This document shows, in pieces, positions 1-64,000 of a stretch of 64,000 nt of DNA (positions are counted from its first letter, which is position 1; each line of letters begins with the position of its first letter). Origin of the DNA: Candidatus Zymogenaceae bacterium (GTDB lineage: Bacteria > Desulfobacterota > Zymogenia > Zymogenales > Zymogenaceae); NCBI GenBank assembly GCA_016931225.1, contig JAFGFE010000026.1:75499-139498 (forward strand), in the 5' to 3' direction. The notes below the pieces were generated by a model, which did no database searches, had not been told where the DNA came from, and saw only the letters and a program-made list of their open reading frames with translations. Made by a program: the position numbers and the translations under genes.

Positions 1-236
1 ATACCGAATCCATCGTCACCAGGGATTACGAAAACGCCCGGCGGTTTTTAGACGAAGTCAATTCGTCATGTGTGTTCGTCAACGCCACCACCCGCTTCTC
101 CGACGGATTCGAACTGGGCCTCGGCGCGGAAATCGGCATATCCACCACGAAGCTCCACGCATTCGGCCCGATGGGCCTGGAGGAGCTGACGACGACGAAA
201 TTTATCATTCACGGCGACGGCCAGATACGGACGTAA
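1..236 (+). CDS. proA: Gamma-glutamyl phosphate reductase (glutamate-5-semialdehyde dehydrogenase), C-terminal part
   Basis: The gene enters from the left edge, in frame from base 3, and only the last 77 residues are present. ProA reduces gamma-glutamyl phosphate to glutamate-5-semialdehyde with NADPH in cytosolic proline synthesis. The visible end carries the family's C-terminal signature: the stretch [20 protein letters not shown], then [20 protein letters not shown], and a final [10 protein letters not shown]. It is followed after 21 bases by nadD and rsfS on the same strand, a housekeeping order common in deltaproteobacteria, so they are probably co-transcribed. The N-terminal domain and catalytic cysteine lie outside the window. 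Confidence 0.95.
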
Positions 237-257
237 CCACGATACGGGATTGGGCCT

Positions 258-917
258 GTGCAGGAGCGTTTCCAGGGCAAAATCGGCATCATGGGGGGGA
301 GCTTCAACCCGATACACATCGGCCACCTCAGGAGCGCCGAGGAAGTGCGGGAGGCCTTCGGTCTCTCCCGGGTGATCTTCATCCCCTCGGCCGAACCGCC
401 CCACAAGGGAAAAAGGGGAATGCTTGACATATACGACCGCCTTGAGCTGGTCACCGAGGCCGTGCGAGACAATCCCTTTTTCTCCGCGTCGGACATCGAG
501 GCCCGACGGGACGGGAAGTCCTACACCGTTGACACCCTGAAGGAGATGAGGGGTCGCCTCGAAAGCGGCGGAGAGCTGTTTTTCATTCTGGGACTGGACG
601 CGTTTCTGGAAATAGAAACCTGGTATTCCTTCCGGGATCTGTTCTTGCTTTCTCATTTCATCGTTACCGACAGGCCGACGTCCACATCTTCCAATCCCCC
701 TCTCGTCCTCCCCGACACCCTGGCATCACTGTTCGAGGAGATCGACGGTCGGACGCTCCGCCACCCCTCGGGAAATTTGGTATACTATCACAACATCAGC
801 GCCCTGGATATCTCCGCCACAGAAATACGGCGCCTGGTCGGCGAGCGATTATCCATACGCTACCTGGTCCCCGATCGGGTCAACGATATTATTACACAGA
901 AAGGTCATTACCTCTGA
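258..917 (+). CDS. nadD: Nicotinate-nucleotide adenylyltransferase
   Basis: NadD adenylylates nicotinate mononucleotide to deamido-NAD in NAD synthesis. The 219-residue product has the nucleotidyltransferase signature GSFNPIHIGH near residues 14-23, the ISATEIRR motif near the C terminus (family ISSTxIR) and PPHK around residues 49-52, all expected for substrate and ATP binding. The start taken is a GTG at 258, 21 bases after proA; an in-frame ATG at 291 would remove residues just before the signature and is less likely. Its TGA stop overlaps the presumed CTG start of rsfS, so the two are probably translationally coupled. Length is typical of the family. Confidence 0.93.
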   Translation: MQERFQGKIGIMGGSFNPIHIGHLRSAEEVREAFGLSRVIFIPSAEPPHKGKRGMLDIYDRLELVTEAVRDNPFFSASDIEARRDGKSYTVDTLKEMRGRLESGGELFFILGLDAFLEIETWYSFRDLFLLSHFIVTDRPTSTSSNPPLVLPDTLASLFEEIDGRTLRHPSGNLVYYHNISALDISATEIRRLVGERLSIRYLVPDRVNDIITQKGHYL

Positions 918-1291
918 AAGACAAAGAATCCCTCACCCCAGAACTGATCGTCGGTATCGTATCGGAGCGAAAGGTCACGGACCTGGTCGTCATCGACGTG
1001 GCCGGCGCGTCCGGATTCGCCGACTATATCATTATCATGAGCGGCTCCTCGGATCGTCAGGTCATATCCACGGCGAAGCATATCGATGAATCCCTCTCCA
1101 AGCGGCATATCCATCCCTTGGGGATAGAGGGCATGAACGAGGGCCGCTGGGTGCTGATGGACTTCGGGGATATCGTGATCCACGTATTCCTGGATGCGGC
1201 CCGGAGCTTCTTCGATCTGGAGGGTATCTGGGCGGATGCGCCCCGGACCTGGTATGATGAAACGGGAAAGGCCGTCACGGAAAAACAGTAG
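914..1291 (+). CDS. rsfS: Ribosomal silencing factor RsfS, apparent CTG start
   Basis: RsfS binds ribosomal protein uL14 and blocks 30S-50S joining when nutrients are short. The core reads V-V-I-D-V-A-G-A-S-G-F-A-D-Y, then S-G-S-S-D-R-Q, with W-V-L-M-D-F-G-D-I-V-I-H-V-F near the end, all diagnostic. The first ATG, GTG or TTG in frame is a GTG at 998, which would delete the N-terminal helix and first strand. Reading back, the frame stays open through L-K-D-K-E-S-L-T-P-E-L-I to a CTG at 914 that overlaps the nadD stop as CTGA, with AAAGG at 900-904 as a ribosome site. That start gives 125 residues, a normal family length. Position after nadD supports the identity. Confidence 0.85.
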   Translation: MKDKESLTPELIVGIVSERKVTDLVVIDVAGASGFADYIIIMSGSSDRQVISTAKHIDESLSKRHIHPLGIEGMNEGRWVLMDFGDIVIHVFLDAARSFFDLEGIWADAPRTWYDETGKAVTEKQ

Positions 1292-1345
1292 CCCGCGATA
1301 TCGTACACCATATGAAAAACACGTAAGAAAAACCGAGAGGGCAGG

Positions 1346-2089
1346 ATGGAAGATCACATCGAACGTGACGTTGTTCTGATGATCGCGGATATCAGCGGCT
1401 ATACCAAGTTCCTTGTGACCAACCGGATGGAACTCGACCACGCCCAGATTATTATCATCGAGCTGATACAAACCATCATTAATGAGGTGAAAATCCCTCT
1501 GAAGATCTCGAAGCTCGAGGGGGACGCGGTCTTCTTCTTCGCCGTGAAAGACGGCGATTCGTCACAATGGGAGGGGACCCGACGGCATATCGGCCGGAAA
1601 CTGCTTTTTTTCTTCGAGAAGTTCTCCGACAAGCTCTACGAGCTGAAGGAATCCAACACGTGCGAATGCAGCGTTTGCTCCAACGTCGATGTCCTCAATC
1701 TGAAGGTCATCGTTCACAGCGGTCGTGCGCTGTTCTATCGGCTGGACAGGTTCACGGAGCTTTCCGGCATCGATGTGATCATCGCGCACAGGCTTCTCAA
1801 AAACACCCTGAAGTCGGACAGCTATATTCTCATGACCGAGCAGGCCCATCGGGATATCCCGATCCCGCAAGACCTTGCCGTTAAAAAACACCGGGAGGAA
1901 TATGAAACTATAGGAAACATCAACAGCGTGATCTTCTATCCCCACACCGCCGACGATTACTTCCATAACTATTCCTCCCTCTCAATAAAGGCGAAATATA
2001 TGATAAAAAAGATGCTCACGCCGCTTCTTTTCAGGATGAAGCTCAGAAAGTCTCCTGTTTTTACCAATCTTCCCGACGTTACCCCGTAG
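1346..2089 (+). CDS. Class III cyclase-like protein (DUF2652 type)
   Basis: The 247-residue protein starts with a nucleotide-cyclase fold: V-L-M-I-A-D-I-S-G-Y-T-K-F holds the first metal-binding Asp, and K-L-E-G-D-A-V-F-F-F the second. Further on, G-I-D-V-I-I-A-H-R-L-L-K-N aligns with the cyclase segment that normally reads V-N-x-A-x-R. The transition-state Asn is Ile here, although the Arg is kept, so true cyclase activity is doubtful. The overall arrangement fits the DUF2652 family of cyclase-related proteins. No membrane segment or signal peptide is seen. It sits 54 bases after rsfS; its biological role is unknown. A cysteine pair (C-E-C-S-V-C) near residue 110 is notable. Confidence 0.75.
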   Translation: MEDHIERDVVLMIADISGYTKFLVTNRMELDHAQIIIIELIQTIINEVKIPLKISKLEGDAVFFFAVKDGDSSQWEGTRRHIGRKLLFFFEKFSDKLYELKESNTCECSVCSNVDVLNLKVIVHSGRALFYRLDRFTELSGIDVIIAHRLLKNTLKSDSYILMTEQAHRDIPIPQDLAVKKHREEYETIGNINSVIFYPHTADDYFHNYSSLSIKAKYMIKKMLTPLLFRMKLRKSPVFTNLPDVTP

Positions 2090-2329
2090 CTTCCAAAAGA
2101 CCGTTTTTCTCATCCGATCTTTCGGATATCGATATTCCCAAAAGGAGCTCTCCGATATGCTCTCTCCTGGATTATCTTCTTGCATTCTTGTCAATCCATC
2201 TATTATAATAATATGTAATTCATAGACTTTCCTCGCCACGATCGGAGAACTTCCGCCGGTATGTGGTATTTTTTGTATTTTTCTTTCTGAAGCTGTGTGA
2301 CCGTCTCTCGATTCTCAAAGCGTGCACAT

Positions 2330-3880
2330 ATGAACACAAAACCGACTCTGCTGATAATACTGGATGGGTGGGGAATCAGAAAAGAGACCGATTTCAACGC
2401 AATCGCCCGGGCGGAGACACCCGTATTCGACCGTCTTATCTCGACCTATCCCTCGTCTCTGTTGGGAGCGAGCGGCCGCTCTGTGGGGCTGCCGGACGGA
2501 CAAATGGGCAACAGTGAAGTGGGACACCTCAACCTGGGCGCCGGTCGCATCGTCTACCAGGACTATACCCGCATAAATCTCGCCGTCGATGACGGCTCCT
2601 TTGCCGAAAATAAGGCCCTCTCAGACCTTTTTTCCACCATCAAATCCGCCGGCGGCGCCCTGCATCTTATCGGGCTTTTGTCGGACGGCGGGGTCCACAG
2701 TCATATCACCCACATCTTCGCCGTGATACAGGCCGCTCGATCCGCCGGCATCGATCGGTTATTCATCCATCCTCTCATGGACGGGCGGGACACGCCGCCC
2801 ACCAGCGGTATCGAGTATATGAAGATGCTGGTCGACTTTTTATCCTCCCACGATTACGGCAGAATCGCCTCGGTGGCGGGGCGTTTTTTCGGCATGGATC
2901 GGGACAACCGCTGGGACCGGGTACAGAAGTCCTATGACGTAATGGTCCTCGGCCGGGGCAGACGGGCGACGGACCCGGTACAGGCGATGCGGGAATCCTA
3001 CGACGCGGGCGAGACCGATGAGTTCATCACCCCCACCGTCATCGTCGACGACGCCGGTCCCGTGGGGACGATTTCCGATAATGATGGGGTGTTTTTCATC
3101 AATTTTCGCGCGGACAGGGCCAGAGAGATGACCAGAGCGCTCGCCCCGTCCGACCTCGTCCCACCCTTTGATCAGTTCCCGCGTGAGATCCACCCGAAGC
3201 TATCCGGGTATCTCACCATGACCCGCTATGACGACGACTTTAATCTGCCGATGGCGTTTCCTCCCATCTCCCTGGAGCGCATTCTGGGGGGAATCGTCAG
3301 CGACGCGGGGCTTTCTCAGCTTCGGATCGCCGAGACGGAAAAGTACGCCCACGTCACGTTCTTTTTCTCCGGTGGTGAGGAACGGCTTTTTCCGCTTGAG
3401 GATCGGGAGCTCATTCCCTCGCCCCAGGATGTCCCCACATACGACCTGAAGCCGAGGATGAGCGCGGACCTGGTGGCGAGCCGGGCGGTGTCCCTCATAC
3501 AGGAGCGGGACTACGGGCTGATCGTCCTCAATTTCGCCAACCCGGATATGGTGGGACATACCGGCGTGATGGAAGCGGCGGTCGATGCGGTGGAGGCGGT
3601 GGACGAGTGCCTCGGCCGTGTGGTGGATGCCGCTCAAACCCGGGGCATGTGTATCCTCATCACGGCCGACCACGGCAACGCCGAGGAAATGTGGGATTAT
3701 GAAAACAACGAGCCGCACACCGCTCATACGACAAATCCTGTTCCCCTGATTCTTGTGGACGATGATCTGAAACACAGGACGTTGAAAAACGGCATTCTTG
3801 CGGATGTGGCTCCCACCATACTTACCATTATGGACGTTACCATTCCGGATCAGATAACCGGCTCTTCGCTGCTGGAATAA
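2330..3880 (+). CDS. gpmI: 2,3-bisphosphoglycerate-independent phosphoglycerate mutase
   Basis: GpmI interconverts 3- and 2-phosphoglycerate in glycolysis using two metal ions. The 516-residue length is typical. D12 in LLIILDGWG and the phosphorylated Ser62 in GQMGNSEVGHLNLGAG are both present. The later metal motifs also appear: FRADRAREMT, NFANPDMVGHTG and ITADHGNAEEM. The ATG at 2330 is chosen because the family begins four or five residues before the ILDGWG strand; an upstream GTG at 2297 would add eleven unlikely residues. About 240 bases of non-coding sequence precede it, in which no clear regulatory element was recognised. Confidence 0.96.
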   Translation: MNTKPTLLIILDGWGIRKETDFNAIARAETPVFDRLISTYPSSLLGASGRSVGLPDGQMGNSEVGHLNLGAGRIVYQDYTRINLAVDDGSFAENKALSDLFSTIKSAGGALHLIGLLSDGGVHSHITHIFAVIQAARSAGIDRLFIHPLMDGRDTPPTSGIEYMKMLVDFLSSHDYGRIASVAGRFFGMDRDNRWDRVQKSYDVMVLGRGRRATDPVQAMRESYDAGETDEFITPTVIVDDAGPVGTISDNDGVFFINFRADRAREMTRALAPSDLVPPFDQFPREIHPKLSGYLTMTRYDDDFNLPMAFPPISLERILGGIVSDAGLSQLRIAETEKYAHVTFFFSGGEERLFPLEDRELIPSPQDVPTYDLKPRMSADLVASRAVSLIQERDYGLIVLNFANPDMVGHTGVMEAAVDAVEAVDECLGRVVDAAQTRGMCILITADHGNAEEMWDYENNEPHTAHTTNPVPLILVDDDLKHRTLKNGILADVAPTILTIMDVTIPDQITGSSLLE

Positions 3881-3891
3881 CGCCCATCACG

Positions 3892-6336
3892 GTGTGGGAT
3901 ATGAAAGACACGGGCAGGGAAAAAAAACCGAAACGAAAAAAGTCTCCCGACTCTCTTGAGTCCGCCGACCTGAACGTCGCGGGAAGCGGGCCTCCCGGGC
4001 CCGGCGATATCGGTGCGGAAATCGGCTCCCTCATAAACCCGCAGTCGAAAACATCCTTTTCAGATATCGAGCGTCGATATCGATACCTGGTGGAACACCT
4101 CAATGAAGCGATCTTCTCCCTCGATCGAGACGGCATCGTGACCTACCTCAGTCCGGCCGTCGAAAGAATATCGAACCTCCATGTCGAAGAACTGATCGAT
4201 TCGCCGTTTGACCGTTTCGTACACCCGGAAGACACTTACATCGTTCATGAACACTTTTCGGTCGCCGTTTCCGGTCGTCCCTCCTTTCTCGATTTTCGCA
4301 TTATTGACAATAACGGCGACGTTCGACACATCCATGCCTCCATAACCCCGGATATTCAAAACGGCGAGGTCGTCGGCGTCCTGGGAGTATTCTCCGATAT
4401 CACCGTGGAAAAAGAATCCCAGGAGGCCCTGAAAGAGAACGAAGAGCGCTGGCGGAGCCTGTTTGAAAATTCCATTGAGGGCGTCTTCACCGTCGACCTG
4501 GAGGGCAACCTGACCGCGCTAAACGACGCGTTTGTCGAACTGATCGGCGTAAGCCGGGAAGAGTCGATCGGGGCGAACTTTCGTGATTTCATGGATGCCG
4601 AAGAGGCGGGCGCCGTCTACCGGGCATACAAGAACCTGTATACCACCGGGGAGCCGATCAGGAACCTCACCTACACCATCAGGAGAAACGATGGAGAGGT
4701 GCGGAAGCTTGAGAGCTATGTCAATACCATACGACGGGGAGATCGTATCATCGGCTTTCAGGGAACCATCCGGGACGCCACCGAGAGAATCAACGCACAG
4801 ACGGCCCTCGCCGAGGAAAAGGAATGGCTGACGGTCACCCTCAGGAGCATCGGTGACGGAGTTATCACCACCGATATGAAGGGGCGGATCGTTCTGCTCA
4901 ATCGGGTATCCGAAGAGCTGACCGGATGGACCCAGGAAGAAGCGTGCGGAAAGCCGTTGACGGAGGTTTTCACCATTCTCGATAAAAACACGAGGCTCCC
5001 TCAGAGAAATCCGGTGGAGCGGGTACTGGAAAAAAGCCTGTCGACGGAGCTTGAACAGGAAACGATCCTCGTCTCCCGGGACGGTACCGAGCGCGTCATC
5101 GCCGATTCCGCCGCCCCTATCAAGGACGCGGACAGCAATACCATCGGAGTGGTGTTGGTATTTCGAGACGTCACCGAAAAGCTTCTGATGGAAGAGGAGC
5201 TCCTGAAGGCCCAGAAGCTTGAATCCATCGGCACCCTGGCGGGCGGCATCGCCCATGATTACAACAACCTGCTCACGGCTATTCTCGCGAATATCTCTCT
5301 GATGAAGCTGTACGTGGATGAAAGCACCAAGCTCTATCAGCGCATCGCCAAGGCGGAGCGGGCGACCCTCAACGCCCGAGATCTGACCCTGCAGCTTCTC
5401 ACCTTTTCTCGGGGCGGCGCCCCGTTGAAAAAGCCGGTCCTGATCGAGCATGTCGTCAGAGACGCCGTCGACCTCGCCCTCAGGGGTACGAAGACCCGAT
5501 CCGTCTTTAAATTTCCCGAAAAACTGGACCCGGTATTCGCCGACGAGGGTCAGGTCGGCCAGGCCGTCAACAATATCACCGTCAACGCCGATCAGGCCAT
5601 GCCCGACGGCGGAACAGTCACCATCTCGGGGAAAAACCGCGTTGTCACCCCCGACGACGTCCTGCCCCTGGAACCGGGCGAATACGTCCACATCTCAATT
5701 CGAGACGAGGGGACGGGCATCGATTCAGAGGATCTCTCCAAGATTTTCGATCCCTATTTTTCCAATAAACAGGGGCACAGCGGGCTGGGCCTCTCCATCG
5801 CGTATTCCATCGTGAAAAATCACGACGGCCACATCTCCGTGGACTCCGAATCGGGTGGGGGGACCACCCTCTCCATATATCTTCCCACGGCCGCAGAGCA
5901 GCCGCTGACCGAGGTTCCCGAATACTACGGCCCCATCGGGGGTAAGGGGCGCATTCTCGTGATGGATGATGAAGAATACGTGCGGGATGCGTCGTCGCAG
6001 ATGCTCATCGGCCTGGGATACAAGGCCGTAACCGCCCGGGACGGACGGGAGGCCATTAGTCTCTATGAAGAGGCGGCGGCCGCCGGGACGCCCTTCGATA
6101 TCGTCATCATGGATCTGACGGTGAAGGGGGGCATGGGGGGAAAGGAAGCGGCAAGGCTGCTGCTCAAAAAGGACCCGGACGCACGGATCGTCGTCTCCAG
6201 CGGATATTCCAACGATCCGATCATGTCGGAATATGATTCTTACGGCTTCTGCAACGTCATCGCAAAACCGTATCGAATAGACGACCTGGGTCGGAAGCTG
6301 AAAGAAATACTCGCACCCACAGAGGACGATTCCTGA
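3892..6336 (+). CDS. PAS-domain hybrid sensor histidine kinase with C-terminal receiver domain
   Basis: This 814-residue cytoplasmic kinase has no membrane segment. After a Lys-rich N terminus it has three PAS domains, roughly residues 60-180, 185-305 and 310-430. The phosphoacceptor His455 lies in GGIAHDYNNLLTAI, followed by N-box, DEGTGID and GLGLSI ATP-binding motifs around residues 550-650. The receiver domain (about 685-805) carries an M-D-D-E-E acidic pocket and phosphoacceptor Asp741 in I-V-I-M-D-L-T-V-K-G-G. The kinase core resembles NtrB/PAS-type kinases that sense internal signals. GTG at 3892 is the start in frame; ATG at 3901 is an alternative. No partner regulator is adjacent, so its output is unknown. 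Confidence 0.9.
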   Translation: MWDMKDTGREKKPKRKKSPDSLESADLNVAGSGPPGPGDIGAEIGSLINPQSKTSFSDIERRYRYLVEHLNEAIFSLDRDGIVTYLSPAVERISNLHVEELIDSPFDRFVHPEDTYIVHEHFSVAVSGRPSFLDFRIIDNNGDVRHIHASITPDIQNGEVVGVLGVFSDITVEKESQEALKENEERWRSLFENSIEGVFTVDLEGNLTALNDAFVELIGVSREESIGANFRDFMDAEEAGAVYRAYKNLYTTGEPIRNLTYTIRRNDGEVRKLESYVNTIRRGDRIIGFQGTIRDATERINAQTALAEEKEWLTVTLRSIGDGVITTDMKGRIVLLNRVSEELTGWTQEEACGKPLTEVFTILDKNTRLPQRNPVERVLEKSLSTELEQETILVSRDGTERVIADSAAPIKDADSNTIGVVLVFRDVTEKLLMEEELLKAQKLESIGTLAGGIAHDYNNLLTAILANISLMKLYVDESTKLYQRIAKAERATLNARDLTLQLLTFSRGGAPLKKPVLIEHVVRDAVDLALRGTKTRSVFKFPEKLDPVFADEGQVGQAVNNITVNADQAMPDGGTVTISGKNRVVTPDDVLPLEPGEYVHISIRDEGTGIDSEDLSKIFDPYFSNKQGHSGLGLSIAYSIVKNHDGHISVDSESGGGTTLSIYLPTAAEQPLTEVPEYYGPIGGKGRILVMDDEEYVRDASSQMLIGLGYKAVTARDGREAISLYEEAAAAGTPFDIVIMDLTVKGGMGGKEAARLLLKKDPDARIVVSSGYSNDPIMSEYDSYGFCNVIAKPYRIDDLGRKLKEILAPTEDDS

Positions 6337-6447
6337 CGATTCGCACGCATCCGGGATGCGACCACCCGTCGTCCTCTCGACGGCACATCACCCTCCCGGT
6401 TCTCTCTTCCCGGAAAACGCCTCCGCATCGGACAATTATTTCCCCCT

Positions 6448-7143
6448 TCAATACCGCGCGTATCTGTCGAGATATCCAGTAATATACGCCCGGGCTCTCT
6501 TACCCGGTCGATAGATGCCGAAGTGTCCCTCGCACAGGATATCCGGCTGCAGATCAAGAAGCTTCTCCATGGATTCCCGCCACAGGTAGATATCCGAACC
6601 GAAGGCGGGTAGAAAGGGCCCGTGGACGTCCTGGGCGAATAGAATGGTCGTGCCCTCATACACGACGTAGGGCGAGATAGAGCCGGGGGTGTGTCCCGGC
6701 GTGTGAAGCAGCACCAGCTCGACGTCGCCGCTGTTAACGGTATCCGTATCCCCGCTGAAGGTTCGATCCACCGGAGTGGGGGGGAAATCCACCCCGTACA
6801 TGGTCGCCGCGGTGGCGCTGTTGTCTCCGTTTCTTACGGCATCGGCGTCCAGCTCGTGCATGACGATGGATGCGCCCAGGCGCTCTTTCAGGACCGGGAC
6901 GCCGCCGATGTGGTCTATATGGTTATGGGTCAGGACGATGATGTTGATGCGCGTAGGCTCCACGCCGACGGACGCGATGTTCTCGATGATTTTCTCCGCC
7001 GACCGTCCCGCCCCGGTATCTATCAGAATCGGATCGGGCAGCGCCAGAAGAAACGCCGATGCGTCTTCTCCGTTTGTGACGCCGTCGCCCGCCACCTGGT
7101 AGACGAAGCCCTCGATGTGCATCCGTTCTCTTTTTGTGCTCAT
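6448..7143 (-). CDS. Metallo-beta-lactamase-fold hydrolase
   Basis: The 231-residue protein has the metal signature T-H-N-H-I-D-H-I-G-G (HxHxDH), a second site in HTPGHTPGSIS, a late Asp in F-A-Q-D-V-H, and E-G-H-F-G-I near the end. These define a binuclear zinc or iron hydrolase of the glyoxalase II-like branch; the substrate cannot be told. The chosen ATG at 7143 is preceded by GAGGGA four bases upstream; an ORF extension to 7173 lacks such a site. It is the last of three minus-strand genes (DUF4013 protein, WapI-like protein, this one) and is convergent with the hybrid kinase. No terminator was recognised in the 110 bases between them. Confidence 0.85.
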   Translation of the reverse strand: MSTKRERMHIEGFVYQVAGDGVTNGEDASAFLLALPDPILIDTGAGRSAEKIIENIASVGVEPTRINIIVLTHNHIDHIGGVPVLKERLGASIVMHELDADAVRNGDNSATAATMYGVDFPPTPVDRTFSGDTDTVNSGDVELVLLHTPGHTPGSISPYVVYEGTTILFAQDVHGPFLPAFGSDIYLWRESMEKLLDLQPDILCEGHFGIYRPGKRARAYITGYLDRYARY

Positions 7144-7184
7144 CGCTCCCTCATTTGAAAAGCGCCGTCCCAAAGAAAACCCGA

Positions 7185-7676
7185 TTAATGCGTCTCTCGG
7201 TCCACAACCGGATATTCACGGAGAATCTCCTCAATGCCCCGGACAAACTCCTCCACCGCGTCCATGGTCACGTCCATCTCCACGGTCATGCCGGCCTGGG
7301 CCTGTTCCGTCAGGACGTTTATCTCCACCTGGGCGGCGATAACGTCTCCGCCCGGCTCCATGATCTGCATGTTGAGGTACAAAATCGGCTCGGTGAAGTC
7401 GGTTTCGATTCCCATGACGTGCTCCTGGGATAAATTCTTCAACTCCTCGAGAAAATCCTCCAGCTCGTCGGTGCGGATGCAGGGGTCTATGAAATCAATG
7501 TGCACGCCGGGCATGGTGAATACGAGGTGAATCATCATCCAGTTCCCGTCCCAGTATTCTTGCACTTCGGGGAACTCCCGTCCGGCGACCTTCATGACGA
7601 GAGAGATCGTATCGTCGCCGTTGGCAAGCCGCGCCTGGGGTACATGCTGTTTCATAACAGGTTCCCGGGATGTCAT
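7185..7676 (-). CDS. WapI-immunity-like small protein
   Basis: The 163-residue soluble protein has the pattern of WapI-type immunity proteins: an N-terminal strand ISLVMKVAGREFP, then Y-W-D-G-N-W-M-M-I, the conserved F-I-D-P-C-I-R-T-D-E-L-E-D-F-L block near residues 61-75, and T-D-F-T-E-P-I-L-Y-L-N-M. Family members usually read DxNWLxI, FxDPCLLTxEL and FxEPNLxF. No toxin gene is near, so it may serve another role or be an orphan immunity gene. ATG at 7676 has GGAGG eight bases upstream. It lies 41 bases upstream of the hydrolase gene. The family call is from remembered motif patterns and needs a profile search. Confidence 0.6.
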   Translation of the reverse strand: MTSREPVMKQHVPQARLANGDDTISLVMKVAGREFPEVQEYWDGNWMMIHLVFTMPGVHIDFIDPCIRTDELEDFLEELKNLSQEHVMGIETDFTEPILYLNMQIMEPGGDVIAAQVEINVLTEQAQAGMTVEMDVTMDAVEEFVRGIEEILREYPVVDRETH

Positions 7677-7707
7677 TACAATCCACCTCCGTATCGCTCA
7701 TATACAC

Positions 7708-7733
7708 CGAGGGGGGCCTTGGAGCCCCCCTCG
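7708..7733. other. Strong GC-rich hairpin between minus-strand genes
   Basis: A perfect 10-bp inverted repeat (CGAGGGGGGC / GCCCCCCTCG) with a 6-base loop sits between the DUF4013 gene and the WapI-like gene. No T-run follows on either strand, so it is not a canonical terminator. It could attenuate or stabilise the upstream mRNA. Confidence 0.55.
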
Positions 7734-7784
7734 AATGATATGGTTACGGTTTTTGATACGCCTCCCCACATGGGGCGTAATGCG

Positions 7785-8435
7785 TTACGCCACCTCGTAG
7801 GCCTTTTGAATCGCCATGGCAAGCAGGGTGTACATAACCACCGACACGTAGAAAATCGCCAGAATACCGACAATCCATCCCAGAATCGGTATAATGCCGA
7901 TAATACCCAGGACGAAGAAGATGCCGATCATGACCACGATGGCCAGCAGGTAATCGCCGACGGCCTTGAAAAAGTTACCGATGATATCGCCGAACTTGAA
8001 GATCGCGCCGAACTCCTCGTTGTTCTTGGCGTAATGGGCCAGGGCGAAGGGAACCAGCAGTGCGACAACGAGATAGAGCAGACCGCCGATAAACATCACG
8101 AATCCGCCCAGTCCGGTCAGGGCGCCCGATTCATTGCTCGCACCAGCGGACATGATTCCAACGCCGATCATCATTATAATCCACGGAACAATTATGTAAA
8201 CCAACATGATAAGGAAGACCATAAGCCCCCTGACGAACAGATCACCCCAACCTTCCCACTCGGCCAGAACCGGCTCTTCCTTGTTTAGGACTTTCTTGAA
8301 GATGTTGTACACATACCCAATGGGAATAAAGTTGACAATGGGGATAATCATCAGCACCGTGCCGATGAGAACCTTGACGATCCAGTTCTCGTCATTAAGC
8401 GGGAATTTTAACGCTTTTCCAATGTCCAAAGCCAT
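7785..8435 (-). CDS. DUF4013 membrane protein, paralog 1
   Basis: A 216-residue integral membrane protein of the DUF4013 family. It opens with F-P-L-N-D-E-N-W-I-V-K-V-L-I-G and I-V-N-F-I-P-I-G-Y-V-Y, then an acidic/aromatic link (EWEGWGDLFVRG) and about five hydrophobic helices. Two further paralogs lie at 9401-10069 and 10403-11071. The ATG at 8435 has GAGGAGG seven bases upstream, and a TATAAT -10 box is on the minus strand at 8492-8497 with a poor -35. Family function is unknown. It diverges from tmk. Confidence 0.8.
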   Translation of the reverse strand: MALDIGKALKFPLNDENWIVKVLIGTVLMIIPIVNFIPIGYVYNIFKKVLNKEEPVLAEWEGWGDLFVRGLMVFLIMLVYIIVPWIIMMIGVGIMSAGASNESGALTGLGGFVMFIGGLLYLVVALLVPFALAHYAKNNEEFGAIFKFGDIIGNFFKAVGDYLLAIVVMIGIFFVLGIIGIIPILGWIVGILAIFYVSVVMYTLLAMAIQKAYEVA

Positions 8436-8608
8436 TGTTGCCTCCTCAATATGTAAAGAATCTTTGCCTCTTTATTTTATCTATCTTATCAATTATACAA
8501 TATCAGCACGGTTTTTTAAAGAACTTTTTTACTTGCCCGCGGACAATCCTGTTGCACGCCGTTGAAACCCATGATATACCTGTTCGAGCCGATGGAGCGG
8601 ACGAGAAG

Positions 8609-9241
8609 ATGAGTCACATAAAACACACCCGGGGTGTCTTGATTTGTTTTGAGGGCATAGACGGCTCCGGCAAGAGCCTTCAGGCGAAGCGCCTTGCGTC
8701 GTATCTGAAAGACGCAGGTCACGACGTCGTCTCTCTGACGGAGCCGACAAACGGAAAGTGGGGAGGAAAAATTCGCGATCAGGCGAATCGGGGCGTCCGG
8801 GAGGCCCCGGAGGAGGAATATCTCCTGTTCATGCGGGACCGACGGGAAAACGTCGCCGACAACATCATCCCGATTATTGAGAGGGGTGGCGTTGTCGTGC
8901 TGGATCGATACTACTTTTCCACCATCGCCTACCAGGGCGCCCGGGGGCTGGAGATCGAGCGTATCCGGTCGGAAAATGAGGCCTTCGCGCCGACGCCGGA
9001 TCTGCTTCTGTTTCTCGACGTGCCGGTCGCCACGGGTCTTGATCGCATCTCGAAAAACCGCCGCGGCGTCACCGCCTTTGAAACAAGGGGCTATCTCACG
9101 CGTGTCAGGGAGATATTCCTCGATACCGTATCGTCCCTCGAATACGCCGTCGTCATCGACGGGACCCTGCCGCCGGACCAGGTGTTTGAAGCCTGCCTGT
9201 CCGCGGTGCGGCGAAAATTATCCCTTTTCCCCCACGACTGA
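8609..9241 (+). CDS. tmk: Thymidylate kinase
   Basis: Tmk phosphorylates dTMP to dTDP. The 210-residue protein has P-loop F-E-G-I-D-G-S-G-K-S (residues 14-23), the base-binding LDRYYFSTIAYQGARG and P-D-L-L-L-F-L-D-V-P. The second motif is T-E-P-T-N-G-K-W-G-G-K-I-R where common bacterial enzymes have a REPGGT-type sequence, so it belongs to a divergent thymidylate kinase branch. The frame is open back to 8435, but the family starts a few residues before the P-loop, so ATG 8609 is chosen. It is flanked by minus-strand DUF4013 genes on both sides and probably forms a single-gene unit. Confidence 0.85.
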   Translation: MSHIKHTRGVLICFEGIDGSGKSLQAKRLASYLKDAGHDVVSLTEPTNGKWGGKIRDQANRGVREAPEEEYLLFMRDRRENVADNIIPIIERGGVVVLDRYYFSTIAYQGARGLEIERIRSENEAFAPTPDLLLFLDVPVATGLDRISKNRRGVTAFETRGYLTRVREIFLDTVSSLEYAVVIDGTLPPDQVFEACLSAVRRKLSLFPHD

Positions 9242-9400
9242 TACCGACCGCGGTATCCGTGCTCCGTCTTCTATCGAGGTTTTTCCCGCCTTCCATGCTT
9301 ACGGACGACTTTTCATCGCCCATCGAAGGGGCTTTCACGCACGCCCGTGCCGGCCCTTTTTCATTCGCCGCGCACCCGACGCCGGTGACGCTGCGGGTAT

Positions 9401-10069
9401 CTATTCGGCCCCGTCAAAGGCCCCAGCGCACACCGAGCCGAACAGACCGAAATAGAACAGATAGGAGAGATAGAACGTCGATACGATTGAGACAAAAAAT
9501 CCGAGAAGGGGTATCATGCTGCATACCATGATGATAAAAACCATGGCGATTACAATCAGGATCGCGAGGGCGAAATCCCCCATCACCGATGTTATGCGGG
9601 AGATGATCTCTCCCAGGCGAAACGCCTCCCCGAAATTCTCGTCGTTCCTGGCGAACAGGGCCAGGGCCATGGGAGACAGCACCAGCGCCGCGAGGTACAA
9701 GAGCCCCCCCAAAAGAAAGAGGAATAATCCGATGACCACCAGCTGCTCGACGGCGGTACCCTCCTCATACAGGAAAAACGATACGATCCACAGCGCCCCC
9801 GCGGAGAATATCAACAGCATCGGGATAAAAAAGTAACAGAGGACAACGACGAACACCTTAAAACCGTTTACGAAGAGATCCCGCCAGTCGTCCCATTCCG
9901 GCATATACAGCTCTTCTTTTCTTAACGCCGCCTTGAATATCTGGTAGGCGTACCCTATCGCGAAGAAGTTGACGATCGGAACCAGGGACAGGGCGATGCC
10001 GATGAGAATCTTCAACGCCCACTGCTCGTCCTTGAACGGATACGTTATCACCTTTTGCAGCTCGATCAT
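9401..10069 (-). CDS. DUF4013 membrane protein, paralog 2
   Basis: A 222-residue membrane protein with the same plan as paralog 1: Y-P-F-K-D-E-Q-W-A-L-K-I-L-I-G, then V-P-I-V-N-F-F-A-I-G-Y-A-Y-Q-I-F-K, and MPEWDDWRDLFVNGFKV before about five transmembrane helices. It is clearly closer to paralog 3 (shared D-E-Q-W and L-F-V-N-G-F-K-V) than to paralog 1, pointing to a recent tandem duplication. GGAGA lies just upstream of the ATG at 10069. Function unknown. Its upstream neighbour on the same strand is a decayed synthetase fragment. Confidence 0.8.
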   Translation of the reverse strand: MIELQKVITYPFKDEQWALKILIGIALSLVPIVNFFAIGYAYQIFKAALRKEELYMPEWDDWRDLFVNGFKVFVVVLCYFFIPMLLIFSAGALWIVSFFLYEEGTAVEQLVVIGLFLFLLGGLLYLAALVLSPMALALFARNDENFGEAFRLGEIISRITSVMGDFALAILIVIAMVFIIMVCSMIPLLGFFVSIVSTFYLSYLFYFGLFGSVCAGAFDGAE

Positions 10070-10192
10070 AGACTGTCTCCTTAACGCTCTGTTTTTACGG
10101 GTGTTATTCTTTCAGCCGTCCCTCTCGTTTTTCCGGGGTGGTACGGTTCCCCGGCAAAAAGGAGGGTCCGCGTCGATACGCACCGCCCGCTT

Positions 10193-10380
10193 TCAGCCGA
10201 TCTCAAAATCCCGATGCCGGAACATCTCCCGCAGGAGTTCTTTCAATACACCCCCTTTATCTTTTTTTGAAATCGCCTCAAACGTCTCAAGAATCCGAGA
10301 GGGGATTACACCCGGTGATTTTCAATTCCAGAAACCCCTTCAATGCCTATCTCTCAGACGGCTCAGTGTCATTCGATCCA
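10193..10380 (-). pseudogene. Decayed C-terminal fragment of an acyl-CoA synthetase
   Basis: The minus strand here encodes the end of a paralog of the synthetase at 11192-12736. The last residues, L-K-E-L-L-R-E-M-F-R-H-R-D-F-E-I-G then stop, match K-D-L-L-R-E-M-F-R-H-R-D-F-K-T-G. Upstream, S-R-I-L-E-T-F-E-A matches P-R-I-L-E-V-M-E-E, and traces of F-L-E-x-K-I and T-L-S-R-L-R follow. The match is broken by a one-base frameshift near 10315-10320 and an in-frame stop, with a short insertion near 10340. Nothing homologous was recognised beyond about 10380. It looks like the scar of a tandem duplication of a DUF4013-synthetase pair. Confidence 0.8.
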
Positions 10381-10402
10381 TCACGAATTTGTACATATTA
10401 TG

Positions 10403-11071
10403 CTATAACCATGGTGGCTGAGTAGTTTCTTGCAATATTTCCACATCCTCAAAGATCTCGGCACAGATCGAGCCAAATATGCCGGGACAAACAAGGCATA
10501 TAAGGTAAAACAACGTCATAATGTAAATAATCAATCCGAGGAAGGGAATAATGTTAAATAATAACATAAAAAAGTGTATGGCGAATATAATCAGAAACGC
10601 AATAAAAAAATCTCCCAGCACGTTTCGTATATGATAGACGATTTCCTCCAGCCAAAACGCTTCTTTGAATCTCTCGTCGCTCTTTGCGAAAAAAGTCAGG
10701 GCCATGGATGAACATGCCATCGCCGCGAAATGTAGCAGTCCAGCCAGGAGAATAAAAATCAAGAGGATGATCGCGCTTGCCCCCTCACGCACCAGAATAA
10801 CTGTGACGATCCTGAACACTAATGGAATAAAGAAATAACACAGGATTATGACACATACCTTGAATCCGTTGACGAAGAGATCCTTCCAGTTATCCCACTC
10901 CGGTAAAGAGAGGTCTTCCTTTCTGAGAGCCGTCTTAAATATTCGATAGGCGTAGCCCACCACGAAGAAGTTGACGATCGGCACCAGGAACAGGGCGAAG
11001 CCGATGAGAAGCTTCCGCGGCCACTGCTCGTCGTCAAAAGGATATGTTATCGCCTTTTTCAGATCAATCAC
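10403..11071 (-). CDS. DUF4013 membrane protein, paralog 3
   Basis: A 222-residue membrane protein, closely related to paralog 2: Y-P-F-D-D-E-Q-W-P-R-K-L-L-I-G, V-P-I-V-N-F-F-V-V-G-Y-A-Y-R-I-F-K and LPEWDNWKDLFVNGFKV, then about five helices. The middle of the gene (about 10540-10640) is visibly richer in A and T than its neighbours. It lies 120 bases downstream of the intact acyl-CoA synthetase on the same strand, repeating the synthetase-DUF4013 order inferred for the relic and paralog 2. Its function is unknown; a link to lipid or membrane metabolism is only suggested by the neighbour. Confidence 0.8.
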   Translation of the reverse strand: MIDLKKAITYPFDDEQWPRKLLIGFALFLVPIVNFFVVGYAYRIFKTALRKEDLSLPEWDNWKDLFVNGFKVCVIILCYFFIPLVFRIVTVILVREGASAIILLIFILLAGLLHFAAMACSSMALTFFAKSDERFKEAFWLEEIVYHIRNVLGDFFIAFLIIFAIHFFMLLFNIIPFLGLIIYIMTLFYLICLVCPGIFGSICAEIFEDVEILQETTQPPWL

Positions 11072-11191
11072 AGACGGTCACCTTGATTCGTTTTGTTATG
11101 CGGTATAGTTCGCGTTTTACCGCCCTTATTCCCGGAATGTCCCGATTTCCCGGCGGAACGAGAACTCCCCGGCGACACGCGTGTGTCCCTT

Positions 11192-12736
11192 CTACCCGGT
11201 CTTAAAATCCCGATGCCGGAACATCTCCCGCAGGAGGTCCTTTGACACCTCCCCGGTCTCGCTTCTCGGCAGCTCCTCCATCACCTCCAGGATGCGGGGG
11301 ATCTTATAATCCGCGATTTTTTGCTCCAAGAATTCCCGCAACCGTGAGAGCGTGGGCGGCTCCGGGCCGTCGGCGACGATAACCGCCATGACCGTCTCCC
11401 CCCATTCCGAATGCGGCATGCCGATGACGGCGACGTCTTTAATCCCGGGATGTCCGCCGACCGCGATCTCCACCTCCCGGGCGTAGACATTCTCGCCGCC
11501 GGTGATGATGAGGTCCTTCTTTCGGCCGACCAGGGTAACGCATCCGTCCGAATCCATCACGCCCACATCTCCGGTAAACAGCCATCCGTCCCTGATGATC
11601 TCCTTCGTTGCATCGGGATCCTTGTAGTACCCGGTCATGATCGTCTCGCCCCTGAGGGCCAGCTCCCCGGCAACGCCCGGCCTCGTGATGGTTTCGCCCC
11701 CCTCGTCTGTGAGCTTCCACTCCATGTTCACCGCGTACATGCCGCCGGAGCCGGCCTTCTGGACCTGTCTGTCCGGCGGCAGGGCAACGCCCCCGGGCCC
11801 CCCCTCTATCAGGCCGCACAGGCATACGAAATCGGTCCGTCCGAACTTCTTGAGCATCTCCCGGACCTTTTCCGCGCTCATGGGGGCCGCCCCGTACGCG
11901 AACCGGCGGATAGACGACAGGTCGTATGCTTCGAACTCCTCTTCGTTCATCAGCATCGAATACATCACCGGCGGCCCGAATACCTGTGTGATCCTCTCTT
12001 TCTCCATTAGAAGAAGGACGTCCTTGTACGGCGGCATGTTCCGCCTGATCACATGGGTCGCCCCAACGTAGGTGCCGGGATTGAGATACAGGTTCAACTG
12101 CGCCCCGTGAAAGAGCGGGGCCATGTGGAGGATGATATCGTCGGTGCAGAGCCCCAGCACGCTTAAGGCGCTCGCCGCGAGAACCATCTGGCTGTGATGG
12201 GTGAACACGGCCCCCCGGGGCGTGCCGTCGAAAGCGGCGGTATAGAGTATCTCCGACAGGTCGTCCTCATCCACCGAAACGGCCGGCTCCTCCGGCGATC
12301 CCTCCCTGAGCATGCTCTGGAGCGGATCGTAGCGGGCGAAGCGTCCCGGCCCCGAGGAATAATACTGCGTGATGCTCACCAGGTTCGGCTCCAGTTCCCG
12401 AACGATCGGCTCAAAGCCGTCGTCGAACACCAAAGCCACGGCGTCGCTGTGCGTGAAGATGTATTCGGCCTCCGGTTTCGCCAGCCGATAGTTCACCGGC
12501 ACCGCAACCCCGCCCGCCTTGACCACGGCGTAAAACGCGATGACAAAGAGGTCCGAATTCTCCATCCAGAGCAGTGCCGTGTCCCCCTTTGTGAATCCCG
12601 CATCGATCAGGGTATTCGCGAACCGGTTTACCAGGTCGTTGACCTGATACCACGTATACCGCTCCTGCTCGAAGATCAACGCCTCCTTGTCGGGCAGCAT
12701 CCCGGCGTTGCGCGTCACCAGTGCTCCGAGGTTCAT
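11192..12736 (-). CDS. AMP-forming acyl-CoA synthetase (ANL superfamily)
   Basis: A 514-residue adenylate-forming enzyme expected to make acyl-AMP and then an acyl-CoA thioester. It has the hinge motif Y-K-D-P-D-A-T-K-E-I-I-R-D-G-W-L-F-T-G-D-V-G, then L-V-G-R-K-K-D-L-I-I-T-G-G-E-N-V, and a C-terminal A10-like region with catalytic Lys in I-A-D-Y-K-I-P-R. The P-loop motif is unusual: Y-T-A-A-F-D-G-T-P-R-G-A-V-F-T-H replaces the common YTSGTTGxPKG form. AGGAGGGG precedes the ATG at 12736. The substrate is not evident. A decayed second copy of its 3' end lies at 10193-10380. Confidence 0.88.
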   Translation of the reverse strand: MNLGALVTRNAGMLPDKEALIFEQERYTWYQVNDLVNRFANTLIDAGFTKGDTALLWMENSDLFVIAFYAVVKAGGVAVPVNYRLAKPEAEYIFTHSDAVALVFDDGFEPIVRELEPNLVSITQYYSSGPGRFARYDPLQSMLREGSPEEPAVSVDEDDLSEILYTAAFDGTPRGAVFTHHSQMVLAASALSVLGLCTDDIILHMAPLFHGAQLNLYLNPGTYVGATHVIRRNMPPYKDVLLLMEKERITQVFGPPVMYSMLMNEEEFEAYDLSSIRRFAYGAAPMSAEKVREMLKKFGRTDFVCLCGLIEGGPGGVALPPDRQVQKAGSGGMYAVNMEWKLTDEGGETITRPGVAGELALRGETIMTGYYKDPDATKEIIRDGWLFTGDVGVMDSDGCVTLVGRKKDLIITGGENVYAREVEIAVGGHPGIKDVAVIGMPHSEWGETVMAVIVADGPEPPTLSRLREFLEQKIADYKIPRILEVMEELPRSETGEVSKDLLREMFRHRDFKTG

Positions 12737-12827
12737 CGAAAATTCCCCTCCTCGACGCCCCGTCCGGTTATCGATCCTTACAAAGGGCCTTCGTCTTCTT
12801 CATGTATCAGATTTCCCCCCACGAGTC

Positions 12828-12866
12828 AAAAAAAATCGGGGACGCGTGTTACGTCACGCGCCCCCG
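12828..12866 (-). terminator. Intrinsic terminator downstream of htrA
   Basis: Read on the minus strand, CGGGGGCGCGTG pairs with CACGCGTCCCCG across a 6-base loop, with one G-U pair, and is followed by a run of eight T. It lies about 85 bases after the htrA stop and before the synthetase gene. Confidence 0.85.
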
Positions 12867-12951
12867 GTATTGAACGCCTCCCAGGACGGTGTGAGGACTC
12901 TTTCGCATCCCCACACGGCCGCCTGAAACGGCGCGGCATAGTGTGTTTTCT

Positions 12952-14430
12952 CTATGTGTTGATGGCGATAAAGATGGTCGTTCCGTTTCTCCAGATCAAG
13001 AACAGATATCTTCCCATCTTCTGGGCTTCTGCCATCTCCCGCGTGAAGTCATCGAGGGAGGTGATCTTCTTATGGTTGATCTCCCGGATCACATCCCCCC
13101 TCAGGATGCCCGCCCGCTCGGCGAAAGATCCGGTTTCCACCTGGGAAACGAGCACGCCGCTGGTATCCGGCAGGCCCAGGTACTGGGAAATCTCCGATGT
13201 GACTTCCTCCACGACGATGCCCACGTCCGCATCGTCCACACCCGGTCCGGTGCCGGGAGTCGACGGCGCCGCGCCTACCATGGTTTCATCGGGCATCTCC
13301 CCGATCAAGACAGAGATGTCCTTCATCACGCCTTCACGGAATACCGTGATGACGGCGCGATCACCCACCGGAGTCATGGCCACAACGGCGGGAAGCTCCT
13401 TCATCTCAGAGATGGTGACCCCGTTGAATTTCAGGATAACATCTCCTTTTTTCAGGCCCGCCTTGTCCGCGGGGCTCCCCGGCTCAATATCGGAAATCAA
13501 CGCGCCGTCGGTTCCGGGCAGTCCGAAGGACTCGGCCAGCTCAGGGGTGATCTCCTGTATGACCACGCCGAGCCATCCCCGCACGACCTTTCCCTTCTTG
13601 AGCTGGGGCAGGAGAGACTTGGCCATATTCACCGGGATGGCGAAACCGATTCCCTGGCCCTGGTTGATGATGGCGGTGTTTATGCCGATCACCTCTCCGT
13701 TGATGTTAAACAGCGGGCCGCCGGAATTTCCCGGGTTGATGGATGCGTCGGTCTGTATGAAGTCGTCATAGGGTCCCGAACCGATCACCCGACCCTTCGC
13801 GCTGACGATTCCCGCCGTCACCGTTTCGGAGAGACCAAAGGGGTTTCCGATGGCGATGACCCACTCACCGACCTCGAGGTCATCTGAATCACCCAGAACG
13901 ACCGTGGGGAGGTTCGTCCCCGCCTCGATCTTTATGAGCGCGAGATCGGTTTTCGGGTCGGTGCCGATGACCGTGGCGGAATAGGTGTCGCCGTTTTCAA
14001 GGGTGACGGTTATCTCCGTTGCGTTTTCAACAACGTGATTGTTGGTCAGGATGTAACCGTCGTTGCTGATGATGAAGCCGGAGCCAAGGCTCTGTGTCTC
14101 GTAGGATTCCGGAAATCCCTCGAAAAAAGGACCGAAGAAGTCATCAAAGGGCGATCCTTCGAAGGGTGAATATCCGGGAGGCATGCCGGTTCCAACGACC
14201 ATCGTGGTGCTGATATTGACAACCGCCGGTTTCAGCTCCTTTGCCAGAACCGTGAAATCCGGCAGTGTGATATAGGGAACACCCTCGCCCGATCCCTCGG
14301 CTTCCCCGAATATGCCGGCCGTCGCCATTCCCGGAGAGATGAGGAGCAGTAATGCAGCGATCCCCAGAGCCAGCGCCTGGAACGCTCGGTGTTTCCTGTT
14401 TCGTGCGATATCATTTCGCATCTGATTCAT
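12952..14430 (-). CDS. degP: Periplasmic serine protease of the Do/HtrA family
   Basis: DegP-type protease and chaperone that degrades misfolded envelope proteins. The 492-residue precursor begins with a signal peptide (basic N terminus, A-L-G-I-A-A-L-L-L-L core, cleavage near residue 39). The trypsin-like domain holds the triad His132 (T-N-N-H-V-V), Asp162 (K-T-D-L-A-L) and Ser236 (N-P-G-N-S-G-G-P). Two PDZ domains follow, about residues 290-380 and 400-485. GGAGG lies before the ATG. It is the third gene after a response regulator and sensor kinase on the same strand, which suggests that this two-component pair controls an envelope-stress response. DegQ or MucD naming is equally possible. 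Confidence 0.92.
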   Translation of the reverse strand: MNQMRNDIARNRKHRAFQALALGIAALLLLISPGMATAGIFGEAEGSGEGVPYITLPDFTVLAKELKPAVVNISTTMVVGTGMPPGYSPFEGSPFDDFFGPFFEGFPESYETQSLGSGFIISNDGYILTNNHVVENATEITVTLENGDTYSATVIGTDPKTDLALIKIEAGTNLPTVVLGDSDDLEVGEWVIAIGNPFGLSETVTAGIVSAKGRVIGSGPYDDFIQTDASINPGNSGGPLFNINGEVIGINTAIINQGQGIGFAIPVNMAKSLLPQLKKGKVVRGWLGVVIQEITPELAESFGLPGTDGALISDIEPGSPADKAGLKKGDVILKFNGVTISEMKELPAVVAMTPVGDRAVITVFREGVMKDISVLIGEMPDETMVGAAPSTPGTGPGVDDADVGIVVEEVTSEISQYLGLPDTSGVLVSQVETGSFAERAGILRGDVIREINHKKITSLDDFTREMAEAQKMGRYLFLIWRNGTTIFIAINT

Positions 14431-14536
14431 ATGTTGGACCTCCAGAGTGGGTATTTATATGAGATTTCTTGTACTTTTATTGTTTCAGTATTATCGGAAA
14501 TTATTAGTCGCTGATTAGAACGATGTTAAAATCTTC

Positions 14537-15961
14537 TTAATCTCCGCTTTCGCCGTCCTCGTATATGGGGAGCGTGACCGTGAACGTGCTCCCTATGCCC
14601 GTGTTGCTTGACACCTCTATGGTTCCGTTATGAGCCTCGGTGATGAAGCGGCATATCGAGAGGCCGAGCCCGGTGCCGCCCTCCGCACGCGATCGATGCT
14701 TATCCACCCGGTAAAATCGATCGAAAATCCGTTTCTGATCGTCTTCCGAAATACCGATGCCGTTGTCCATCACCTTTACCCGCACCGTTTCTTCCTGAAT
14801 TTGGGCGGACAGGTCCACCCGCCCGCCGTCTCTGGTATACTTGATGCCGTTGTCCAGCAGGTTGAGAAAGAGCTGCCTGATTCTGAGGTCGTTCCCGAGA
14901 ATCCGGACTCCGTCCAGGTCCTCCACGTCGAGCACCAGCTCCATCCCCTTCATGTCCGCCAGGACCTTTCCCATGTCGTAGACCTCCCCCAGAACGGCGC
15001 TCAGGGCGATGGGATGCATCTCCATGGGCATCTCCCCCATGTCCGCCCGGGCCAGCACCAGGAGGTCCTCGATGATGTTGCTCATGTGGTTGATCTCCTC
15101 GAGGTTGCTGGTGAGGATTTCCCTGTAGGCGTCCATATCCCTGGCGGAGCGCAGCGCCCACTCGGTTTCCCCCTTGAGGATCGTCAGGGGGGTCCTTAGC
15201 TCGTGGGAGGCGTCGGCGCTGAACTGCATGACCCGGGAGAACGATTTTTCGAGGCGCTCGATCATCTCGTTAAAGGTGCCCGCCAGCTTTCCCAGCTCGT
15301 CCTTGGTGTTTTTCACGGAAATCCGCCGCGACAGATTCATCGCGCTGATTTCCCGGGCGGTCGTGACGATTTCTTTGACCGGATCAAGGGTCGCCTTGGC
15401 CAGGAAATATCCCCCCATGCTGGAAAGGAGCAGTATCAGGGGAACGATGATGAGAAGCGTTCGCAAAAGCCGGGAGAGGGTCTCCTTGACGGACTCCAGG
15501 GACGTCCCGACCTGAACCAGCGTCGCCAGCTCGCCGCCCCTCATGACCGGATAGTTGATCATACGTATCGGGTAGGTATCCAGCCCCATGAGCGTTTCGT
15601 AAAAGGGCTCCCCCTTTTTCGCCAGGCGGACCGTATCTGCGGTGATGGGGAGCTTCGTGGGGAGGCTTCCGTCCGAGTCGTAGTTCAGGTCCCCGGATTT
15701 ATCCATGATCTGGATATAGTTCGCCGACGGCTTGAAACCGAGGAACTCCTCCATGTAATCGGTCAATCCCTCGGGCTCGGTGGTGATCCGGGCGTTGGAG
15801 TCCGCCGTCAGCTCCGCGATGGTGATGAGTTTTTTGTCGATGCTCTCGTACAGGGCCTTGGCGAGAAAGACGTAGAGGAGACACGAAAAGGCGACGAGGG
15901 TTACCATCAGGACAAGGGTATACCACGCAACGAATTTTACGCGTATTGAGGTGAAAACCAT
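14537..15961 (-). CDS. Membrane sensor histidine kinase (CusS/heavy-metal type)
   Basis: A 474-residue sensor kinase. It has an N-terminal membrane helix (about residues 12-35), a periplasmic domain to about 165, a second helix (L-L-I-I-V-P-L-I-L-L-L-S-S-M-G-G-Y), a HAMP domain (about 190-245), phosphoacceptor His253 in S-A-D-A-S-H-E-L-R-T-P-L-T, and ATPase motifs N-G-I-K-Y-T, D-N-G-I-G-I, and G-G-T-G-L-G-L-S-I. This architecture fits the heavy-metal sensor kinase group, but the signal is unknown. It begins three bases after its response regulator gene ends, and htrA follows, so an envelope-stress role is plausible. Confidence 0.9.
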   Translation of the reverse strand: MVFTSIRVKFVAWYTLVLMVTLVAFSCLLYVFLAKALYESIDKKLITIAELTADSNARITTEPEGLTDYMEEFLGFKPSANYIQIMDKSGDLNYDSDGSLPTKLPITADTVRLAKKGEPFYETLMGLDTYPIRMINYPVMRGGELATLVQVGTSLESVKETLSRLLRTLLIIVPLILLLSSMGGYFLAKATLDPVKEIVTTAREISAMNLSRRISVKNTKDELGKLAGTFNEMIERLEKSFSRVMQFSADASHELRTPLTILKGETEWALRSARDMDAYREILTSNLEEINHMSNIIEDLLVLARADMGEMPMEMHPIALSAVLGEVYDMGKVLADMKGMELVLDVEDLDGVRILGNDLRIRQLFLNLLDNGIKYTRDGGRVDLSAQIQEETVRVKVMDNGIGISEDDQKRIFDRFYRVDKHRSRAEGGTGLGLSICRFITEAHNGTIEVSSNTGIGSTFTVTLPIYEDGESGD

Positions 15962-15964
15962 CTC

Positions 15965-16633
15965 CTAACCCTTGATCATATACCCCACACCGCGAACGGT
16001 GTGAAGCAGTTTTTTATCGTGCCCCTTGTCGATCTTGTTTCTGAGATAGCTGATGTATACGTCGATGACGTTGGTGTACGTATCGAACTTTATATTCCAG
16101 ACGTGCTCGGATATCATCGTTCGGGTCAGCACCCGCTCGGGGTTTCGCATGAAGTATTCCAGCAGCGAATATTCCTTGGCGGTCATGGGTATGTCGGAGC
16201 CGGCGCGGGTGACGGTATGGGTGACCGGATCCAGGACCAGGTCGTCCAGCACCAGCTTGAGGCTTTCCTCCGGCTTTCCCCGTCTCAACAGCGCCCGGAT
16301 CCGTGCCAGCAGCTCCTCGAATGCAAAGGGCTTGGTCAGGTAATCGTCGGCCCCCATATCCAGCCCCTTGACCTTGTCCTCCAGCATGTCCTTTGCCGTT
16401 AACAGGATGACGGGCATGGAGTTGTTTTTCTTTCTGATATGCGACAGAACGCTGAGGCCGTCCCGCTTCGGAAGCATGATATCGAGTATGGCGAGATCGT
16501 ATTCATACACATCCACCATGTCCACGCCCTCTTCTCCGTCGGACGCCACGTCCACCGCGTAATGCTCCTCTTCAAGCCCCCTTTTGATGAAAGAGGCCAC
16601 CTTTGCCTCATCTTCCACTACCAGGATTCTCAC
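15965..16633 (-). CDS. OmpR-family response regulator
   Basis: A 222-residue DNA-binding response regulator. The receiver has the acidic pocket V-E-D-E, phosphoacceptor Asp51 in L-A-I-L-D-I-M-L-P and Lys in Y-L-T-K-P-F. The winged-helix domain (about 125-222) includes L-T-A-K-E-Y-S-L-L-E-Y-F type and V-D-V-Y-I-S-Y-L-R-N-K-I-D recognition-helix signatures. It is the first gene of the regulator-kinase-htrA operon. Probable targets are its own operon and other envelope genes, which is inference. No clear binding repeats were identified upstream. Confidence 0.92.
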   Translation of the reverse strand: MRILVVEDEAKVASFIKRGLEEEHYAVDVASDGEEGVDMVDVYEYDLAILDIMLPKRDGLSVLSHIRKKNNSMPVILLTAKDMLEDKVKGLDMGADDYLTKPFAFEELLARIRALLRRGKPEESLKLVLDDLVLDPVTHTVTRAGSDIPMTAKEYSLLEYFMRNPERVLTRTMISEHVWNIKFDTYTNVIDVYISYLRNKIDKGHDKKLLHTVRGVGYMIKG

Positions 16634-16732
16634 CGTTCACTCCTTCGTCCGATAAGACGGTTAGAGATGAAATTGTATGAGTACCGATATGTATCGTATA
16701 ATTTTACCCGAGTGCCGCCCTTTTTTCAAACG

Positions 16733-17794
16733 CTATTTCACCCTTCTCTCACATGTGGTCGCGTCTCTTTCCGGCTCCGACGTTACCAGCTGCCCGCACG
16801 CGGCCGACACATCGCCGCCGGCGCTTTTTCTGATTATCGCATTGATATGCGAGTCGATGAGCACCTGCTGAAACGCACCGATCGCCGTCTCCCCCGGCCT
16901 CTCAAACTCCGCGGTCGGGTACGGGTTGAACGGAATGAGGTTCACCTTGGTCTTGAGGCCCTGGATGAGCCCCGCCAGCCTTCGGGCGTCTCCCGTCGAA
17001 TCGTTGACGCCCCCCAACATTACGTATTCCAGGGTGATGCGCCTCCCCTTTTTCAAGGGATACTCCCGAAGAGATGCGAGCAGCTCCCCCAGGGGATGCG
17101 CGCGGTTTACGGGCATCAGCCGGCTTCTGGTTTCGTCGTCCGCCGCGTTGAGGGAAACGGCAAGGTTGATGAGCCGGTCTCTCCCCAGGGTCCCGATCAT
17201 CTCCGGTATGCCTGCGGTGGAGAGCGTCACCCGTCTCCATGAAAATCCGAAACCCCACTGGGCGCAGATGACGTCCAGCGCCCGGCTCACCTCCGGATAA
17301 TTGAGCAGCGGCTCCCCCATGCCCATAAAGACGATGTTCGTGATCCGCCCCCCGACATCATGAAGATATCGTTTCGCCAGGAGCACCTGCCCCAGGATCT
17401 CACAGGATGTCAGGTTCCTGAGGAAACCCATCGTCGCGGTCTGGCAGAAGCGGCATCCCAAAGAACACCCCACCTGGCTCGATACGCACAGGGTCGTCCG
17501 GGGCGGATCGAATATCAGCACCGATTCCACCTTACGGCCGTCCGTTAGGACGAGACGGAACTTGACGGCGCCGTCCGCGGCAGTCTTGACAACATCGATT
17601 GTGGGGACGTCTATCCGAGCCTGAGACGAGAGGACCTCACGAAACGACCGGGAGATATCCGACATGGCACAGATGTCCGTCTCTCCCTTCCGATAGATCC
17701 ATGAAAGGAGCTGTTTCGCCCGGTAGGGACGCTCTCCCAGCGAGACGACGAATTGTTCCATCTCTTCCGGTGTGAGACCCAGGAGGTCCCGCAT
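16733..17794 (-). CDS. rlmN: Dual-specificity RNA methyltransferase RlmN
   Basis: RlmN is a radical-SAM enzyme that methylates C2 of adenosine 2503 in 23S rRNA and of A37 in some tRNAs. The 353-residue product has the CxxxCxxC cluster motif in V-G-C-S-L-G-C-R-F-C-Q-T, the G-M-G-E-P-L-L-N-Y motif, E-Y-V-M-L-G-G-V-N-D and the C-terminal catalytic cysteine in V-S-A-A-C-G-Q-L. It follows ndk by 14 bases and is likely co-transcribed with it. Length is typical. Confidence 0.96.
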   Translation of the reverse strand: MRDLLGLTPEEMEQFVVSLGERPYRAKQLLSWIYRKGETDICAMSDISRSFREVLSSQARIDVPTIDVVKTAADGAVKFRLVLTDGRKVESVLIFDPPRTTLCVSSQVGCSLGCRFCQTATMGFLRNLTSCEILGQVLLAKRYLHDVGGRITNIVFMGMGEPLLNYPEVSRALDVICAQWGFGFSWRRVTLSTAGIPEMIGTLGRDRLINLAVSLNAADDETRSRLMPVNRAHPLGELLASLREYPLKKGRRITLEYVMLGGVNDSTGDARRLAGLIQGLKTKVNLIPFNPYPTAEFERPGETAIGAFQQVLIDSHINAIIRKSAGGDVSAACGQLVTSEPERDATTCERRVK

Positions 17795-17808
17795 GGCTCT
17801 CTCCGTTT

Positions 17809-18240
17809 TTACTCCCGCTCGTATGAGAATCTCTCAATGGCGGGAAAGAAGTACGCTGTTTCCACGGCGGCCGTTTCCGGGGCGTCGGAACCGTGAACGG
17901 TGTTGACCTCGATGGAGCTGGCATACAGTTTTCTGATGGTTCCCTCGTCGGCCTTGGCCGGATCCGTCGCCCCCATGATCTCGCGGTTTTTCGTGATGGC
18001 GCCTTCGCCTTCCAATATCAGGACGACACAGGGGCCGGAGCTCATGAAATCTGTGAGGCTTGAGAAAAACGGCTTTTCGCGGTGCACGTCGTAGAACCCC
18101 TCCGCCTCACGCTTGCTCATGTGAATCATTTTCATGGCGACGATTTTCAGGCCCTCTTCCTCGAACCGCCTGATGACATCCCCGATCACACCCTTTTTTA
18201 CTCCATCCGGCTTGATAATGGACAGCGTCCGCTCGATCAT
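17809..18240 (-). CDS. ndk: Nucleoside-diphosphate kinase
   Basis: Ndk transfers the gamma phosphate between nucleoside triphosphates and diphosphates through a phosphohistidine. The 143-residue protein carries [11 protein letters not shown] near the N terminus and active-site His116 in N-T-V-H-G-S-D-A. Typical bacterial enzymes end soon after the conserved E-x-A-Y-F-F, as here. A well-formed promoter lies about 170 bases upstream on the same strand (18412-18440). GGAGGAG precedes the ATG closely. rlmN follows immediately. Confidence 0.96.
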
Positions 18241-18411
18241 GATCTCCTCCTCGAGTAAATAGCGGCCGGTACGTTCGGCCTGCTGGTAACGATCCTGTAT
18301 TGTATGTGTCGTGTGATGATTTACTTCGCGCCGCTTTCACACAGAGAGAGAAAGCGGCCCGACACCCCGATTTTTTTTAAATATTTTTCTCGAATAACGA
18401 AGTAATCAATA

Positions 18412-18440
18412 ATAGTACCAACATGATACGGCCCTGTCAA
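18412..18440 (-). promoter_or_regulatory. Sigma-70-like promoter for ndk-rlmN
   Basis: On the minus strand, TTGACA is followed by a 17-base spacer and TACTAT. The start site would leave an untranslated leader of roughly 165 bases before ndk. An AT-rich stretch with a run of A (minus strand) lies in this leader. Confidence 0.7.
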
Positions 18441-18711
18441 GACCCGTCTTGATGCCGGTCTTGAACCGTTTTTCCGTGCCCGTGTATCGGTCGCTCCGAA
18501 ACCCCGGTTGACAGGACGTCCCCAATCACCCCGGACGCCTTGGAAACATATTCCGGGGCGCCTCTTTTTTTGACACCATCCACATCGAATCGTTCACAGG
18601 ACCCGCGATTCGGGCATTCTCACATGATGCAACACCGGATGCCGAGGATCGTTTCGCATATCTCACGGCAGCATTGGATGTTTTCGTTGCATTCCCGACA
18701 AAAGTGTGTTT

Positions 18712-18737
18712 AAAATGTGTGTACATTTTGATATACT
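18712..18737 (+). promoter_or_regulatory. Palindromic operator over the promoter of the double-receiver gene
   Basis: AAAATGT, four bases, ACATTTT form a perfect 7-bp inverted repeat at 18712-18729. A good -10 box, TATACT, begins three bases later at 18732, and the palindrome occupies the spacer/-35 position, so a bound regulator would block or recruit polymerase. The rest of the 600-base gap (18241-18711) has the ndk promoter, a possible hairpin near 18530-18570 followed by seven T, and no gene I can support. Confidence 0.55.
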
Positions 18738-18845
18738 GACGAAGAAGTTTTATCTATTTCACCACTCATTCATCCGGGGAGCGGCGGAATGTCCGGATGA
18801 TGCATATTTTCCTGTACTTCCGATGAAACGAAGAGAGAGGCGTAC

Positions 18846-19655
18846 ATGAACATTCTTGTGGTAGACGACGATCAGTCGATTCGTGATTATCTCGAGAAGG
18901 CCCTGAAAGATATGGGGCATTCCGTTACGGTTGTCTCCGACGGCTACGACGCCATCGATTACGCCCGAGAGCATGACGTCAATCTGGCCTACATCGACAT
19001 CAGCATGCCGGGCATCGACGGATTTGAGACCCTCAAGCGACTCAGGGAGATCGATCCGAAGATATCCGGGGTCATGATCAGCGGGCAAAGCGTCGAAAAA
19101 ATCACGGACGCCCCCCTGGAGAGCGGCATCTATGTGTGCATGAACAAGCCCTTTTCTTTAGAGGAAATCGAGGAAATCAACACCTCTTTTGAAGACGTCA
19201 AGGGGCCGCTCGAGTTCATCTACGAAAACCCTTATGGACTTGACCTGGTGAGAATATCCAGCGCGGGGATTCTGGTTGCCGACGACGAAGAGGAGATCGT
19301 CAGCATCATCACAGAAAGCCTCGAGGAGGACGGCTTTACCAACATCGACCCCGCCTATGACGGCAGGGAGGCAATCGAGCTCTTCAATGAGAAGCGTCAC
19401 GATGTCGTCATCGTCGATATCGTCATGCCCCACAAGAGCGGTATCGAGTTGCTCCGCCACGTAAAGGCGTTGTCATCCCATTCGCAGGTCATCATCATCA
19501 CCGCCAACGCGGACAAGGACTCGGCCGTACTGGCCCTGAAGCTGGGGGCGTATGATTTTATCGAAAAGCCTTTGACCCTCGACGTGCTTACCCGCATTAC
19601 CCGGCGGGCGGTGGAAAAGAAGCTCCTCCTGGACGAACAGAACATGTCCGTATAA
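18846..19655 (+). CDS. Tandem two-receiver response regulator
   Basis: The 269-residue protein has two complete CheY-like receiver domains. The first (residues 1-118) has the pocket V-V-D-D-D-Q and phosphoacceptor Asp51 in A-Y-I-D-I-S-M-P, with Lys in C-M-N-K-P-F. The second (about 140-262) has V-A-D-D-E-E-E and Asp191 in V-I-V-D-I-V-M-P, with Lys in F-I-E-K-P-L. There is no DNA-binding or enzymatic output domain. Such proteins usually act through protein-protein contacts or as phosphate sinks. No kinase gene is adjacent. A promoter with a palindromic operator lies about 110 bases upstream. Confidence 0.88.
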   Translation: MNILVVDDDQSIRDYLEKALKDMGHSVTVVSDGYDAIDYAREHDVNLAYIDISMPGIDGFETLKRLREIDPKISGVMISGQSVEKITDAPLESGIYVCMNKPFSLEEIEEINTSFEDVKGPLEFIYENPYGLDLVRISSAGILVADDEEEIVSIITESLEEDGFTNIDPAYDGREAIELFNEKRHDVVIVDIVMPHKSGIELLRHVKALSSHSQVIIITANADKDSAVLALKLGAYDFIEKPLTLDVLTRITRRAVEKKLLLDEQNMSV

Positions 19656-19816
19656 TCGAAAAACACATTCGTCTCTCCCGACGTGCCGTCGCCGGCGAAT
19701 ACACGCCGCGACACACAAGAAGCGTCATCCGCTTCGGCCGTATCGTCGTCGTCCGTGATCGAACGACGAGGCATTTGTCCCGACGTCGGGCTGCTTATAT
19801 CAAGAAACCAGGAAAC

Positions 19817-19854
19817 GGGGTGTCTGCGTATGTCGCACACACCCCAAACTTTTT
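19817..19854. terminator. Probable terminator between convergent genes
   Basis: GGGGTGTCTGCG and CGCACACACCCC pair with one mismatch around a 5-base loop, followed on the plus strand by AAACTTTTT. It lies between the double-receiver gene and the convergent dehydrogenase gene, and may serve both. Confidence 0.6.
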
Positions 19855-19888
19855 GTCTCCCGGACGCCCCCGCCGCCGTTTTCTTCCC

Positions 19889-21094
19889 CTACATGTGGGT
19901 CAGGGCTATCTTGACCGCCCGGTGTTCCCCCTTTTTGAAAAACACGTCGATGGCCTTTCGGTATTCCTCCATCGGAAAGGTATGGGTGAGAAAACCGGTG
20001 AAATCCAGCGCCCCCTCCCGATAGAGCGTCAGCGCCACGTCAAAGGAGCTCATCTGTCCTCCGCGAAATGTCTCCATCCCGTGACAGTCTATCCCTTTAA
20101 CTTCCACCTCCTGATACCATACGGGGGAATAATCGAGACGCTTCGGGGAAAAATTGATCCCCACCAGGACGACGGTGCCCTCACCCCGAACCCACCGGAG
20201 GGCGTCGGCCAGGGTGCCGTCGTTGCCGACGGTATCGTAGATGACGTCGAAACCGCCGATGATCATCCTGTTGCCGAAGGGCGCATCGAAAAGCTTACCC
20301 CCGGTGATATCCGCCACCTCCCGGTACACATCCCTTCCTGTAATAACGCCGGCGGCTCCCAGTTTTTCCGCCAGCTCCGTCTGGTGGGGATACCGGGACA
20401 CGATATAGACCTCGACGTCGGGGACCAGGGCCTTCAGCACCGCAAGCATGTTCAGCCCGATGGAGCCGGCGCCGACGACGAGCACCCGCTCCCCCGGCTC
20501 AGGGAGCCGCTTGAGGGCGGCCCGCACCGAGCAGGCGGTTGGCTCGATAAGAATGGCGTCTTCATCCGGTATGTCGTCCTCTATCTTCACAAGCTGGGAG
20601 GTATGGGCCACCATGAAGTCGGAAAAGCCTCCCCCCTGGTTCAGGGGCAACCCCTCGGCCCCCGGCTTCTCGCACAACAGGTAGTTCCCCTTTTCGCACT
20701 GGGGACACATCGGGTCCGTCTCCTTCTGGTGGCAGCTCGGCCAGTCGATCTTCAGGATCACCCGGTCTCCGGTCTTGAAATTCCGGACGCCTTCTCCGAC
20801 CTCCACGATCTCCCCCACCATCTCGTGGCCGATAAATTTCCGGGGTATCGATGGAATCGCCGCCGGGGCGACCTTCGGGGCTATCTCCAGGAACATGAAG
20901 TGCACGTCGGACCCGCACAGACCGCACATCCTGTTTTTTATCCGCACCCAGTTCGGGCCCGGAAGCTCCGGGTCCGGGACCTCCCCGTAGGTGACCGGAG
21001 AGATAACGGAAAGCGGAGCGTTCTTCCAGAAGGCGCTGAGCGCCTTTATCATAACAATCTTCTTTATATCCGGCTCAAAGTACAACCCTTTCAT
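19889..21094 (-). CDS. Zinc-dependent medium-chain dehydrogenase
   Basis: A 401-residue MDR-family alcohol/sorbitol/threonine-type dehydrogenase. Catalytic zinc ligands fit C-G-L-C-G-S-D-V-H and G-H-E-M-V-G-E; the structural zinc lobe is D-P-M-C-P-Q-C-E-K-G-N-Y-L-L-C, with an extra upstream Cys. The Rossmann motif V-V-G-A-G-S-I-G-L-N binds NAD(P). The substrate is not clear. The frame is open to 21298, but the extension overlaps the divergent PHP gene's 5' end; ATG 21094 has AAAGGA upstream and starts at a normal family N terminus. It is divergent from the PHP gene over a 170-base region. Confidence 0.85.
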   Translation of the reverse strand: MKGLYFEPDIKKIVMIKALSAFWKNAPLSVISPVTYGEVPDPELPGPNWVRIKNRMCGLCGSDVHFMFLEIAPKVAPAAIPSIPRKFIGHEMVGEIVEVGEGVRNFKTGDRVILKIDWPSCHQKETDPMCPQCEKGNYLLCEKPGAEGLPLNQGGGFSDFMVAHTSQLVKIEDDIPDEDAILIEPTACSVRAALKRLPEPGERVLVVGAGSIGLNMLAVLKALVPDVEVYIVSRYPHQTELAEKLGAAGVITGRDVYREVADITGGKLFDAPFGNRMIIGGFDVIYDTVGNDGTLADALRWVRGEGTVVLVGINFSPKRLDYSPVWYQEVEVKGIDCHGMETFRGGQMSSFDVALTLYREGALDFTGFLTHTFPMEEYRKAIDVFFKKGEHRAVKIALTHM

Positions 21095-21263
21095 GTACCG
21101 TATCCTTTCTTCCGGTAAAATCTGTCTTTTGACCGTTATAACACGCGCCGGGCATCGAGAAAAGTCATTTTTCTCCCGGTTTCGGGTACGCAATTTGGCT
21201 TTGATTTTACGCCCCGGCGTGATAGTATTGACTCTTTGGCCTGTATAATTCGATGTGTTTGTC

Positions 21264-21866
21264 ATGTCATATCTCAAGGGGAACCTCCACATCCACACCC
21301 TCTATTCCGACGGCCATTTCGAGCCTCGTGATATGGCCGGGTTCTATCGCGACCTGGGGTTTGATTTCATCGCCGTCACCGACCACGAGTACATGGTGAA
21401 GCAGGCCTATTTCGACCTGTTTCCCCTGGAAGTCCCCGGCATTATGATCTTCGAGGGGATAGAGCTGGAGCCGGTCTACATCTATTACCATCACACGCTC
21501 CAGATCAAGGGCGAGAATGAGGTGCTCCACGTCCTGTGCCACCCCGACTCCTACCGCATCAGCATCCGGGAGGTGAACAAGCGCATCGCCCTCTTCAATG
21601 AAAACGGACCGGGGAAGATCGACGCCGTCGAGGTGACCAACAAGGGATTTTACACGAAGTTTTACGACACCGACGAGATACCGCTCCCCAAAATCGCCTC
21701 CGACGACGCCCACGACGAACACTCCTGCGGCCTAACCTGGATCGAGGTGAACGCTATTCGGGAAAAGGACGCCATCCTCCGGGCCGTCAAAGCCGGTGAT
21801 TTCGAGCTCGGTTTTATCTCGGGAAAGAGAAGACGGAAAAAGGTATCGGTCGTCTCCGGCGGCTGA
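21264..21866 (+). CDS. PHP-domain metal-dependent phosphoesterase
   Basis: A 200-residue stand-alone PHP protein. All four metal motifs are present: L-H-I-H-T-L-Y-S-D-G, V-T-D-H-E-Y-M, V-L-C-H-P-D and A-S-D-D-A-H. Such proteins hydrolyse small phosphate esters or nucleotides; the substrate here is unknown. A TATAAT box at 21244-21249 implies transcription from about 21256, which excludes the GTG at 21255 and leaves only a very short leader before ATG 21264. A terminator follows at 21987-22013. Confidence 0.85.
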   Translation: MSYLKGNLHIHTLYSDGHFEPRDMAGFYRDLGFDFIAVTDHEYMVKQAYFDLFPLEVPGIMIFEGIELEPVYIYYHHTLQIKGENEVLHVLCHPDSYRISIREVNKRIALFNENGPGKIDAVEVTNKGFYTKFYDTDEIPLPKIASDDAHDEHSCGLTWIEVNAIREKDAILRAVKAGDFELGFISGKRRRKKVSVVSGG

Positions 21867-21986
21867 CATGCAGGGTCGTCCCTTCGATCGGGCGGTTCCA
21901 CCCCTCCACCCCCAAACACCTCAGAATCCCCACACCGCATCCCTGGGGAGTCACAGCCACCGCTATAATGGCTCCAGGCGCTGCCT

Positions 21987-22013
21987 GCCCCCGCACCCGG
22001 GGGGCCGTTTTTT
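21987..22013 (+). terminator. Intrinsic terminator after the PHP gene
   Basis: GCCCCC pairs with GGGGGC across a 7-base loop and is followed by CG and six T. It lies about 120 bases after the PHP stop, just before the end of the convergent gene. Confidence 0.75.
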
Positions 22014-22016
22014 CTA

Positions 22017-22607
22017 TCACCCGCAGTCGTAATTTCTGCCGGTGTTCTCCTGACCGCCCTCAAAGGGAGACGCGCCCTTCACAAAAAGCATCAGCACATC
22101 CCCGGACGAGAGTGTCGGCATATCGGTGAAAGAGACGGTTCTGTGGGCGTAGTCGATGATCACCGGCCGGTCGAGGCACGTTACGCTTCCATCCCGGTCG
22201 ACAACGGCGGCGTCGCACCGCACACCACCGTCCACGGGCCGCGCCGTGGTGAAATTCAAAGACGCCCCCTTCTCGACCGTCACCGTGAGCGATGCGACAT
22301 CCGTACCGATTGCCATATCCGGCTCGTAGCAGCGGACATCGCTTCCCTCTGTGATACTCAGGGCGCAGCAGTCCGCGAAGAGGCGGGGGTTTTCTTGAGG
22401 ATCGAGGCCCGCTATAAAGCCGATATCCGTCAGATCTCGGGAGACGTCCTTCGGGAGTCCGTCGAGGTTTACCACCCGGAGGGACGGCGGCCCCTCCTGG
22501 GAGAAGCCGAGGGCCGCAGGGAAGAACGCCATAAGAGTCACCGCCACAGTCCGGGCGAGCCGACCGGCACGGCGCATCATGTTTTCAGCTTTTGTGGAAT
22601 CGATCAT
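22017..22607 (-). CDS. Exported protein of unknown function
   Basis: A 196-residue protein with a signal peptide: basic R-R-A-G-R-L-A-R, hydrophobic T-V-A-V-T-L-M-A-F-F-P-A-A-L-G and probable cleavage near F-S-Q. The mature part has six cysteines (C-C-A-L-S, V-R-C-Y, G-V-R-C-D, V-T-C-L and near the C terminus Y-D-C-G), suggesting disulfides outside the cytoplasm. No known domain was recognised. ATG 22607 is chosen because GGAG precedes it and the signal peptide then sits at the N terminus; the open frame extends further to 22700. It stands alone on the minus strand. Confidence 0.6.
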   Translation of the reverse strand: MIDSTKAENMMRRAGRLARTVAVTLMAFFPAALGFSQEGPPSLRVVNLDGLPKDVSRDLTDIGFIAGLDPQENPRLFADCCALSITEGSDVRCYEPDMAIGTDVASLTVTVEKGASLNFTTARPVDGGVRCDAAVVDRDGSVTCLDRPVIIDYAHRTVSFTDMPTLSSGDVLMLFVKGASPFEGGQENTGRNYDCG

Positions 22608-22853
22608 CGTCTCGCTCCGGAATGAAAAATCCGCCTGCCGTTCGTCCCCCGCTCTCCGCATCCCCCCAACCGTTATACCCGTTCTTCTCCCATAAGACAT
22701 CTTCTTTTGGGCGATGCGGGGACTGTGCCCTCTATATCACATGACGAGAGGCGAAATCAAGAGGCAAAACCGAAGGGTGGTGCACAAAAAAGACGGGCGG
22801 TGCTTCTTGTCGCGCCGCCCGTCTTGTTTCTATTCTCTTCCTTTTTTGTGCCG

Positions 22854-23336
22854 TCAGACCTTCTCGAAGTACTCGATGTCGGTGATCATGGCGTCCCGCT
22901 TGTCATCCGGCGCCCACTTCGGTTTCACCCGATCACCCCGCTTCACCGTGTCCCCGGGGATACGGTGCAGAAGCTTCGTGTCCGCGCCGTCCAGCTTGAT
23001 GAGCGCCATGGTATAGGGGATCTCCAGCATGGGACAGAACTTTTTGAAGTACTCCTCCTCGTAGTTGACCACCGTGAACTCCTCCACCACGCCTTCCGGG
23101 CCCACCTCCACCAGCTCCGTGATCTTCGTGAAATCCCGCTCGCACCGGGAGCGGGGCGGCACGAAGACCTTGTGGCACGTGTCGCACCGGGCGCCCAGGA
23201 TTTTTTTCTCATCCCTCAGGGCGATGAGGGCCTCGGAGAGAAAGAGTCCCGCAAAATAGCGGTACGGGATACTCATCAGTCCCCGCTTTCCGAAACAGTC
23301 TTTCTGATCCAGCGGAAGTTTTTCTGCTGTATACAT
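22854..23336 (-). CDS. DUF35 OB-fold protein with degenerate zinc ribbon
   Basis: A 160-residue protein of the DUF35 group that partners thiolase-fold enzymes. The rubredoxin-like ribbon keeps its first knuckle (A-R-C-D-T-C) but the second reads S-R-C-E-R-D, so the last Cys is missing and zinc binding is doubtful. An OB-fold (about residues 75-155) follows, with E-F-T-V-V-N-Y, P-Y-T-M-A-L-I-K-L-D-G-A and G-D-R-V-K-P-K-W. It is the last gene of the four-gene operon. In known pairs the OB-fold protein closes the acyl-CoA active site; that role here is inference. Confidence 0.85.
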   Translation of the reverse strand: MYTAEKLPLDQKDCFGKRGLMSIPYRYFAGLFLSEALIALRDEKKILGARCDTCHKVFVPPRSRCERDFTKITELVEVGPEGVVEEFTVVNYEEEYFKKFCPMLEIPYTMALIKLDGADTKLLHRIPGDTVKRGDRVKPKWAPDDKRDAMITDIEYFEKV

Positions 23337-23351
23337 TATTCTCTCCTCTCT

Positions 23352-23834
23352 TTACTCTTTATCATCGGCCAGAACAAAACCCTCGAGGTCCGACGGGGTG
23401 GCCTTCCGATCCTCACTCCAGACCGGCACCACCTTCTTGCCGGGGGCCAGCTTCTCCGGATCGTGCTCCAGGCAGAAGTGGAAGAAGCCGCCGCCGCTGG
23501 GCTGGGCCACGATCAGCGTGGTGTACGGCACCGGGCGCATCTCCCCGGTCAGGGGGTTGACGGTCGGAAAGTGAACCACGTCGAAGGTGGCGATGTATCC
23601 ATAGTCGTCCAGCTTCACCCACTCGGTCGGCTCCTCGAAGCACTTCGGACAGACGATCTTCGGGGGAAACATGATGTTCTGACACTTCCCGCAGCGGTTG
23701 CCCCACAGCTCCTTGTCTTTCAGCTTATTAAGCATATGTCCCATGATGGGACCCGTGGCGAAAGTGCCGGGGATGCCCATCTCGTATCTGATCTCGACGA
23801 TTTCTCGCCCCTGTTTATCTGTTTTGGTACCCAT
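23352..23834 (-). CDS. DUF35 OB-fold protein with intact zinc ribbon
   Basis: A 160-residue DUF35 protein. The zinc ribbon is complete: C-G-K-C, eleven residues, then C-P-K-C (R-C-G-K-C-Q-N-I-M-F-P-P-K-I-V-C-P-K-C). The OB-fold follows with Y-G-Y-I-A-T-F-D-V-V-H-F, P-Y-T-T-L-I-V-A-Q and G-K-K-V-V-P-V-W. ATG 23834 has AGGAG at a good distance; an open extension reaches 24110 but overlaps the thiolase gene. It lies 16 bases downstream of the first thiolase-fold gene, probably its structural partner. Confidence 0.85.
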   Translation of the reverse strand: MGTKTDKQGREIVEIRYEMGIPGTFATGPIMGHMLNKLKDKELWGNRCGKCQNIMFPPKIVCPKCFEEPTEWVKLDDYGYIATFDVVHFPTVNPLTGEMRPVPYTTLIVAQPSGGGFFHFCLEHDPEKLAPGKKVVPVWSEDRKATPSDLEGFVLADDKE

Positions 23835-23850
23835 GGGTAACGCTCCTTTC

Positions 23851-25020
23851 CTATTTGTCCGGCCTGTTTTTGCCCAGAAGCAACAGCACCGTCCAGAAGG
23901 TGCCCCCGAATCCTGATGCCAGGGCGAGATCCACTTCCTTCGGTACCTGGTGATCCCCGGCGTTCCCCCGTATCTGCAGCGCCGCCTCGGCGACCCTGAC
24001 GATGGCGGTGGCCCCGATGGAATTTGAGGAGACCACCCCCCCCGATGGATTGAGCGGGAACTTCCCGTCGATGGCGAAATCTCCGTTGAGCACCATATCG
24101 ATCTGCTCACCGTTTTCTAACATCAAGAACTTCCCGATCCAGTCCAACGCCCACCAGCTCTGGGGGTCGTACATCTCGAAGACCCCTATCTGTTTGATGG
24201 GATTGATGATGCCGTTTCTCGCATACAGCACCCGGGCCGCCTCGCCGTGGGTATCCAGGTCTCCGATGTTGACCAGGTCAAACGTCTCCTGCCGGTGGAC
24301 GGTGACATGATCGTGCACCCAGACCGGCTTCTGGGGGAGTTTTTTGGCCTGTTCTTCCGATGAAAAGAGCACGGCGCAGGCGCCGTTGGACTCGGGACAC
24401 ATGTGAAGGAGCCTGAGCGGCCACGCCAGCACCCTCGATTCCAGGACGTCCTGTCTGGTGATGTCGATCCTGAGATGGGCCTTGAAGTTCTTCCGGGCGT
24501 TCTGGGCCATGAGCACGCGAAGCTCGGCCGCCGCCTGGTTGGCGGGCTCGCCGAATTTGTTCATCATTATCACGCCCTGGGTGCCCGTGATGGCGCCGGT
24601 CTGTATCTCCCGCTCCCAGAGGGGGTCGGCCATGTTCGTGATGCCGGTGGTGGTCATTCCCTCTTCCTGTTTTTCCCATCCGATGGCCAGCACGTTTTCA
24701 TACATGCCCGACGCCACCAGATGGTCCGCCGAGCAGGCAATGGTCGCCCCGGTGGTGCCGCCGGTGGTAATGCGATAGCCCGATTTTCCATAGGCGCCGT
24801 CCCCCAGGACGTGCCACAGGTCCGGCTGGTGTATCCCCTCGAAGAGCTCCATGTTTCCGTGTACGATACAATCGATATCCTTCAAATCTATCCGGGAATC
24901 CGCCAGGACCTCCTCGACGGCCTCGCTGACCAGTTCCATCATGTTAACATCTTCCCGGTGTCCCCGGTGCCTGGTCTGGCCGATCCCGGTGATTGCAACG
25001 TTTCTCATCCGTTTGGTCAT
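23851..25020 (-). CDS. Thiolase-fold (SCP2/Ltp2-like) protein lacking the nucleophilic cysteine
   Basis: A 389-residue protein of the lipid-transfer-type thiolase group. By eye alignment, the loop that holds the thiolase nucleophile (V-E-A-A-C-S-S-G) reads I-T-T-G-G-T-T-G, so Gly replaces Cys; a Cys found five residues after the G-T-T-G loop is not in the equivalent position. The C-terminal G-H-P loop reads V-S-S-N-S-I-G-A-T. Ordinary thiolysis therefore looks unlikely; acyl-CoA aldolases such as Ltp2 share the fold without the Cys. Its start overlaps the stop of the upstream thiolase-fold gene (TGATG). The true reaction is unknown. Confidence 0.85.
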   Translation of the reverse strand: MTKRMRNVAITGIGQTRHRGHREDVNMMELVSEAVEEVLADSRIDLKDIDCIVHGNMELFEGIHQPDLWHVLGDGAYGKSGYRITTGGTTGATIACSADHLVASGMYENVLAIGWEKQEEGMTTTGITNMADPLWEREIQTGAITGTQGVIMMNKFGEPANQAAAELRVLMAQNARKNFKAHLRIDITRQDVLESRVLAWPLRLLHMCPESNGACAVLFSSEEQAKKLPQKPVWVHDHVTVHRQETFDLVNIGDLDTHGEAARVLYARNGIINPIKQIGVFEMYDPQSWWALDWIGKFLMLENGEQIDMVLNGDFAIDGKFPLNPSGGVVSSNSIGATAIVRVAEAALQIRGNAGDHQVPKEVDLALASGFGGTFWTVLLLLGKNRPDK

Positions 25021-26192
25021 CAGTTGCCTCCCTCATCGTTTTCCAGTACCAGGACGGCGTGAAATTGTCCCGCCGGCCCCACAGTGCCGTGGGCCAGGGC
25101 GCGCGTCGCCCCCTTTACCTGGTGTTTTTTGGCCTCTCCCCGAAGCTGCAGGAAACATTCCGTCGTTCTTACGATGCCCGAAAGCAACAGTGGGTTTCCA
25201 CAAAGCTGTCCGCCAGAAGGATTGACCGGCAGCTTCCCCCCCATATCGGTCTGTTTGGATTCAAACAGCTCCATCCCCTTGCCCGGTTCGGCAAAACCCA
25301 GACCCTCGTACCACATCGGCTCCTGGTAGGTGGCCTGCACGCTGATTTCGGCCAGATCCAGCTGTTCCATCGGGTCTGTGATGCCCGCATGCCGATATGC
25401 GCCCCATGCCGCCTTGGGAAGGCTCATGGACTCCCAGAGGTTTCGGTCGCCCATAAAATAGGAGTCGTAGCAGTTGCCGTACCCGGTGATCCAGACCGGC
25501 TTGTCGGTGATCGCCCTCGCCTTCTTTTCTTCGGCCAGGATCATGCACACCGCCCCGTCGCTGACCGGATACAGGTCCAGCTCCTTGATGGGCGTGGTTA
25601 TCACCTTCGATCCTAAAACGTCCTTCGCGGTGATCTTTTTCGTGCGCTGGGCGAACGGATTATTTTTTCCGTTTTTCGCCGCCCGGACAGATACCTCCGC
25701 CAACTGCTGTTCGGTGACCCCCCACTTGTGCATGTACGATTCCGCCTGAAGACCCAGGGCCTGTGTATAATCCATTCCAAGAAACCGGGTATAAAACGGC
25801 TCGAACGCGTGAAAGGTGACGATATTTCGTGAATCGACCTGGGATTCCTTCGCGTGAGCCAGCACGATGACGATGTCATAGTGCCCCGAGGCGATACCCG
25901 CGGCGGCGTACATGACGGCCATGGCGCCGTCCGTTGCCACCTTTTCCTCGCCGCCCCAGCGTCCCGTTCCAACCAGGTCCCCCATGGGGCCGTCGGAGAT
26001 GGTGCGCTGATCGAAGAAATCGTCTGAGCTTGTGATGCCGAAATCGATTCCCCTGCCGGGGACAAAATCGAGGCCCGTCTCCTCCAGACATTCCTTCACC
26101 AGCGGGTAGCACATCTCCTGAAAGCGCTCGTCGCTCTTGTTTTCTTCGTATTTCGTCTGACGAGCACTGACGATGGCTACTTTGCGCAGCAT
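25020..26192 (-). CDS. Thiolase-fold protein, second paralog, also without the catalytic cysteine
   Basis: A 390-residue thiolase-fold protein, first gene of the operon. The nucleophile loop reads E-K-V-A-T-D-G-A-M-A-V-M-Y, placing Ala where Cys is expected, and the C-terminal loop is G-Q-L-C-G-N-P-L-L-L-S-G, with Asn in place of His. The N terminus M-L-R-K-V-A-I-V-S-A-R-Q-T-K-Y is typical of the group. ATG 26192 has GGAGGT eight bases upstream; the open frame continues to 26243. With its downstream paralog and two DUF35 proteins it probably makes a hetero-oligomer acting on acyl-CoA intermediates. Confidence 0.85.
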   Translation of the reverse strand: MLRKVAIVSARQTKYEENKSDERFQEMCYPLVKECLEETGLDFVPGRGIDFGITSSDDFFDQRTISDGPMGDLVGTGRWGGEEKVATDGAMAVMYAAAGIASGHYDIVIVLAHAKESQVDSRNIVTFHAFEPFYTRFLGMDYTQALGLQAESYMHKWGVTEQQLAEVSVRAAKNGKNNPFAQRTKKITAKDVLGSKVITTPIKELDLYPVSDGAVCMILAEEKKARAITDKPVWITGYGNCYDSYFMGDRNLWESMSLPKAAWGAYRHAGITDPMEQLDLAEISVQATYQEPMWYEGLGFAEPGKGMELFESKQTDMGGKLPVNPSGGQLCGNPLLLSGIVRTTECFLQLRGEAKKHQVKGATRALAHGTVGPAGQFHAVLVLENDEGGN

Positions 26193-26319
26193 ACTGTATA
26201 CCTCCATTGATGTATGGAAAACAAACCGGTGGTGTTGCCACATCTTTCGTGAACGATCTCAATATGTGTTTAATCCCGGGTGTCGATGCGAGGTGAGTAC
26301 CATCGGATATGACACCACC

Positions 26320-26348
26320 CTCATAGCATAGATTGACCAGTCAGTCAA
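26320..26348 (-). promoter_or_regulatory. Promoter of the thiolase/DUF35 operon with overlapping TetR-like operator
   Basis: On the minus strand, TTGACT is followed by a 17-base spacer and TATGAG. The inverted repeat TTGACCAGTCAGTCAA (26333-26348, plus strand; arms TTGAC and GTCAA) covers the -35 box and part of the spacer. Sites of this form are typical of TetR-family repressors of acyl-CoA pathways. No regulator gene is in the window. Confidence 0.6.
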
Positions 26349-26516
26349 GAAAAACCGGTCGTTACTCCTTTTTTTCTCGTCGTTCTCTCCCGGCGCGTCG
26401 GCGACGCGACACACCTCTATGGGACGGCCGAGAATCGGTCCCGCATACAGGATGTTGTGCTCATCTCCGCTTTCACGGGATACGGATTGTATCTGGATGA
26501 CGGGTTTATTTTTTTA

Positions 26517-26545
26517 TTGACAAGCGTGCGTCTGTCCGATACAAA
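26517..26545 (+). promoter_or_regulatory. Sigma-70-like promoter for the zinc-ribbon gene
   Basis: TTGACA, 17 bases, TACAAA; about 100 bases before the likely start codon. The remaining part of the 26193-26650 gap holds only the divergent operon promoter described at 26320 and no other feature that I see. Confidence 0.7.
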
Positions 26546-26650
26546 AGAAAAGACTTCTTTTTCTTTGTCCTGAAAACGCCTAACCCCCTATTTTACTAAT
26601 CACACAAAAAGGTTGTGTCGGCGTTGACTGTCGGCACAAAAGCGTTTGTC

Positions 26651-26941
26651 ATGAAACACTGTTATCGGTGCGGTGAGCTGATCGTGTCCGACTACGTCTC
26701 CGTCCGGGACACCTGTCCCAATTGCGGTGCGGACCTGCACGTCTGTCTCAACTGCGTCTTCCACGACCCTATGAGCTACAACGAGTGTCGTGAACCCCAG
26801 AGCGAGCTGGTCTCTGATCGGGAACGAAACAATTTCTGCGACTACTACCGCTTCAAGACGGAACGTCGTGAAAACACCCCCCCAAACAAAACGGAACTCG
26901 CCAAGGCGAAGCTGGAAGCCCTGTTCAAAAACGGCGGTTGA
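26651..26941 (+). CDS. Small zinc-ribbon protein
   Basis: A 96-residue protein with four cysteine clusters: C-Y-R-C-G near the N terminus, C-P-N-C-G, C-L-N-C and two single Cys (N-E-C-R-E and N-F-C-D-Y). The pattern suggests one or two zinc sites. Conserved-looking acidic stretch P-Q-S-E-L-V-S-D-R-E-R-N-N-F lies between them, and the C terminus is a Lys-rich helix A-K-A-K-L-E-A-L-F-K. Function is unknown. Start: ATG 26651 immediately before the ribbon; a GTG at 26615 in frame is a real alternative because AAAAGG lies before it. It has its own promoter. Confidence 0.7.
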   Translation: MKHCYRCGELIVSDYVSVRDTCPNCGADLHVCLNCVFHDPMSYNECREPQSELVSDRERNNFCDYYRFKTERRENTPPNKTELAKAKLEALFKNGG

Positions 26942-27106
26942 GGTACCGGGGTCGTTTCCCCCCGTATCCCGAACATTCATCTCTCTTTCCGTCGGGTCCC
27001 GGATTACCACATCTCGACATGCCGACGCGTCTTCTTTCGCCCCCGTTCGTCACGCCTATATTCGGAATGTCTCTTTGCCGGATTGTGAATCACTTTACAT
27101 TTTCTC

Positions 27107-27162
27107 TTGACAACCCCGATTTCATTATGCTATGAATACCAGTTTGAATGAGTATTCATTCA
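27107..27162 (+). promoter_or_regulatory. Promoter of the F0 ATP synthase operon with FadR-like palindrome
   Basis: TTGACA at 27107-27112, an 18-base spacer and TATGAA at 27131-27136. Immediately after lies the perfect inverted repeat TGAATGAGTATTCATTCA (27145-27162). It differs at one position from the FadR consensus of Bacillus (TGAATGAMTANTCATTCA, from memory). Its place over the predicted start site fits a repressor operator. The leader to atpZ is about 200 bases. Confidence 0.6.
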
Positions 27163-27349
27163 GAAGCGAGGGGCCTGGGGTGACGGCGGCCGATACGGAG
27201 AGGGTCGAAAACATCGCCCGTTCCGTTTGGCCGACACGTTTCCGGAGCGGGTGGTCGTCAGAGGCCGTCGTACCAAGAGAGTATGTCGAGATTAAAAGCC
27301 CCGGTGCTTTTTTCTCCATCGGAAACGCTCCCGAGGGTGTATTGCGAAG

Positions 27350-27625
27350 ATGAGCGAGGAAAGAAAAAAGCTGCTCATGCGGCTGCTGCATCTGAGCAGT
27401 ATCGGTATCTCGATGGCTCTCGCCATTGTGTTCGGACTGGTCATCGGCGTGTACCTTGACCGATGGCTGGGAACGAAGCCCTGGATGACCCTCGTGTTTT
27501 TGCTTTTCGGCATCGTCGCCGCCTTCAGAAACATGTTTCACATCGCTCGGAAGTACGGCTACCCCGAAGAAGAGACGGACGATCAGGCGAATAATGTCAG
27601 AGACGATTCAAACCCCGGTACCTGA
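27350..27625 (+). CDS. atpZ: AtpZ/AtpI-family ATP synthase accessory protein
   Basis: A 91-residue protein with two membrane helices separated by a short loop: G-I-S-M-A-L-A-I-V-F-G-L-V-I-G-V-Y-L-D-R-W-L-G and M-T-L-V-F-L-L-F-G-I-V-A-A-F-R-N. This is the AtpZ pattern; such proteins help ion or Mg uptake and assembly of the F0 sector. It is the first gene of the F0 operon and overlaps atpI by 32 bases. Length and position before atpI-atpB-atpE support the call. Confidence 0.88.
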   Translation: MSEERKKLLMRLLHLSSIGISMALAIVFGLVIGVYLDRWLGTKPWMTLVFLLFGIVAAFRNMFHIARKYGYPEEETDDQANNVRDDSNPGT

Positions 27626-28040
27626 ACGGAAAGAGTACACCGTGTCCGATGAGGCTCTCGCCCGGCTTTCCTGGGTCGGCGGCATTCCGCTGCTTATCGT
27701 GATGATCATCCTCACCGCGATCTTCGGCGGCCGTGAGTTCCTGGTGGGTGTATGCGCCGGCGGGTTCGCGATTATTCTCATTCACGCAGGCGTGTATCGT
27801 TCCCTCAAGAACATCCTTTCCGGCGCGGCGGACGGCCAACAAAAAGACGCTTTTGCCGTCGTTCTTGGATTCCTGCTGCGACTGCTCGTCTCCGGAGCGA
27901 TTCTTGCGGGCCTCCTCCTGTATGGATGGGCTCATCCATTCGGCATTGCGCTGGGGGCGTCGGTGGTCTTGATTAACAATCTCTTTCTCGCGGCTATACT
28001 CGCGACACGAAAAAAACATACAGAACTTGGGAGCTCGTAG
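27594..28040 (+). CDS. atpI: ATP synthase subunit I
   Basis: A 148-residue protein with four predicted membrane helices (about residues 27-47, 50-70, 85-107 and 113-135), the arrangement of AtpI, which helps assemble the c-ring. It overlaps atpZ and ends two bases before atpB. The start ATG 27594 has GGCGAATA upstream rather than a strong ribosome site, consistent with translational coupling. Confidence 0.8.
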   Translation: MSETIQTPVPERKEYTVSDEALARLSWVGGIPLLIVMIILTAIFGGREFLVGVCAGGFAIILIHAGVYRSLKNILSGAADGQQKDAFAVVLGFLLRLLVSGAILAGLLLYGWAHPFGIALGASVVLINNLFLAAILATRKKHTELGSS

Positions 28041-28042
28041 CA

Positions 28043-28714
28043 ATGGAACATCCGTATCTCTTTATGGATCTGATAAAGATCCCCGGTTTCGAACACTCCC
28101 CGCATGTCACCTACACCTGGATGATCATGATATTTATCGGGCTTTTGGCCTATCTTTCCATGCGAAAGGTCTCGGTCGTCCCCAACCCGATTCAGAACGT
28201 CATCGAAATGGTGCTCATGGCCCTCAATAATCTGATCAACGATACAATGGGGGAGCGGGGCCGGGCGTTCATGCCCCTGTTGGTGGCGGAAGCCCTCTTC
28301 ATCTTCACGGCGAACATAATCGGCGTCATCCCCGGTTTTCACTCTCCCACTGCGGATCTGAACACCACCGCCGCCATGGCCCTGGTGGTATTCGTCATCA
28401 CCCATGTTGTCGGGGTATGGAACCACGGTTTCAAATATATCAAGCAGTTTCTGGGACCGGTTTTGTGGCTCGTTCCCCTGATGTTTCCCATCGAGGTCAT
28501 CAGTCACCTTTCCAGGCCCCTGTCACTGTCCGTCCGGTTGTTCGGTAATATTCGAGGCGAGGATTTGGTGCTGTTTGTCCTGTTGATTTTGATTCCCTAT
28601 ATTCTGCCGCTGCCGTTCTTGTTCCTTATGATCCTCACCAGCGCCCTGCAGACGTTTGTCTTCATCTTGTTGACGATGCTCTATATCAGCGGCGCCATGG
28701 AAGAGGCCCATTAA
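28043..28714 (+). CDS. atpB: F0F1 ATP synthase subunit a
   Basis: Subunit a forms the two half-channels of F0. The 223-residue protein has five to six helices, with the essential Arg in S-L-S-V-R-L-F-G-N-I and the conserved P-I-E-V-I-S-H-L-S-R-P motif before it. Ends with a helix through A-L-Q-T-F-V-F-I-L-L-T-M-L-Y-I. It lies between atpI and atpE. Subunit b and all F1 genes are absent from this locus and must lie elsewhere. Confidence 0.96.
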   Translation: MEHPYLFMDLIKIPGFEHSPHVTYTWMIMIFIGLLAYLSMRKVSVVPNPIQNVIEMVLMALNNLINDTMGERGRAFMPLLVAEALFIFTANIIGVIPGFHSPTADLNTTAAMALVVFVITHVVGVWNHGFKYIKQFLGPVLWLVPLMFPIEVISHLSRPLSLSVRLFGNIRGEDLVLFVLLILIPYILPLPFLFLMILTSALQTFVFILLTMLYISGAMEEAH

Positions 28715-28771
28715 CAATACACACTTTAAAACAGATGGAAACGATACTATTCGGTTGAAAGGAGTTCTCTC

Positions 28772-29158
28772 ATGGTAAAAAAGACACTGATAGTGCTTTG
28801 TGTCTTCGCAGCACTCTGCCTTGTCGGCACGTGCCTGGTATTGGCCCAGGAACACGGCGACGAAGAGGCTAGTGATACGGTGACACTGCTTGACAAAGGA
28901 TACGTGGCATTCTTCGCAGCCACGGTGGTCGCAGCCGGGCTCTCAATCGGTCTCGGGGCGAACGGTACCGGTATCGGTATGGGAAGCGCCGTGAGGGGCG
29001 CCGTGGACGGCGTTGCGAGAAATCCGGATACCTACGGTCGTATTCTGACCACCATGATGATCGGTCTCGCGATGATCGAATCAAACGCGATTTACGCCCT
29101 GATCATCGCGTTGATTCTCCTGTTCGCCAACCCGTTTACCGCCTTGTTCGGCGTGTAG
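28772..29158 (+). CDS. atpE: F0F1 ATP synthase subunit c, with N-terminal extension
   Basis: Subunit c makes the rotor ring. At 128 residues it is longer than the usual 75-90; the extra N terminus looks like a signal peptide (K-K-T-L-I-V-L-C-V-F-A-A-L-C-L-V-G, cleavage near L-A-Q) plus an acidic linker. The ion-binding Glu103 is followed by Ser104 and Tyr108 (I-E-S-N-A-I-Y), as in sodium-type rings, but the helix-1 Gln of sodium rings is Met70 here (G-I-G-M-G). Ion specificity is therefore unclear. GAAAGGAG precedes the ATG. A strong terminator follows. Confidence 0.94.
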   Translation: MVKKTLIVLCVFAALCLVGTCLVLAQEHGDEEASDTVTLLDKGYVAFFAATVVAAGLSIGLGANGTGIGMGSAVRGAVDGVARNPDTYGRILTTMMIGLAMIESNAIYALIIALILLFANPFTALFGV

Positions 29159-29188
29159 AATCACGGCATATACCACACGTATTTTTTA

Positions 29189-29225
29189 CGGCGGCGAGGT
29201 ACGATCACCTCGCCGCCGCTTTTTT
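29189..29225 (+). terminator. Intrinsic terminator of the F0 operon
   Basis: A 12-bp perfect GC-rich stem (29189-29200 with 29207-29218) with a 6-base loop is followed by six T. It ends the atpZ-atpI-atpB-atpE operon 30 bases after the atpE stop. Confidence 0.93.
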
Positions 29226-29465
29226 ACATGCGTATTCCCTCCCATCCCCTCCCCGTCGGTCCGTCTTTACCCCTTCCTTCCCAGACGCACGACCGTGTGC
29301 GACATGTTTTTTGTCGGTCGCAATGAGAATCCGTGTTCGCCGGGATCTTTCAGTCTTCCGTGTAGGGGAGCGTCCGATACCGTCTTGAGGGAACGAACGG
29401 CCCGCAATTCATTTTATGGTGCTTTTGTTCTACGATGGCTGGGTGATGTGTGGGGTGTGAGGTGT

Positions 29466-29493
29466 CATCGGTCCTGCGGCTCGATGCTTTTTT
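29466..29493 (+). terminator. Orphan intrinsic terminator in a gene-free stretch
   Basis: CATCGGTCC and GGCTCGATG pair with one wobble and one mismatch around TGC, followed by C and six T. No plus-strand coding gene lies between the atp terminator and this point, so a short non-coding transcript may end here. The rest of 29226-29554 holds no gene I can support. Confidence 0.5.
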
Positions 29494-29554
29494 AAGATGA
29501 GGATGATCGCACAGCGTGTGCCCCGTGCGCGTGCTTGGGGGGGTGGGGGTTTTT

Positions 29555-29977
29555 TTACTGGTTTTCCGGTGTTGCTTTTTTCTTTTTTCTTTTCCCCTTC
29601 ATTTTTATTTTCGCATTCATCTTCGCCCCGGTTTCCACCGTCAAACCCTTTTTTGTGTAAATATCTCCGGAAAATCGCGCGGTGGCGGTCATCGTGACCC
29701 TGGGGGCTTCAATGCTCCCCCGCATTTTCCCCGCCATGGTGACGTTCTTGCCTTCCACTTCCCCGTCCACCTCGGACTGCGGGCCGAAGTACAATTGCCC
29801 GGCACCGTCGGTAGCGGTTATTGTTCCCTTAAGAGAGCTCCCCATGATCACGGTCTTTCCCGCAAATGTCATGGTGCCCGAAAGGTCGTTTCCGGGGCCT
29901 ATGTACGAGGTCAGTTCCGGCGCCTCATTTTCCTGTCTAGGCGCCTCGTGATCTCGGTTCTTTTTTTGCTCCATCAT
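29555..29977 (-). CDS. Bactofilin-family cytoskeletal protein
   Basis: A 140-residue protein with the repeated beta-helix pattern of bactofilins: S-Y-I-G-P-G-N-D-L-S-G, then V-I-M-G-S-S-L-K-G-T-I, Q-S-E-V-D-G-E-V-E-G, M-R-G-S-I-E-A-P and A-R-F-S-G-D-I-Y. Bactofilins polymerise without nucleotide and scaffold cell-shape or envelope enzymes. A Lys-rich tail follows (K-M-K-G-K-R-K-K-K-K). Its ATG overlaps the stop of the dksA-like gene (ATGA), so the two are coupled. It is the last gene of this minus-strand unit. Confidence 0.88.
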   Translation of the reverse strand: MMEQKKNRDHEAPRQENEAPELTSYIGPGNDLSGTMTFAGKTVIMGSSLKGTITATDGAGQLYFGPQSEVDGEVEGKNVTMAGKMRGSIEAPRVTMTATARFSGDIYTKKGLTVETGAKMNAKIKMKGKRKKKKATPENQ

Positions 29978-30336
29978 CCATTTCCCCGTTTTTCACGGGC
30001 CTCGGATTCGGTCTTGCAATGTATACACAGCGTTGTGACCGGTCGGGCCTTGAGCCTCTCTTCAGAGATCTCCTCGCCGCATTCATCACAGATACCGAAA
30101 GTGCCGTCTTCGATTCGATCAAGAGCGCTCTTTATTTTCATGATGAGCTTGCGTTCTCTGTCTCTGATACGAAGCACGAAGTTCCTGTCCGATTCATGAG
30201 ACGCACGATCCGTGGGATCCGCAAAATCTTTTCTGGAATCGGTCATATTCGAGACGGTATTGTCCGCCTCATTCAAAAGCTGCTCCAGCCAATCCTCCAA
30301 CAGCTTCCTGAATTCCTGGAGCTTTTTCTTTTCCAT
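29974..30336 (-). CDS. dksA: DksA/TraR-family RNA polymerase-binding regulator
   Basis: DksA binds the secondary channel of RNA polymerase and works with ppGpp. The 120-residue protein has a coiled-coil N-terminal half, D-F-A-D-P-T-D-R-A-S-H-E-S-D at the coiled-coil tip, and the C4 zinc finger C-D-E-C-G-E-E-I, C-I-H-C near the end. ATG 30336 has GGAGGAG six bases upstream; an open extension to 30369 lacks one. It is cotranscribed with the bactofilin gene, to which it is coupled by ATGA. Confidence 0.9.
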   Translation of the reverse strand: MEKKKLQEFRKLLEDWLEQLLNEADNTVSNMTDSRKDFADPTDRASHESDRNFVLRIRDRERKLIMKIKSALDRIEDGTFGICDECGEEISEERLKARPVTTLCIHCKTESEAREKRGNG

Positions 30337-30379
30337 CGTATCTCCTCCCAACATCCCGATGAGCTCCATTCTTCACCGG

Positions 30380-30907
30380 TTATCCTGCGAACCGTACGGC
30401 GATCACCGCCGCGAACACGAGGGCCGCCATCCATACATTAATCAGATCCGATTTTCTGCGATGTCGTTCCCGTGGCATCTTTTTCAACGCATCGCTGGCG
30501 GCGTCCTCCCCCGCCAGGCCGATAACGGCTTCGGTTAATTCTCCGAAGCGATCGTATGAATTTGAGACGAGGAGGGGTCTTTTCCCTTCCGTCTCCACAA
30601 CGATAAACGTTCTGTCTTTGACGTCCGCACGCCCGGCCCGCGAAATCGAAGATGCATCCACAACGCGACGGGTGCACAGCGTTTTTTTAATCAGCCGCTG
30701 ATCGTCTACGATGATTCGTCTGAATAGTATCTCCAAAAAAACGTAGTAAAACGGTATAAGAACGGCAACCAGGGCCGCCAAACGCGGTGTTGGATCGTTA
30801 TATGCAGCCGACTGGATGAGCATCACCACAGAAAGCAGGAAAGCGGTGATGGATGAGGCGATGAGTGATGTTTTAATACGATACGTGTTATTTTTTAGGG
30901 ACGTCAT
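30380..30907 (-). CDS. Membrane protein of unknown function
   Basis: A 175-residue protein with two close N-terminal helices (S-L-I-A-S-S-I-T-A-F-L-L-S-V-V-M-L-I and A-A-L-V-A-V-L-I-P-F-Y-Y-V-F-L) and a third near the C terminus (N-V-W-M-A-A-L-V-F-A-A-V-I-A-V-R-F). The middle (about residues 60-135) looks like a PH-like beta domain: R-R-I-I-V-D-D-Q-R-L-I-K-K, then T-F-I-V-V-E-T-E-G-K-R-P-L-L-V. ATG 30907 has GGAGGGG upstream; the open frame runs on into a purine-rich tract to 31117, judged non-coding. It precedes dksA on the same strand with a 43-base gap. Confidence 0.6.
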   Translation of the reverse strand: MTSLKNNTYRIKTSLIASSITAFLLSVVMLIQSAAYNDPTPRLAALVAVLIPFYYVFLEILFRRIIVDDQRLIKKTLCTRRVVDASSISRAGRADVKDRTFIVVETEGKRPLLVSNSYDRFGELTEAVIGLAGEDAASDALKKMPRERHRRKSDLINVWMAALVFAAVIAVRFAG

Positions 30908-31183
30908 GATCGCCCCTCCCGTTCTTTCGTCCGACGCCGATCTGTTTTTCACCTCAGGGCCCTTCTCTTCGCCGCTCCATGATCCCTCGCATCCCCCACC
31001 CTCGAATCGTCCTGCGGCTATCCCATCCCTCACCCTCATCCCTTCTTTTCCCGCCCCCCCTCTCTCTTCCGTCCCGTCTCCCCCCTCGATCCCTTCCCCC
31101 TTATGCGCCCCCGGCACCCCTTGCCGATGGAAAATATAATATTTTATAAGATATGCGATGATACGTCAATAGAATTTTTAAGA

Positions 31184-31218
31184 GGGGACTTTCCCCCTTT
31201 CGGGGACTTTCCCCCTTT
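31184..31218 (+). repeat. Two tandem 17-bp repeats
   Basis: GGGGACTTTCCCCCTTT occurs twice with an 18-base period (31184-31200 and 31202-31218). Each unit can fold as a small GGGGA/TCCCC hairpin and the second is followed by a T-run. The remaining gap, 30908-31320, is dominated by a pyrimidine-rich tract (about 30970-31130) with no gene seen. Confidence 0.8.
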
Positions 31219-31320
31219 TTCTCCGGAAACGACTCGGACAGAGGTGCGTTTTGTTCTCCCGAACATTCGTCACCCTCGACAGACGCCCATCGAGATGGGA
31301 ACCTTCTTCCCTGATTCGCC

Positions 31321-31349
31321 TTGACAGATACGCGCCCATGCCGCATAAT
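31321..31349 (+). promoter_or_regulatory. Sigma-70-like promoter for ahbB-hemL
   Basis: TTGACA, 17 bases, CATAAT. Transcription would begin near 31356, only about four bases before the ahbB ATG at 31360, so the message may be leaderless or nearly so. Confidence 0.7.
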
Positions 31350-31359
31350 TTACCCTGAT

Positions 31360-31827
31360 ATGGACGAGACAACCAAAAAAGTCTTGGCCGTCGCCTCGGG
31401 GGACCTTCCCATCGAGCGCCGTCCCTTTGACGAATGGGCGGATGAAGCGGGCATTCAGACCGAACAACTCCTTGCGATCCTCTCACGGGAGAGAGACAAC
31501 GGTACGATCCGCCGCTTCGGGGCGGTTCTGCGGCATACCGAGAGCGGGTATGTGAAAAACGCCATGGTGGCATGGAGCGTGGACGCCCGCCGTGCGGACG
31601 ACGCCGCGGGCGTCATGACGGAAAGCGATGCGGTGAGTCACTGCTACCTGCGGGAGCCGACCCCGGACTGGCCCTATACCCTGTACACGATGATCCACGC
31701 GACGTCCGACCGGGAGCTTAAGACGGTCATCGAGGACCTCTCCCAAAGGTGCGGGCTCTCCGATTACACCGTGCTGGAGACGATCCGGGAGCTGAAAAAA
31801 AAGAGCCCCCGGTACCTCTCTCCGTGA
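31360..31827 (+). CDS. ahbB: Siroheme decarboxylase subunit (AhbA/AhbB, Lrp/AsnC-like)
   Basis: Siroheme decarboxylases make didecarboxysiroheme in the alternative heme (Ahb) pathway. The 155-residue protein has an N-terminal winged-helix-like region and the family's I-R-R-F-G-A-V-L-R-H-T-E-S-G-Y-V, A-M-V-A-W and V-S-H-C-Y-L-R, W-P-Y-T-L-Y-T-M-I-H-A motifs. The last two are diagnostic of Ahb proteins and not of Lrp regulators. Its partner subunit is not in the window. hemL follows 121 bases downstream. ATG 31360 is the natural family start; a TTG at 31321 lies in the -35 box. Confidence 0.85.
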   Translation: MDETTKKVLAVASGDLPIERRPFDEWADEAGIQTEQLLAILSRERDNGTIRRFGAVLRHTESGYVKNAMVAWSVDARRADDAAGVMTESDAVSHCYLREPTPDWPYTLYTMIHATSDRELKTVIEDLSQRCGLSDYTVLETIRELKKKSPRYLSP

Positions 31828-31948
31828 GCGGTGTTCGAGGGGGGATGTCCTGGGATCGGGAAACGGCTTTCCGTGGGTCCCTCCCCATTCATGTCACTGG
31901 TTTTTTCAAAAAAGAAACGCCCTTTAACAACGGAGGTTCACACAAATC

Positions 31949-33250
31949 ATGACCAGCGATGCCACCTCTTCGAAAACGCTTCTTTCCAGGGCCGAGAAGA
32001 TCATTCCCGGCGGCGTCAACAGCCCCGTCCGGGCGTTTCGGTCCGTGGGAGGCACGCCGCCCTTCATCAGCCGGGGAAAGGGCTGCCGACTGTTCGACGT
32101 CGACGGTCATGAGTACATCGACTATGTTTTGTCCTGGGGTCCTCTGATCCTGGGGCACGCCCACGAGGCGGTAGTGGACACAGCAATTGAGGCGGCCCGG
32201 GGAGGCTCCAGTTTCGGCGCCCCCACCGAGGCCGAGGTGCGGTTCGCGGAACTGGTGGTGTCGTTTTTCCCCTCCATGGAGATGCTTCGGCTGGTCAGCT
32301 CGGGCACCGAGGCGGCCATGACCGCCATTCGCCTGGCCCGGGGATACACCGGCCGGGATATCATTATCAAGTTCGAGGGGTGCTACCACGGCCACGTGGA
32401 TTCGCTTTTGGCCGCCGCCGGCTCCGGAGCCGCCACCCTCGGGATCCCCTCCACCCCCGGGGTCACCCCCGGCACCGCCCGGGATACCGTTACCGTGCCC
32501 TTCAACGATCTTGAGGCCCTTGAGGGGGTCTTCACTGAGTATGCCGAAAAGGTCGCCGCGGTGATCGTGGAGCCGGTGCCGGGAAACATGGGGGTCGTCC
32601 CGCCTGTGGAGGGGTATCTCCCCGGCATCCTGAAGCTCGCCCGGAAAAACGGCGCCCTTGTGATCTTCGACGAGGTAATGAGCGGATTCCGGGCGGACCT
32701 GGGCGGCGCCCAGACGCTCTTCGGTCTCGATCCCGATCTGACAATGCTCGGGAAGGTCGTCGGCGGCGGGTACAACCTCGCCGCGGTGGGGGGCCGCCGG
32801 GACATTATGGAATCCCTGGCGCCGGTGGGGGACGTCTACCAGGCGGGGACCCTCTCCGGAAATCCGGTGGCGGTGGCCGCAGGGCTTGCGACGCTCTTGA
32901 TCCTCAAGGAGCCGGGTCTCTTTTCCGGCATCGTCGAAAAGACCGAGCGCCTCGTTCGGGGAATCCTCCTATCGGCGGAAAAAGCGGGCGTCCCGATGTG
33001 GGGGGCGCAGGTGGGGACCATGGCGTGTCTCTTCTTCACGGACTCGCCGGTACGGAACTTCGTCGACGCTAAGAACGCCGACGGAGAGCGGTTCAAGAAA
33101 TATTTCCACGCCATGCTGAAGGGCGACGGAACCCTCGGGCACTATTTCGCGCCGTCCGCCTTCGAGGCGCTGTTCGTCTCCGCCGCCCACACCGGTGAGG
33201 ACATAGAGACGACCATCCGGGCGGCGGCCGAGAGCCTTTCGGCCCTGTAG
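31949..33250 (+). CDS. hemL: Glutamate-1-semialdehyde 2,1-aminomutase
   Basis: HemL makes 5-aminolevulinate in the C5 tetrapyrrole pathway using PLP. The 433-residue length is typical. S-S-G-T-E-A-A-M-T, F-E-G-C-Y-H-G-H, D-E-V-M-S-G-F-R and the PLP-lysine strand M-L-G-K-V-V-G-G-G-Y-N-L-A-A-V-G-G are all present. It is downstream of ahbB on the same strand, placing early and late heme steps together. The start ATG 31949 has a GGAGG box nearby (ACGGAGGTT). Confidence 0.96.
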   Translation: MTSDATSSKTLLSRAEKIIPGGVNSPVRAFRSVGGTPPFISRGKGCRLFDVDGHEYIDYVLSWGPLILGHAHEAVVDTAIEAARGGSSFGAPTEAEVRFAELVVSFFPSMEMLRLVSSGTEAAMTAIRLARGYTGRDIIIKFEGCYHGHVDSLLAAAGSGAATLGIPSTPGVTPGTARDTVTVPFNDLEALEGVFTEYAEKVAAVIVEPVPGNMGVVPPVEGYLPGILKLARKNGALVIFDEVMSGFRADLGGAQTLFGLDPDLTMLGKVVGGGYNLAAVGGRRDIMESLAPVGDVYQAGTLSGNPVAVAAGLATLLILKEPGLFSGIVEKTERLVRGILLSAEKAGVPMWGAQVGTMACLFFTDSPVRNFVDAKNADGERFKKYFHAMLKGDGTLGHYFAPSAFEALFVSAAHTGEDIETTIRAAAESLSAL

Positions 33251-33286
33251 GCGCCCTCACGCCTCACAGGACGCTCGAATCACCCT

Positions 33287-34081
33287 TCAATCGTCCAGGG
33301 GGGCTTCCCTAACCACCACCGACGCCTCTGTATCAAAGGGATTCAGGCGGACCGCCAATGAAAAGAGGTAGGGATAGTTTTTCCTGAGGTGTCTCATATA
33401 GACCACCCACTCCTTGAGCAACAACAGATACGCCCGCTTGATGTCCAGCGTCAGGTGGGCAAGATCGCTTTTGGGGAGGATTGAGAAGTCCTCGCGGAAG
33501 TATAACTCCTCCTGGAGGTGCGACACCGCCCAGAGGAGATCGGTGAAGGTCTCGTGCTCCAGCAGGTTCGGGTTTTCCAAAAGTCTCAGCAGAAACTCCC
33601 GCTTTCCCAGCAGAAATTCCTTGAGGAGCGGCAGGTTGCACATGCCGATTTCAATGTCCGGGAAGTATGAATCCAGTATCGCCTTGATCCTCCCAACCTG
33701 TGAATCGGACCAGTCGTGCCCGGTGAGAATATCGTCCCGTATGGCGTCGATGCTCAAATCGATGGTCGAAACGGTCTGTATCAGGGAAATACCCATCTCA
33801 CTGTAAAAGGCGCCGATGACCATGTTGAGCTTCGTCATCAGGGCACCCCGCTCCCGCATCTGGAGCATCCGGTGGATGATGAGCGTGACGACAAGGACCT
33901 CGATGGGCATGACGGCGATATCGCCCAGCATGTAGATGAAGATGTGGTGCGCGTCATGAAAAACGAAAAAGTGAAGGGTGTAGAGCGCGCACGACGTTAG
34001 AATCAATGAGGCGATTAATATGATCTGAAATCGATCCAGCCGCACACGCGCGGCCGGTGTGACGATCCTGTTTCGAATCAT
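33287..34081 (-). CDS. Membrane protein with two N-terminal helices and a helical cytoplasmic domain
   Basis: A 264-residue protein of unknown function. Two helices (Q-I-I-L-I-A-S-L-I-L-T-S-C-A-L-Y and A-V-M-P-I-E-V-L-V-V-T-L-I-I-H) bracket a short loop with histidines (F-V-F-H-D-A-H-H-I-F). The rest, about 180 residues, is charged and alpha-helical, with repeated L-L-x-x-L-E-N and E-W-V-V-Y-M-R-H-L. The ATG at 34081 overlaps the stop of the upstream hydrolase gene as ATGA, and is the last gene of a three-gene operon. No known family was recognised. Confidence 0.65.
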   Translation of the reverse strand: MIRNRIVTPAARVRLDRFQIILIASLILTSCALYTLHFFVFHDAHHIFIYMLGDIAVMPIEVLVVTLIIHRMLQMRERGALMTKLNMVIGAFYSEMGISLIQTVSTIDLSIDAIRDDILTGHDWSDSQVGRIKAILDSYFPDIEIGMCNLPLLKEFLLGKREFLLRLLENPNLLEHETFTDLLWAVSHLQEELYFREDFSILPKSDLAHLTLDIKRAYLLLLKEWVVYMRHLRKNYPYLFSLAVRLNPFDTEASVVVREAPLDD

Positions 34082-34974
34082 TCGTATACTCCCCTCTTTT
34101 CCCACGAGTCGTCGATATGCGGAGCGAACCGGGCGATGAACCGCCGGGGGTTCTCCCGTGTGATCATGCGAAGGAGGTCATCAGTAAGACCGAACGACGT
34201 GAGGTCGTCATGGATCTCCCCCAGGCCGCCGATCCCCGCCGGATGATCCGACCCGAAGAGCGTCCGGTGACCGAACCTCTCCATCAGCGAGCGAAATGTC
34301 TCCTCCGGTTTTTCGATGGCGCCGCCGCCCGTGTCGTCATTCGCCGTATGTCGGAAGATCCTGAGCGCCCCGAAGACGTTCGTGGCGTCGAGTAACACCT
34401 GTGGAAATCGCTCCATGATTGCTTCCGCGTCCCGAAACTTCGGAAAGAGTACGTGGGAGAGCACCAGCGGCAGTCCCGGAAACCGCTCCAGAATCGTCTC
34501 GATGCGATCGGCCGGAAGTGCTTTCCCGTAAAACTCGTCGAATCCGGTATGAATGAAGACCGGCTTTTGATACTCCTCCATCAACCCGTAGACCTCCATC
34601 ATACGCTCATCGGCGGGATCGAAATCCTGTATGAACGGGTGAACCTTGAGGCCCGTGAACCGATACTCCTCGATGAGTCGTTTGACAACCCCCCGCTTGT
34701 CCGGCGTCTCCACGTGAAGAGATCCGAAGGGCGCGGACTCCGGCATCCTGACCGACAGATCACGGCAGAATTCGTTGAGGGAATCGGTCTCCTGTGGGGA
34801 AAGGGGATAGACATGGTTGAAAAATCCGCGAACGCCGTGTGCGGCGAGATCCGCCCTGATCCCCGCTTCATCGATATTCACAGGAACCGGGTGGTCCGGA
34901 AAGCTTCTTGTTATCCACCGCATCAGTCCCCGGAGCCTGGCCCGGGGGAGGATATGTACATGGGCGTCGATCAT
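34078..34974 (-). CDS. Amidohydrolase-type TIM-barrel metal hydrolase
   Basis: A 298-residue protein of the amidohydrolase superfamily. Metal motifs: D-A-H-V-H near the N terminus, G-L-K-V-H-P-F, V-F-I-H-T-G, L-V-L-S-H-V and L-F-G-S-D-H-P-A near the end. This fits the amidohydrolase-2 group, which acts on small carboxylates or lactones by decarboxylation or hydrolysis; the substrate is unknown. ATG 34974 overlaps the stop of the upstream cyclophilin-like gene (ATGA), and the downstream gene starts inside its stop, so the three are translationally coupled. Confidence 0.85.
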   Translation of the reverse strand: MIDAHVHILPRARLRGLMRWITRSFPDHPVPVNIDEAGIRADLAAHGVRGFFNHVYPLSPQETDSLNEFCRDLSVRMPESAPFGSLHVETPDKRGVVKRLIEEYRFTGLKVHPFIQDFDPADERMMEVYGLMEEYQKPVFIHTGFDEFYGKALPADRIETILERFPGLPLVLSHVLFPKFRDAEAIMERFPQVLLDATNVFGALRIFRHTANDDTGGGAIEKPEETFRSLMERFGHRTLFGSDHPAGIGGLGEIHDDLTSFGLTDDLLRMITRENPRRFIARFAPHIDDSWEKRGVYE

Positions 34975-35378
34975 CCCCCGTCTGTCGCCTCCGAGCCCTT
35001 GCACGTGACGATTATCTCCTCCCCGTCGGAGACGTCGCCAAAGCGCATCGCGTCCCCCACAACTCGTCCGAATATGTTGACGGGGCTGGCCGCCCTGATC
35101 TCATCCCCCCTGCTGGCGGGGGTTTTACCGAAGAAGATACAAAATGCGTTTCCGTCCGGCCAGTATCCCAGCTCCCCGGCTCCCACAACGTCCCGGGCGC
35201 CGGCATCTCTCCCCATCTCCATCGGTATCTGAAAATAGATCTCCTCCCCCCACCTATTGACCTTTCCCGTGATCGGCAGGCACGAAACGACGGCGCGCGC
35301 CGTCTCGGTATCAAGAAGCTCAGCATCCATAGATACCGTCCCCGCCCTTATGGTAATCCGCACATCGCCGGTCATCAC
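34971..35378 (-). CDS. Cyclophilin-like fold protein (TM1367 family)
   Basis: A 135-residue protein fitting the DUF369/cyclophilin-like family: W-G-E-E-I-Y-F-Q-I-P, then V-G-A-G-E-L-G-Y-W-P-D-G-N-A-F-C-I-F-F-G-K-T-P, and V-N-I-F-G-R-V. Members have a cyclophilin fold but usually lack isomerase residues, and their function is unsettled. It is the first gene of the operon and overlaps the amidohydrolase gene as ATGA. This tight coupling suggests the three products act together, which is inference. Confidence 0.8.
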   Translation of the reverse strand: MMTGDVRITIRAGTVSMDAELLDTETARAVVSCLPITGKVNRWGEEIYFQIPMEMGRDAGARDVVGAGELGYWPDGNAFCIFFGKTPASRGDEIRAASPVNIFGRVVGDAMRFGDVSDGEEIIVTCKGSEATDGG

Positions 35379-35651
35379 GACACCTCGAATGAATTCCTTA
35401 CGTATGGTCTCAATAGTATGGTTTACCCCCGTCGGTTGTCAAGATCATTCCAAAAACCGCTTTCAGGGGAGAATCTCCTTGACAACATCTCGTTCTTTTG
35501 TTTTAATACTTTTGTTTTCGCACGTCTCTACGTGCTACTATTCTGCTCGCTCGGGCGGAAATCGCCATCCTCAATTCCACGGATTATGAGATGTAAAAAG
35601 AAAAAGCTCTTACACCACCGGTTTTCTTTTTTTCGAGAAAAGAACGTTGAG

Positions 35652-35739
35652 TTTTCCACACCTGTGAGCAAAACTGTGGAGAACTCAATTTTTTTTTGGT
35701 ATAACCCTTTGTTTTTCCTGTAATTTTGGTTTTTCCACA
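35652..35739. other. DnaA boxes upstream of dnaA
   Basis: TTTTCCACA occurs at 35652-35660 and 35731-35739, and TGTGGAGAA at 35675-35683. The first and third form an inverted pair inside GAGTTTTCCACA (35649-35660) and TGTGGAGAACTC (35675-35686). They differ from the ideal TTATCCACA at one or two positions and probably serve dnaA autoregulation and origin binding. The 35379-35650 stretch shows nothing else I recognise. Confidence 0.65.
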
Positions 35740-35798
35740 TTTTTTCGCCATGTAACCTGTTGTTTTTTCTTATAAAAATACTTACGGAGTCATCATTA

Positions 35799-37160
35799 AT
35801 GGAAACGGTCTGGGAAGAAGTCATAAAAACCATTCAAAAGAAAGTACCGGAGAACACCTTCGACCTCTGGTTTAAATCTCTCAAGCTCAAAGAAATAAAA
35901 AACGGCAGTATTTACCTGGAGGTTCCCAATAAGTTTTTCCGGGACTGGATAGACGAACACTACCACGACATCATCATGGAGAGTCTCACGTTATCGGGAA
36001 TGGACGGTCATTCGGTACGGCTGACAATCTCCCAGGACCTTGTGGAGGTCGACGCTTTCGAGGAGCCGGACCTCGTCGAGGAGCGTCGTCCCGTCGTCTC
36101 TTCCGACTCCACCAGCGGCGTGTGGCGCCAGCGCCTGAAGTCGGAATACCTTCTCGGTGAATTCGTGAAGGGCCCGTCAAACGAATTCGCCAAGGCGGCC
36201 TGCGAGAAGGTCGTTGAAAATCCGGCGAGGGATTACAACCCTCTTTTCATCTACGGCGGCGTGGGGCTCGGGAAAACCCATCTCCTCAACGCCATCGGCA
36301 ACGGCATCCTGGATAACTACCCAAATATGAAGGTGTTCTACGTCACCTCCGAAGAATTCGTCAACGAGCTGGTTCGGTCCATCCGGTACGAAAAGATGCA
36401 CGAGTTCCAGAAAAAGTACCGCGGAATGGACGTGCTCCTGGTGGACGACATCCAGTTCTTCGCCGGCAAGAAACAGACCCAGGAGGAATTTTTTCACACC
36501 TTCAACGCGCTGTACGAAAGTCAAAAGCAGATCGTTCTCACCAGCGACAAGATCACAAAAGAGATCGCGGGCCTCGAAGAACGGCTCAGATCACGATTCG
36601 AGTGGGGTTTGATCGCGGACATCGACTATCCGGACATCGAACACATGGTGGCGATCCTGAAAACAAAGGCGGAAAAACAGCACCACCTCGAGATATCCGA
36701 CGACGTCGCGTTTTTCATCGCCTCCATCGTCAACGACAAGCCGAACATCCGTGAGCTGGAGGGCATGCTCACCCGGCTCATCGCGGAATCCTCCCTCGAC
36801 GGCAGCGAGATCACCCTTGATTTCGCCCGAAGCGCCCTGAAGAACTTCATCAGGGACAAGGATCATCCGGAGAGCATCGAGAACATTCAGAAAATCGTTG
36901 CAAAATATTACAAGCTGAAGGTGTCGGACCTCAAGTCCCAGAAGCGTCTGAAGGCGGTGGCGGAGCCGAGACAGATCGCGATGTACCTCTGCAAAAAGAT
37001 CAACAAGGCGTCATACCCGGAGATAGGAAAGAGATTCGGCGGCAAAGATCACTCCACCGTCATTCACGCGGTGAAGAAGGTGGAACGAAAGATAAACGAG
37101 GACAAGCAATTTCGCCACAACATTTTTTCCATAGAGAACCAGATCAAGCTTTTGGGGTAA
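35799..37160 (+). CDS. dnaA: Chromosomal replication initiator protein
   Basis: The 453-residue protein has domain I (residues 1-80; helicase loading), a short linker, the AAA+ domain with Walker A G-G-V-G-L-G-K-T (153-160) and Walker B L-L-V-D-D-I-Q-F-F, and the C-terminal DNA-binding domain with F-G-G-K-D-H-S-T-V-I-H-A-V (about 416-430). ATG 35799 opens with the typical M-E-T-V-W-E-E-V; a TTG at 35760 in frame is ignored. DnaA boxes lie on both sides and dnaN follows, the classical origin arrangement. Confidence 0.97.
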   Translation: METVWEEVIKTIQKKVPENTFDLWFKSLKLKEIKNGSIYLEVPNKFFRDWIDEHYHDIIMESLTLSGMDGHSVRLTISQDLVEVDAFEEPDLVEERRPVVSSDSTSGVWRQRLKSEYLLGEFVKGPSNEFAKAACEKVVENPARDYNPLFIYGGVGLGKTHLLNAIGNGILDNYPNMKVFYVTSEEFVNELVRSIRYEKMHEFQKKYRGMDVLLVDDIQFFAGKKQTQEEFFHTFNALYESQKQIVLTSDKITKEIAGLEERLRSRFEWGLIADIDYPDIEHMVAILKTKAEKQHHLEISDDVAFFIASIVNDKPNIRELEGMLTRLIAESSLDGSEITLDFARSALKNFIRDKDHPESIENIQKIVAKYYKLKVSDLKSQKRLKAVAEPRQIAMYLCKKINKASYPEIGKRFGGKDHSTVIHAVKKVERKINEDKQFRHNIFSIENQIKLLG

Positions 37161-37165
37161 AAAAC

Positions 37166-37380
37166 TGTGAACAACTCCTGTTGAAAAGATGTGTATGATC
37201 GACCGGTATCCTTTTTTACCGGTTTTTCCACCTCTTTCCACTTTCTTTCCCCATGTTTTTTATTTGAAAAAGCGTAATTTTGTTATATACTTAATTAATT
37301 TATCAACAGTCCACAGGACATACTACCACTACTATTTTTATTAATAACATTGTATTATCTTATTAGGCCGTTCCCAAGGA
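37166..37380. other. Probable replication origin (oriC) between dnaA and dnaN
   Basis: The gap has TGTGAACAA (37166-37174), then TTATCAACA (37300-37308), a GC-containing step (CCACAGGAC), a trinucleotide run CTA-CCA-CTA-CTA (37323-37334) and a T/A-rich stretch (37335-37365). This order, box then spacer then trinucleotides then AT-rich duplex-opening region, is that of the basal unwinding element described in Bacillus subtilis. On the complementary strand the run reads GAT-GGT-GAT-GAT in 3'-to-5' direction. A DNA-unwinding test is needed to prove it. Confidence 0.65.
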
Positions 37381-37388
37381 GTTGATAT

Positions 37389-38510
37389 ATGGAATTCAAG
37401 ATTGCTCGTGAGGAAATCCTCAGAGGACTGGGATTGACTCAAAGCATTGTTGAGAAAAAAAACACCATACAGATTTTGTCAAACGTTCTGTTAAAATCGG
37501 AACAGGACGTCCTTACCATAGAAGCCACTGATCTCGAAGTCGGGATACGGGATACCTACACATGCGAGGGAATCATCGAGGGAGGTATCACCGTTGATGC
37601 GAAAATGCTGTACGAGGTGGTACGCCAAATCCCGGACGGGATGACGATTCATTTCAAGAAACAGGAAAACAACTGGGTGGAGATAAACGCGGGCAGGTCG
37701 GTTTTCAACCTTGTGGGACTGTCTTCCGAGGATTTTCCAGAAGTGCCCCTGTTTCCAGGGGACTACCAATGGTTCATGGAGCCCCCGGTTATTGAAAGTA
37801 TGGTCGATAAGACCATATTCGCCGTATCTCATGAAGACGTCAGGTACAATCTCTCCGGGGTGTACTGTGAGGCGGTGGAGGAGAGCGGGGGAAAGACGCT
37901 TCGTATGGTGGCGACGGACGGGCATCGGCTGTCTCTTGTGGAGACGGCTATCGACGGGGAACTGCCCGAGGTCCTGAAAAAGGGGATCATCCTGCCGCGA
38001 AAGGGATTGAGCGAGCTGAAAAAGATGCTTGATGAGGGGGAAGACGCGATCGGCATGAGGGTGGAGGAAAACAACCTGATGGTGCATCGGGACGGCACGA
38101 CGTTGGTAATGCGGCTGATAGACGGGAGATTTCCCGATTATCGACAGGTCATTCCCCAGTCCAACGACAAGGTGATCACCTTTCCGAGGGAGGAATTCAT
38201 CAGGACCTTACGGAGGGTCTCGATTCTCTCCTATGACCGCGTACGCATGGTGAAATTTCATATCTCCCCGAACATGGTGGAGATCAGCTCAGAGAGCCCG
38301 GAAATGGGAACCGCCCGAGAGGAGGTCCCGGTGGAATACTCCGGAAATGAGTTTGAAATAGGATTCAACGCGAACTACATTCTTGATATTCTCAACGCCG
38401 TTGATGATGACGTGGTGGTTTTTCGCCTCCTTGACGATTCCAGCCCCGGAGAAGTGCGACCCGCCGAAGAGAAGGGGTATTTCTTCATCATTATGCCGAT
38501 GAAGATTTAG
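37389..38510 (+). CDS. dnaN: DNA polymerase III beta subunit (sliding clamp)
   Basis: The 373-residue product has the three repeated clamp domains (about 1-125, 126-250, 251-373), with S-N-V-L-L-K-S-E near the N terminus, A-T-D-G-H-R-L-S-L and the terminal F-F-I-I-M-P-M-K-I typical of beta clamps (family M-P-M-R-L/I). AAGGAG precedes the ATG closely. It follows the origin region and precedes gyrB directly; the recF gene that usually lies between is not present. Confidence 0.97.
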   Translation: MEFKIAREEILRGLGLTQSIVEKKNTIQILSNVLLKSEQDVLTIEATDLEVGIRDTYTCEGIIEGGITVDAKMLYEVVRQIPDGMTIHFKKQENNWVEINAGRSVFNLVGLSSEDFPEVPLFPGDYQWFMEPPVIESMVDKTIFAVSHEDVRYNLSGVYCEAVEESGGKTLRMVATDGHRLSLVETAIDGELPEVLKKGIILPRKGLSELKKMLDEGEDAIGMRVEENNLMVHRDGTTLVMRLIDGRFPDYRQVIPQSNDKVITFPREEFIRTLRRVSILSYDRVRMVKFHISPNMVEISSESPEMGTAREEVPVEYSGNEFEIGFNANYILDILNAVDDDVVVFRLLDDSSPGEVRPAEEKGYFFIIMPMKI

Positions 38511-38550
38511 TGGATTGATTCTGTAAGATATGATATACTAGTACGGATGA

Positions 38551-41007
<2,457 letters not shown>

Positions 41008-41198
41008 CGCGTATTCCGGTGGTGCGGGGACGTCTCATGTGTGGGATGAAAGACGTTTGTGGCACGGCCGAAAGATCCCTCCAAAAACACACTGACGAAG
41101 AACAATACCGTGACGCATGACCGCCCGGAACGTATTTCCCGCAAAGAACGATCGGGCGGTGAGATATATGCGGCATGGTTGATGGACAAGGCGAGAGA

Positions 41199-43655
41199 AT
41201 GACAGAGAAGAGCCAGATAGCGGCGATAAACATCGAAGACGAGATGAAACGCTCGTACATCGATTATTCCATGAGCGTCATCATCGGCAGGGCCATCCCC
41301 GATATCCGCGATGGTCTGAAGCCGGTGCACCGCCGCATTCTGTACGCGATGTACGACCTCCGAAATTTTCACAACGAACCCTATAAAAAATCCGCCCGAA
41401 TCGTGGGCGATGTGATCGGCAAGTACCACCCCCACGGAGACGCCGCCGTATATGACACCCTGGTCCGCATGGCCCAGGATTTCAGCATGCGCCATCCCAC
41501 CGTGGACGGCCAGGGGAACTTCGGCTCCGTCGACGGCGATTCCGCCGCGGCCATGCGGTATACCGAGGCCAGGATGGCCAAGATCGCCGAGAGCCTTCTC
41601 GCCGACATCGAAAAGGATACCGTCGATTTTCAACCGAACTATGACGAAACACAATCGGAGCCGCTGGTCCTCCCCTCCCGTATTCCGAATCTCTTGTTGA
41701 ACGGGTCCTCCGGCATCGCCGTGGGCATGGCCACGAATATCCCGCCCCACAACCTGGGGGAGTTGATCGACGGCATCCAGGCGGTCATCAAGGATCCGGA
41801 CATCACGGTCGAAAAGCTGATCAAGCATATACCGGGCCCGGATTTTCCCACCCGCGGCTTCATTTACGGCATCGACGGCATCGTCCAGGCGTACAAGACC
41901 GGCCGGGGGCGTGTTCTCATCCGCGCCCGTGCGATGATAGAGGAGCAGCCCAAGACCGGGAAGAACGCCATCGTCGTCACGGAGATACCATACAACGTCA
42001 ACAAGGCGAAGCTGATAGAGCGGATCGCAGACCTTGTCAAGACCAAGAAGCTCGAAGGCATCAGCGATCTGAGGGATGAATCCGACCGGGACGGGATGAG
42101 GATCGTCATCGAGCTGAAGAAGGATGTGATACCGACCATCGTTCTGAACCAGCTCTACAAGACGACGCCGATGGAGACGACGTTCGGCATCATCATGCTC
42201 TCCATTGTCGGCGGCAGACCGAGAATCCTCGCCCTCAAGGAGATGCTCTTATACTTCGTGGAGCACCGGAGGGAGGTGGTCACCCGCAGGACCAGGTACG
42301 ACCTGGCCCGGGCCGAGGAACGGGCGCATATCCTCGAGGGACTCGTCACGGCGCTGAACAACATCGATGAGGTCATCGAGATCATCAAGACCTCCAAGAA
42401 TCAACCGGACGCCAAGACGAGGCTGATGAAACGTTTCGGCTTCTCGGACATCCAGGCCCAGGCGATCCTCGACATGCGCCTGGGACGGCTGACCTCCCTG
42501 GAAGTGGAGAAGGTACAAAAGGAATACCGCGAGATACTGGCCCTCATCGAGGAGCTGAAGAGGATACTGGCGGACGAGAGCGTCCTGATGGATGTGATTA
42601 CCAAGGAGCTTTCTGAGATCAAGCGGGAATTCGCCGACGAGCGCAGGACGGAGATCCTCTCTAAGACAAAGGAGCTGACCATCGAGGACCTGGTGGCCCA
42701 GGAGGATATGATCGTCACCGTCACCCACAACAACTACATCAAGCGGACGCCCCTTTCCCAGTATCGGACCCAGAAGAGGGGGGGGAAGGGCGTCTCCGGC
42801 ATGGATATATACGAAGGCGATTTCGTGGAACGGCTGTTCGTCGCCCAGACCCACGATCAGGTCCTCATCATCACGGACGCCGGGAGGGCGTACGGGCTGA
42901 AGGTCCACGAAATCCCCCAGGCGGGACGGGTCAGCCGGGGGCGATCGGCCTCGAATCTCGTCCAGATGCTCCCGGACGAGAAAATCGCGTCTATGCTGGT
43001 CATCAGTGATATCGCCGCGGACGACGAGTCGGTGGTGATGGCCTCCCGAAGCGGGATGATAAAGAAAACCACCGCCTCGGAGTTCAGGAACGCGAAGCAC
43101 TCGGGTGTGGTGGCGATGGGGCTCGCGGATGACGACGTGCTGGTGGCGGCCCGGACCGTGTTTCAGGAGAAGAAGGACACGGTGGACGTCATCCTCGCCA
43201 CCTCCCAGGGATGCGCCATCAGGTTTCCCGAGTCGGATATCCGGACCATGGGCAGGTCCGCCCAGGGGGTTCGGGGAATCAACCTTTCGGGGGACGACCG
43301 GGTAATCAGTATCGCCCTGGTGAACAAAAAGAAATACATCCTCACCGTCACCGAAAACGGCTTCGGGAAGCGATCGAAGCTCACCGAATACGGCACGACC
43401 CGCCGCGGGGGCAAGGGAATCATCACCATGAAGACCGGCGCGAAGACCGGGCCCGTGGTGGGTGTGCGTACGATCAACGACGACGATGAAGTGATGATGA
43501 TCTCCAACAAGGGGATGTTTTTGAGGATGGACTCAAAAGACATCTCCATCATGGGCAGAAACACCCAGGGCGTGAAATTGATGAACCTGAAGTCGGGCGA
43601 GAACCTGTCCGGAATCGCCGTGCTGGCGGAGCGGGAGAATGGTGATGACCAATAG
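41199..43655 (+). CDS. gyrA: DNA gyrase subunit A
   Basis: The 818-residue subunit has the active-site Tyr121 (M-R-Y-T-E-A-R-M), the quinolone region [11 protein letters not shown] with Ala82 where E. coli has Ser83, and six beta-pinwheel repeats in the C-terminal half including the GyrA box Q-K-R-G-G-K-G. The GyrA box marks gyrase rather than topoisomerase IV. ATG 41199 fits the family N terminus; an ATG at 41175 in frame would add eight residues. The lipoprotein gene overlaps its 3' end. Confidence 0.97.
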
Positions 43656-44724
43656 CAGCAGGACGTATCTTTTCACTTTCTTTTTGGCAGTGATGCTGCT
43701 GGTAGTCTCCTGCACGCAGGATCCGATGGAGAGTCAATATCGCCGCGGTGAGGCGCTGTTTGAGAAGGGTGAATTTTCCAGCGCCGTGGAGGTGTACAGG
43801 AAAATCGCCACCTACACCCCGGATTCCTCCTGGGCCCCCGAGGCCCTCTACCAGAGCGGCCTGGTCAATTATCTCTATTTGAAGGAATATGAAGAGGCCG
43901 TGGACGATTTCGCCCACCTGATCTACTATTATCCGAAGAACAAGAACGCCTTCGACGCCCAGGCGAAGATCGTTGAGATATACGTGAACAAGCTGGACGA
44001 CCCGATGCAGGCGATCGTCGAGCTCAGGAAGCTCATTGAGAAATACCCGAACCGTGACGGCATGGACCAGTACCAATACATGCTGGCCCAGTGCTTCTTC
44101 CAACTGCGGGATTTCGACCAGGTCCGTCTTGAGTACCTGATTTTGCTCGACAGCTATCCGAACTCGGAGCTGGTCCCGGAAGTGTACTACAATATCGCCA
44201 GCACCTACTTCATCGAGGGCGGCGGGAAGCTTGAAAAGGCGGTAGAGTATTACCAGCGGGTGATCGACGAGTTCCCGGAGAGTGAATACGTTCATGACAG
44301 CCGATTTTATATCGCCGCCGCCGCCGAGGAGGCGGGGGACCTCGAGGAGGCGAAACGGCTCTACGAGGAGCTGCTTCCGACATACCCGAGTCCCCGGGTG
44401 GTGGAGCTGAGAATAGAGGGCATCAATGAAATACAGGAAAAAATGGCCTCACCCGCCCCGGAAAAGGCGTACCGGGGATTCTCGGAGCTTCCCGAAAAAC
44501 GGACCGACAAGGATGCAGACGAGGAAGACGGTGATGACGAATGGATCAGCTCAGATGAGATCATCGTCATCGAGCGGGATGACGCGGACGACGGTGGGGA
44601 GTCCGGGGACGACACGGAGGTGACGGGGGACGGGATCGACGATGCGCCCCCCGCGGATTCCGAGACGGGCGGCGAATCCGAAGGCGACACGGGCGAGAAG
44701 AAAGAGGGGTTCAAGCTCTTTTAG
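43639..44724 (+). CDS. TPR-repeat lipoprotein (BamD/YfgL-like)
   Basis: The 361-residue product is an exported lipoprotein: hydrophobic segment [14 protein letters not shown] with lipobox Cys25. About six tetratricopeptide-like repeats follow (residues 32-240), the pattern of BamD-type outer-membrane assembly factors, then a long acidic tail from about residue 270 rich in Asp, Glu and Gly. The last feature is unlike BamD, so the exact role is uncertain. It overlaps the gyrA end by 17 bases. A strong terminator follows. Confidence 0.75.
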
Positions 44725-44829
44725 ATGGTTTCCGCAGGACGCCGGGCGGACATCGTAATACGAACGGGCGGTGTGTACGCATATGATAGGATGACGATAA
44801 ACGGCGTGACGCGCCGAACGAAATACAGA

Positions 44830-44865
44830 CCGGGAGCCTTTTTAAAAAGGCTCCCGGTTTTTTTT
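44830..44865 (+). terminator. Intrinsic terminator after the TPR lipoprotein gene
   Basis: A perfect 28-base palindrome (CCGGGAGCCTTTTT followed by its complement) is followed by eight T. It ends the gyrA-lipoprotein unit and faces the convergent exchanger gene. Confidence 0.93.
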
Positions 44866-44885
44866 AACGGGGTATGGGAAGAAGA

Positions 44886-45872
44886 TCAGGGAAGCTTGAG
44901 CAGTACGATTCCCTCGGGGTAGAGATATACCAGGATGATGTAGGTGATATAGAAGAGGACGTACACCGCTCCTTCGATCCGGGAAATCCGCCGCCGCGTC
45001 GCCACCACGGCGAAGAGCAGGATTGTCAGAAAGAGCATCACCGGGGTGTCGAACACCAGGATGCGCTCGGAGAGGGAGAAGGGTTTGATCAGCGCCGTGA
45101 TGCCCCCCACGATCAGGAAATTGAAGATATTGCTGCCCAGGATGTTCCCGATGCTGATATCCCCCTCGCCCTTGATCGCCGCGATGATGGAGGTGACCAG
45201 CTCCGGCAGAGACGTGCCCAGCGCCACCACCGTGACCGCCACCACCGCCTCGGACACGCCGAAGCCGATGGCAAGGCCGGTGGCGCCCCGGACAAGAAAA
45301 TCCGAGCCGCCGGCCAGCATGAAGATGCCCGCCGTGGCGTAGAGGACCGCCCGAGTCGGGTTCAGGGCGTGTTTTTCCACCTCCTCCATCTCGATGAGGT
45401 CCAGAGCTTCTTCCCCCTGTGCGGTGACGAAGCAGTACACCATGAACACCACGAAGAGAATCACCAGGATAATGCCGTCGATCCGTGTGAAGGAGTAGTT
45501 TCGCTCCATAAACCAGAAAATGAAACTCAGGGCGACGACGAAGGGTATCTCCCAGAGGATGGTGTTTCTCTTGACGGCGATGGGCATGAACATGGCCGAA
45601 CACCCCATGACGAGGCCCAGGTTGGCGATGTTACTTCCGACGATGTTGCCGCAGGCGATGTCGCCGAAGCCCCTGATGGCTGCGTTCATGGACGCCGCCA
45701 GCTCCGGGGCCGATGTGCCGAAGGCCACCAGCGTCATGCCGATAATCAGGCTGGGGATGCCCACCCGGCGCGCCAGGCTCACCGCGCCGTCCACGAGAAG
45801 CGACGCACCCCAGATCAGAAAGGCGAAGCCGATAACCGTCAGGATCGAGTTGAGTGCAATGTCCGGCAACAT
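44886..45872 (-). CDS. yrbG: CaCA-family calcium/sodium antiporter
   Basis: A 328-residue integral membrane exchanger of the CaCA superfamily, YrbG type. The two inverted alpha repeats carry the ion-binding motifs V-A-F-G-T-S-A-P-E-L and V-A-L-G-T-S-L-P-E-L, each followed by G-N-I-V-G-S-N-I and G-N-I-L-G-S-N-I. About ten membrane helices; an acidic cytosolic loop (E-A-L-D-L-I-E-M-E-E-V-E-K) lies in the middle. Expected to exchange Ca for Na or H across the inner membrane; ion preference cannot be judged. It is alone on this strand. Confidence 0.92.
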   Translation of the reverse strand: MLPDIALNSILTVIGFAFLIWGASLLVDGAVSLARRVGIPSLIIGMTLVAFGTSAPELAASMNAAIRGFGDIACGNIVGSNIANLGLVMGCSAMFMPIAVKRNTILWEIPFVVALSFIFWFMERNYSFTRIDGIILVILFVVFMVYCFVTAQGEEALDLIEMEEVEKHALNPTRAVLYATAGIFMLAGGSDFLVRGATGLAIGFGVSEAVVAVTVVALGTSLPELVTSIIAAIKGEGDISIGNILGSNIFNFLIVGGITALIKPFSLSERILVFDTPVMLFLTILLFAVVATRRRISRIEGAVYVLFYITYIILVYLYPEGIVLLKLP

Positions 45873-46033
45873 ATCCGTGTGATACTCCTGTGTGTGTCAT
45901 CGTGAGGGTAACAGGTTTGATTCTGACACAGATTTTCTTCTTTGTACACGAAATTCTGGAAAACGCCGGGGGTGTTTGGTATATTAACAAAGGTTCCAAT
46001 AAGATTTAAGATATATTTTTATACGGGGCAGTC

Positions 46034-46312
46034 ATGTCAACAGGTAAAGAACTGCTTCTTGTAATTCTATCCGCAATAGGTCTCTGGAGCGTCATCTCGT
46101 TGTTTACATGGTTTATCGGTGCGTATAAAGACATTGAGAAAAAAGAGGAAGGACGGAGATTCAGTTGGGGGGAGCGGTTTAAAGCCCTGATGACAGGTAT
46201 AGGTGCTCTTTCCCTGATACATCTTGCCTCAAAAGATCCGGAGAGTTTTCAAGTGGTTATATCTCTGGCTTTTGTAATTTTTGTTATCTGGCTTATGTGG
46301 AATAGGAAGTAG
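46034..46312 (+). CDS. Small membrane protein of unknown function
   Basis: A 92-residue protein with an N-terminal helix (L-L-L-V-I-L-S-A-I-G-L-W-S-V-I-S-L-F), a charged middle (K-D-I-E-K-K-E-E-G-R-R-F-S-W-G-E) and a C-terminal helix (V-V-I-S-L-A-F-V-I-F-V-I-W-L-M-W). Its codons are markedly richer in A and T than those of neighbouring genes, consistent with recent transfer or a different expression need. A weak AT-rich promoter region lies upstream. No family was recognised. Confidence 0.65.
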   Translation: MSTGKELLLVILSAIGLWSVISLFTWFIGAYKDIEKKEEGRRFSWGERFKALMTGIGALSLIHLASKDPESFQVVISLAFVIFVIWLMWNRK

Positions 46313-46403
46313 TTATTTTTGATAGGCGGCGATGGGATAAAAAAACGGGGCGACACGGACGCCGCCCCCATCAAAAAGGAGGAGAGGTGTGGTAGGCTGA
46401 TCT

Positions 46404-47690
46404 CTATTTTAGAAACAGGTATGTGACGGCCACGGAATCGGTGGTGGGGAGGCCCAGGATCAGGTAGGGCGATCCCGCGCCCTCCTCGCCAGTCAGGGTC
46501 ACGGTGATCACGTCCCCGTCCCGGCGCACCTCGGAAACGGTCAGAGCCCCCAGGCCCCGGTCACCCCCCGCCACGAACACTGCGGCGGTTTTGCTGTCGA
46601 AATCAAGTCCGGACACATCCGCGACGTCGATGCCCGCATCCGTAAGAAACGTGTTGAGCTCTTTTTCGGACCCGAACAGCCCGTCGGCATCCTCACGAGT
46701 CGCCCCAACGGCGCCAGACGATATGACCGTGTATGGCATCGGCTCGCCGTAGGTAACGCCCCGTTCCATCATCTTGGACTTCATCCCGGCGATCAGGATG
46801 GAATCCAGATTGTTTTCCATGTCGCCGGAGTCGTAATATCCGCCGCCCATGCCGCCTTCCGTCTCCATCATTGTTGTTTCAGCCGGCGCTCCGGCGAAAA
46901 GCCCCCCGCCGCTCCCCGTGGGCGCCTCGGTTTTCGCGGCCAGGCCCTTTTTCTCCGCCTCTTCGGCGCCCATGCGCCACAGCTCCTCGGACGTGTCCTC
47001 GTCCATCACGTAGTAGTCGTCTCCGGCGATCATCACCGATTCCACCGTGCCGTCCTCGGCCATGTATTCACGCTTATAGGTCAGGTACTGAAAGGTTCCT
47101 TCTGTGCCCTTGGCGATGTCGGTGAAGATCGATACCCCGTCCGACGAGAGCCCGCTGCAGCCGATGGCGTTGATGATGATGTAGTCGTCCAGGGCCTGTT
47201 TCACCTCGTCCTGCCACCGCCAGTCCTGTTCGTAGTAGTGGGGTTCGGCGTCGCCGATGAGAAAGATCGTCTTTTCCGTGTCGATGTCCTTATCCCAGTT
47301 CATCTTTCTGACGGCTTCGTGCAACGCCTCGTTGACGCTCTCCGGCGTGTCGCCGCCGCCGTCGGCCCGAATGTCCCGGATAGCCCTGATGATGCCGTCG
47401 GTATCCCGGGTCAGCTCGAAGGTCTTGGTGATGTATTCATCCCCCCGGTCCCGGTAGAGCACCAGCCCGAACCGGACGTCCGGGGTGGGTTTGCCGCTTT
47501 CGATCTCGGTGATCATGTCGACGATGCTCTCCTTCACCACGGCGATCTCGTCGCCCATGGAGCCGGTGGTGTCGATGAGAAACACCACGTCCATCCTCGG
47601 CGCCTCGGCAAGGGCGAGAGGAGCGGTCAATGCCGTGCACAACATGGTCGAGAGAACCATCAGCAGAACTATGTGTGTTCGTCGTCTCAT
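46404..47690 (-). CDS. Exported VWA-domain protein
   Basis: A 428-residue protein with a signal peptide (R-R-R-T-H then I-V-L-L-M-V-L-S-T-M-L-C-T-A-L, cleavage near L-A-E) and a von Willebrand A domain from about residue 32 to 230. The MIDAS motif is D-T-T-G-S (family DxSxS), with T at the second site and D-T-P-E-S later. The C-terminal 150 residues, with a Gly/Met-rich stretch, are not recognised. It probably binds a divalent metal and a partner in the periplasm. GGAGG precedes the ATG. Confidence 0.75.
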   Translation of the reverse strand: MRRRTHIVLLMVLSTMLCTALTAPLALAEAPRMDVVFLIDTTGSMGDEIAVVKESIVDMITEIESGKPTPDVRFGLVLYRDRGDEYITKTFELTRDTDGIIRAIRDIRADGGGDTPESVNEALHEAVRKMNWDKDIDTEKTIFLIGDAEPHYYEQDWRWQDEVKQALDDYIIINAIGCSGLSSDGVSIFTDIAKGTEGTFQYLTYKREYMAEDGTVESVMIAGDDYYVMDEDTSEELWRMGAEEAEKKGLAAKTEAPTGSGGGLFAGAPAETTMMETEGGMGGGYYDSGDMENNLDSILIAGMKSKMMERGVTYGEPMPYTVISSGAVGATREDADGLFGSEKELNTFLTDAGIDVADVSGLDFDSKTAAVFVAGGDRGLGALTVSEVRRDGDVITVTLTGEEGAGSPYLILGLPTTDSVAVTYLFLK

Positions 47691-47902
47691 TATATCCTCC
47701 AGGTTTTATACGTTCTGACACACGGGCGACCCAGGGGGTTCCATTCACGCGCATCTTTTCCAGACGGGACGATCGATGTAAGGTGTTCGTCTCAACGAAG
47801 GACCAGTTCATTTTTAAAATGAGCCCCGTTCTCGTTTCTTGATATGTGAATTTTTTCTGTCGTGTTGTGTAAAGGGGATGATCGGGTTTCGACGGGGGCC
47901 CG

Positions 47903-48886
47903 TTACCAGCCCAGCCCCGCCCTCGGATCGTAGGCGGACTGCTCGCCGAACTCTTTGAGGAGCCGTTTGCCGTCCTCGGGGATGTTCTTGGGGACGGAGA
48001 TCTTAACGACGGCGAACATGTCCCCCCGGCCGCTCCCCTTCAGGCGGGGTGCGCCCTTGCCCTTGAGGCGCAATTTTTGACCCCCCTGGGTTCCCGGGGG
48101 GATCGTCAGGCGGGTGGGGCCGTCCACCGTGGGGATCGTCACCTGCGCGCCCAGGGCGGCCTCGGTGATGGAGATGGGGATGTCGATGTATATGTCGTCC
48201 CCCTCGCGGCGGAAGTAGGGGTGGGGTGCGATCTGGGTGACGATGAAGAGATCACCGGACGGGCCGCCGTTTATCCCCGGGCCGCCCTTCCCCTTGAGCC
48301 GGACCCGGGAGCCGTCATGGACGCCCTTGGGGATGGAGACGGTCAGGGTTTCGTTTCCTTTTCCTGTGTTCACGGATATGGTCGCGCTCTTTCCCCTTAT
48401 CGCGTCCATGAAATCGATCTGCATGGAATACTGGAGATCCTCGCCCTTTCCGGGGCGCCGGGCGCGGCTGTAGGTACGCCGTCCACCGCCCGCGGCGCCG
48501 AACAGCTCGCTGAAGATATCGGAAAAGGACCCGAAGCTCTCTCCTCCGAAGGAGGAGCCGAAGTCGAACCCCTCAAAACCGCCGCCGGGTGCGCCCGAGC
48601 CGCTCCAGTGCCACCGGGCGCCGCCGGGCCCTCCGCCTCCCCGCCCCGAAAAATCACCCTGCCCGAAGGCCGCATGGCCGAACTGGTCATACATCTTCTT
48701 CTTCTCGGGGTTGGTCAGCACCTCATACGCCTCGGAGATCTCCTTGAACTTCTCCTCAGCGGCGGCGTCTCCCGGATTCATGTCCGGGTGATACTTGCGG
48801 GCAAGCTTCCGATAGGCTTTTTTTATGTCGTCGATCGAGGCGCTCCGGGAAATACCCAGCGCCTCGTAATAATCCATTTTGGACAT
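47903..48886 (-). CDS. cbpA: DnaJ-family co-chaperone without zinc fingers (CbpA-like)
   Basis: A 327-residue class II J-protein. The J-domain (residues 1-70) has H-P-D at 33-35, then a long Gly/Phe-rich region to about 130, then the two C-terminal beta-barrel domains with G-G-P-S-G-D-L-F-I-V and G-R-G-D-M-F-A-V-V-K-I. The four CxxCxGxG motifs of DnaJ are missing, as in CbpA. It probably delivers substrates to DnaK. It lies downstream of hsp20 on the same strand with a 44-base gap, a heat-shock pair. Confidence 0.92.
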   Translation of the reverse strand: MSKMDYYEALGISRSASIDDIKKAYRKLARKYHPDMNPGDAAAEEKFKEISEAYEVLTNPEKKKMYDQFGHAAFGQGDFSGRGGGGPGGARWHWSGSGAPGGGFEGFDFGSSFGGESFGSFSDIFSELFGAAGGGRRTYSRARRPGKGEDLQYSMQIDFMDAIRGKSATISVNTGKGNETLTVSIPKGVHDGSRVRLKGKGGPGINGGPSGDLFIVTQIAPHPYFRREGDDIYIDIPISITEAALGAQVTIPTVDGPTRLTIPPGTQGGQKLRLKGKGAPRLKGSGRGDMFAVVKISVPKNIPEDGKRLLKEFGEQSAYDPRAGLGW

Positions 48887-48930
48887 CGCGCTTCACCATG
48901 GCTCAAAGAAAGATGTCCGACAATGCGGGA

Positions 48931-49380
48931 TCACGTCTCTTTTATTTCTATGACTCTGGCCGTCGATTTTTCGGCCTTGGGGATATGTATTTCAAGGATT
49001 CCGTCGATGAATTTCGCGCTCACACCGCTCTGGTCGACCGTGGTCGGAAGAGAAAAGGTTCTGGAAAAAGAGCCGTACGACCGCTCGATGCGATGGTAGT
49101 TTTCCTCCTTGATATCCTTTTCGAACGTACGCTCTCCCGTGAGAATCAGGGTGTTGTCCGTGATCTCTATGGAAACGTCGTCTTTCTTCAGGCCGGGGAG
49201 TTCCGCCTTGAGCACGATCTCATCGTTCGTTTCGTATATGTCAACGGCGGGAGACCAGACCCCGGAGGCGAAGGATTGCTCGAAGACCCTGTTCCTGGAA
49301 ATACTCTCCTCAAAGAGCCGATCCATGCGGTCCTGGAGCGTCAAGAGATCCCGAAACGGGTCCCACCTAATAAGAGCCAT
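48931..49380 (-). CDS. hsp20: Small heat-shock protein Hsp20
   Basis: A 149-residue alpha-crystallin-type holdase. N terminus M-A-L-I-R-W-D-P-F-R-D-L; the alpha-crystallin domain covers about residues 45-135 with P-A-V-D-I-Y-E-T-N-D-E-I-V-L-K-A-E-L-P-G-L and the final beta-strand G-I-L-E-I-H-I-P-K-A-E. ATG 49380 has GGAGGTG eight bases upstream; the open frame to 49479 is not used. It is first in an hsp20-cbpA unit with a promoter at 49442-49470. Confidence 0.93.
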   Translation of the reverse strand: MALIRWDPFRDLLTLQDRMDRLFEESISRNRVFEQSFASGVWSPAVDIYETNDEIVLKAELPGLKKDDVSIEITDNTLILTGERTFEKDIKEENYHRIERSYGSFSRTFSLPTTVDQSGVSAKFIDGILEIHIPKAEKSTARVIEIKET

Positions 49381-49441
49381 CGTGCACACCTCCTTTTTTT
49401 CATGTTCACGTGCCGGTAAATTGTAGCACGTCGTCTGTATT

Positions 49442-49470
49442 AATGTAAACACTATAACAATGAAAGTCAA
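49442..49470 (-). promoter_or_regulatory. Promoter of the hsp20-cbpA unit
   Basis: Minus strand: TTGACT, 17 bases, TACATT, about 60 bases before the hsp20 ATG. The -35 fits sigma-70; a stress sigma factor cannot be excluded. Confidence 0.6.
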
Positions 49471-49489
49471 GAGAGCCACAGGTTTCCTC

Positions 49490-49519
49490 TTGACATGATG
49501 TATCTCCGGGTATTACAGT
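49490..49519 (+). promoter_or_regulatory. Promoter of the lipoprotein gene
   Basis: TTGACA, 18 bases, TACAGT, about 45 bases before the ATG. It diverges from the hsp20 promoter, so the two genes share a 180-base control region. Confidence 0.55.
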
Positions 49520-49562
49520 ACTTGCGAACAAGAGAGCGTATTCTTGACAAGGGGGATGTGGG

Positions 49563-50018
49563 ATGTATCGTTTTACGCAAGTCTCAGGATCAATGTCCAT
49601 ATGTATCCTGATTGTGGTGTGTTTTCTGGCGGCGGGGTGTTCCGGAGTGGCGCATTCCCCGGAGGCGTGCAAGGACGCCGTGTTCGCCGCCCTGGAAAAA
49701 GACGACGCCGACGCCTTTTTTTCATACGTGCTCGAACCGCCGGAGGACAAGGACGATCGTGAAATGGAATTTTTATGGCTCAAGAGCAGGTTTGAGCCCT
49801 ACATCGGGGGAGACGTCATAGAGACCGAAGAACGGGATGACCGGGTCATCATAAAGATCGCCCCGGCCGAGGGACGGGAAAATAGTGTCACGCTCGGCTT
49901 CCCGACGGCGCCGATGTCGTTCGGCTTTGTCGAACAGGACGGGTGGAAGCTGGACGTGAAATATACCGAGAAAATGCGCGACCTCCAGGATCTCTACCGC
50001 GGCATCATGGGCGGATGA
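49563..50018 (+). CDS. Small lipoprotein of unknown function
   Basis: A 151-residue exported lipoprotein: S-I-C-I-L-I-V-V-C-F-L-A-A-G-C with lipobox L-A-A-G-C (Cys26). The mature 125 residues are acidic with an alpha-beta look (P-E-A-C-K-D-A-V-F-A-A-L-E-K-D-D, then L-K-S-R-F-E-P-Y-I-G) and end in G-W-K-L-D-V-K. Pattern and size fit DUF4878-like small lipoproteins, not certain. ATG 49563 or 49593 could be the start. It is followed by a purine-rich tract and a bidirectional terminator. Confidence 0.65.
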   Translation: MYRFTQVSGSMSICILIVVCFLAAGCSGVAHSPEACKDAVFAALEKDDADAFFSYVLEPPEDKDDREMEFLWLKSRFEPYIGGDVIETEERDDRVIIKIAPAEGRENSVTLGFPTAPMSFGFVEQDGWKLDVKYTEKMRDLQDLYRGIMGG

Positions 50019-50149
50019 TCCGATTGAAGGTCCGAGGGGGGAAGGAGGGACGGGAAAACGGGGAGGGAACAAGAGACAGGGGGGGACGGAAGGGAAGGGA
50101 ATGAATGGGAGGGCGAAAAGCGGCCCGCAATAAATGACGATTGGACGAA

Positions 50150-50177
50150 AAAAATCCCCGGTGTTCCGGGGATTTTT
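50150..50177. terminator. Bidirectional terminator
   Basis: AAAAATCCCCGG pairs perfectly with CCGGGGATTTTT around TGTT, giving U-runs on both strands, between the convergent lipoprotein and alpha/beta hydrolase genes. Confidence 0.92.
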
Positions 50178-50222
50178 AATGGATGCATCGGCGTGTGTGC
50201 CGCTTTAGACCGATTGCAGGAA

Positions 50223-51065
50223 TCAGTATCCCAACGCCTTCAGGACCCGCTCGTTGAAAATATCAGGGACCTCGCAGACCGGATTGTGCTCACCCTCCGG
50301 AATGGAGACGGTCGAGAGGTTCTTGAAATAAATGGCGACATGCTTGGTGAACTCACCCACGGGACCGAATGATTTCCCTCCCTGCACATAGATGGTGGGA
50401 ATGTCGACCCGGTACGAGTTCAGATATTCGCTGAAATTCCTTCGGGCGAATTTTTCTATGGCCCTGAGAAATCCGAGGGAGCTTCTGACCGGTGTGCGCT
50501 CGAATCCCTCCCAGACATAGGGCCAGTCGTCCTCCAGCTTCGCCTGGACCGGCATGAACGAGTTGATCATGTTGAACCCGGTGATATTTTTGAACACCAG
50601 AGAGTAGATGACGGGCCCGATGACCGGGACAAGAAAGATATAGAGATATTTCGGGAAGTACGCGTGCACCTCGATGAGCACCAAACGTTTGAGATATTGG
50701 GGAAACTGCCGGGCGAACTCCATGGCCACGTTTCCACCAAGACAGTTGCCGAAGAGCGTCACGTTCTTCAGCTTCAGTTTGTCAAAAAATTTCTTTCCCA
50801 GTTCCACAAAATCCTGTATGGAAAATCCGGGCATGGAGTCGCTCTTGCTGTATCCGGGCCACGCCGGGCGGTAGACGGTGAAGTGCTTGGCGAACCCCTC
50901 GTGGCACAGGCCGAAGGTATCCTCATGGCCGATCCATCCGTGCCAGAAGACCAGCGGGGGACCGGAGCCGCTTATTTTATACGAGATATTACGGCCGTCG
51001 ATTTCCACGGTGCGTCGTTCTTCAATCTCCGAATCAAAAGATCTGTTCGGCGTCTCCGTTTTCAT
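50223..51065 (-). CDS. Alpha/beta hydrolase with Cys at the nucleophile position
   Basis: A 280-residue alpha/beta-fold hydrolase. The nucleophile elbow is F-G-N-C-L-G-G-N-V, so Cys108 takes the place of the usual Ser (G-x-S-x-G). H-G-W-I-G gives the oxyanion region, and a late His lies in E-G-E-H-N-P-V. A candidate acid is not certain. Cys nucleophiles occur in dienelactone hydrolases; the substrate is unknown. The cap region (about 150-200) is large and hydrophobic. It ends at a strong bidirectional terminator shared with the lipoprotein gene. The upstream 350 bases (51066-51415) are AT-rich and hold only the promoter of the following small gene. Confidence 0.85.
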   Translation of the reverse strand: MKTETPNRSFDSEIEERRTVEIDGRNISYKISGSGPPLVFWHGWIGHEDTFGLCHEGFAKHFTVYRPAWPGYSKSDSMPGFSIQDFVELGKKFFDKLKLKNVTLFGNCLGGNVAMEFARQFPQYLKRLVLIEVHAYFPKYLYIFLVPVIGPVIYSLVFKNITGFNMINSFMPVQAKLEDDWPYVWEGFERTPVRSSLGFLRAIEKFARRNFSEYLNSYRVDIPTIYVQGGKSFGPVGEFTKHVAIYFKNLSTVSIPEGEHNPVCEVPDIFNERVLKALGY

Positions 51066-51348
51066 ACGAAAACCTCTTGTTGTGAAGGAAAAAAGTATAT
51101 GGGGTGTCTTTCGGTGTGATTACGTTCGGGATCTCGATCCCACAGGAGGGAAGATATAATCTCTCTCGGATGTGTGGAGGCATGTCTCATCTGATAGCTG
51201 TTGTGTCTGTGAGTATGGAATTCTGGTGCTAAAAGTTAGACATAGTATAAGGATTTCGTGATATTCTTGCAAGGACAAATAACACTATATCACATTTTTT
51301 CCTCCATGTCGGCGTATATAGTAAAAATAAATAAATCTACGAAAATAT

Positions 51349-51377
51349 TTGAAAAAAAGAGCGATTTTTGCTATAAA
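51349..51377 (+). promoter_or_regulatory. Promoter of the bS22-like gene
   Basis: TTGAAA, 17 bases, TATAAA, in an AT-rich region, about 40 bases before the TTG start. Confidence 0.65.
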
Positions 51378-51415
51378 TGTAAGATTACATACTTCATCGG
51401 AAGCGAGGTGATATC

Positions 51416-51514
51416 TTGGGAAGCGTAATCAAGAAGCGTCGAAAGAAAATGAGAAAACATAAATACAAAAAACTGCGGGACAAGATGCGTCATAAGCGTC
51501 GCCGCGGTCGATAA
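51416..51514 (+). CDS. AURKAIP1/COX24-domain small ribosomal protein (bS22-like)
   Basis: A 32-residue, strongly basic protein beginning M-G-S-V-I-K-K-R-R-K-K-M and containing K-H-K-Y-K-K-L and a final R-H-K-R-R-R-G-R. This is the compact pattern of COX24/AURKAIP1-domain proteins, small-subunit ribosome components related to mitochondrial mS38 and called bS22 in bacteria. It is too short for ordinary gene finders. The start is TTG, with GAGG at 51405-51408 and a good promoter upstream. A large structured hairpin follows. The identification rests on the motif alone but is strong. Confidence 0.85.
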   Translation: MGSVIKKRRKKMRKHKYKKLRDKMRHKRRRGR

Positions 51515-51538
51515 ACCGCTGATATCCGTCGCCCGTGC

Positions 51539-51601
51539 CGCCGCCGGTCTCCTCCCTCTCTTCCCAACCTGGGAAACGGGGGAGGAGGTTTATCGGCGGC
51601 G
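51539..51601 (+). other. Long structured hairpin after the bS22-like gene
   Basis: Three nested perfect stems: 51539-51546 with 51594-51601 (8 bp), 51549-51556 with 51580-51587 (8 bp) and 51561-51566 with 51570-51575 (6 bp). Together they make a 22-bp interrupted stem with no following T-run. It may protect the 3' end of the short mRNA or be a regulatory RNA. The stretch to 51894 shows two copies of TATCGTATAC near 51637-51657 and no gene. Confidence 0.6.
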
Positions 51602-51894
51602 AGTCGTTCATGGACGAAAAGAGGGAGGTATCTGCATATCGTATACTATCGTATACCGGTTTCTGTCCGTATGTGGAGAGCACACCTCTTCCGTAATGAC
51701 GTCGGCCGGTCCCGACGGGATCTCTGTATGTCGGAACAACCCATACCCGGGATTGCACGGAAAGGGGCCGTGTGCGGCGGCGGGCGCATATACGTGAACG
51801 ATCAGACAGGTACTGAAATCATCGAATTTCAAGAGGATTGAATCCGGGAAACGGGAGACGTCTTTCGGCGTCCCGTCTTGAGGGACCGACACGC

Positions 51895-52449
51895 GTGCAG
51901 GAAAAGCGACACATATTCATCACCGGGCTTCCCGGGGTCGGCAAGACAACCCTGATTCGAAGCATCACGGACGTGCTGACGGGAAAAAAGACCGGGTTTT
52001 TCACCCGGGAGGATCGATCGGGGGGACGTCGTATCGGGTTTACCATTGTCACCCTTGACGGGAATGAGACTCCCCTGGCGCGGAAATCGCCGGCCGGCGC
52101 GCATCGGATGGGGGCGTATCAGGTTTTCGTGGACAATCTCGAGAAACTGGCGATCCCCGCTATAAAGGCCGAGGCCGATATCATCGTCATCGACGAAATC
52201 GGAAAGATGGAATGTATGTCGGAGCCTTTCAAGCGGGCCGTGCTGAATGCTCTGGATGGAGACACCCGGGTGGTGGCGACCGTCGCCAAAAAGGGAGTGG
52301 GATTCATCAAGGACGTGAAGCATCGTCGGGACGTATCGCTCTTCGAGGTGACCGTCAAGAATCGAGATGCGATGACCATTATGCTGCGGAAGAAGCTCAT
52401 CGATGCTGAAAATCCGGTATCCGAAGGCGAACGGGGAAGCGTCCGGTAG
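51895..52449 (+). CDS. THEP1-type nucleoside-triphosphatase
   Basis: A 184-residue protein of the THEP1/NTPase family: P-loop F-I-T-G-L-P-G-V-G-K-T-T, Walker B I-I-V-I-D-E-I-G-K-M-E, and the conserved G-F-F-T-R-E near residue 45. These hydrolyse nucleoside triphosphates; a cell role is unknown. The start is GTG 51895 with GAGGG upstream; a TTG at 51838 in frame would add 19 residues not seen in the family. engB follows nine bases later, so it is part of a housekeeping operon. Confidence 0.88.
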   Translation: MQEKRHIFITGLPGVGKTTLIRSITDVLTGKKTGFFTREDRSGGRRIGFTIVTLDGNETPLARKSPAGAHRMGAYQVFVDNLEKLAIPAIKAEADIIVIDEIGKMECMSEPFKRAVLNALDGDTRVVATVAKKGVGFIKDVKHRRDVSLFEVTVKNRDAMTIMLRKKLIDAENPVSEGERGSVR

Positions 52450-52458
52450 GAGGGTGCG

Positions 52459-53046
52459 ATGAAGGTGGTTTCGGCGGAATTCGTGTCGTCGGCGGTGGAG
52501 CCGTCCGGGTATTACAAGGATGGATCGCTCCCCCAGGTCGCCTTCGCGGGCCGCTCCAACGTGGGGAAATCGTCCCTTATCAACCGACTGTGCGGCCGGA
52601 AGAAGCTGGCCCGGACATCCGGCACCCCCGGACGTACCCAGATGATAAACTTCTTCTCCATAAACGAGAGCCTCCTGTTCGTCGATCTGCCCGGATACGG
52701 GTACGCCAAGGTACCGGCGGATATCCAAAGGCGGTGGCGCCCGATGGTTAACAGCTACCTGGAGGACAATCCCGCCCTCAAACTCCTCGTTCTCATCGTG
52801 GATATCAGGCGGGGTCCGAAAGAAGAGGAACTGTCGCTCTTGGCGTGGCTTGCCGAGAACGGCGTACCGGCCCGGGTGGTGTTGACAAAGGCCGACAAAC
52901 TGAAACGGGGGCAGATCGTCCGAGAGCGGGCGGCGGCGGCGGGGAGCATGGGCGCAAGCCCTGAGGAGTTGATACTCTTTTCTGCCGTCACCGGCCAGGG
53001 AAAAGAAGAGGTGTGGAAGGAAATCAGGAGCGCTGTCGGTGTCTGA
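52459..53046 (+). CDS. engB: Ribosome biogenesis GTP-binding protein EngB/YsxC
   Basis: EngB is a GTPase for 50S assembly and cell division. The 195-residue product has G1 G-R-S-N-V-G-K-S-S, G3 D-L-P-G-Y-G-Y-A and G4 T-K-A-D-K. The family motif T-P-G-R-T-Q for the switch region is complete. GGAGG precedes the ATG. Its last eight bases overlap ispE, indicating coupling. Confidence 0.95.
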   Translation: MKVVSAEFVSSAVEPSGYYKDGSLPQVAFAGRSNVGKSSLINRLCGRKKLARTSGTPGRTQMINFFSINESLLFVDLPGYGYAKVPADIQRRWRPMVNSYLEDNPALKLLVLIVDIRRGPKEEELSLLAWLAENGVPARVVLTKADKLKRGQIVRERAAAAGSMGASPEELILFSAVTGQGKEEVWKEIRSAVGV

Positions 53047-53989
53047 AGCGATTACCCTTTCGTCTCCGGCCAAGGTGAATCTCTTTCTGAAGGTTACCGG
53101 GAGGCGGGCGGACGGATACCATACGCTCGTTACGGTCATGACAAAGGTCAGCCTGTACGATGAAATCATCATCGAGCTGGGCGGCCGGGGATTTACCATC
53201 ACATCGTCGGATCAGACGGTACCCACGGACCGGAGAAACACGGTCCACCGGGCCGTGACGCTGCTGGCCGGGGAGACGGGCTTTTTGCCGGAAGAGGTGG
53301 GGATACGAATACACATCGAGAAAAACATCCCCTCCGAGGCCGGGCTGGGGGGAGGCAGCTCCAACGCGGCGGTGGTGATGGATGCCCTGAATGCACACCT
53401 TGCGTTGGGAATCAACCCCGACCGGCTGATGGCCCTGGCGGCACAGGTGGGGGCGGATGTGCCGTTTTTCCTGTTCGGGTCTCCCGCCCTGGCGACGGGG
53501 ATCGGAGATGTGCTCGAGCCGATATCGGGCATCCCCCCGGCGTGGATGGTGATCGTCAAGCCCCCCCAGGGCGTCTCGACGGCCTGGGCATACGATCAAC
53601 TTGATTTTAGGTTGACAGAAGAGAAAAAAAATATTATTATTCCGACGTTTTCTAATACGCTCACCAGTCTCATAGAAAACATGGTCAATGATTTCGAGAC
53701 CGTGGTGATGCAGGGGGGGCCGGGTATGAGGGTGGACGAATTGAGGGGTAAGGGGGAAGAAATGAAAGGCGGGATGCACGGGACGCACCATGCGGGATTA
53801 CCCGACATTTCCGCCGTCAAGGCCGAATTGAGGCGGCTTGGCTCGTTGGGGGCGCTCATGTCCGGCAGCGGGTCCGGAGTATTTGGGATCTTTCAGGGCC
53901 GAATGGAAGCCCAGAGGGCGTATGATGCGCTTTCAACCGATTCAAATAGAACCGTTTTTCTGGCGCATCATGTTTTCGATAGAGACTGA
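53039..53989 (+). CDS. ispE: 4-diphosphocytidyl-2-C-methyl-D-erythritol kinase
   Basis: IspE is the GHMP kinase of the MEP isoprenoid pathway. The 316-residue product has S-P-A-K-V-N-L-F-L, the phosphate-binding A-G-L-G-G-G-S-S-N-A-A and the C-terminal M-S-G-S-G-S-G-V-F-G. A somewhat acidic insertion (about residues 225-260) is longer than in E. coli. The start is GTG 53039 inside the engB 3' end, consistent with coupling. spoVG follows 48 bases later. Confidence 0.94.
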   Translation: MSEAITLSSPAKVNLFLKVTGRRADGYHTLVTVMTKVSLYDEIIIELGGRGFTITSSDQTVPTDRRNTVHRAVTLLAGETGFLPEEVGIRIHIEKNIPSEAGLGGGSSNAAVVMDALNAHLALGINPDRLMALAAQVGADVPFFLFGSPALATGIGDVLEPISGIPPAWMVIVKPPQGVSTAWAYDQLDFRLTEEKKNIIIPTFSNTLTSLIENMVNDFETVVMQGGPGMRVDELRGKGEEMKGGMHGTHHAGLPDISAVKAELRRLGSLGALMSGSGSGVFGIFQGRMEAQRAYDALSTDSNRTVFLAHHVFDRD

Positions 53990-54037
53990 TGACCGGGAAC
54001 CCGAGATTAGCACTAACACGAGGCGTTGGAGGCATCC

Positions 54038-54337
54038 ATGGAAATCACTGAGGTCAAGGTATTTCCCGTCAACGAGGAACGGTTGAAGGCGTATGCGACG
54101 ATTACCTTTGATGACTGTTTCATCATCAGAGATTTGAAAATAATCAACGGCAACAGCGGTCTCTTTGTGGCCATGCCCAGCAAGAAAAGAAAGGACGGCA
54201 CATTTCGAGATACCGCCCACCCTCTCAATAATGAAACAAGAGAAAAAATTGAGACAGTGGTAATCCAGGAGTACGAGAAAGAGCTTGAGAAGATGGAGGT
54301 AGAGGGCCCCAGCGATTATAACGAGGATATGATATAA
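54038..54337 (+). CDS. spoVG: SpoVG-family nucleic-acid-binding regulator
   Basis: A 99-residue SpoVG protein: M-E-I-T-E-V-K-V-F-P-V-N, then A-Y-A-T-I-T-F-D-D-C-F-I-I, and F-V-A-M-P-S-K-K-R-K-D-G, the DNA/RNA-binding surface. SpoVG is a Gram-positive regulator also conserved in deltaproteobacteria, where it usually lies next to ispE and prs. ATG 54038 has GGAGG six bases upstream, which settles the start over the TTG at 54026. Confidence 0.95.
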   Translation: MEITEVKVFPVNEERLKAYATITFDDCFIIRDLKIINGNSGLFVAMPSKKRKDGTFRDTAHPLNNETREKIETVVIQEYEKELEKMEVEGPSDYNEDMI

Positions 54338-54449
54338 CCGGAGTGAGGCCCAGAGGGGCATCCTGACGTTTCGATGAGACGCCGTTGATCCATGTTATGG
54401 GTGCGCACTATTCGAATCGAATTGATGCGGCATAAAGAAAAGAAACAGG

Positions 54450-54524
54450 TGGGGTGTCGACAAGCGGTAAGTCACGGGATTTTGGATCCCGCATTCGGAG
54501 GTTCGAATCCTCCCACCCCAGCCA
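54450..54524 (+). tRNA. tRNA-Gln (anticodon TTG)
   Basis: All cloverleaf arms fold: acceptor TGGGGTG/CACCCCA, D-stem GAC/GTC, anticodon stem CGGGA/TCCCG with loop TTTTGGA (anticodon TTG, reads CAA), variable loop CATTC, T-stem GGAGG/CCTCC with loop TTCGAAT, then G and encoded CCA at 54522-54524. The D-stem is a compensated change from the usual GCC/GGC. It lies between spoVG and prs, as often in this group. Confidence 0.96.
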
Positions 54525-54572
54525 AATAAGTCATATACGTAACAGAGAAATAGAGCAGACAAAGCAGGAGCA

Positions 54573-55514
54573 GTGAAGAAAATCAGAGTTTTTACCGGTA
54601 ACGCAAATCCGATCATGGCCCGGGAAATATGCGATTCGCTGGGAATCCCTCTGGGCAGGGCCGAGGTGTCTCTTTTTGCCGACGGCGAATCTTCTGTGGA
54701 AATTCATGAGAGCGTGCGGGGCATGCAGGCATTCGTGATACAGTCCACCTGTCCCCCGGTCAACAACAACCTCATGGAACTGTTGATAATGATCGACGCC
54801 TTGAAACGGGCGTCGGCGGAGGAGATCACCGCGGTGATCCCCTATTACGGATACGGGAGACAGGATCGGAAGGTCTTTCCCCGGGCGCCAATCACCGCGA
54901 AGCTGGTGGCGGATCTGATCGAAACCGCGGGCGCCGACCGGGTGATCTCCATGGAGATGCACGCGGGGCAGATCCAGGGATTTTTCAATATACCGGTGGA
55001 TCATCTCTATTCCTCACCGGTGATGATAGAGTTTTTACGGGCAAACTACGGCAATGATATGGTCATCGTCTCGCCGGATTCCGGCGGCGTGGAGCGTGCT
55101 CGGGCGTATGCCAGACGACTGAGAGTGGGGCTGGCGATCATCGACAAGCGACGGGCGGGACCCAACGTGGCGGAGATCATGCATATCGTGGGAGAAGTGG
55201 AGGGAAAGAACGCCATCATTCTGGATGATATGGTGGATACCGCCGGTACCCTTGTGGGAGCGGCCCAGGCTTTGATGGATAACGGGGCGAACCGCGTGCT
55301 CGCGGCGTGCACCCATCCGGTTCTCTCGGGGCCAGCGCTTGATCGCATTGATGATTCTGTGATTGAGGAGCTGGTGGTGACGAACACCATTCCCCTGGGA
55401 GAGCGGGCATCGAAATCGAAGAGAATACAGGCATTATCCGTCTCCGTTATCTTTGCGGAGGCGATCAAAAGAGTATACGAGCGGGGTTCAGTCAGCGAGT
55501 TGTTTCTGGATTAA
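54573..55514 (+). CDS. prs: Ribose-phosphate pyrophosphokinase
   Basis: Prs makes PRPP from ribose-5-phosphate and ATP. The 313-residue product shows F-T-G-N-A-N-P-I-M-A-R-E-I (N terminus), I-P-Y-Y-G-Y-G-R-Q-D-R-K, S-M-E-M-H-A-G-Q-I-Q-G-F-F, the ribose-binding loop A-I-I-D-K-R-R and the PRPP loop I-L-D-D-M-V-D-T-A-G-T-L. The start GTG 54573 has AGGAG upstream. It follows the tRNA and precedes rplY. Confidence 0.96.
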   Translation: MKKIRVFTGNANPIMAREICDSLGIPLGRAEVSLFADGESSVEIHESVRGMQAFVIQSTCPPVNNNLMELLIMIDALKRASAEEITAVIPYYGYGRQDRKVFPRAPITAKLVADLIETAGADRVISMEMHAGQIQGFFNIPVDHLYSSPVMIEFLRANYGNDMVIVSPDSGGVERARAYARRLRVGLAIIDKRRAGPNVAEIMHIVGEVEGKNAIILDDMVDTAGTLVGAAQALMDNGANRVLAACTHPVLSGPALDRIDDSVIEELVVTNTIPLGERASKSKRIQALSVSVIFAEAIKRVYERGSVSELFLD

Positions 55515-55613
55515 CAACAGTATCGGTGAATTTCACCCCGCCGTACAGAAAATTTTTGGTAAATGTCGGGGGCTTACACAGCCCTCTTTCATTGGAATGA
55601 AGAGAGAAGACAG

Positions 55614-56291
55614 ATGGAAATCGGTGAACTGAACGTACAAATGAGAGAAACCGTCGGCAAGGGACCGGCCCGAAAGCTCCGGGAAGAGGGGCTTGTGCCC
55701 GGTGTTGTGTATGGACAAAATGTGGAAGCCACAAAGATTATCATCGATCCGGCGGACATCAAGAAGGGTATCCGAACCCAGGGCGGCGCAAACCCGCTCT
55801 TTACGATCGTAGCCGAGGGTGAGGGCGCGAAGAACATCAACGGCAAGACGGTTGTTGTCAGGGAAATACAGCTCAACCCGATAAATTACGGCTATCTCCA
55901 TGTGGACCTGGTGAGTATAGACGTCAAGCAGGAAATCACCGTCGAGGTGTCCCTAAACTACACCGGCAAGGCCGAAGGCGTGAAGGCGGGCGGCATCCTC
56001 CAGGAAATCAGACGGGTCGTCGAGTTGACCTCGCTGCCGGTGAATATTCCCCGCTCGATAGACGTGGACGTGACCGCAATGAAAATCGGGGATTCGCTTC
56101 ACCTTGAGGATATAACGCTTCCCGAGGGGTGTCGTGTGGATACCGATATCAACTTCACCCTCGCGACCATCGCGGCGCCGAGAGGGCTTGAGGAAGCCGT
56201 GGAAGAGGGGGCCGCCGAAGAGCTTGTCGAGGGTGAAGAGGCCCCTGCGGAAACCGCAGAGGAACCCGAGACCCCCGAAGTCGAGGAATAG
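55614..56291 (+). CDS. rplY: 50S ribosomal protein L25 (CTC form)
   Basis: The 225-residue bL25 of the CTC type has the 5S rRNA-binding domain (about 1-95: R-E-T-V-G-K-G-P-A-R-K-L-R, G-V-V-Y-G, then L-N-P-I-N-Y-G-Y-L-H-V-D) and the C-terminal CTC domain (about 96-190), with an acidic tail. M at 55614 is chosen because the family starts M-E-I-x-E-L; the open frame extends to 55563. A small hairpin (GGTGAATTTCACC) lies in its 5' region. Confidence 0.95.
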   Translation: MEIGELNVQMRETVGKGPARKLREEGLVPGVVYGQNVEATKIIIDPADIKKGIRTQGGANPLFTIVAEGEGAKNINGKTVVVREIQLNPINYGYLHVDLVSIDVKQEITVEVSLNYTGKAEGVKAGGILQEIRRVVELTSLPVNIPRSIDVDVTAMKIGDSLHLEDITLPEGCRVDTDINFTLATIAAPRGLEEAVEEGAAEELVEGEEAPAETAEEPETPEVEE

Positions 56292-56469
56292 ACATCCGAA
56301 AAGCGGGACGACGGCCGGGAATCATCATCTCCCGGACCGTACGGGATGGAGTTCTCCTCCGTATCGAACGAGGGGTGAAAAAGATCGAGGGGTGCCGAAC
56401 AATAAATATATTATGCGGCGTCCCCGGAACAGGTTTTCACCCATCACCCGTCGATGAAAAGGCGTGCAG

Positions 56470-57033
56470 ATGAAGGCCGTATTCGGTCTGGGAAATCCGG
56501 GTGATACGTATGCGAACACACGGCATAACATCGGATTTTTCGTCGTGGATGCGCTGGCGGAGTTGGTCGGCGTGAGGCTCTCCAAAAAGAAGTTCTCGGC
56601 CAAAACCGGGGAGATACATATCGGCGGAGAGCGGGTGTTCGTCGCCAAGCCTCAGACCTTTATGAATATATCGGGTCGGTCCGTCGCCCAGGCGGCCGGA
56701 TTTTTTCGGTTGGAGGCGAGCGACATCATCGTGGTATACGATGACATGGATCTTGATTTCGGGAAGCTGCGCATCAGACCGGGAGGAGGCGCCGGCGGTC
56801 ACCGGGGCGTGAAGTCGATCATCGACCAGTTGGGAGACGCCGACTTCACCCGGGTGAGGATCGGCATCGGAAGGCCGGAGGGATCGGACGGCAGCGCCGT
56901 CGGTCACGTGCTCGGTGCTTTTTCGAAAGGCGAGCGGGCGGGCCTTGATGAGATCATCGATCGGGCGGTTGATGCGGTGAGAACTATTATTATCAGCGGC
57001 ACAAATGTGGCAATGAATCAATACAATGGGTAA
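56470..57033 (+). CDS. pth: Peptidyl-tRNA hydrolase
   Basis: Pth recycles tRNA from peptidyl-tRNA. The 187-residue product opens G-L-G-N-P-G-D-T-Y, has catalytic His19 in N-T-R-H-N-I-G-F, Asn in [15 protein letters not shown] and [13 protein letters not shown]. Start ATG 56470 (GTG 56464 in frame is less likely). Continues the prs-rplY-pth cluster. Confidence 0.96.
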
Positions 57034-57059
57034 GATCTGAGACACGAGTCAGGAGGTAC

Positions 57060-59150
57060 ATGATGAACCACAAGGTGGCGTTTATTGCGCCGATTATAGG
57101 TCTTTTTGGGCTGTTGATAGCCCTATTGATCTATCTCTTTATTAAAAAACAGGACGACGGAAATGAAATGATGCGGGACCTGGCCCAGCAGATACATGAC
57201 GGTGCCATGGTCTTTCTTAAGAGGGAATACTCCATTCTCCTCGTATTTCTCGCCGTGATTGCGGTGCTTCTCGGTCTGTTTGTGGACACAAGCTGGAAGA
57301 CCACAATATGCTACATCACCGGCGCTTTCTCTTCCATGATCGCCGGATTCATCGGCATGAAGGCGGCGACCCGGGCGAACGTCAGGACGTCCCAGGCTGC
57401 GGCCACCGACGGTCTGGAAAAAGCGCTGACCGTATCGTTTATGGGCGGCGTGGTGATGGGTCTTGCGGTGGCGAGTTTGGGACTCTTCGGCGTGGGACTG
57501 TTTTTCATCCTCTTCGGCAGGCCTGACACGGCCCTCTATATCAACGGCTTCGCCATGGGCGCCAGCTCCATCGCCCTGTTTGCCAGGGTCGGCGGCGGTA
57601 TCTACACCAAGAGCGCCGACGTGGGCGCAGACCTGGTGGGCAAGGTCGAGGCGGGCATCCCTGAAGACGACCCGAGAAACCCGGGCGTCATCGCCGACAA
57701 TGTGGGCGACAACGTGGGCGACATCGCCGGCATGGGCGCGGATATCTTCGAGTCCTATGTGGGCGCCATCATCGCAACGGTTGCCATCGCCGCCACGGCG
57801 ACGATAGCAACCCTCGAAAGCGTGGTCAGCTCCGGTATCGTGATAGACGATACGACCGTAGAAGGCCTCAAGCTCAATCTGATGGCGCTACCCATCGTGA
57901 TTGTGGCCTTCGGCCTGATCTGCTCGCTGGTGGGCATCTGGTCGGTGAAGATCTTCCGCAAGATCGGCCCCGCAGAAACCCTCAGGTACTCCACGTTCCT
58001 GGCGGCGGCCCTCTTCTTGGTGGGCGACTATTTCATCGCCAAGGCATTCGGCAGCACCGGTGCCTTCGTGGCGATCCTCTCCGGGAGCCTGGCGGGTGTG
58101 CTCATCGGCCTGGTGACCGAATGGTACACCTCTGATAACCAGTGGTTTACCAAGAACGTCCCGGTCCTTCGCGTGGCAGAGGCGTCCTCCACAGGACCCG
58201 CTACCAACATCATCACCGGTCTCGCCCTGGGGATGGAATCGACGATCGTTCCGCTTCTCATCATCTGCGTCGCGACGCTCCTTTCCTACTACTTCGCGGG
58301 TATCTACGGCATCGGCATCGCCGCCGTGGGTATGCTCGGTACGGTGGGAATCACCATGAGCGTGGACGCCTACGGCCCCGCGGCGGACAACGCCGGCGGC
58401 ATCACCGAGATGGCGGGTCTGGGCGAGAACGTCAGAAAGATCACCGACAACCTGGACGCCCTGGGCAACACCACGGCGGCCCTGGGCAAGGGATTCGCCA
58501 TCGGCTCCGCGGCCCTGACGGCCCTGGCCCTCTTTACCGCCTACACCCAGGCGTCTGGTCTTACGGTCATCGACCTGATTTCACCGATGGTGGTGGTGGG
58601 CCTCCTCATCGGCGCGATGATTCCCTTCTTCATCGGCTCCCGCACCATGACCGCCGTCGGCAAGGCCGCCATGCACATGGTTGAGGAGATCCGGCGTCAG
58701 TTCAGGGAAATCCCCGGCATTATGGAAGGAAAGGGCAAGCCCGATCCGGCCAAGTGCGTGGATATCGCCACCAAGGCGTCGCTCCGCTATATGATCATTC
58801 CGGGTCTCGTAGCGGTCATTATGCCCCCGCTGGTCGGCTTCATTCTGGGCAAGCAGGCCCTGGGAGGCATGCTGGCCGGCGCCACGGCGACCGGTGTTCT
58901 GATGGCCCTGTTCATGGCAAACGGCGGCGCCATCTGGGATAACGCCAAGAAGTACATTGAGAGCGGCGCTCAGGGCGGCAAGGGCTCTGATGCTCACAAG
59001 GCCGCGGTCGTGGGTGACACGGTCGGCGACCCCTTCAAGGACACGTCCGGCCCGTCCATGAACATTCTCATCAAGCTGATGAGCGTTGTCTCTCTGGTCA
59101 TCGCGCCGGTGCTGGCAAACGTCGAAGGAGTGCTTTCAAAGCTGTTCTAA
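57060..59150 (+). CDS. hppA: Membrane pyrophosphatase (ion-translocating, probably K+-dependent)
   Basis: A 696-residue pump with about 16 helices that uses PPi to move H or Na across the membrane. PPi-binding motifs [22 protein letters not shown] and D-N-V-G-D-N-V-G-D are intact, and [12 protein letters not shown] lies near the end. The segment [14 protein letters not shown] has Ala and Gly where the K-independent class has Lys and Thr, so K is probably an activator. H or Na specificity cannot be settled by eye. It has its own GGAGG site and a terminator follows. Confidence 0.95.
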
Positions 59151-59177
59151 AAAACACTCTCGTGTAAAAAACAAAAA

Positions 59178-59207
59178 GGGGCGGTGATGGACACCGTCCC
59201 TTTTTTT
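59178..59207 (+). terminator. Intrinsic terminator of hppA
   Basis: GGGGCGGTG and CACCGTCCC pair (one G-U) around ATGGA, followed by seven T, about 28 bases after the hppA stop. The rest of 59208-59528 shows no gene. Confidence 0.9.
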
Positions 59208-59528
59208 GTTGTATGGAGGATCGAATATACTCCGCTCGCCGTCAGAAAGGGGGAGGAACCCCTCGGCACTATCTTAAAAGCGGATGTGCGGGGAATATCT
59301 TTTCCTTCGTAAAACGGATAACGATTTCTGTGGGCGACGGGCGGGCGCCGCACCCGGCGGGGTCGGAATCCCCCGGTGATTTAAACGAAGCGGCGGGACG
59401 ACGCCGGCCCTCCCGTTCCATCCCCCTTCCCCCAACTTTCACATAATCGCTTTCTTTTTCAACTACTCCCCACACGTCGCGGGTGAAACGTGCGGGACAG
59501 GACGCCCAGCCGGCGTTGAATGGGGACC

Positions 59529-60293
59529 CTACGGTGAGTCCTTCACTTCGATGATGGTGCCTACGTCGTCTATAATGATGTGTGTGAAGTCTTCCGATTC
59601 CTTGTACCCGACCGACACATGCCAGGTGGGGTTTTTCTCGAACCGGAGATAGACGATGGACACCCAGAACTCCCGGGCCGTATCAAGCTCAGGAAACGAC
59701 ATTGATGTCATCGCGGCCTTCAGCGCGCCGTCATAGCCGAGGGTCGGGGCGACGCGTGTCTCGAGACGCCTTTTGATCTCGGTTTCGTCACGCCCTTTCA
59801 GCGCATCCCTGACGCGGTCGAAGTAAGTCTCGGTCATGACGATCGTCCGGGTGTTGTCGTCTATCACGTATTCCGCGATAATGGTATCCTTGATCATCAA
59901 ACGCACGCCCCACAGGGCGTTTTGCGGGCGATTGCCGACCATCATCTTGGGGAACGCCTCCAGGATCTCGTCTTGTTCGAATTCCGGAGACGAGGCCGCA
60001 AGAGACACCACCTCCAGCACGTCCATGTTCATCTTTTTGGCATCACCGGTCGGGGGCGCGGAAGGAAGGGCCGTATCGCCCGGTCCCGGGGGTACGCCGG
60101 GTTCGGGGGTCGGGACCGGTTCGGGAGCGGGGGAAGGATCGGCGGTATCCGTCGGCGCCGGCGCGGCGCCTTCGGTGGTGTCTTCGATGATTATTTTCAA
60201 CTCATCGTTGTCCGTGCCGCACCCGGCCCAGAACAATATGAATCCGAGGAAAGCAGCCAGGAGTATGAGACACATACGTCGTGTCGATTTCAT
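59529..60293 (-). CDS. Lipoprotein with Pro-rich linker
   Basis: A 254-residue lipoprotein: signal peptide L-I-L-L-A-A-F-L-G-F-I-L-F-W-A-G-C with lipobox Cys25, then a Pro/Thr/Ala-rich stretch (about 43-82) and a globular domain of about 165 residues ending V-S-V-G-Y-K-E-S-E-D. No family was recognised. Its ATG overlaps the stop of the cyclase gene as ATGA, so the pair is translated together; it may act as a periplasmic partner of that sensor. A low-complexity linker separates the anchor from the domain. Confidence 0.65.
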   Translation of the reverse strand: MKSTRRMCLILLAAFLGFILFWAGCGTDNDELKIIIEDTTEGAAPAPTDTADPSPAPEPVPTPEPGVPPGPGDTALPSAPPTGDAKKMNMDVLEVVSLAASSPEFEQDEILEAFPKMMVGNRPQNALWGVRLMIKDTIIAEYVIDDNTRTIVMTETYFDRVRDALKGRDETEIKRRLETRVAPTLGYDGALKAAMTSMSFPELDTAREFWVSIVYLRFEKNPTWHVSVGYKESEDFTHIIIDDVGTIIEVKDSP

Positions 60294-61738
60294 GAATCGC
60301 CTCCGGTCGGTTTGATGTCTATGACGTCGAAGATGCGCACCTGGCGCAGGATGCCCTTGAGGGCCTGGGGAGGGAGCTCCCGGGCGGTGATGCGCCCTCC
60401 CGTCTTTCGATACGTGCTTTCGCTGATGAGTATCTGTCCCGGCAGGGTGACCGATTCCAGGCGCTGGGCCACGTTGACGGTGTCGCCGATGACGGTATAC
60501 TCCATCTTTTTTTCGGAGCCGACGGTGCCCGCCACCGCCTCGCCCGTGTTTATACCCACTCCCATATTGATGGGGGGTTTGTTTTCGGCCTTCCTCCGCC
60601 TATTGACGGCGACCAGCGCCCGCTGCATCTCGTATGCCGCCAGCACGGCCCTCAGGGCGGGATTTTTCTGATCCAGCGGCGCGTTCCAGAACGCCATGAC
60701 CGCGTCGCCGATGAACTTGTCCAGCACGCCCTCGTACTTGAAGATGATATCGATCATCACAGAGAAGTAATCGTTCAGGGTGGAAACCAGCTCCACCGGG
60801 GGGGTCTCCTCGGCCATGCGGGCAAACCCCCTGATGTCCGAAAACAGGACCGTCACCTCCCGCTTTTCCCCGGTCAGAATGATATCGTCCTTCTGTGAGA
60901 GGATCTTTTCCGCCACCTCCCGGGTGACGTATCGCTTGAATGTATCCTTGATGAACTCCCGTTCCTTCAGGCCGTCGGCCATGCCGTTGAAGGTGTCGGC
61001 GAGAAACCCGATTTCGTCGCCTGTGATCACGGCGACCTTCCGGGAAAAATCGCCGTCGGCCACCGACTCCATGCCGAGCACTAGATCGTGTATGGGATCG
61101 GTGAGCCTCTTTGCCAAAAGATACGAGCACGCCACCGCCGCGGCGATGAGGACGAGCGTGATCAGAACCGCCTTGAGGACCGTATTCAGAAGAATGCTCT
61201 TGTACAGGTTCAAAAGGTAATACCCGAGGTAGATGGTCGAGGTGACTGTTCCTGTCTCTTTGTCCGTGATCTCCACCTCCACCTTTCTCAGGCCGTGGAC
61301 ATCCCGATCCAAAAGCTCCTGGGGGGCGGTCACATCGCCCCCCTCACCCTCGATATGCACCCGGGGGTTGCCGGTGGAAACGATGAAACGGCCTTCATCG
61401 TCGGCGATGATCACGTAGACCAGGTCGAGGTTGTATTCTTTCGTGTCGAACCTGACCGTGTAGAGGGACCGGACCCATCCGTCCAGAGCCTTGACGGGCA
61501 TGCTGTCCATGGCAAGCTTGATCATGGCGGCGGTATTGGCCATGCGGAGATCGGCGTCGTCTTTCTTCTGGTTTATCTCCCGTCTGACGGTGATGGCAGT
61601 GGCCAGCACCATGGATATCGTCACCAGGATCGACGCCAGCAGGGCGATCTTGTACGTCAGGCTCAGTCCGGGCGTTTTCTTTTGCCCCGCAACCTTTTTT
61701 TTCGGCGTGACGATGGGAGTTTTCGGCGTGTGTGCCAT
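60290..61738 (-). CDS. Membrane-bound class III adenylate cyclase
   Basis: A 482-residue protein. One N-terminal helix (I-A-L-L-A-S-I-L-V-T-I-S-M-V-L-A), a periplasmic sensor domain (about 65-175), a second helix (A-V-L-I-T-L-V-L-I-A-A-A-V-A-C-S), HAMP, then a cyclase domain. The cyclase has both metal Asp (F-S-D-I-R-G-F and F-I-G-D-A-V-M), Lys in L-D-K-F-I-G-D and Asn/Arg in D-T-V-N-V-A-Q-R. The Lys and intact Asn/Arg support cAMP synthesis. ATG 61738 is used; the open frame to 61804 starts inside the intergenic region. Confidence 0.88.
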   Translation of the reverse strand: MAHTPKTPIVTPKKKVAGQKKTPGLSLTYKIALLASILVTISMVLATAITVRREINQKKDDADLRMANTAAMIKLAMDSMPVKALDGWVRSLYTVRFDTKEYNLDLVYVIIADDEGRFIVSTGNPRVHIEGEGGDVTAPQELLDRDVHGLRKVEVEITDKETGTVTSTIYLGYYLLNLYKSILLNTVLKAVLITLVLIAAAVACSYLLAKRLTDPIHDLVLGMESVADGDFSRKVAVITGDEIGFLADTFNGMADGLKEREFIKDTFKRYVTREVAEKILSQKDDIILTGEKREVTVLFSDIRGFARMAEETPPVELVSTLNDYFSVMIDIIFKYEGVLDKFIGDAVMAFWNAPLDQKNPALRAVLAAYEMQRALVAVNRRRKAENKPPINMGVGINTGEAVAGTVGSEKKMEYTVIGDTVNVAQRLESVTLPGQILISESTYRKTGGRITARELPPQALKGILRQVRIFDVIDIKPTGGDS

Positions 61739-62189
61739 GGCGTGAATCCTCAATATATCCCGACGGCGAGCGGCCCCCGGTACCTGCGGGGATCGAGCAT
61801 GCATGATATACTGGAGGCATGATGGTGTGACGACGCCCCCGGTTTTCTGTGTAATCCGGGCGGCGAGGCCGATGATCCCGGTATGAGGCGAAAGGCGAAC
61901 ATACAGGTGTGAAAACGGCCGCCGGTTCCATCCGGTCGTATTCCCGGCGGGAGGGTGAAGGGGTATTCGCCGCGTCGTGCCCCCTTGATGAAAAATACCC
62001 TATACCGAAGAAAAAAGCAATGGATTGCAAAAAGAAAAATATTCATGTACTTTCCCCGGAATCGGGAGACGATGTCGGCCCGTTCGATCTCGGAAAGAGT
62101 CGGGAGTCGTCATCGGTGATTGACAAGAGCGCTGGCAGGTGGTATGAACATATCCGAAAAACGTCGTCAATTATCTTGTTGGTACAACG

Positions 62190-62642
62190 ATGAAACCGCC
62201 CAGAAAACTCAAGACCACACCGCTCGTTGTGGTGTTTTACAATCAGCCCATGTGGCAGGGGGATACCCGGGTGTTTTTCGACCGGGTGGACGACCTCCCG
62301 GCGGCCCTGGGGGAGTTTGAACCCTGGAGCATGACCATATACGCGGGCCCCGATTACCTCGTCAGCGAAGAAAGGGACGGGCCGGCGTACTGGCAGGCGA
62401 GATTCTTCCCCGATTACGGCTGCAAGTACCGGGGCATCCGGGTGCCGGATGAAAACGGCCGAGACATGATCTTCCCCCCCCTGGGCCCCGGCTTCTACCA
62501 GGACTGCATGTTTCCGGAAGGATTGAACTGGACCGACGAGGAGCATCGATTTTCGAAGATCAAATCCTTTCGCTTCGTCGAGCACCGGTTTTCCGTGTTC
62601 AATGAGTATCGACCGCCCCGATACCTGATATACGAGGGATAA
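62190..62642 (+). CDS. Protein of unknown function next to a radical-SAM gene
   Basis: A 150-residue soluble protein, no signal peptide, rich in aromatic residues and Pro: F-Y-N-Q-P-M-W-Q-G-D-T-R near the N terminus, then W-S-M-T-I-Y-A-G-P-D-Y-L, Y-W-Q-A-R-F-F-P-D-Y-G-C-K-Y and a C-terminal R-P-P-R-Y-L-I-Y-E-G. Two Cys (Y-G-C-K, Q-D-C-M). It ends five bases before the radical-SAM gene, probably in one operon with it and a following 53-residue protein. No family was recognised. The upstream 450-base gap (61739-62189) has no feature I can support. Confidence 0.65.
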   Translation: MKPPRKLKTTPLVVVFYNQPMWQGDTRVFFDRVDDLPAALGEFEPWSMTIYAGPDYLVSEERDGPAYWQARFFPDYGCKYRGIRVPDENGRDMIFPPLGPGFYQDCMFPEGLNWTDEEHRFSKIKSFRFVEHRFSVFNEYRPPRYLIYEG

Positions 62643-62647
62643 CTCCT

Positions 62648-63583
62648 ATGGAACACCTGACCATTTCACTGTTTCTGACGGTGCGCTGTTCGTCCCGGTG
62701 CCGTCACTGCGGCGCGTGGGAGACCCAGGCCGCCCGGGGGGACATGACGAAAGAGGAGATCTCCCGACTTGTGGCGATGCTGAAGGCGGTCCCCGCCGTC
62801 ACCGCCGTGGGGATGACCGGGGGTGAGGTGTTCGTGGTGCGGGACCTCCTCCATCATGCGGTATCGGAGCTCCGGGAGGCGCATCTCCCCTACACATTCA
62901 CCACCAACGCGTACTGGGCGAAAGATTTTGAGATGGCGAAGGAGACGCTTTCTGACTTTATCGATACCATCGGCATCGGCTTTTCCACCGATTCCTTCCA
63001 CCAGGAGTATATCCCCCTGATGCGGGTGGTCAACGCCGTTCGGGCGGCCGAAGAGCTTTCGATCCCTTATAACATCCGGGTGACGACGGCGGTCGGCGAC
63101 GACAAGGAGAAGATACTCACAGATCTGATCGATGCGGGGATTCCGAACCCGGATGTGGTCGGATTCGCCCCGGTGATGTATCTCGGGCAGGCGAAGGACC
63201 GCATCTCTCCCGAGGAGTTCCCGGACGACAATCCGCTTCTCCCCTGCCTGTCGCTTCGGACCCCCTTCGTCTTTTCCGGGGGGGCGCTGTACGCCTGCTG
63301 CGGCGAGGCGGGCAATATCCCGGGAGAGCATCCGCTCTATCTGGGGAACGTTTTTACCGACGGGCTGCTCCCCCTCTTTGCAAAATACGACACCGACTCC
63401 CTTCTCCGGGCGGTGTACGACATCGGCCCCCGGGCGATGTGGGAGCTGTTGGGGGAGGAACCCACAGGCGAGCGGGAGCGGCTGCTGCTGCGATCGCCCT
63501 GCGGCACCTGTCGGCTCCTGTTTGAGGACGCCTCCCGAACAAAACGGGTGGAGCGGGTGGTGGAAAAAGCGGGTAACAAATGA
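62648..63583 (+). CDS. Radical-SAM enzyme with extra C-terminal cysteines
   Basis: A 311-residue radical-SAM protein. C14-x3-C18-x2-C21 (R-C-S-S-R-C-R-H-C) binds the 4Fe-4S cluster, and M-T-G-G-E-V-F is the SAM-binding GGE motif. The C-terminal third adds cysteines in P-C-L-S-L-R, Y-A-C-C-G-E-A and S-P-C-G-T-C, an arrangement like SPASM or twitch domains that hold auxiliary clusters in peptide-modifying enzymes. Substrate unknown. It lies between a 150-residue unknown protein and a 53-residue charged protein. Confidence 0.85.
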   Translation: MEHLTISLFLTVRCSSRCRHCGAWETQAARGDMTKEEISRLVAMLKAVPAVTAVGMTGGEVFVVRDLLHHAVSELREAHLPYTFTTNAYWAKDFEMAKETLSDFIDTIGIGFSTDSFHQEYIPLMRVVNAVRAAEELSIPYNIRVTTAVGDDKEKILTDLIDAGIPNPDVVGFAPVMYLGQAKDRISPEEFPDDNPLLPCLSLRTPFVFSGGALYACCGEAGNIPGEHPLYLGNVFTDGLLPLFAKYDTDSLLRAVYDIGPRAMWELLGEEPTGERERLLLRSPCGTCRLLFEDASRTKRVERVVEKAGNK

Positions 63584-63608
63584 CGCCGACGGAAACAGCG
63601 GGAGAGGG

Positions 63609-63770
63609 ATGATGGAATACAAGGAATTCAAGGCCGAGACGCTGGCGTTTCTGAGGGAGCTGTCTGACTTTCCCCGGGATCAGCGGGAGGAGGCGATAGC
63701 CAGGCTCTTGAGGGAATTTGAGGCGATCAGGCGGCAGCGGCGGGAGCGGCTGAAGGCGGTGGAGAAATAA
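63609..63770 (+). CDS. Small charged helical protein
   Basis: A 53-residue protein, entirely helical by composition (E-F-K-A-E-T-L-A-F-L-R-E-L-S-D-F, then E-A-I-A-R-L-L-R-E-F-E-A-I-R-R-Q-R), without Cys and without a signal. GAGAGGG lies just before the ATG. It follows the radical-SAM gene by 25 bases and might be its substrate or a helper, but the lack of Cys and of a leader-core layout argues against a classic RiPP precursor. Unrecognised. Confidence 0.55.
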   Translation: MMEYKEFKAETLAFLRELSDFPRDQREEAIARLLREFEAIRRQRRERLKAVEK

Positions 63771-63798
63771 TCAGAGGTGTCGGAGCGGGGAGCGGGGC

Positions 63799-64000
63799 CT
63801 ATTCACCCTGTTCCTCCCAGGGCGTCACGCCGGAGATCGGCCCCAGTGAAAAGAGCAGCTCCTCTATCGTCTCTCCCAGAATCGGGTGCACCGCCTCCGG
63901 GGCGATCTCGGAGAGGGGCACCAGCACGAAGGGACGCTCGTGCATCCTCGGATGGGGAATGGAAAGCCCCTCCTCGTCGATGATGAAATTCTCGAACAAT
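63799..64000 (-). CDS. folK: 2-amino-4-hydroxy-6-hydroxymethyldihydropteridine pyrophosphokinase, C-terminal part
   Basis: The gene enters from the right edge. FolK transfers pyrophosphate from ATP to hydroxymethyldihydropterin in folate synthesis. The visible residues end with L-S-I-P-H-P-R-M-H-E-R-P-F-V-L-V-P-L-S-E-I-A-P, the family's C-terminal signature, and then about 36 residues to the stop. The N-terminal half is outside the window. It is convergent with the 53-residue gene. Confidence 0.93.
   Translation of the reverse strand, partial: LFENFIIDEEGLSIPHPRMHERPFVLVPLSEIAPEAVHPILGETIEELLFSLGPISGVTPWEEQGE

Follow-up and report, generated by a model that had tools for sequence, protein, structure and literature searches.

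Can two thiolase-fold proteins that both lack the nucleophilic cysteine still cleave an acyl-CoA, and by which chemistry? This question is raised by two neighbouring genes in the window, by which we mean the whole 64,000-nucleotide stretch of Candidatus Zymogenaceae DNA that was analysed. Thiolase-annotated genes serve to infer beta-oxidation in anaerobes, and the large family described here carries this annotation while being incapable of thiolysis by the known mechanism. Judging from sequence comparisons, we lean towards reading the operon as a heteromeric retro-aldol acyl-CoA lyase of the Ltp3/Ltp4 kind with one active subunit. If it is such a lyase, many predicted anaerobic fatty-acid pathways would need rewriting, and a plausible cleavage step for anaerobic growth on beta-branched chains would be available.

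The operon lies on the minus strand and comprises four genes, namely the thiolase-fold subunits A (25020-26192, 390 aa) and B (23851-25020, 389 aa), each defined by its open reading frame, Pfam and AlphaFold2, followed by two DUF35 proteins of 160 aa each (first, P0004, 23352-23834; second, P0003, 22854-23336). The A stop and the B start overlap by one base (TGATG), and the two reading frames are real, adjacent and translationally coupled. Both are under strong purifying selection, with a dN/dS of about 0.04-0.1, which is a rough value since dS is saturated (>1). The DUF35 genes were recognised by Pfam and their starts were revised using ribosome-binding sites and the length of relatives. That the thiolase-like pair has two DUF35 partners, as the first-pass annotation had claimed, is borne out by the ChsH2-type zinc-ribbon and OB domains found in them. 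The first contains a rubredoxin-like zinc ribbon (C-x2-C-x10-C-x2-C) with zf-ChsH2 above the cut-off and an OB part below it (19.2, cut-off 27.1); in the second both domains exceed the cut-off and the fourth zinc ligand is Asp (C-x2-C-x10-C-x2-D). Asp at this position also occurs in 14 of 94 relatives and recalls the Cys3His1 variant of Shy.

Just 3' of the operon lies a possibly secreted ORF of 227 aa that has no Pfam match (22017-22700, minus strand), and a PHP-domain metallohydrolase (CehA/McbA-like, 203 aa, 21255-21866, plus strand) is convergent with the operon. The family of this metallohydrolase is represented beside A-B in 39 of 97 loci, where its gene often immediately precedes A. Neither a hydratase nor an acyl-CoA dehydrogenase nor an aldehyde-oxidising enzyme adjoins the window operon, and no steroid genes were seen near it. 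Reading a substrate from the window neighbours failed as well: apart from a Zn-dependent dehydrogenase (19889-21298) and an AMP-binding ligase (11192-12736), they are mostly housekeeping or regulatory genes (NDK, response regulator, gyrase, H+-pyrophosphatase).

Alignment, Pfam and Foldseek agree that A and B are two adjacent thiolase-fold proteins without the nucleophilic Cys, as first proposed from the sequence by eye. Pfam detects thiolase domains in both, AlphaFold2 predicts confident thiolase folds (pLDDT 88.9 for B and 93.9 for A), and Foldseek searches with these predicted structures return SCP2-thiolase, archaeal AACT, BbsB, Ltp2 and Sal at TM scores of about 0.8-0.9. When both proteins are placed in a multiple alignment with Cys-bearing references, the residue in the nucleophile column is Gly88 for B (codon 24757-24759, minus strand, counted from 25020) and Gly89 for A. 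A pairwise alignment places Ala86 of A at this position, so that the original assignment of Gly and Ala holds, with Ala86 as one valid placement; under either placement no Cys of A or B falls on the nucleophile position. In both models a helix starts at the place of the thiolase Cys, namely at residue 87 of B and residue 89 of A. Residues 36-215 of A contain no Cys at all, and the nearest Cys of B, the non-conserved Cys97, lies nine residues into the helix. Likewise, the predicted exchange of His for Asn in the GHP loops is found in both proteins, at Asn333. A and B thus share the fold of canonical and SCP2 thiolases and lack both the Cys and the GHP His of these enzymes.

The absence of the Cys goes beyond chance because none of 77 A and none of 74 B homologues has a Cys in the nucleophile column, and Asn occupies the GHP His position in all 74 B and in 54 of the 77 A proteins. 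The loss of these residues is therefore not peculiar to this window. In three homologues (L090, L132, L135) a seeming Cys motif is located elsewhere in the chain. If A-B were a true thiolase with its nucleophile displaced to another Cys, the candidates would be Cys208 and Cys215 of B, which are invariant and nearly invariant, respectively. However, both reside in a C-P-x-S-D-G-A loop outside the nucleophile column, the first of the two positions is occupied by Cys in Ltp2 as well and by Ser in an ordinary thiolase, Cys97 is not conserved, and the GHP His is lost as well, which makes this explanation extremely improbable.

The tandem A-B genes with DUF35 partners span many phyla and at least 97 loci. 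At least 584 places in the genome collection encode a B relative, of which 78 loci were kept; related loci are not independent counts. Locus titles include Deltaproteobacteria/Desulfobacterales, Spirochaetes, Chloroflexi, Bacillota, Hydrogenedentota, Schekmanbacteria, Calditrichaeota, Blastocatellia and archaea. Isolates with the module include Desulfosarcina alkanivorans (L092) and Desulfatibacillum alkenivorans (L141). Among the matches listed, the nearest relative belongs to a Candidatus Zymogenaceae bacterium (L070). The genome of the window itself has three A-B loci: the window copy, C35:42944-45240 and C34:2493-4834. The module is real, conserved and under-described, and the window copy is an ordinary representative of the family.

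The two subunits differ in what they have kept. Gly88, Tyr284, Pro286, Asn333 and the GG loop are invariant in all 74 B proteins, and further polar residues, among them Asn178, Cys208, His242 and Glu282, are invariant too. Tyr284 of B (codon 24169-24171, minus strand, placed by alignment) aligns with Tyr294 of TcLtp2 (YDHF) and is equivalent by motif to Tyr302 of CtSal (YDCY), so that a Tyr does fill the aldolase position in B, and Ser284 is found there in A. Among the 77 A proteins only eight retain the Tyr; the same eight retain the His, and the window A has neither. This asymmetry points to B as the probable catalytic subunit of a retro-aldol acyl-CoA lyase and to A as a probably non-catalytic, degenerate partner. 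The earlier idea of a doubled, heteromeric enzyme can be kept in part: A immediately precedes B in 71 of the 72 loci where this is visible and the two form separate clades (see below), which suggests a heteromer, but one of non-equivalent subunits, as A is devoid of the Tyr.

The degeneration of A would also suit a dead scaffold or lipid carrier that joins a ligase, a hydratase or BKACE via the DUF35 proteins. Such a role would agree with DUF35 fusions to ligase-SCP2, MaoC and BKACE and with the naming of the PRK07937 family as a lipid-transfer protein. A pure scaffold would not be expected, however, to keep Tyr284, Gly88, the GG loop, Asn333 and His242 in 74 of 74 divergent B proteins, and the window operon comes without a fused enzyme, yet purifying selection on A and B is strong. 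We consider a scaffold without activity unlikely.

To place A and B among known systems, a tree of 85 proteins was calculated with IQ-TREE (LG+C20 PMSF). All A proteins form one clade and all B proteins another, with 100/99 support each. Ltp2 (6OK1), to which the pair had initially been likened, groups with the Cys-bearing references outside both clades; on this position and the missing second Tyr, membership in the Ltp2 group was rejected. Instead, proteins from two actinobacterial loci (L018 and L021) fall inside the A and B clades. Their A proteins exceed the cut-off of PRK07937 (549.9 and 593.4, cut-off 419) and their B proteins that of PRK08313 (713.2 and 734.3, cut-off 514), while the window proteins stay below (A 167, B 300.5). 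The actinobacterial pairs adjoin one DUF35-domain protein of 309-339 aa, and we take them to be putative Ltp3/Ltp4 pairs from their layout and their lengths. By NCBIfam models, gene order and length, the best reading is that an Ltp3/Ltp4-like pair represents the closest kin of A-B. The likeness to Ltp3/Ltp4 (Rv3523/Rv3522, with Rv3521) consists in tandem A-B genes adjoining a DUF35 protein; the actinobacterial pairs of this layout share the two clades, the missing Cys and the positions of the Tyr and Asn of B. In contrast, the actinobacterial A proteins are shorter (about 355 aa), their B proteins have Thr at the position of His242 and YVPF instead of YDP(S/Q), and their DUF35 parts form one protein instead of two. 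The hosts differ as well, sterol-degrading actinobacteria on the one hand and an uncultured lineage related to anaerobes on the other. A gene list of M. tuberculosis gives the order Rv3521-ltp4-ltp3 (PMC6429209), and a further paper calls Ltp3 and Ltp4 aldol-lyases that are essential for C24-branched sterol side chains (PMC4761994, citing Wilbrink 2012). A report on the activity of purified Ltp3/Ltp4 was not found in the open-licence PMC literature.

Among systems with solved structures, Ltp2-ChsH2 (DUF35; steroid C3 side-chain aldolase) resembles the module in its thiolase fold, the Gly in place of Cys, a Tyr base in a YD motif and the DUF35 partner, but Ltp2 is a single thiolase-fold protein. 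Sal-Shy (DUF35; bile-acid C5 side-chain aldolase, 9MYR) has Gly at the Cys position, Tyr302 as base and a Gly oxyanion hole, and its DUF35-MaoC fusion is also found in relatives of the window module; again, Sal is one thiolase-fold chain. BbsAB (benzoylsuccinyl-CoA thiolase, 7PXP) shares the fold, the DUF35 partner, a setting in anaerobic degradation and weak NCBIfam matches. However, BbsB is described as a thiolase, and its model reaches only 78-95 bits here (cut-off 750). Of the solved structures, ST0096 of Sulfolobus tokodaii (4YZO) matches A best, both in sequence (1.3e-37) and in fold. As read from the alignment (DNTSGSGG), it also seems to be without Cys at the aligned position; in contrast to A-B it is a single protein.

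In Ltp2 and Sal, the Tyr of the YD motif acts as base on the beta-hydroxyl, the Gly that replaces the thiolase Cys contacts the hydroxyl through its backbone, and in Sal a Gly amide of a second loop is part of the oxyanion hole (PMC12329534). By analogy, A-B with one DUF35 protein per subunit would act on a 3-hydroxyacyl-CoA and split its alpha-beta C-C bond in a retro-aldol reaction and not by thiolysis. Tyr284 of B would take the proton from the beta-hydroxyl, the backbone of Gly88 would hold this hydroxyl at the site taken by Cys in thiolases, and the GG loop would stabilise the acyl-CoA enolate; the products would be a shortened acyl-CoA and either an aldehyde or a ketone. The degenerate A would complete the complex, and the DUF35 proteins would cap it and, in relatives, tether neighbouring enzymes. 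The acyl-CoA aldolase suggested in the first-pass annotation survives as an aldolase-type reaction, which we infer from the retention in B of the Tyr base, the Gly and the GG loop known from Ltp2 and Sal. The complex, the roles of its subunits and the substrate are inferred as well, whereas the sequences, their conserved residues, the predicted fold, the phylogeny, the gene fusions and the operon structure are direct results of the analysis. Counting against a retro-aldol reaction are the loss of both known general acids and the lack of a hydratase, an acyl-CoA dehydrogenase or an aldehyde-oxidising enzyme next to the window operon. The YD motif of B reads Tyr284-Asp-Pro-Gln and shares Tyr and Asp with YDHF of Ltp2, while the His and Phe differ; Cys304 of Sal (YDCY) and the His of Ltp2 are replaced by Pro286. 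No residue of B aligns as a second catalytic Tyr corresponding to Tyr344 of Ltp2, which is replaced by Asn333 or a residue nearby in an Asn333-Ser-Ile region. Asn333 or His242 of B, or a residue of A, may supply the proton instead. The invariant Tyr, Pro and Asn of B and the degenerate A make the retro-aldol reading directly testable.

A Cys-independent enzyme that condenses, transfers acyl groups or decarboxylates (of Claisen type or similar to TbSLP, which slowly decarboxylates malonyl-CoA) would place A-B in the synthetic direction. DUF35-associated thiolase folds are indeed found in the acyltransferase PhlABC and in the archaeal AACT-HMG-CoA synthase complex, both of which appear near in the fold searches. 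Furthermore, BKACE and CoA-transferase neighbours act on beta-keto acids, and retro-aldol reactions are reversible. Yet Claisen chemistry in this superfamily requires the acyl-enzyme Cys, which is absent in 151 of 151 proteins, the neighbours are catabolic (ligases, acyl-CoA dehydrogenases, hydratase), and neither a carrier protein nor a ketosynthase partner was seen around A-B. We therefore regard the synthetic direction as improbable, and the non-cleaving Claisen-type complex that had been offered as an alternative has become less likely.

For the retro-aldol lyase, gene fusions are the strongest functional clue. DUF35 fusions to SCP2 and to hot-dog dehydratases have been known since 2010 (PMC2954200). 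Here, relatives of the first DUF35 protein are fused to SCP2 in 47 loci, and those of the second are joined to a MaoC hydratase (13 loci) or to BKACE (PF05853; 11 loci). In Desulfosarcina alkanivorans and other Desulfobacteraceae (L092, L103), a single protein of about 780-1000 aa combines acyl-CoA ligase, SCP2 and DUF35; the ligase-SCP2-DUF35 protein of D. alkanivorans (L092 9297-11981, 894 aa) adjoins A and B. The fusions to ligase-SCP2 and BKACE suggest physically coupled steps. The 13 loci with a MaoC fusion contain acyl-CoA dehydrogenases and ligases, whereas within up to about 8 kb on each side neither a HAD-type 3-hydroxyacyl-CoA dehydrogenase nor a Cys thiolase was found; an SDR in one of these loci counts against the retro-aldol reading. 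As the loci span at most about 8 kb per side and many are metagenome assemblies, this absence is only suggestive; it is the look expected of a pathway in which hydration and retro-aldol cleavage replace oxidation and thiolysis. The likeliest substrates would be acyl chains whose beta-carbon is fully substituted, so that oxidation to a 3-ketoacyl-CoA is not possible. More tentatively, the A-B-DUF35 core could serve as the lyase in an anaerobic "aldol-type beta-oxidation" assembly, in which DUF35 tethers ligase-SCP2, MaoC or BKACE to the Tyr-dependent, Cys-free site of B, with A inactive and a general acid unlike that of Ltp2 and Sal. Such an assembly, which we hold to be possible and no better than that, would replace the dehydrogenase and thiolase steps for beta-blocked chains in sulfate reducers, syntrophs and other anaerobic lineages. 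An aldehyde oxidoreductase was discarded as a regular partner, being present in only 5 of 97 loci.

BKACE is encoded in 29 of 97 loci, which goes beyond a simple aldolase and counts against the retro-aldol reading in its plain form. BKACE converts a beta-keto acid and acetyl-CoA to acetoacetate and a shortened acyl-CoA. A retro-aldol lyase acting on a substrate with a second carboxyl group (3-hydroxy-3-alkylglutaryl-CoA type) would yield acetyl-CoA and a free beta-keto acid, both of them BKACE substrates. The frequency of BKACE and its 11 fusions to the second DUF35 protein fit such a reaction, as does the presence of 3-oxoacid-type CoA-transferase genes in the BKACE-fused clusters. In the window's own genome a BKACE gene (C34; L064 5396-6451) immediately precedes a paralogous DUF35-A-B-DUF35 module. 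In contrast, no carboxylase was seen in the clusters that were inspected, and BKACE does not adjoin the window module and is not needed by the MaoC-fused clusters. A dicarboxylic substrate is thus quite doubtful, and the coupling of BKACE to 3-hydroxy-3-alkylglutaryl-CoA cleavage is speculation. The open-licence PMC literature yielded nothing direct on the host lineage, on BKACE with DUF35 or on anaerobic retro-aldol thiolase-like enzymes.

Besides the three A-B loci, the genome carries a lone A gene on contig C9 (L164 3112-4248) that keeps the Tyr and the His; no B gene was found on this contig, and the genes downstream resemble lactate-utilisation genes as recognised by eye only. Finally, a lipocalin similar to CrtC/Diels-Alderase is encoded near the module in 9 of 97 loci (e.g. 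L131 7897-8952).
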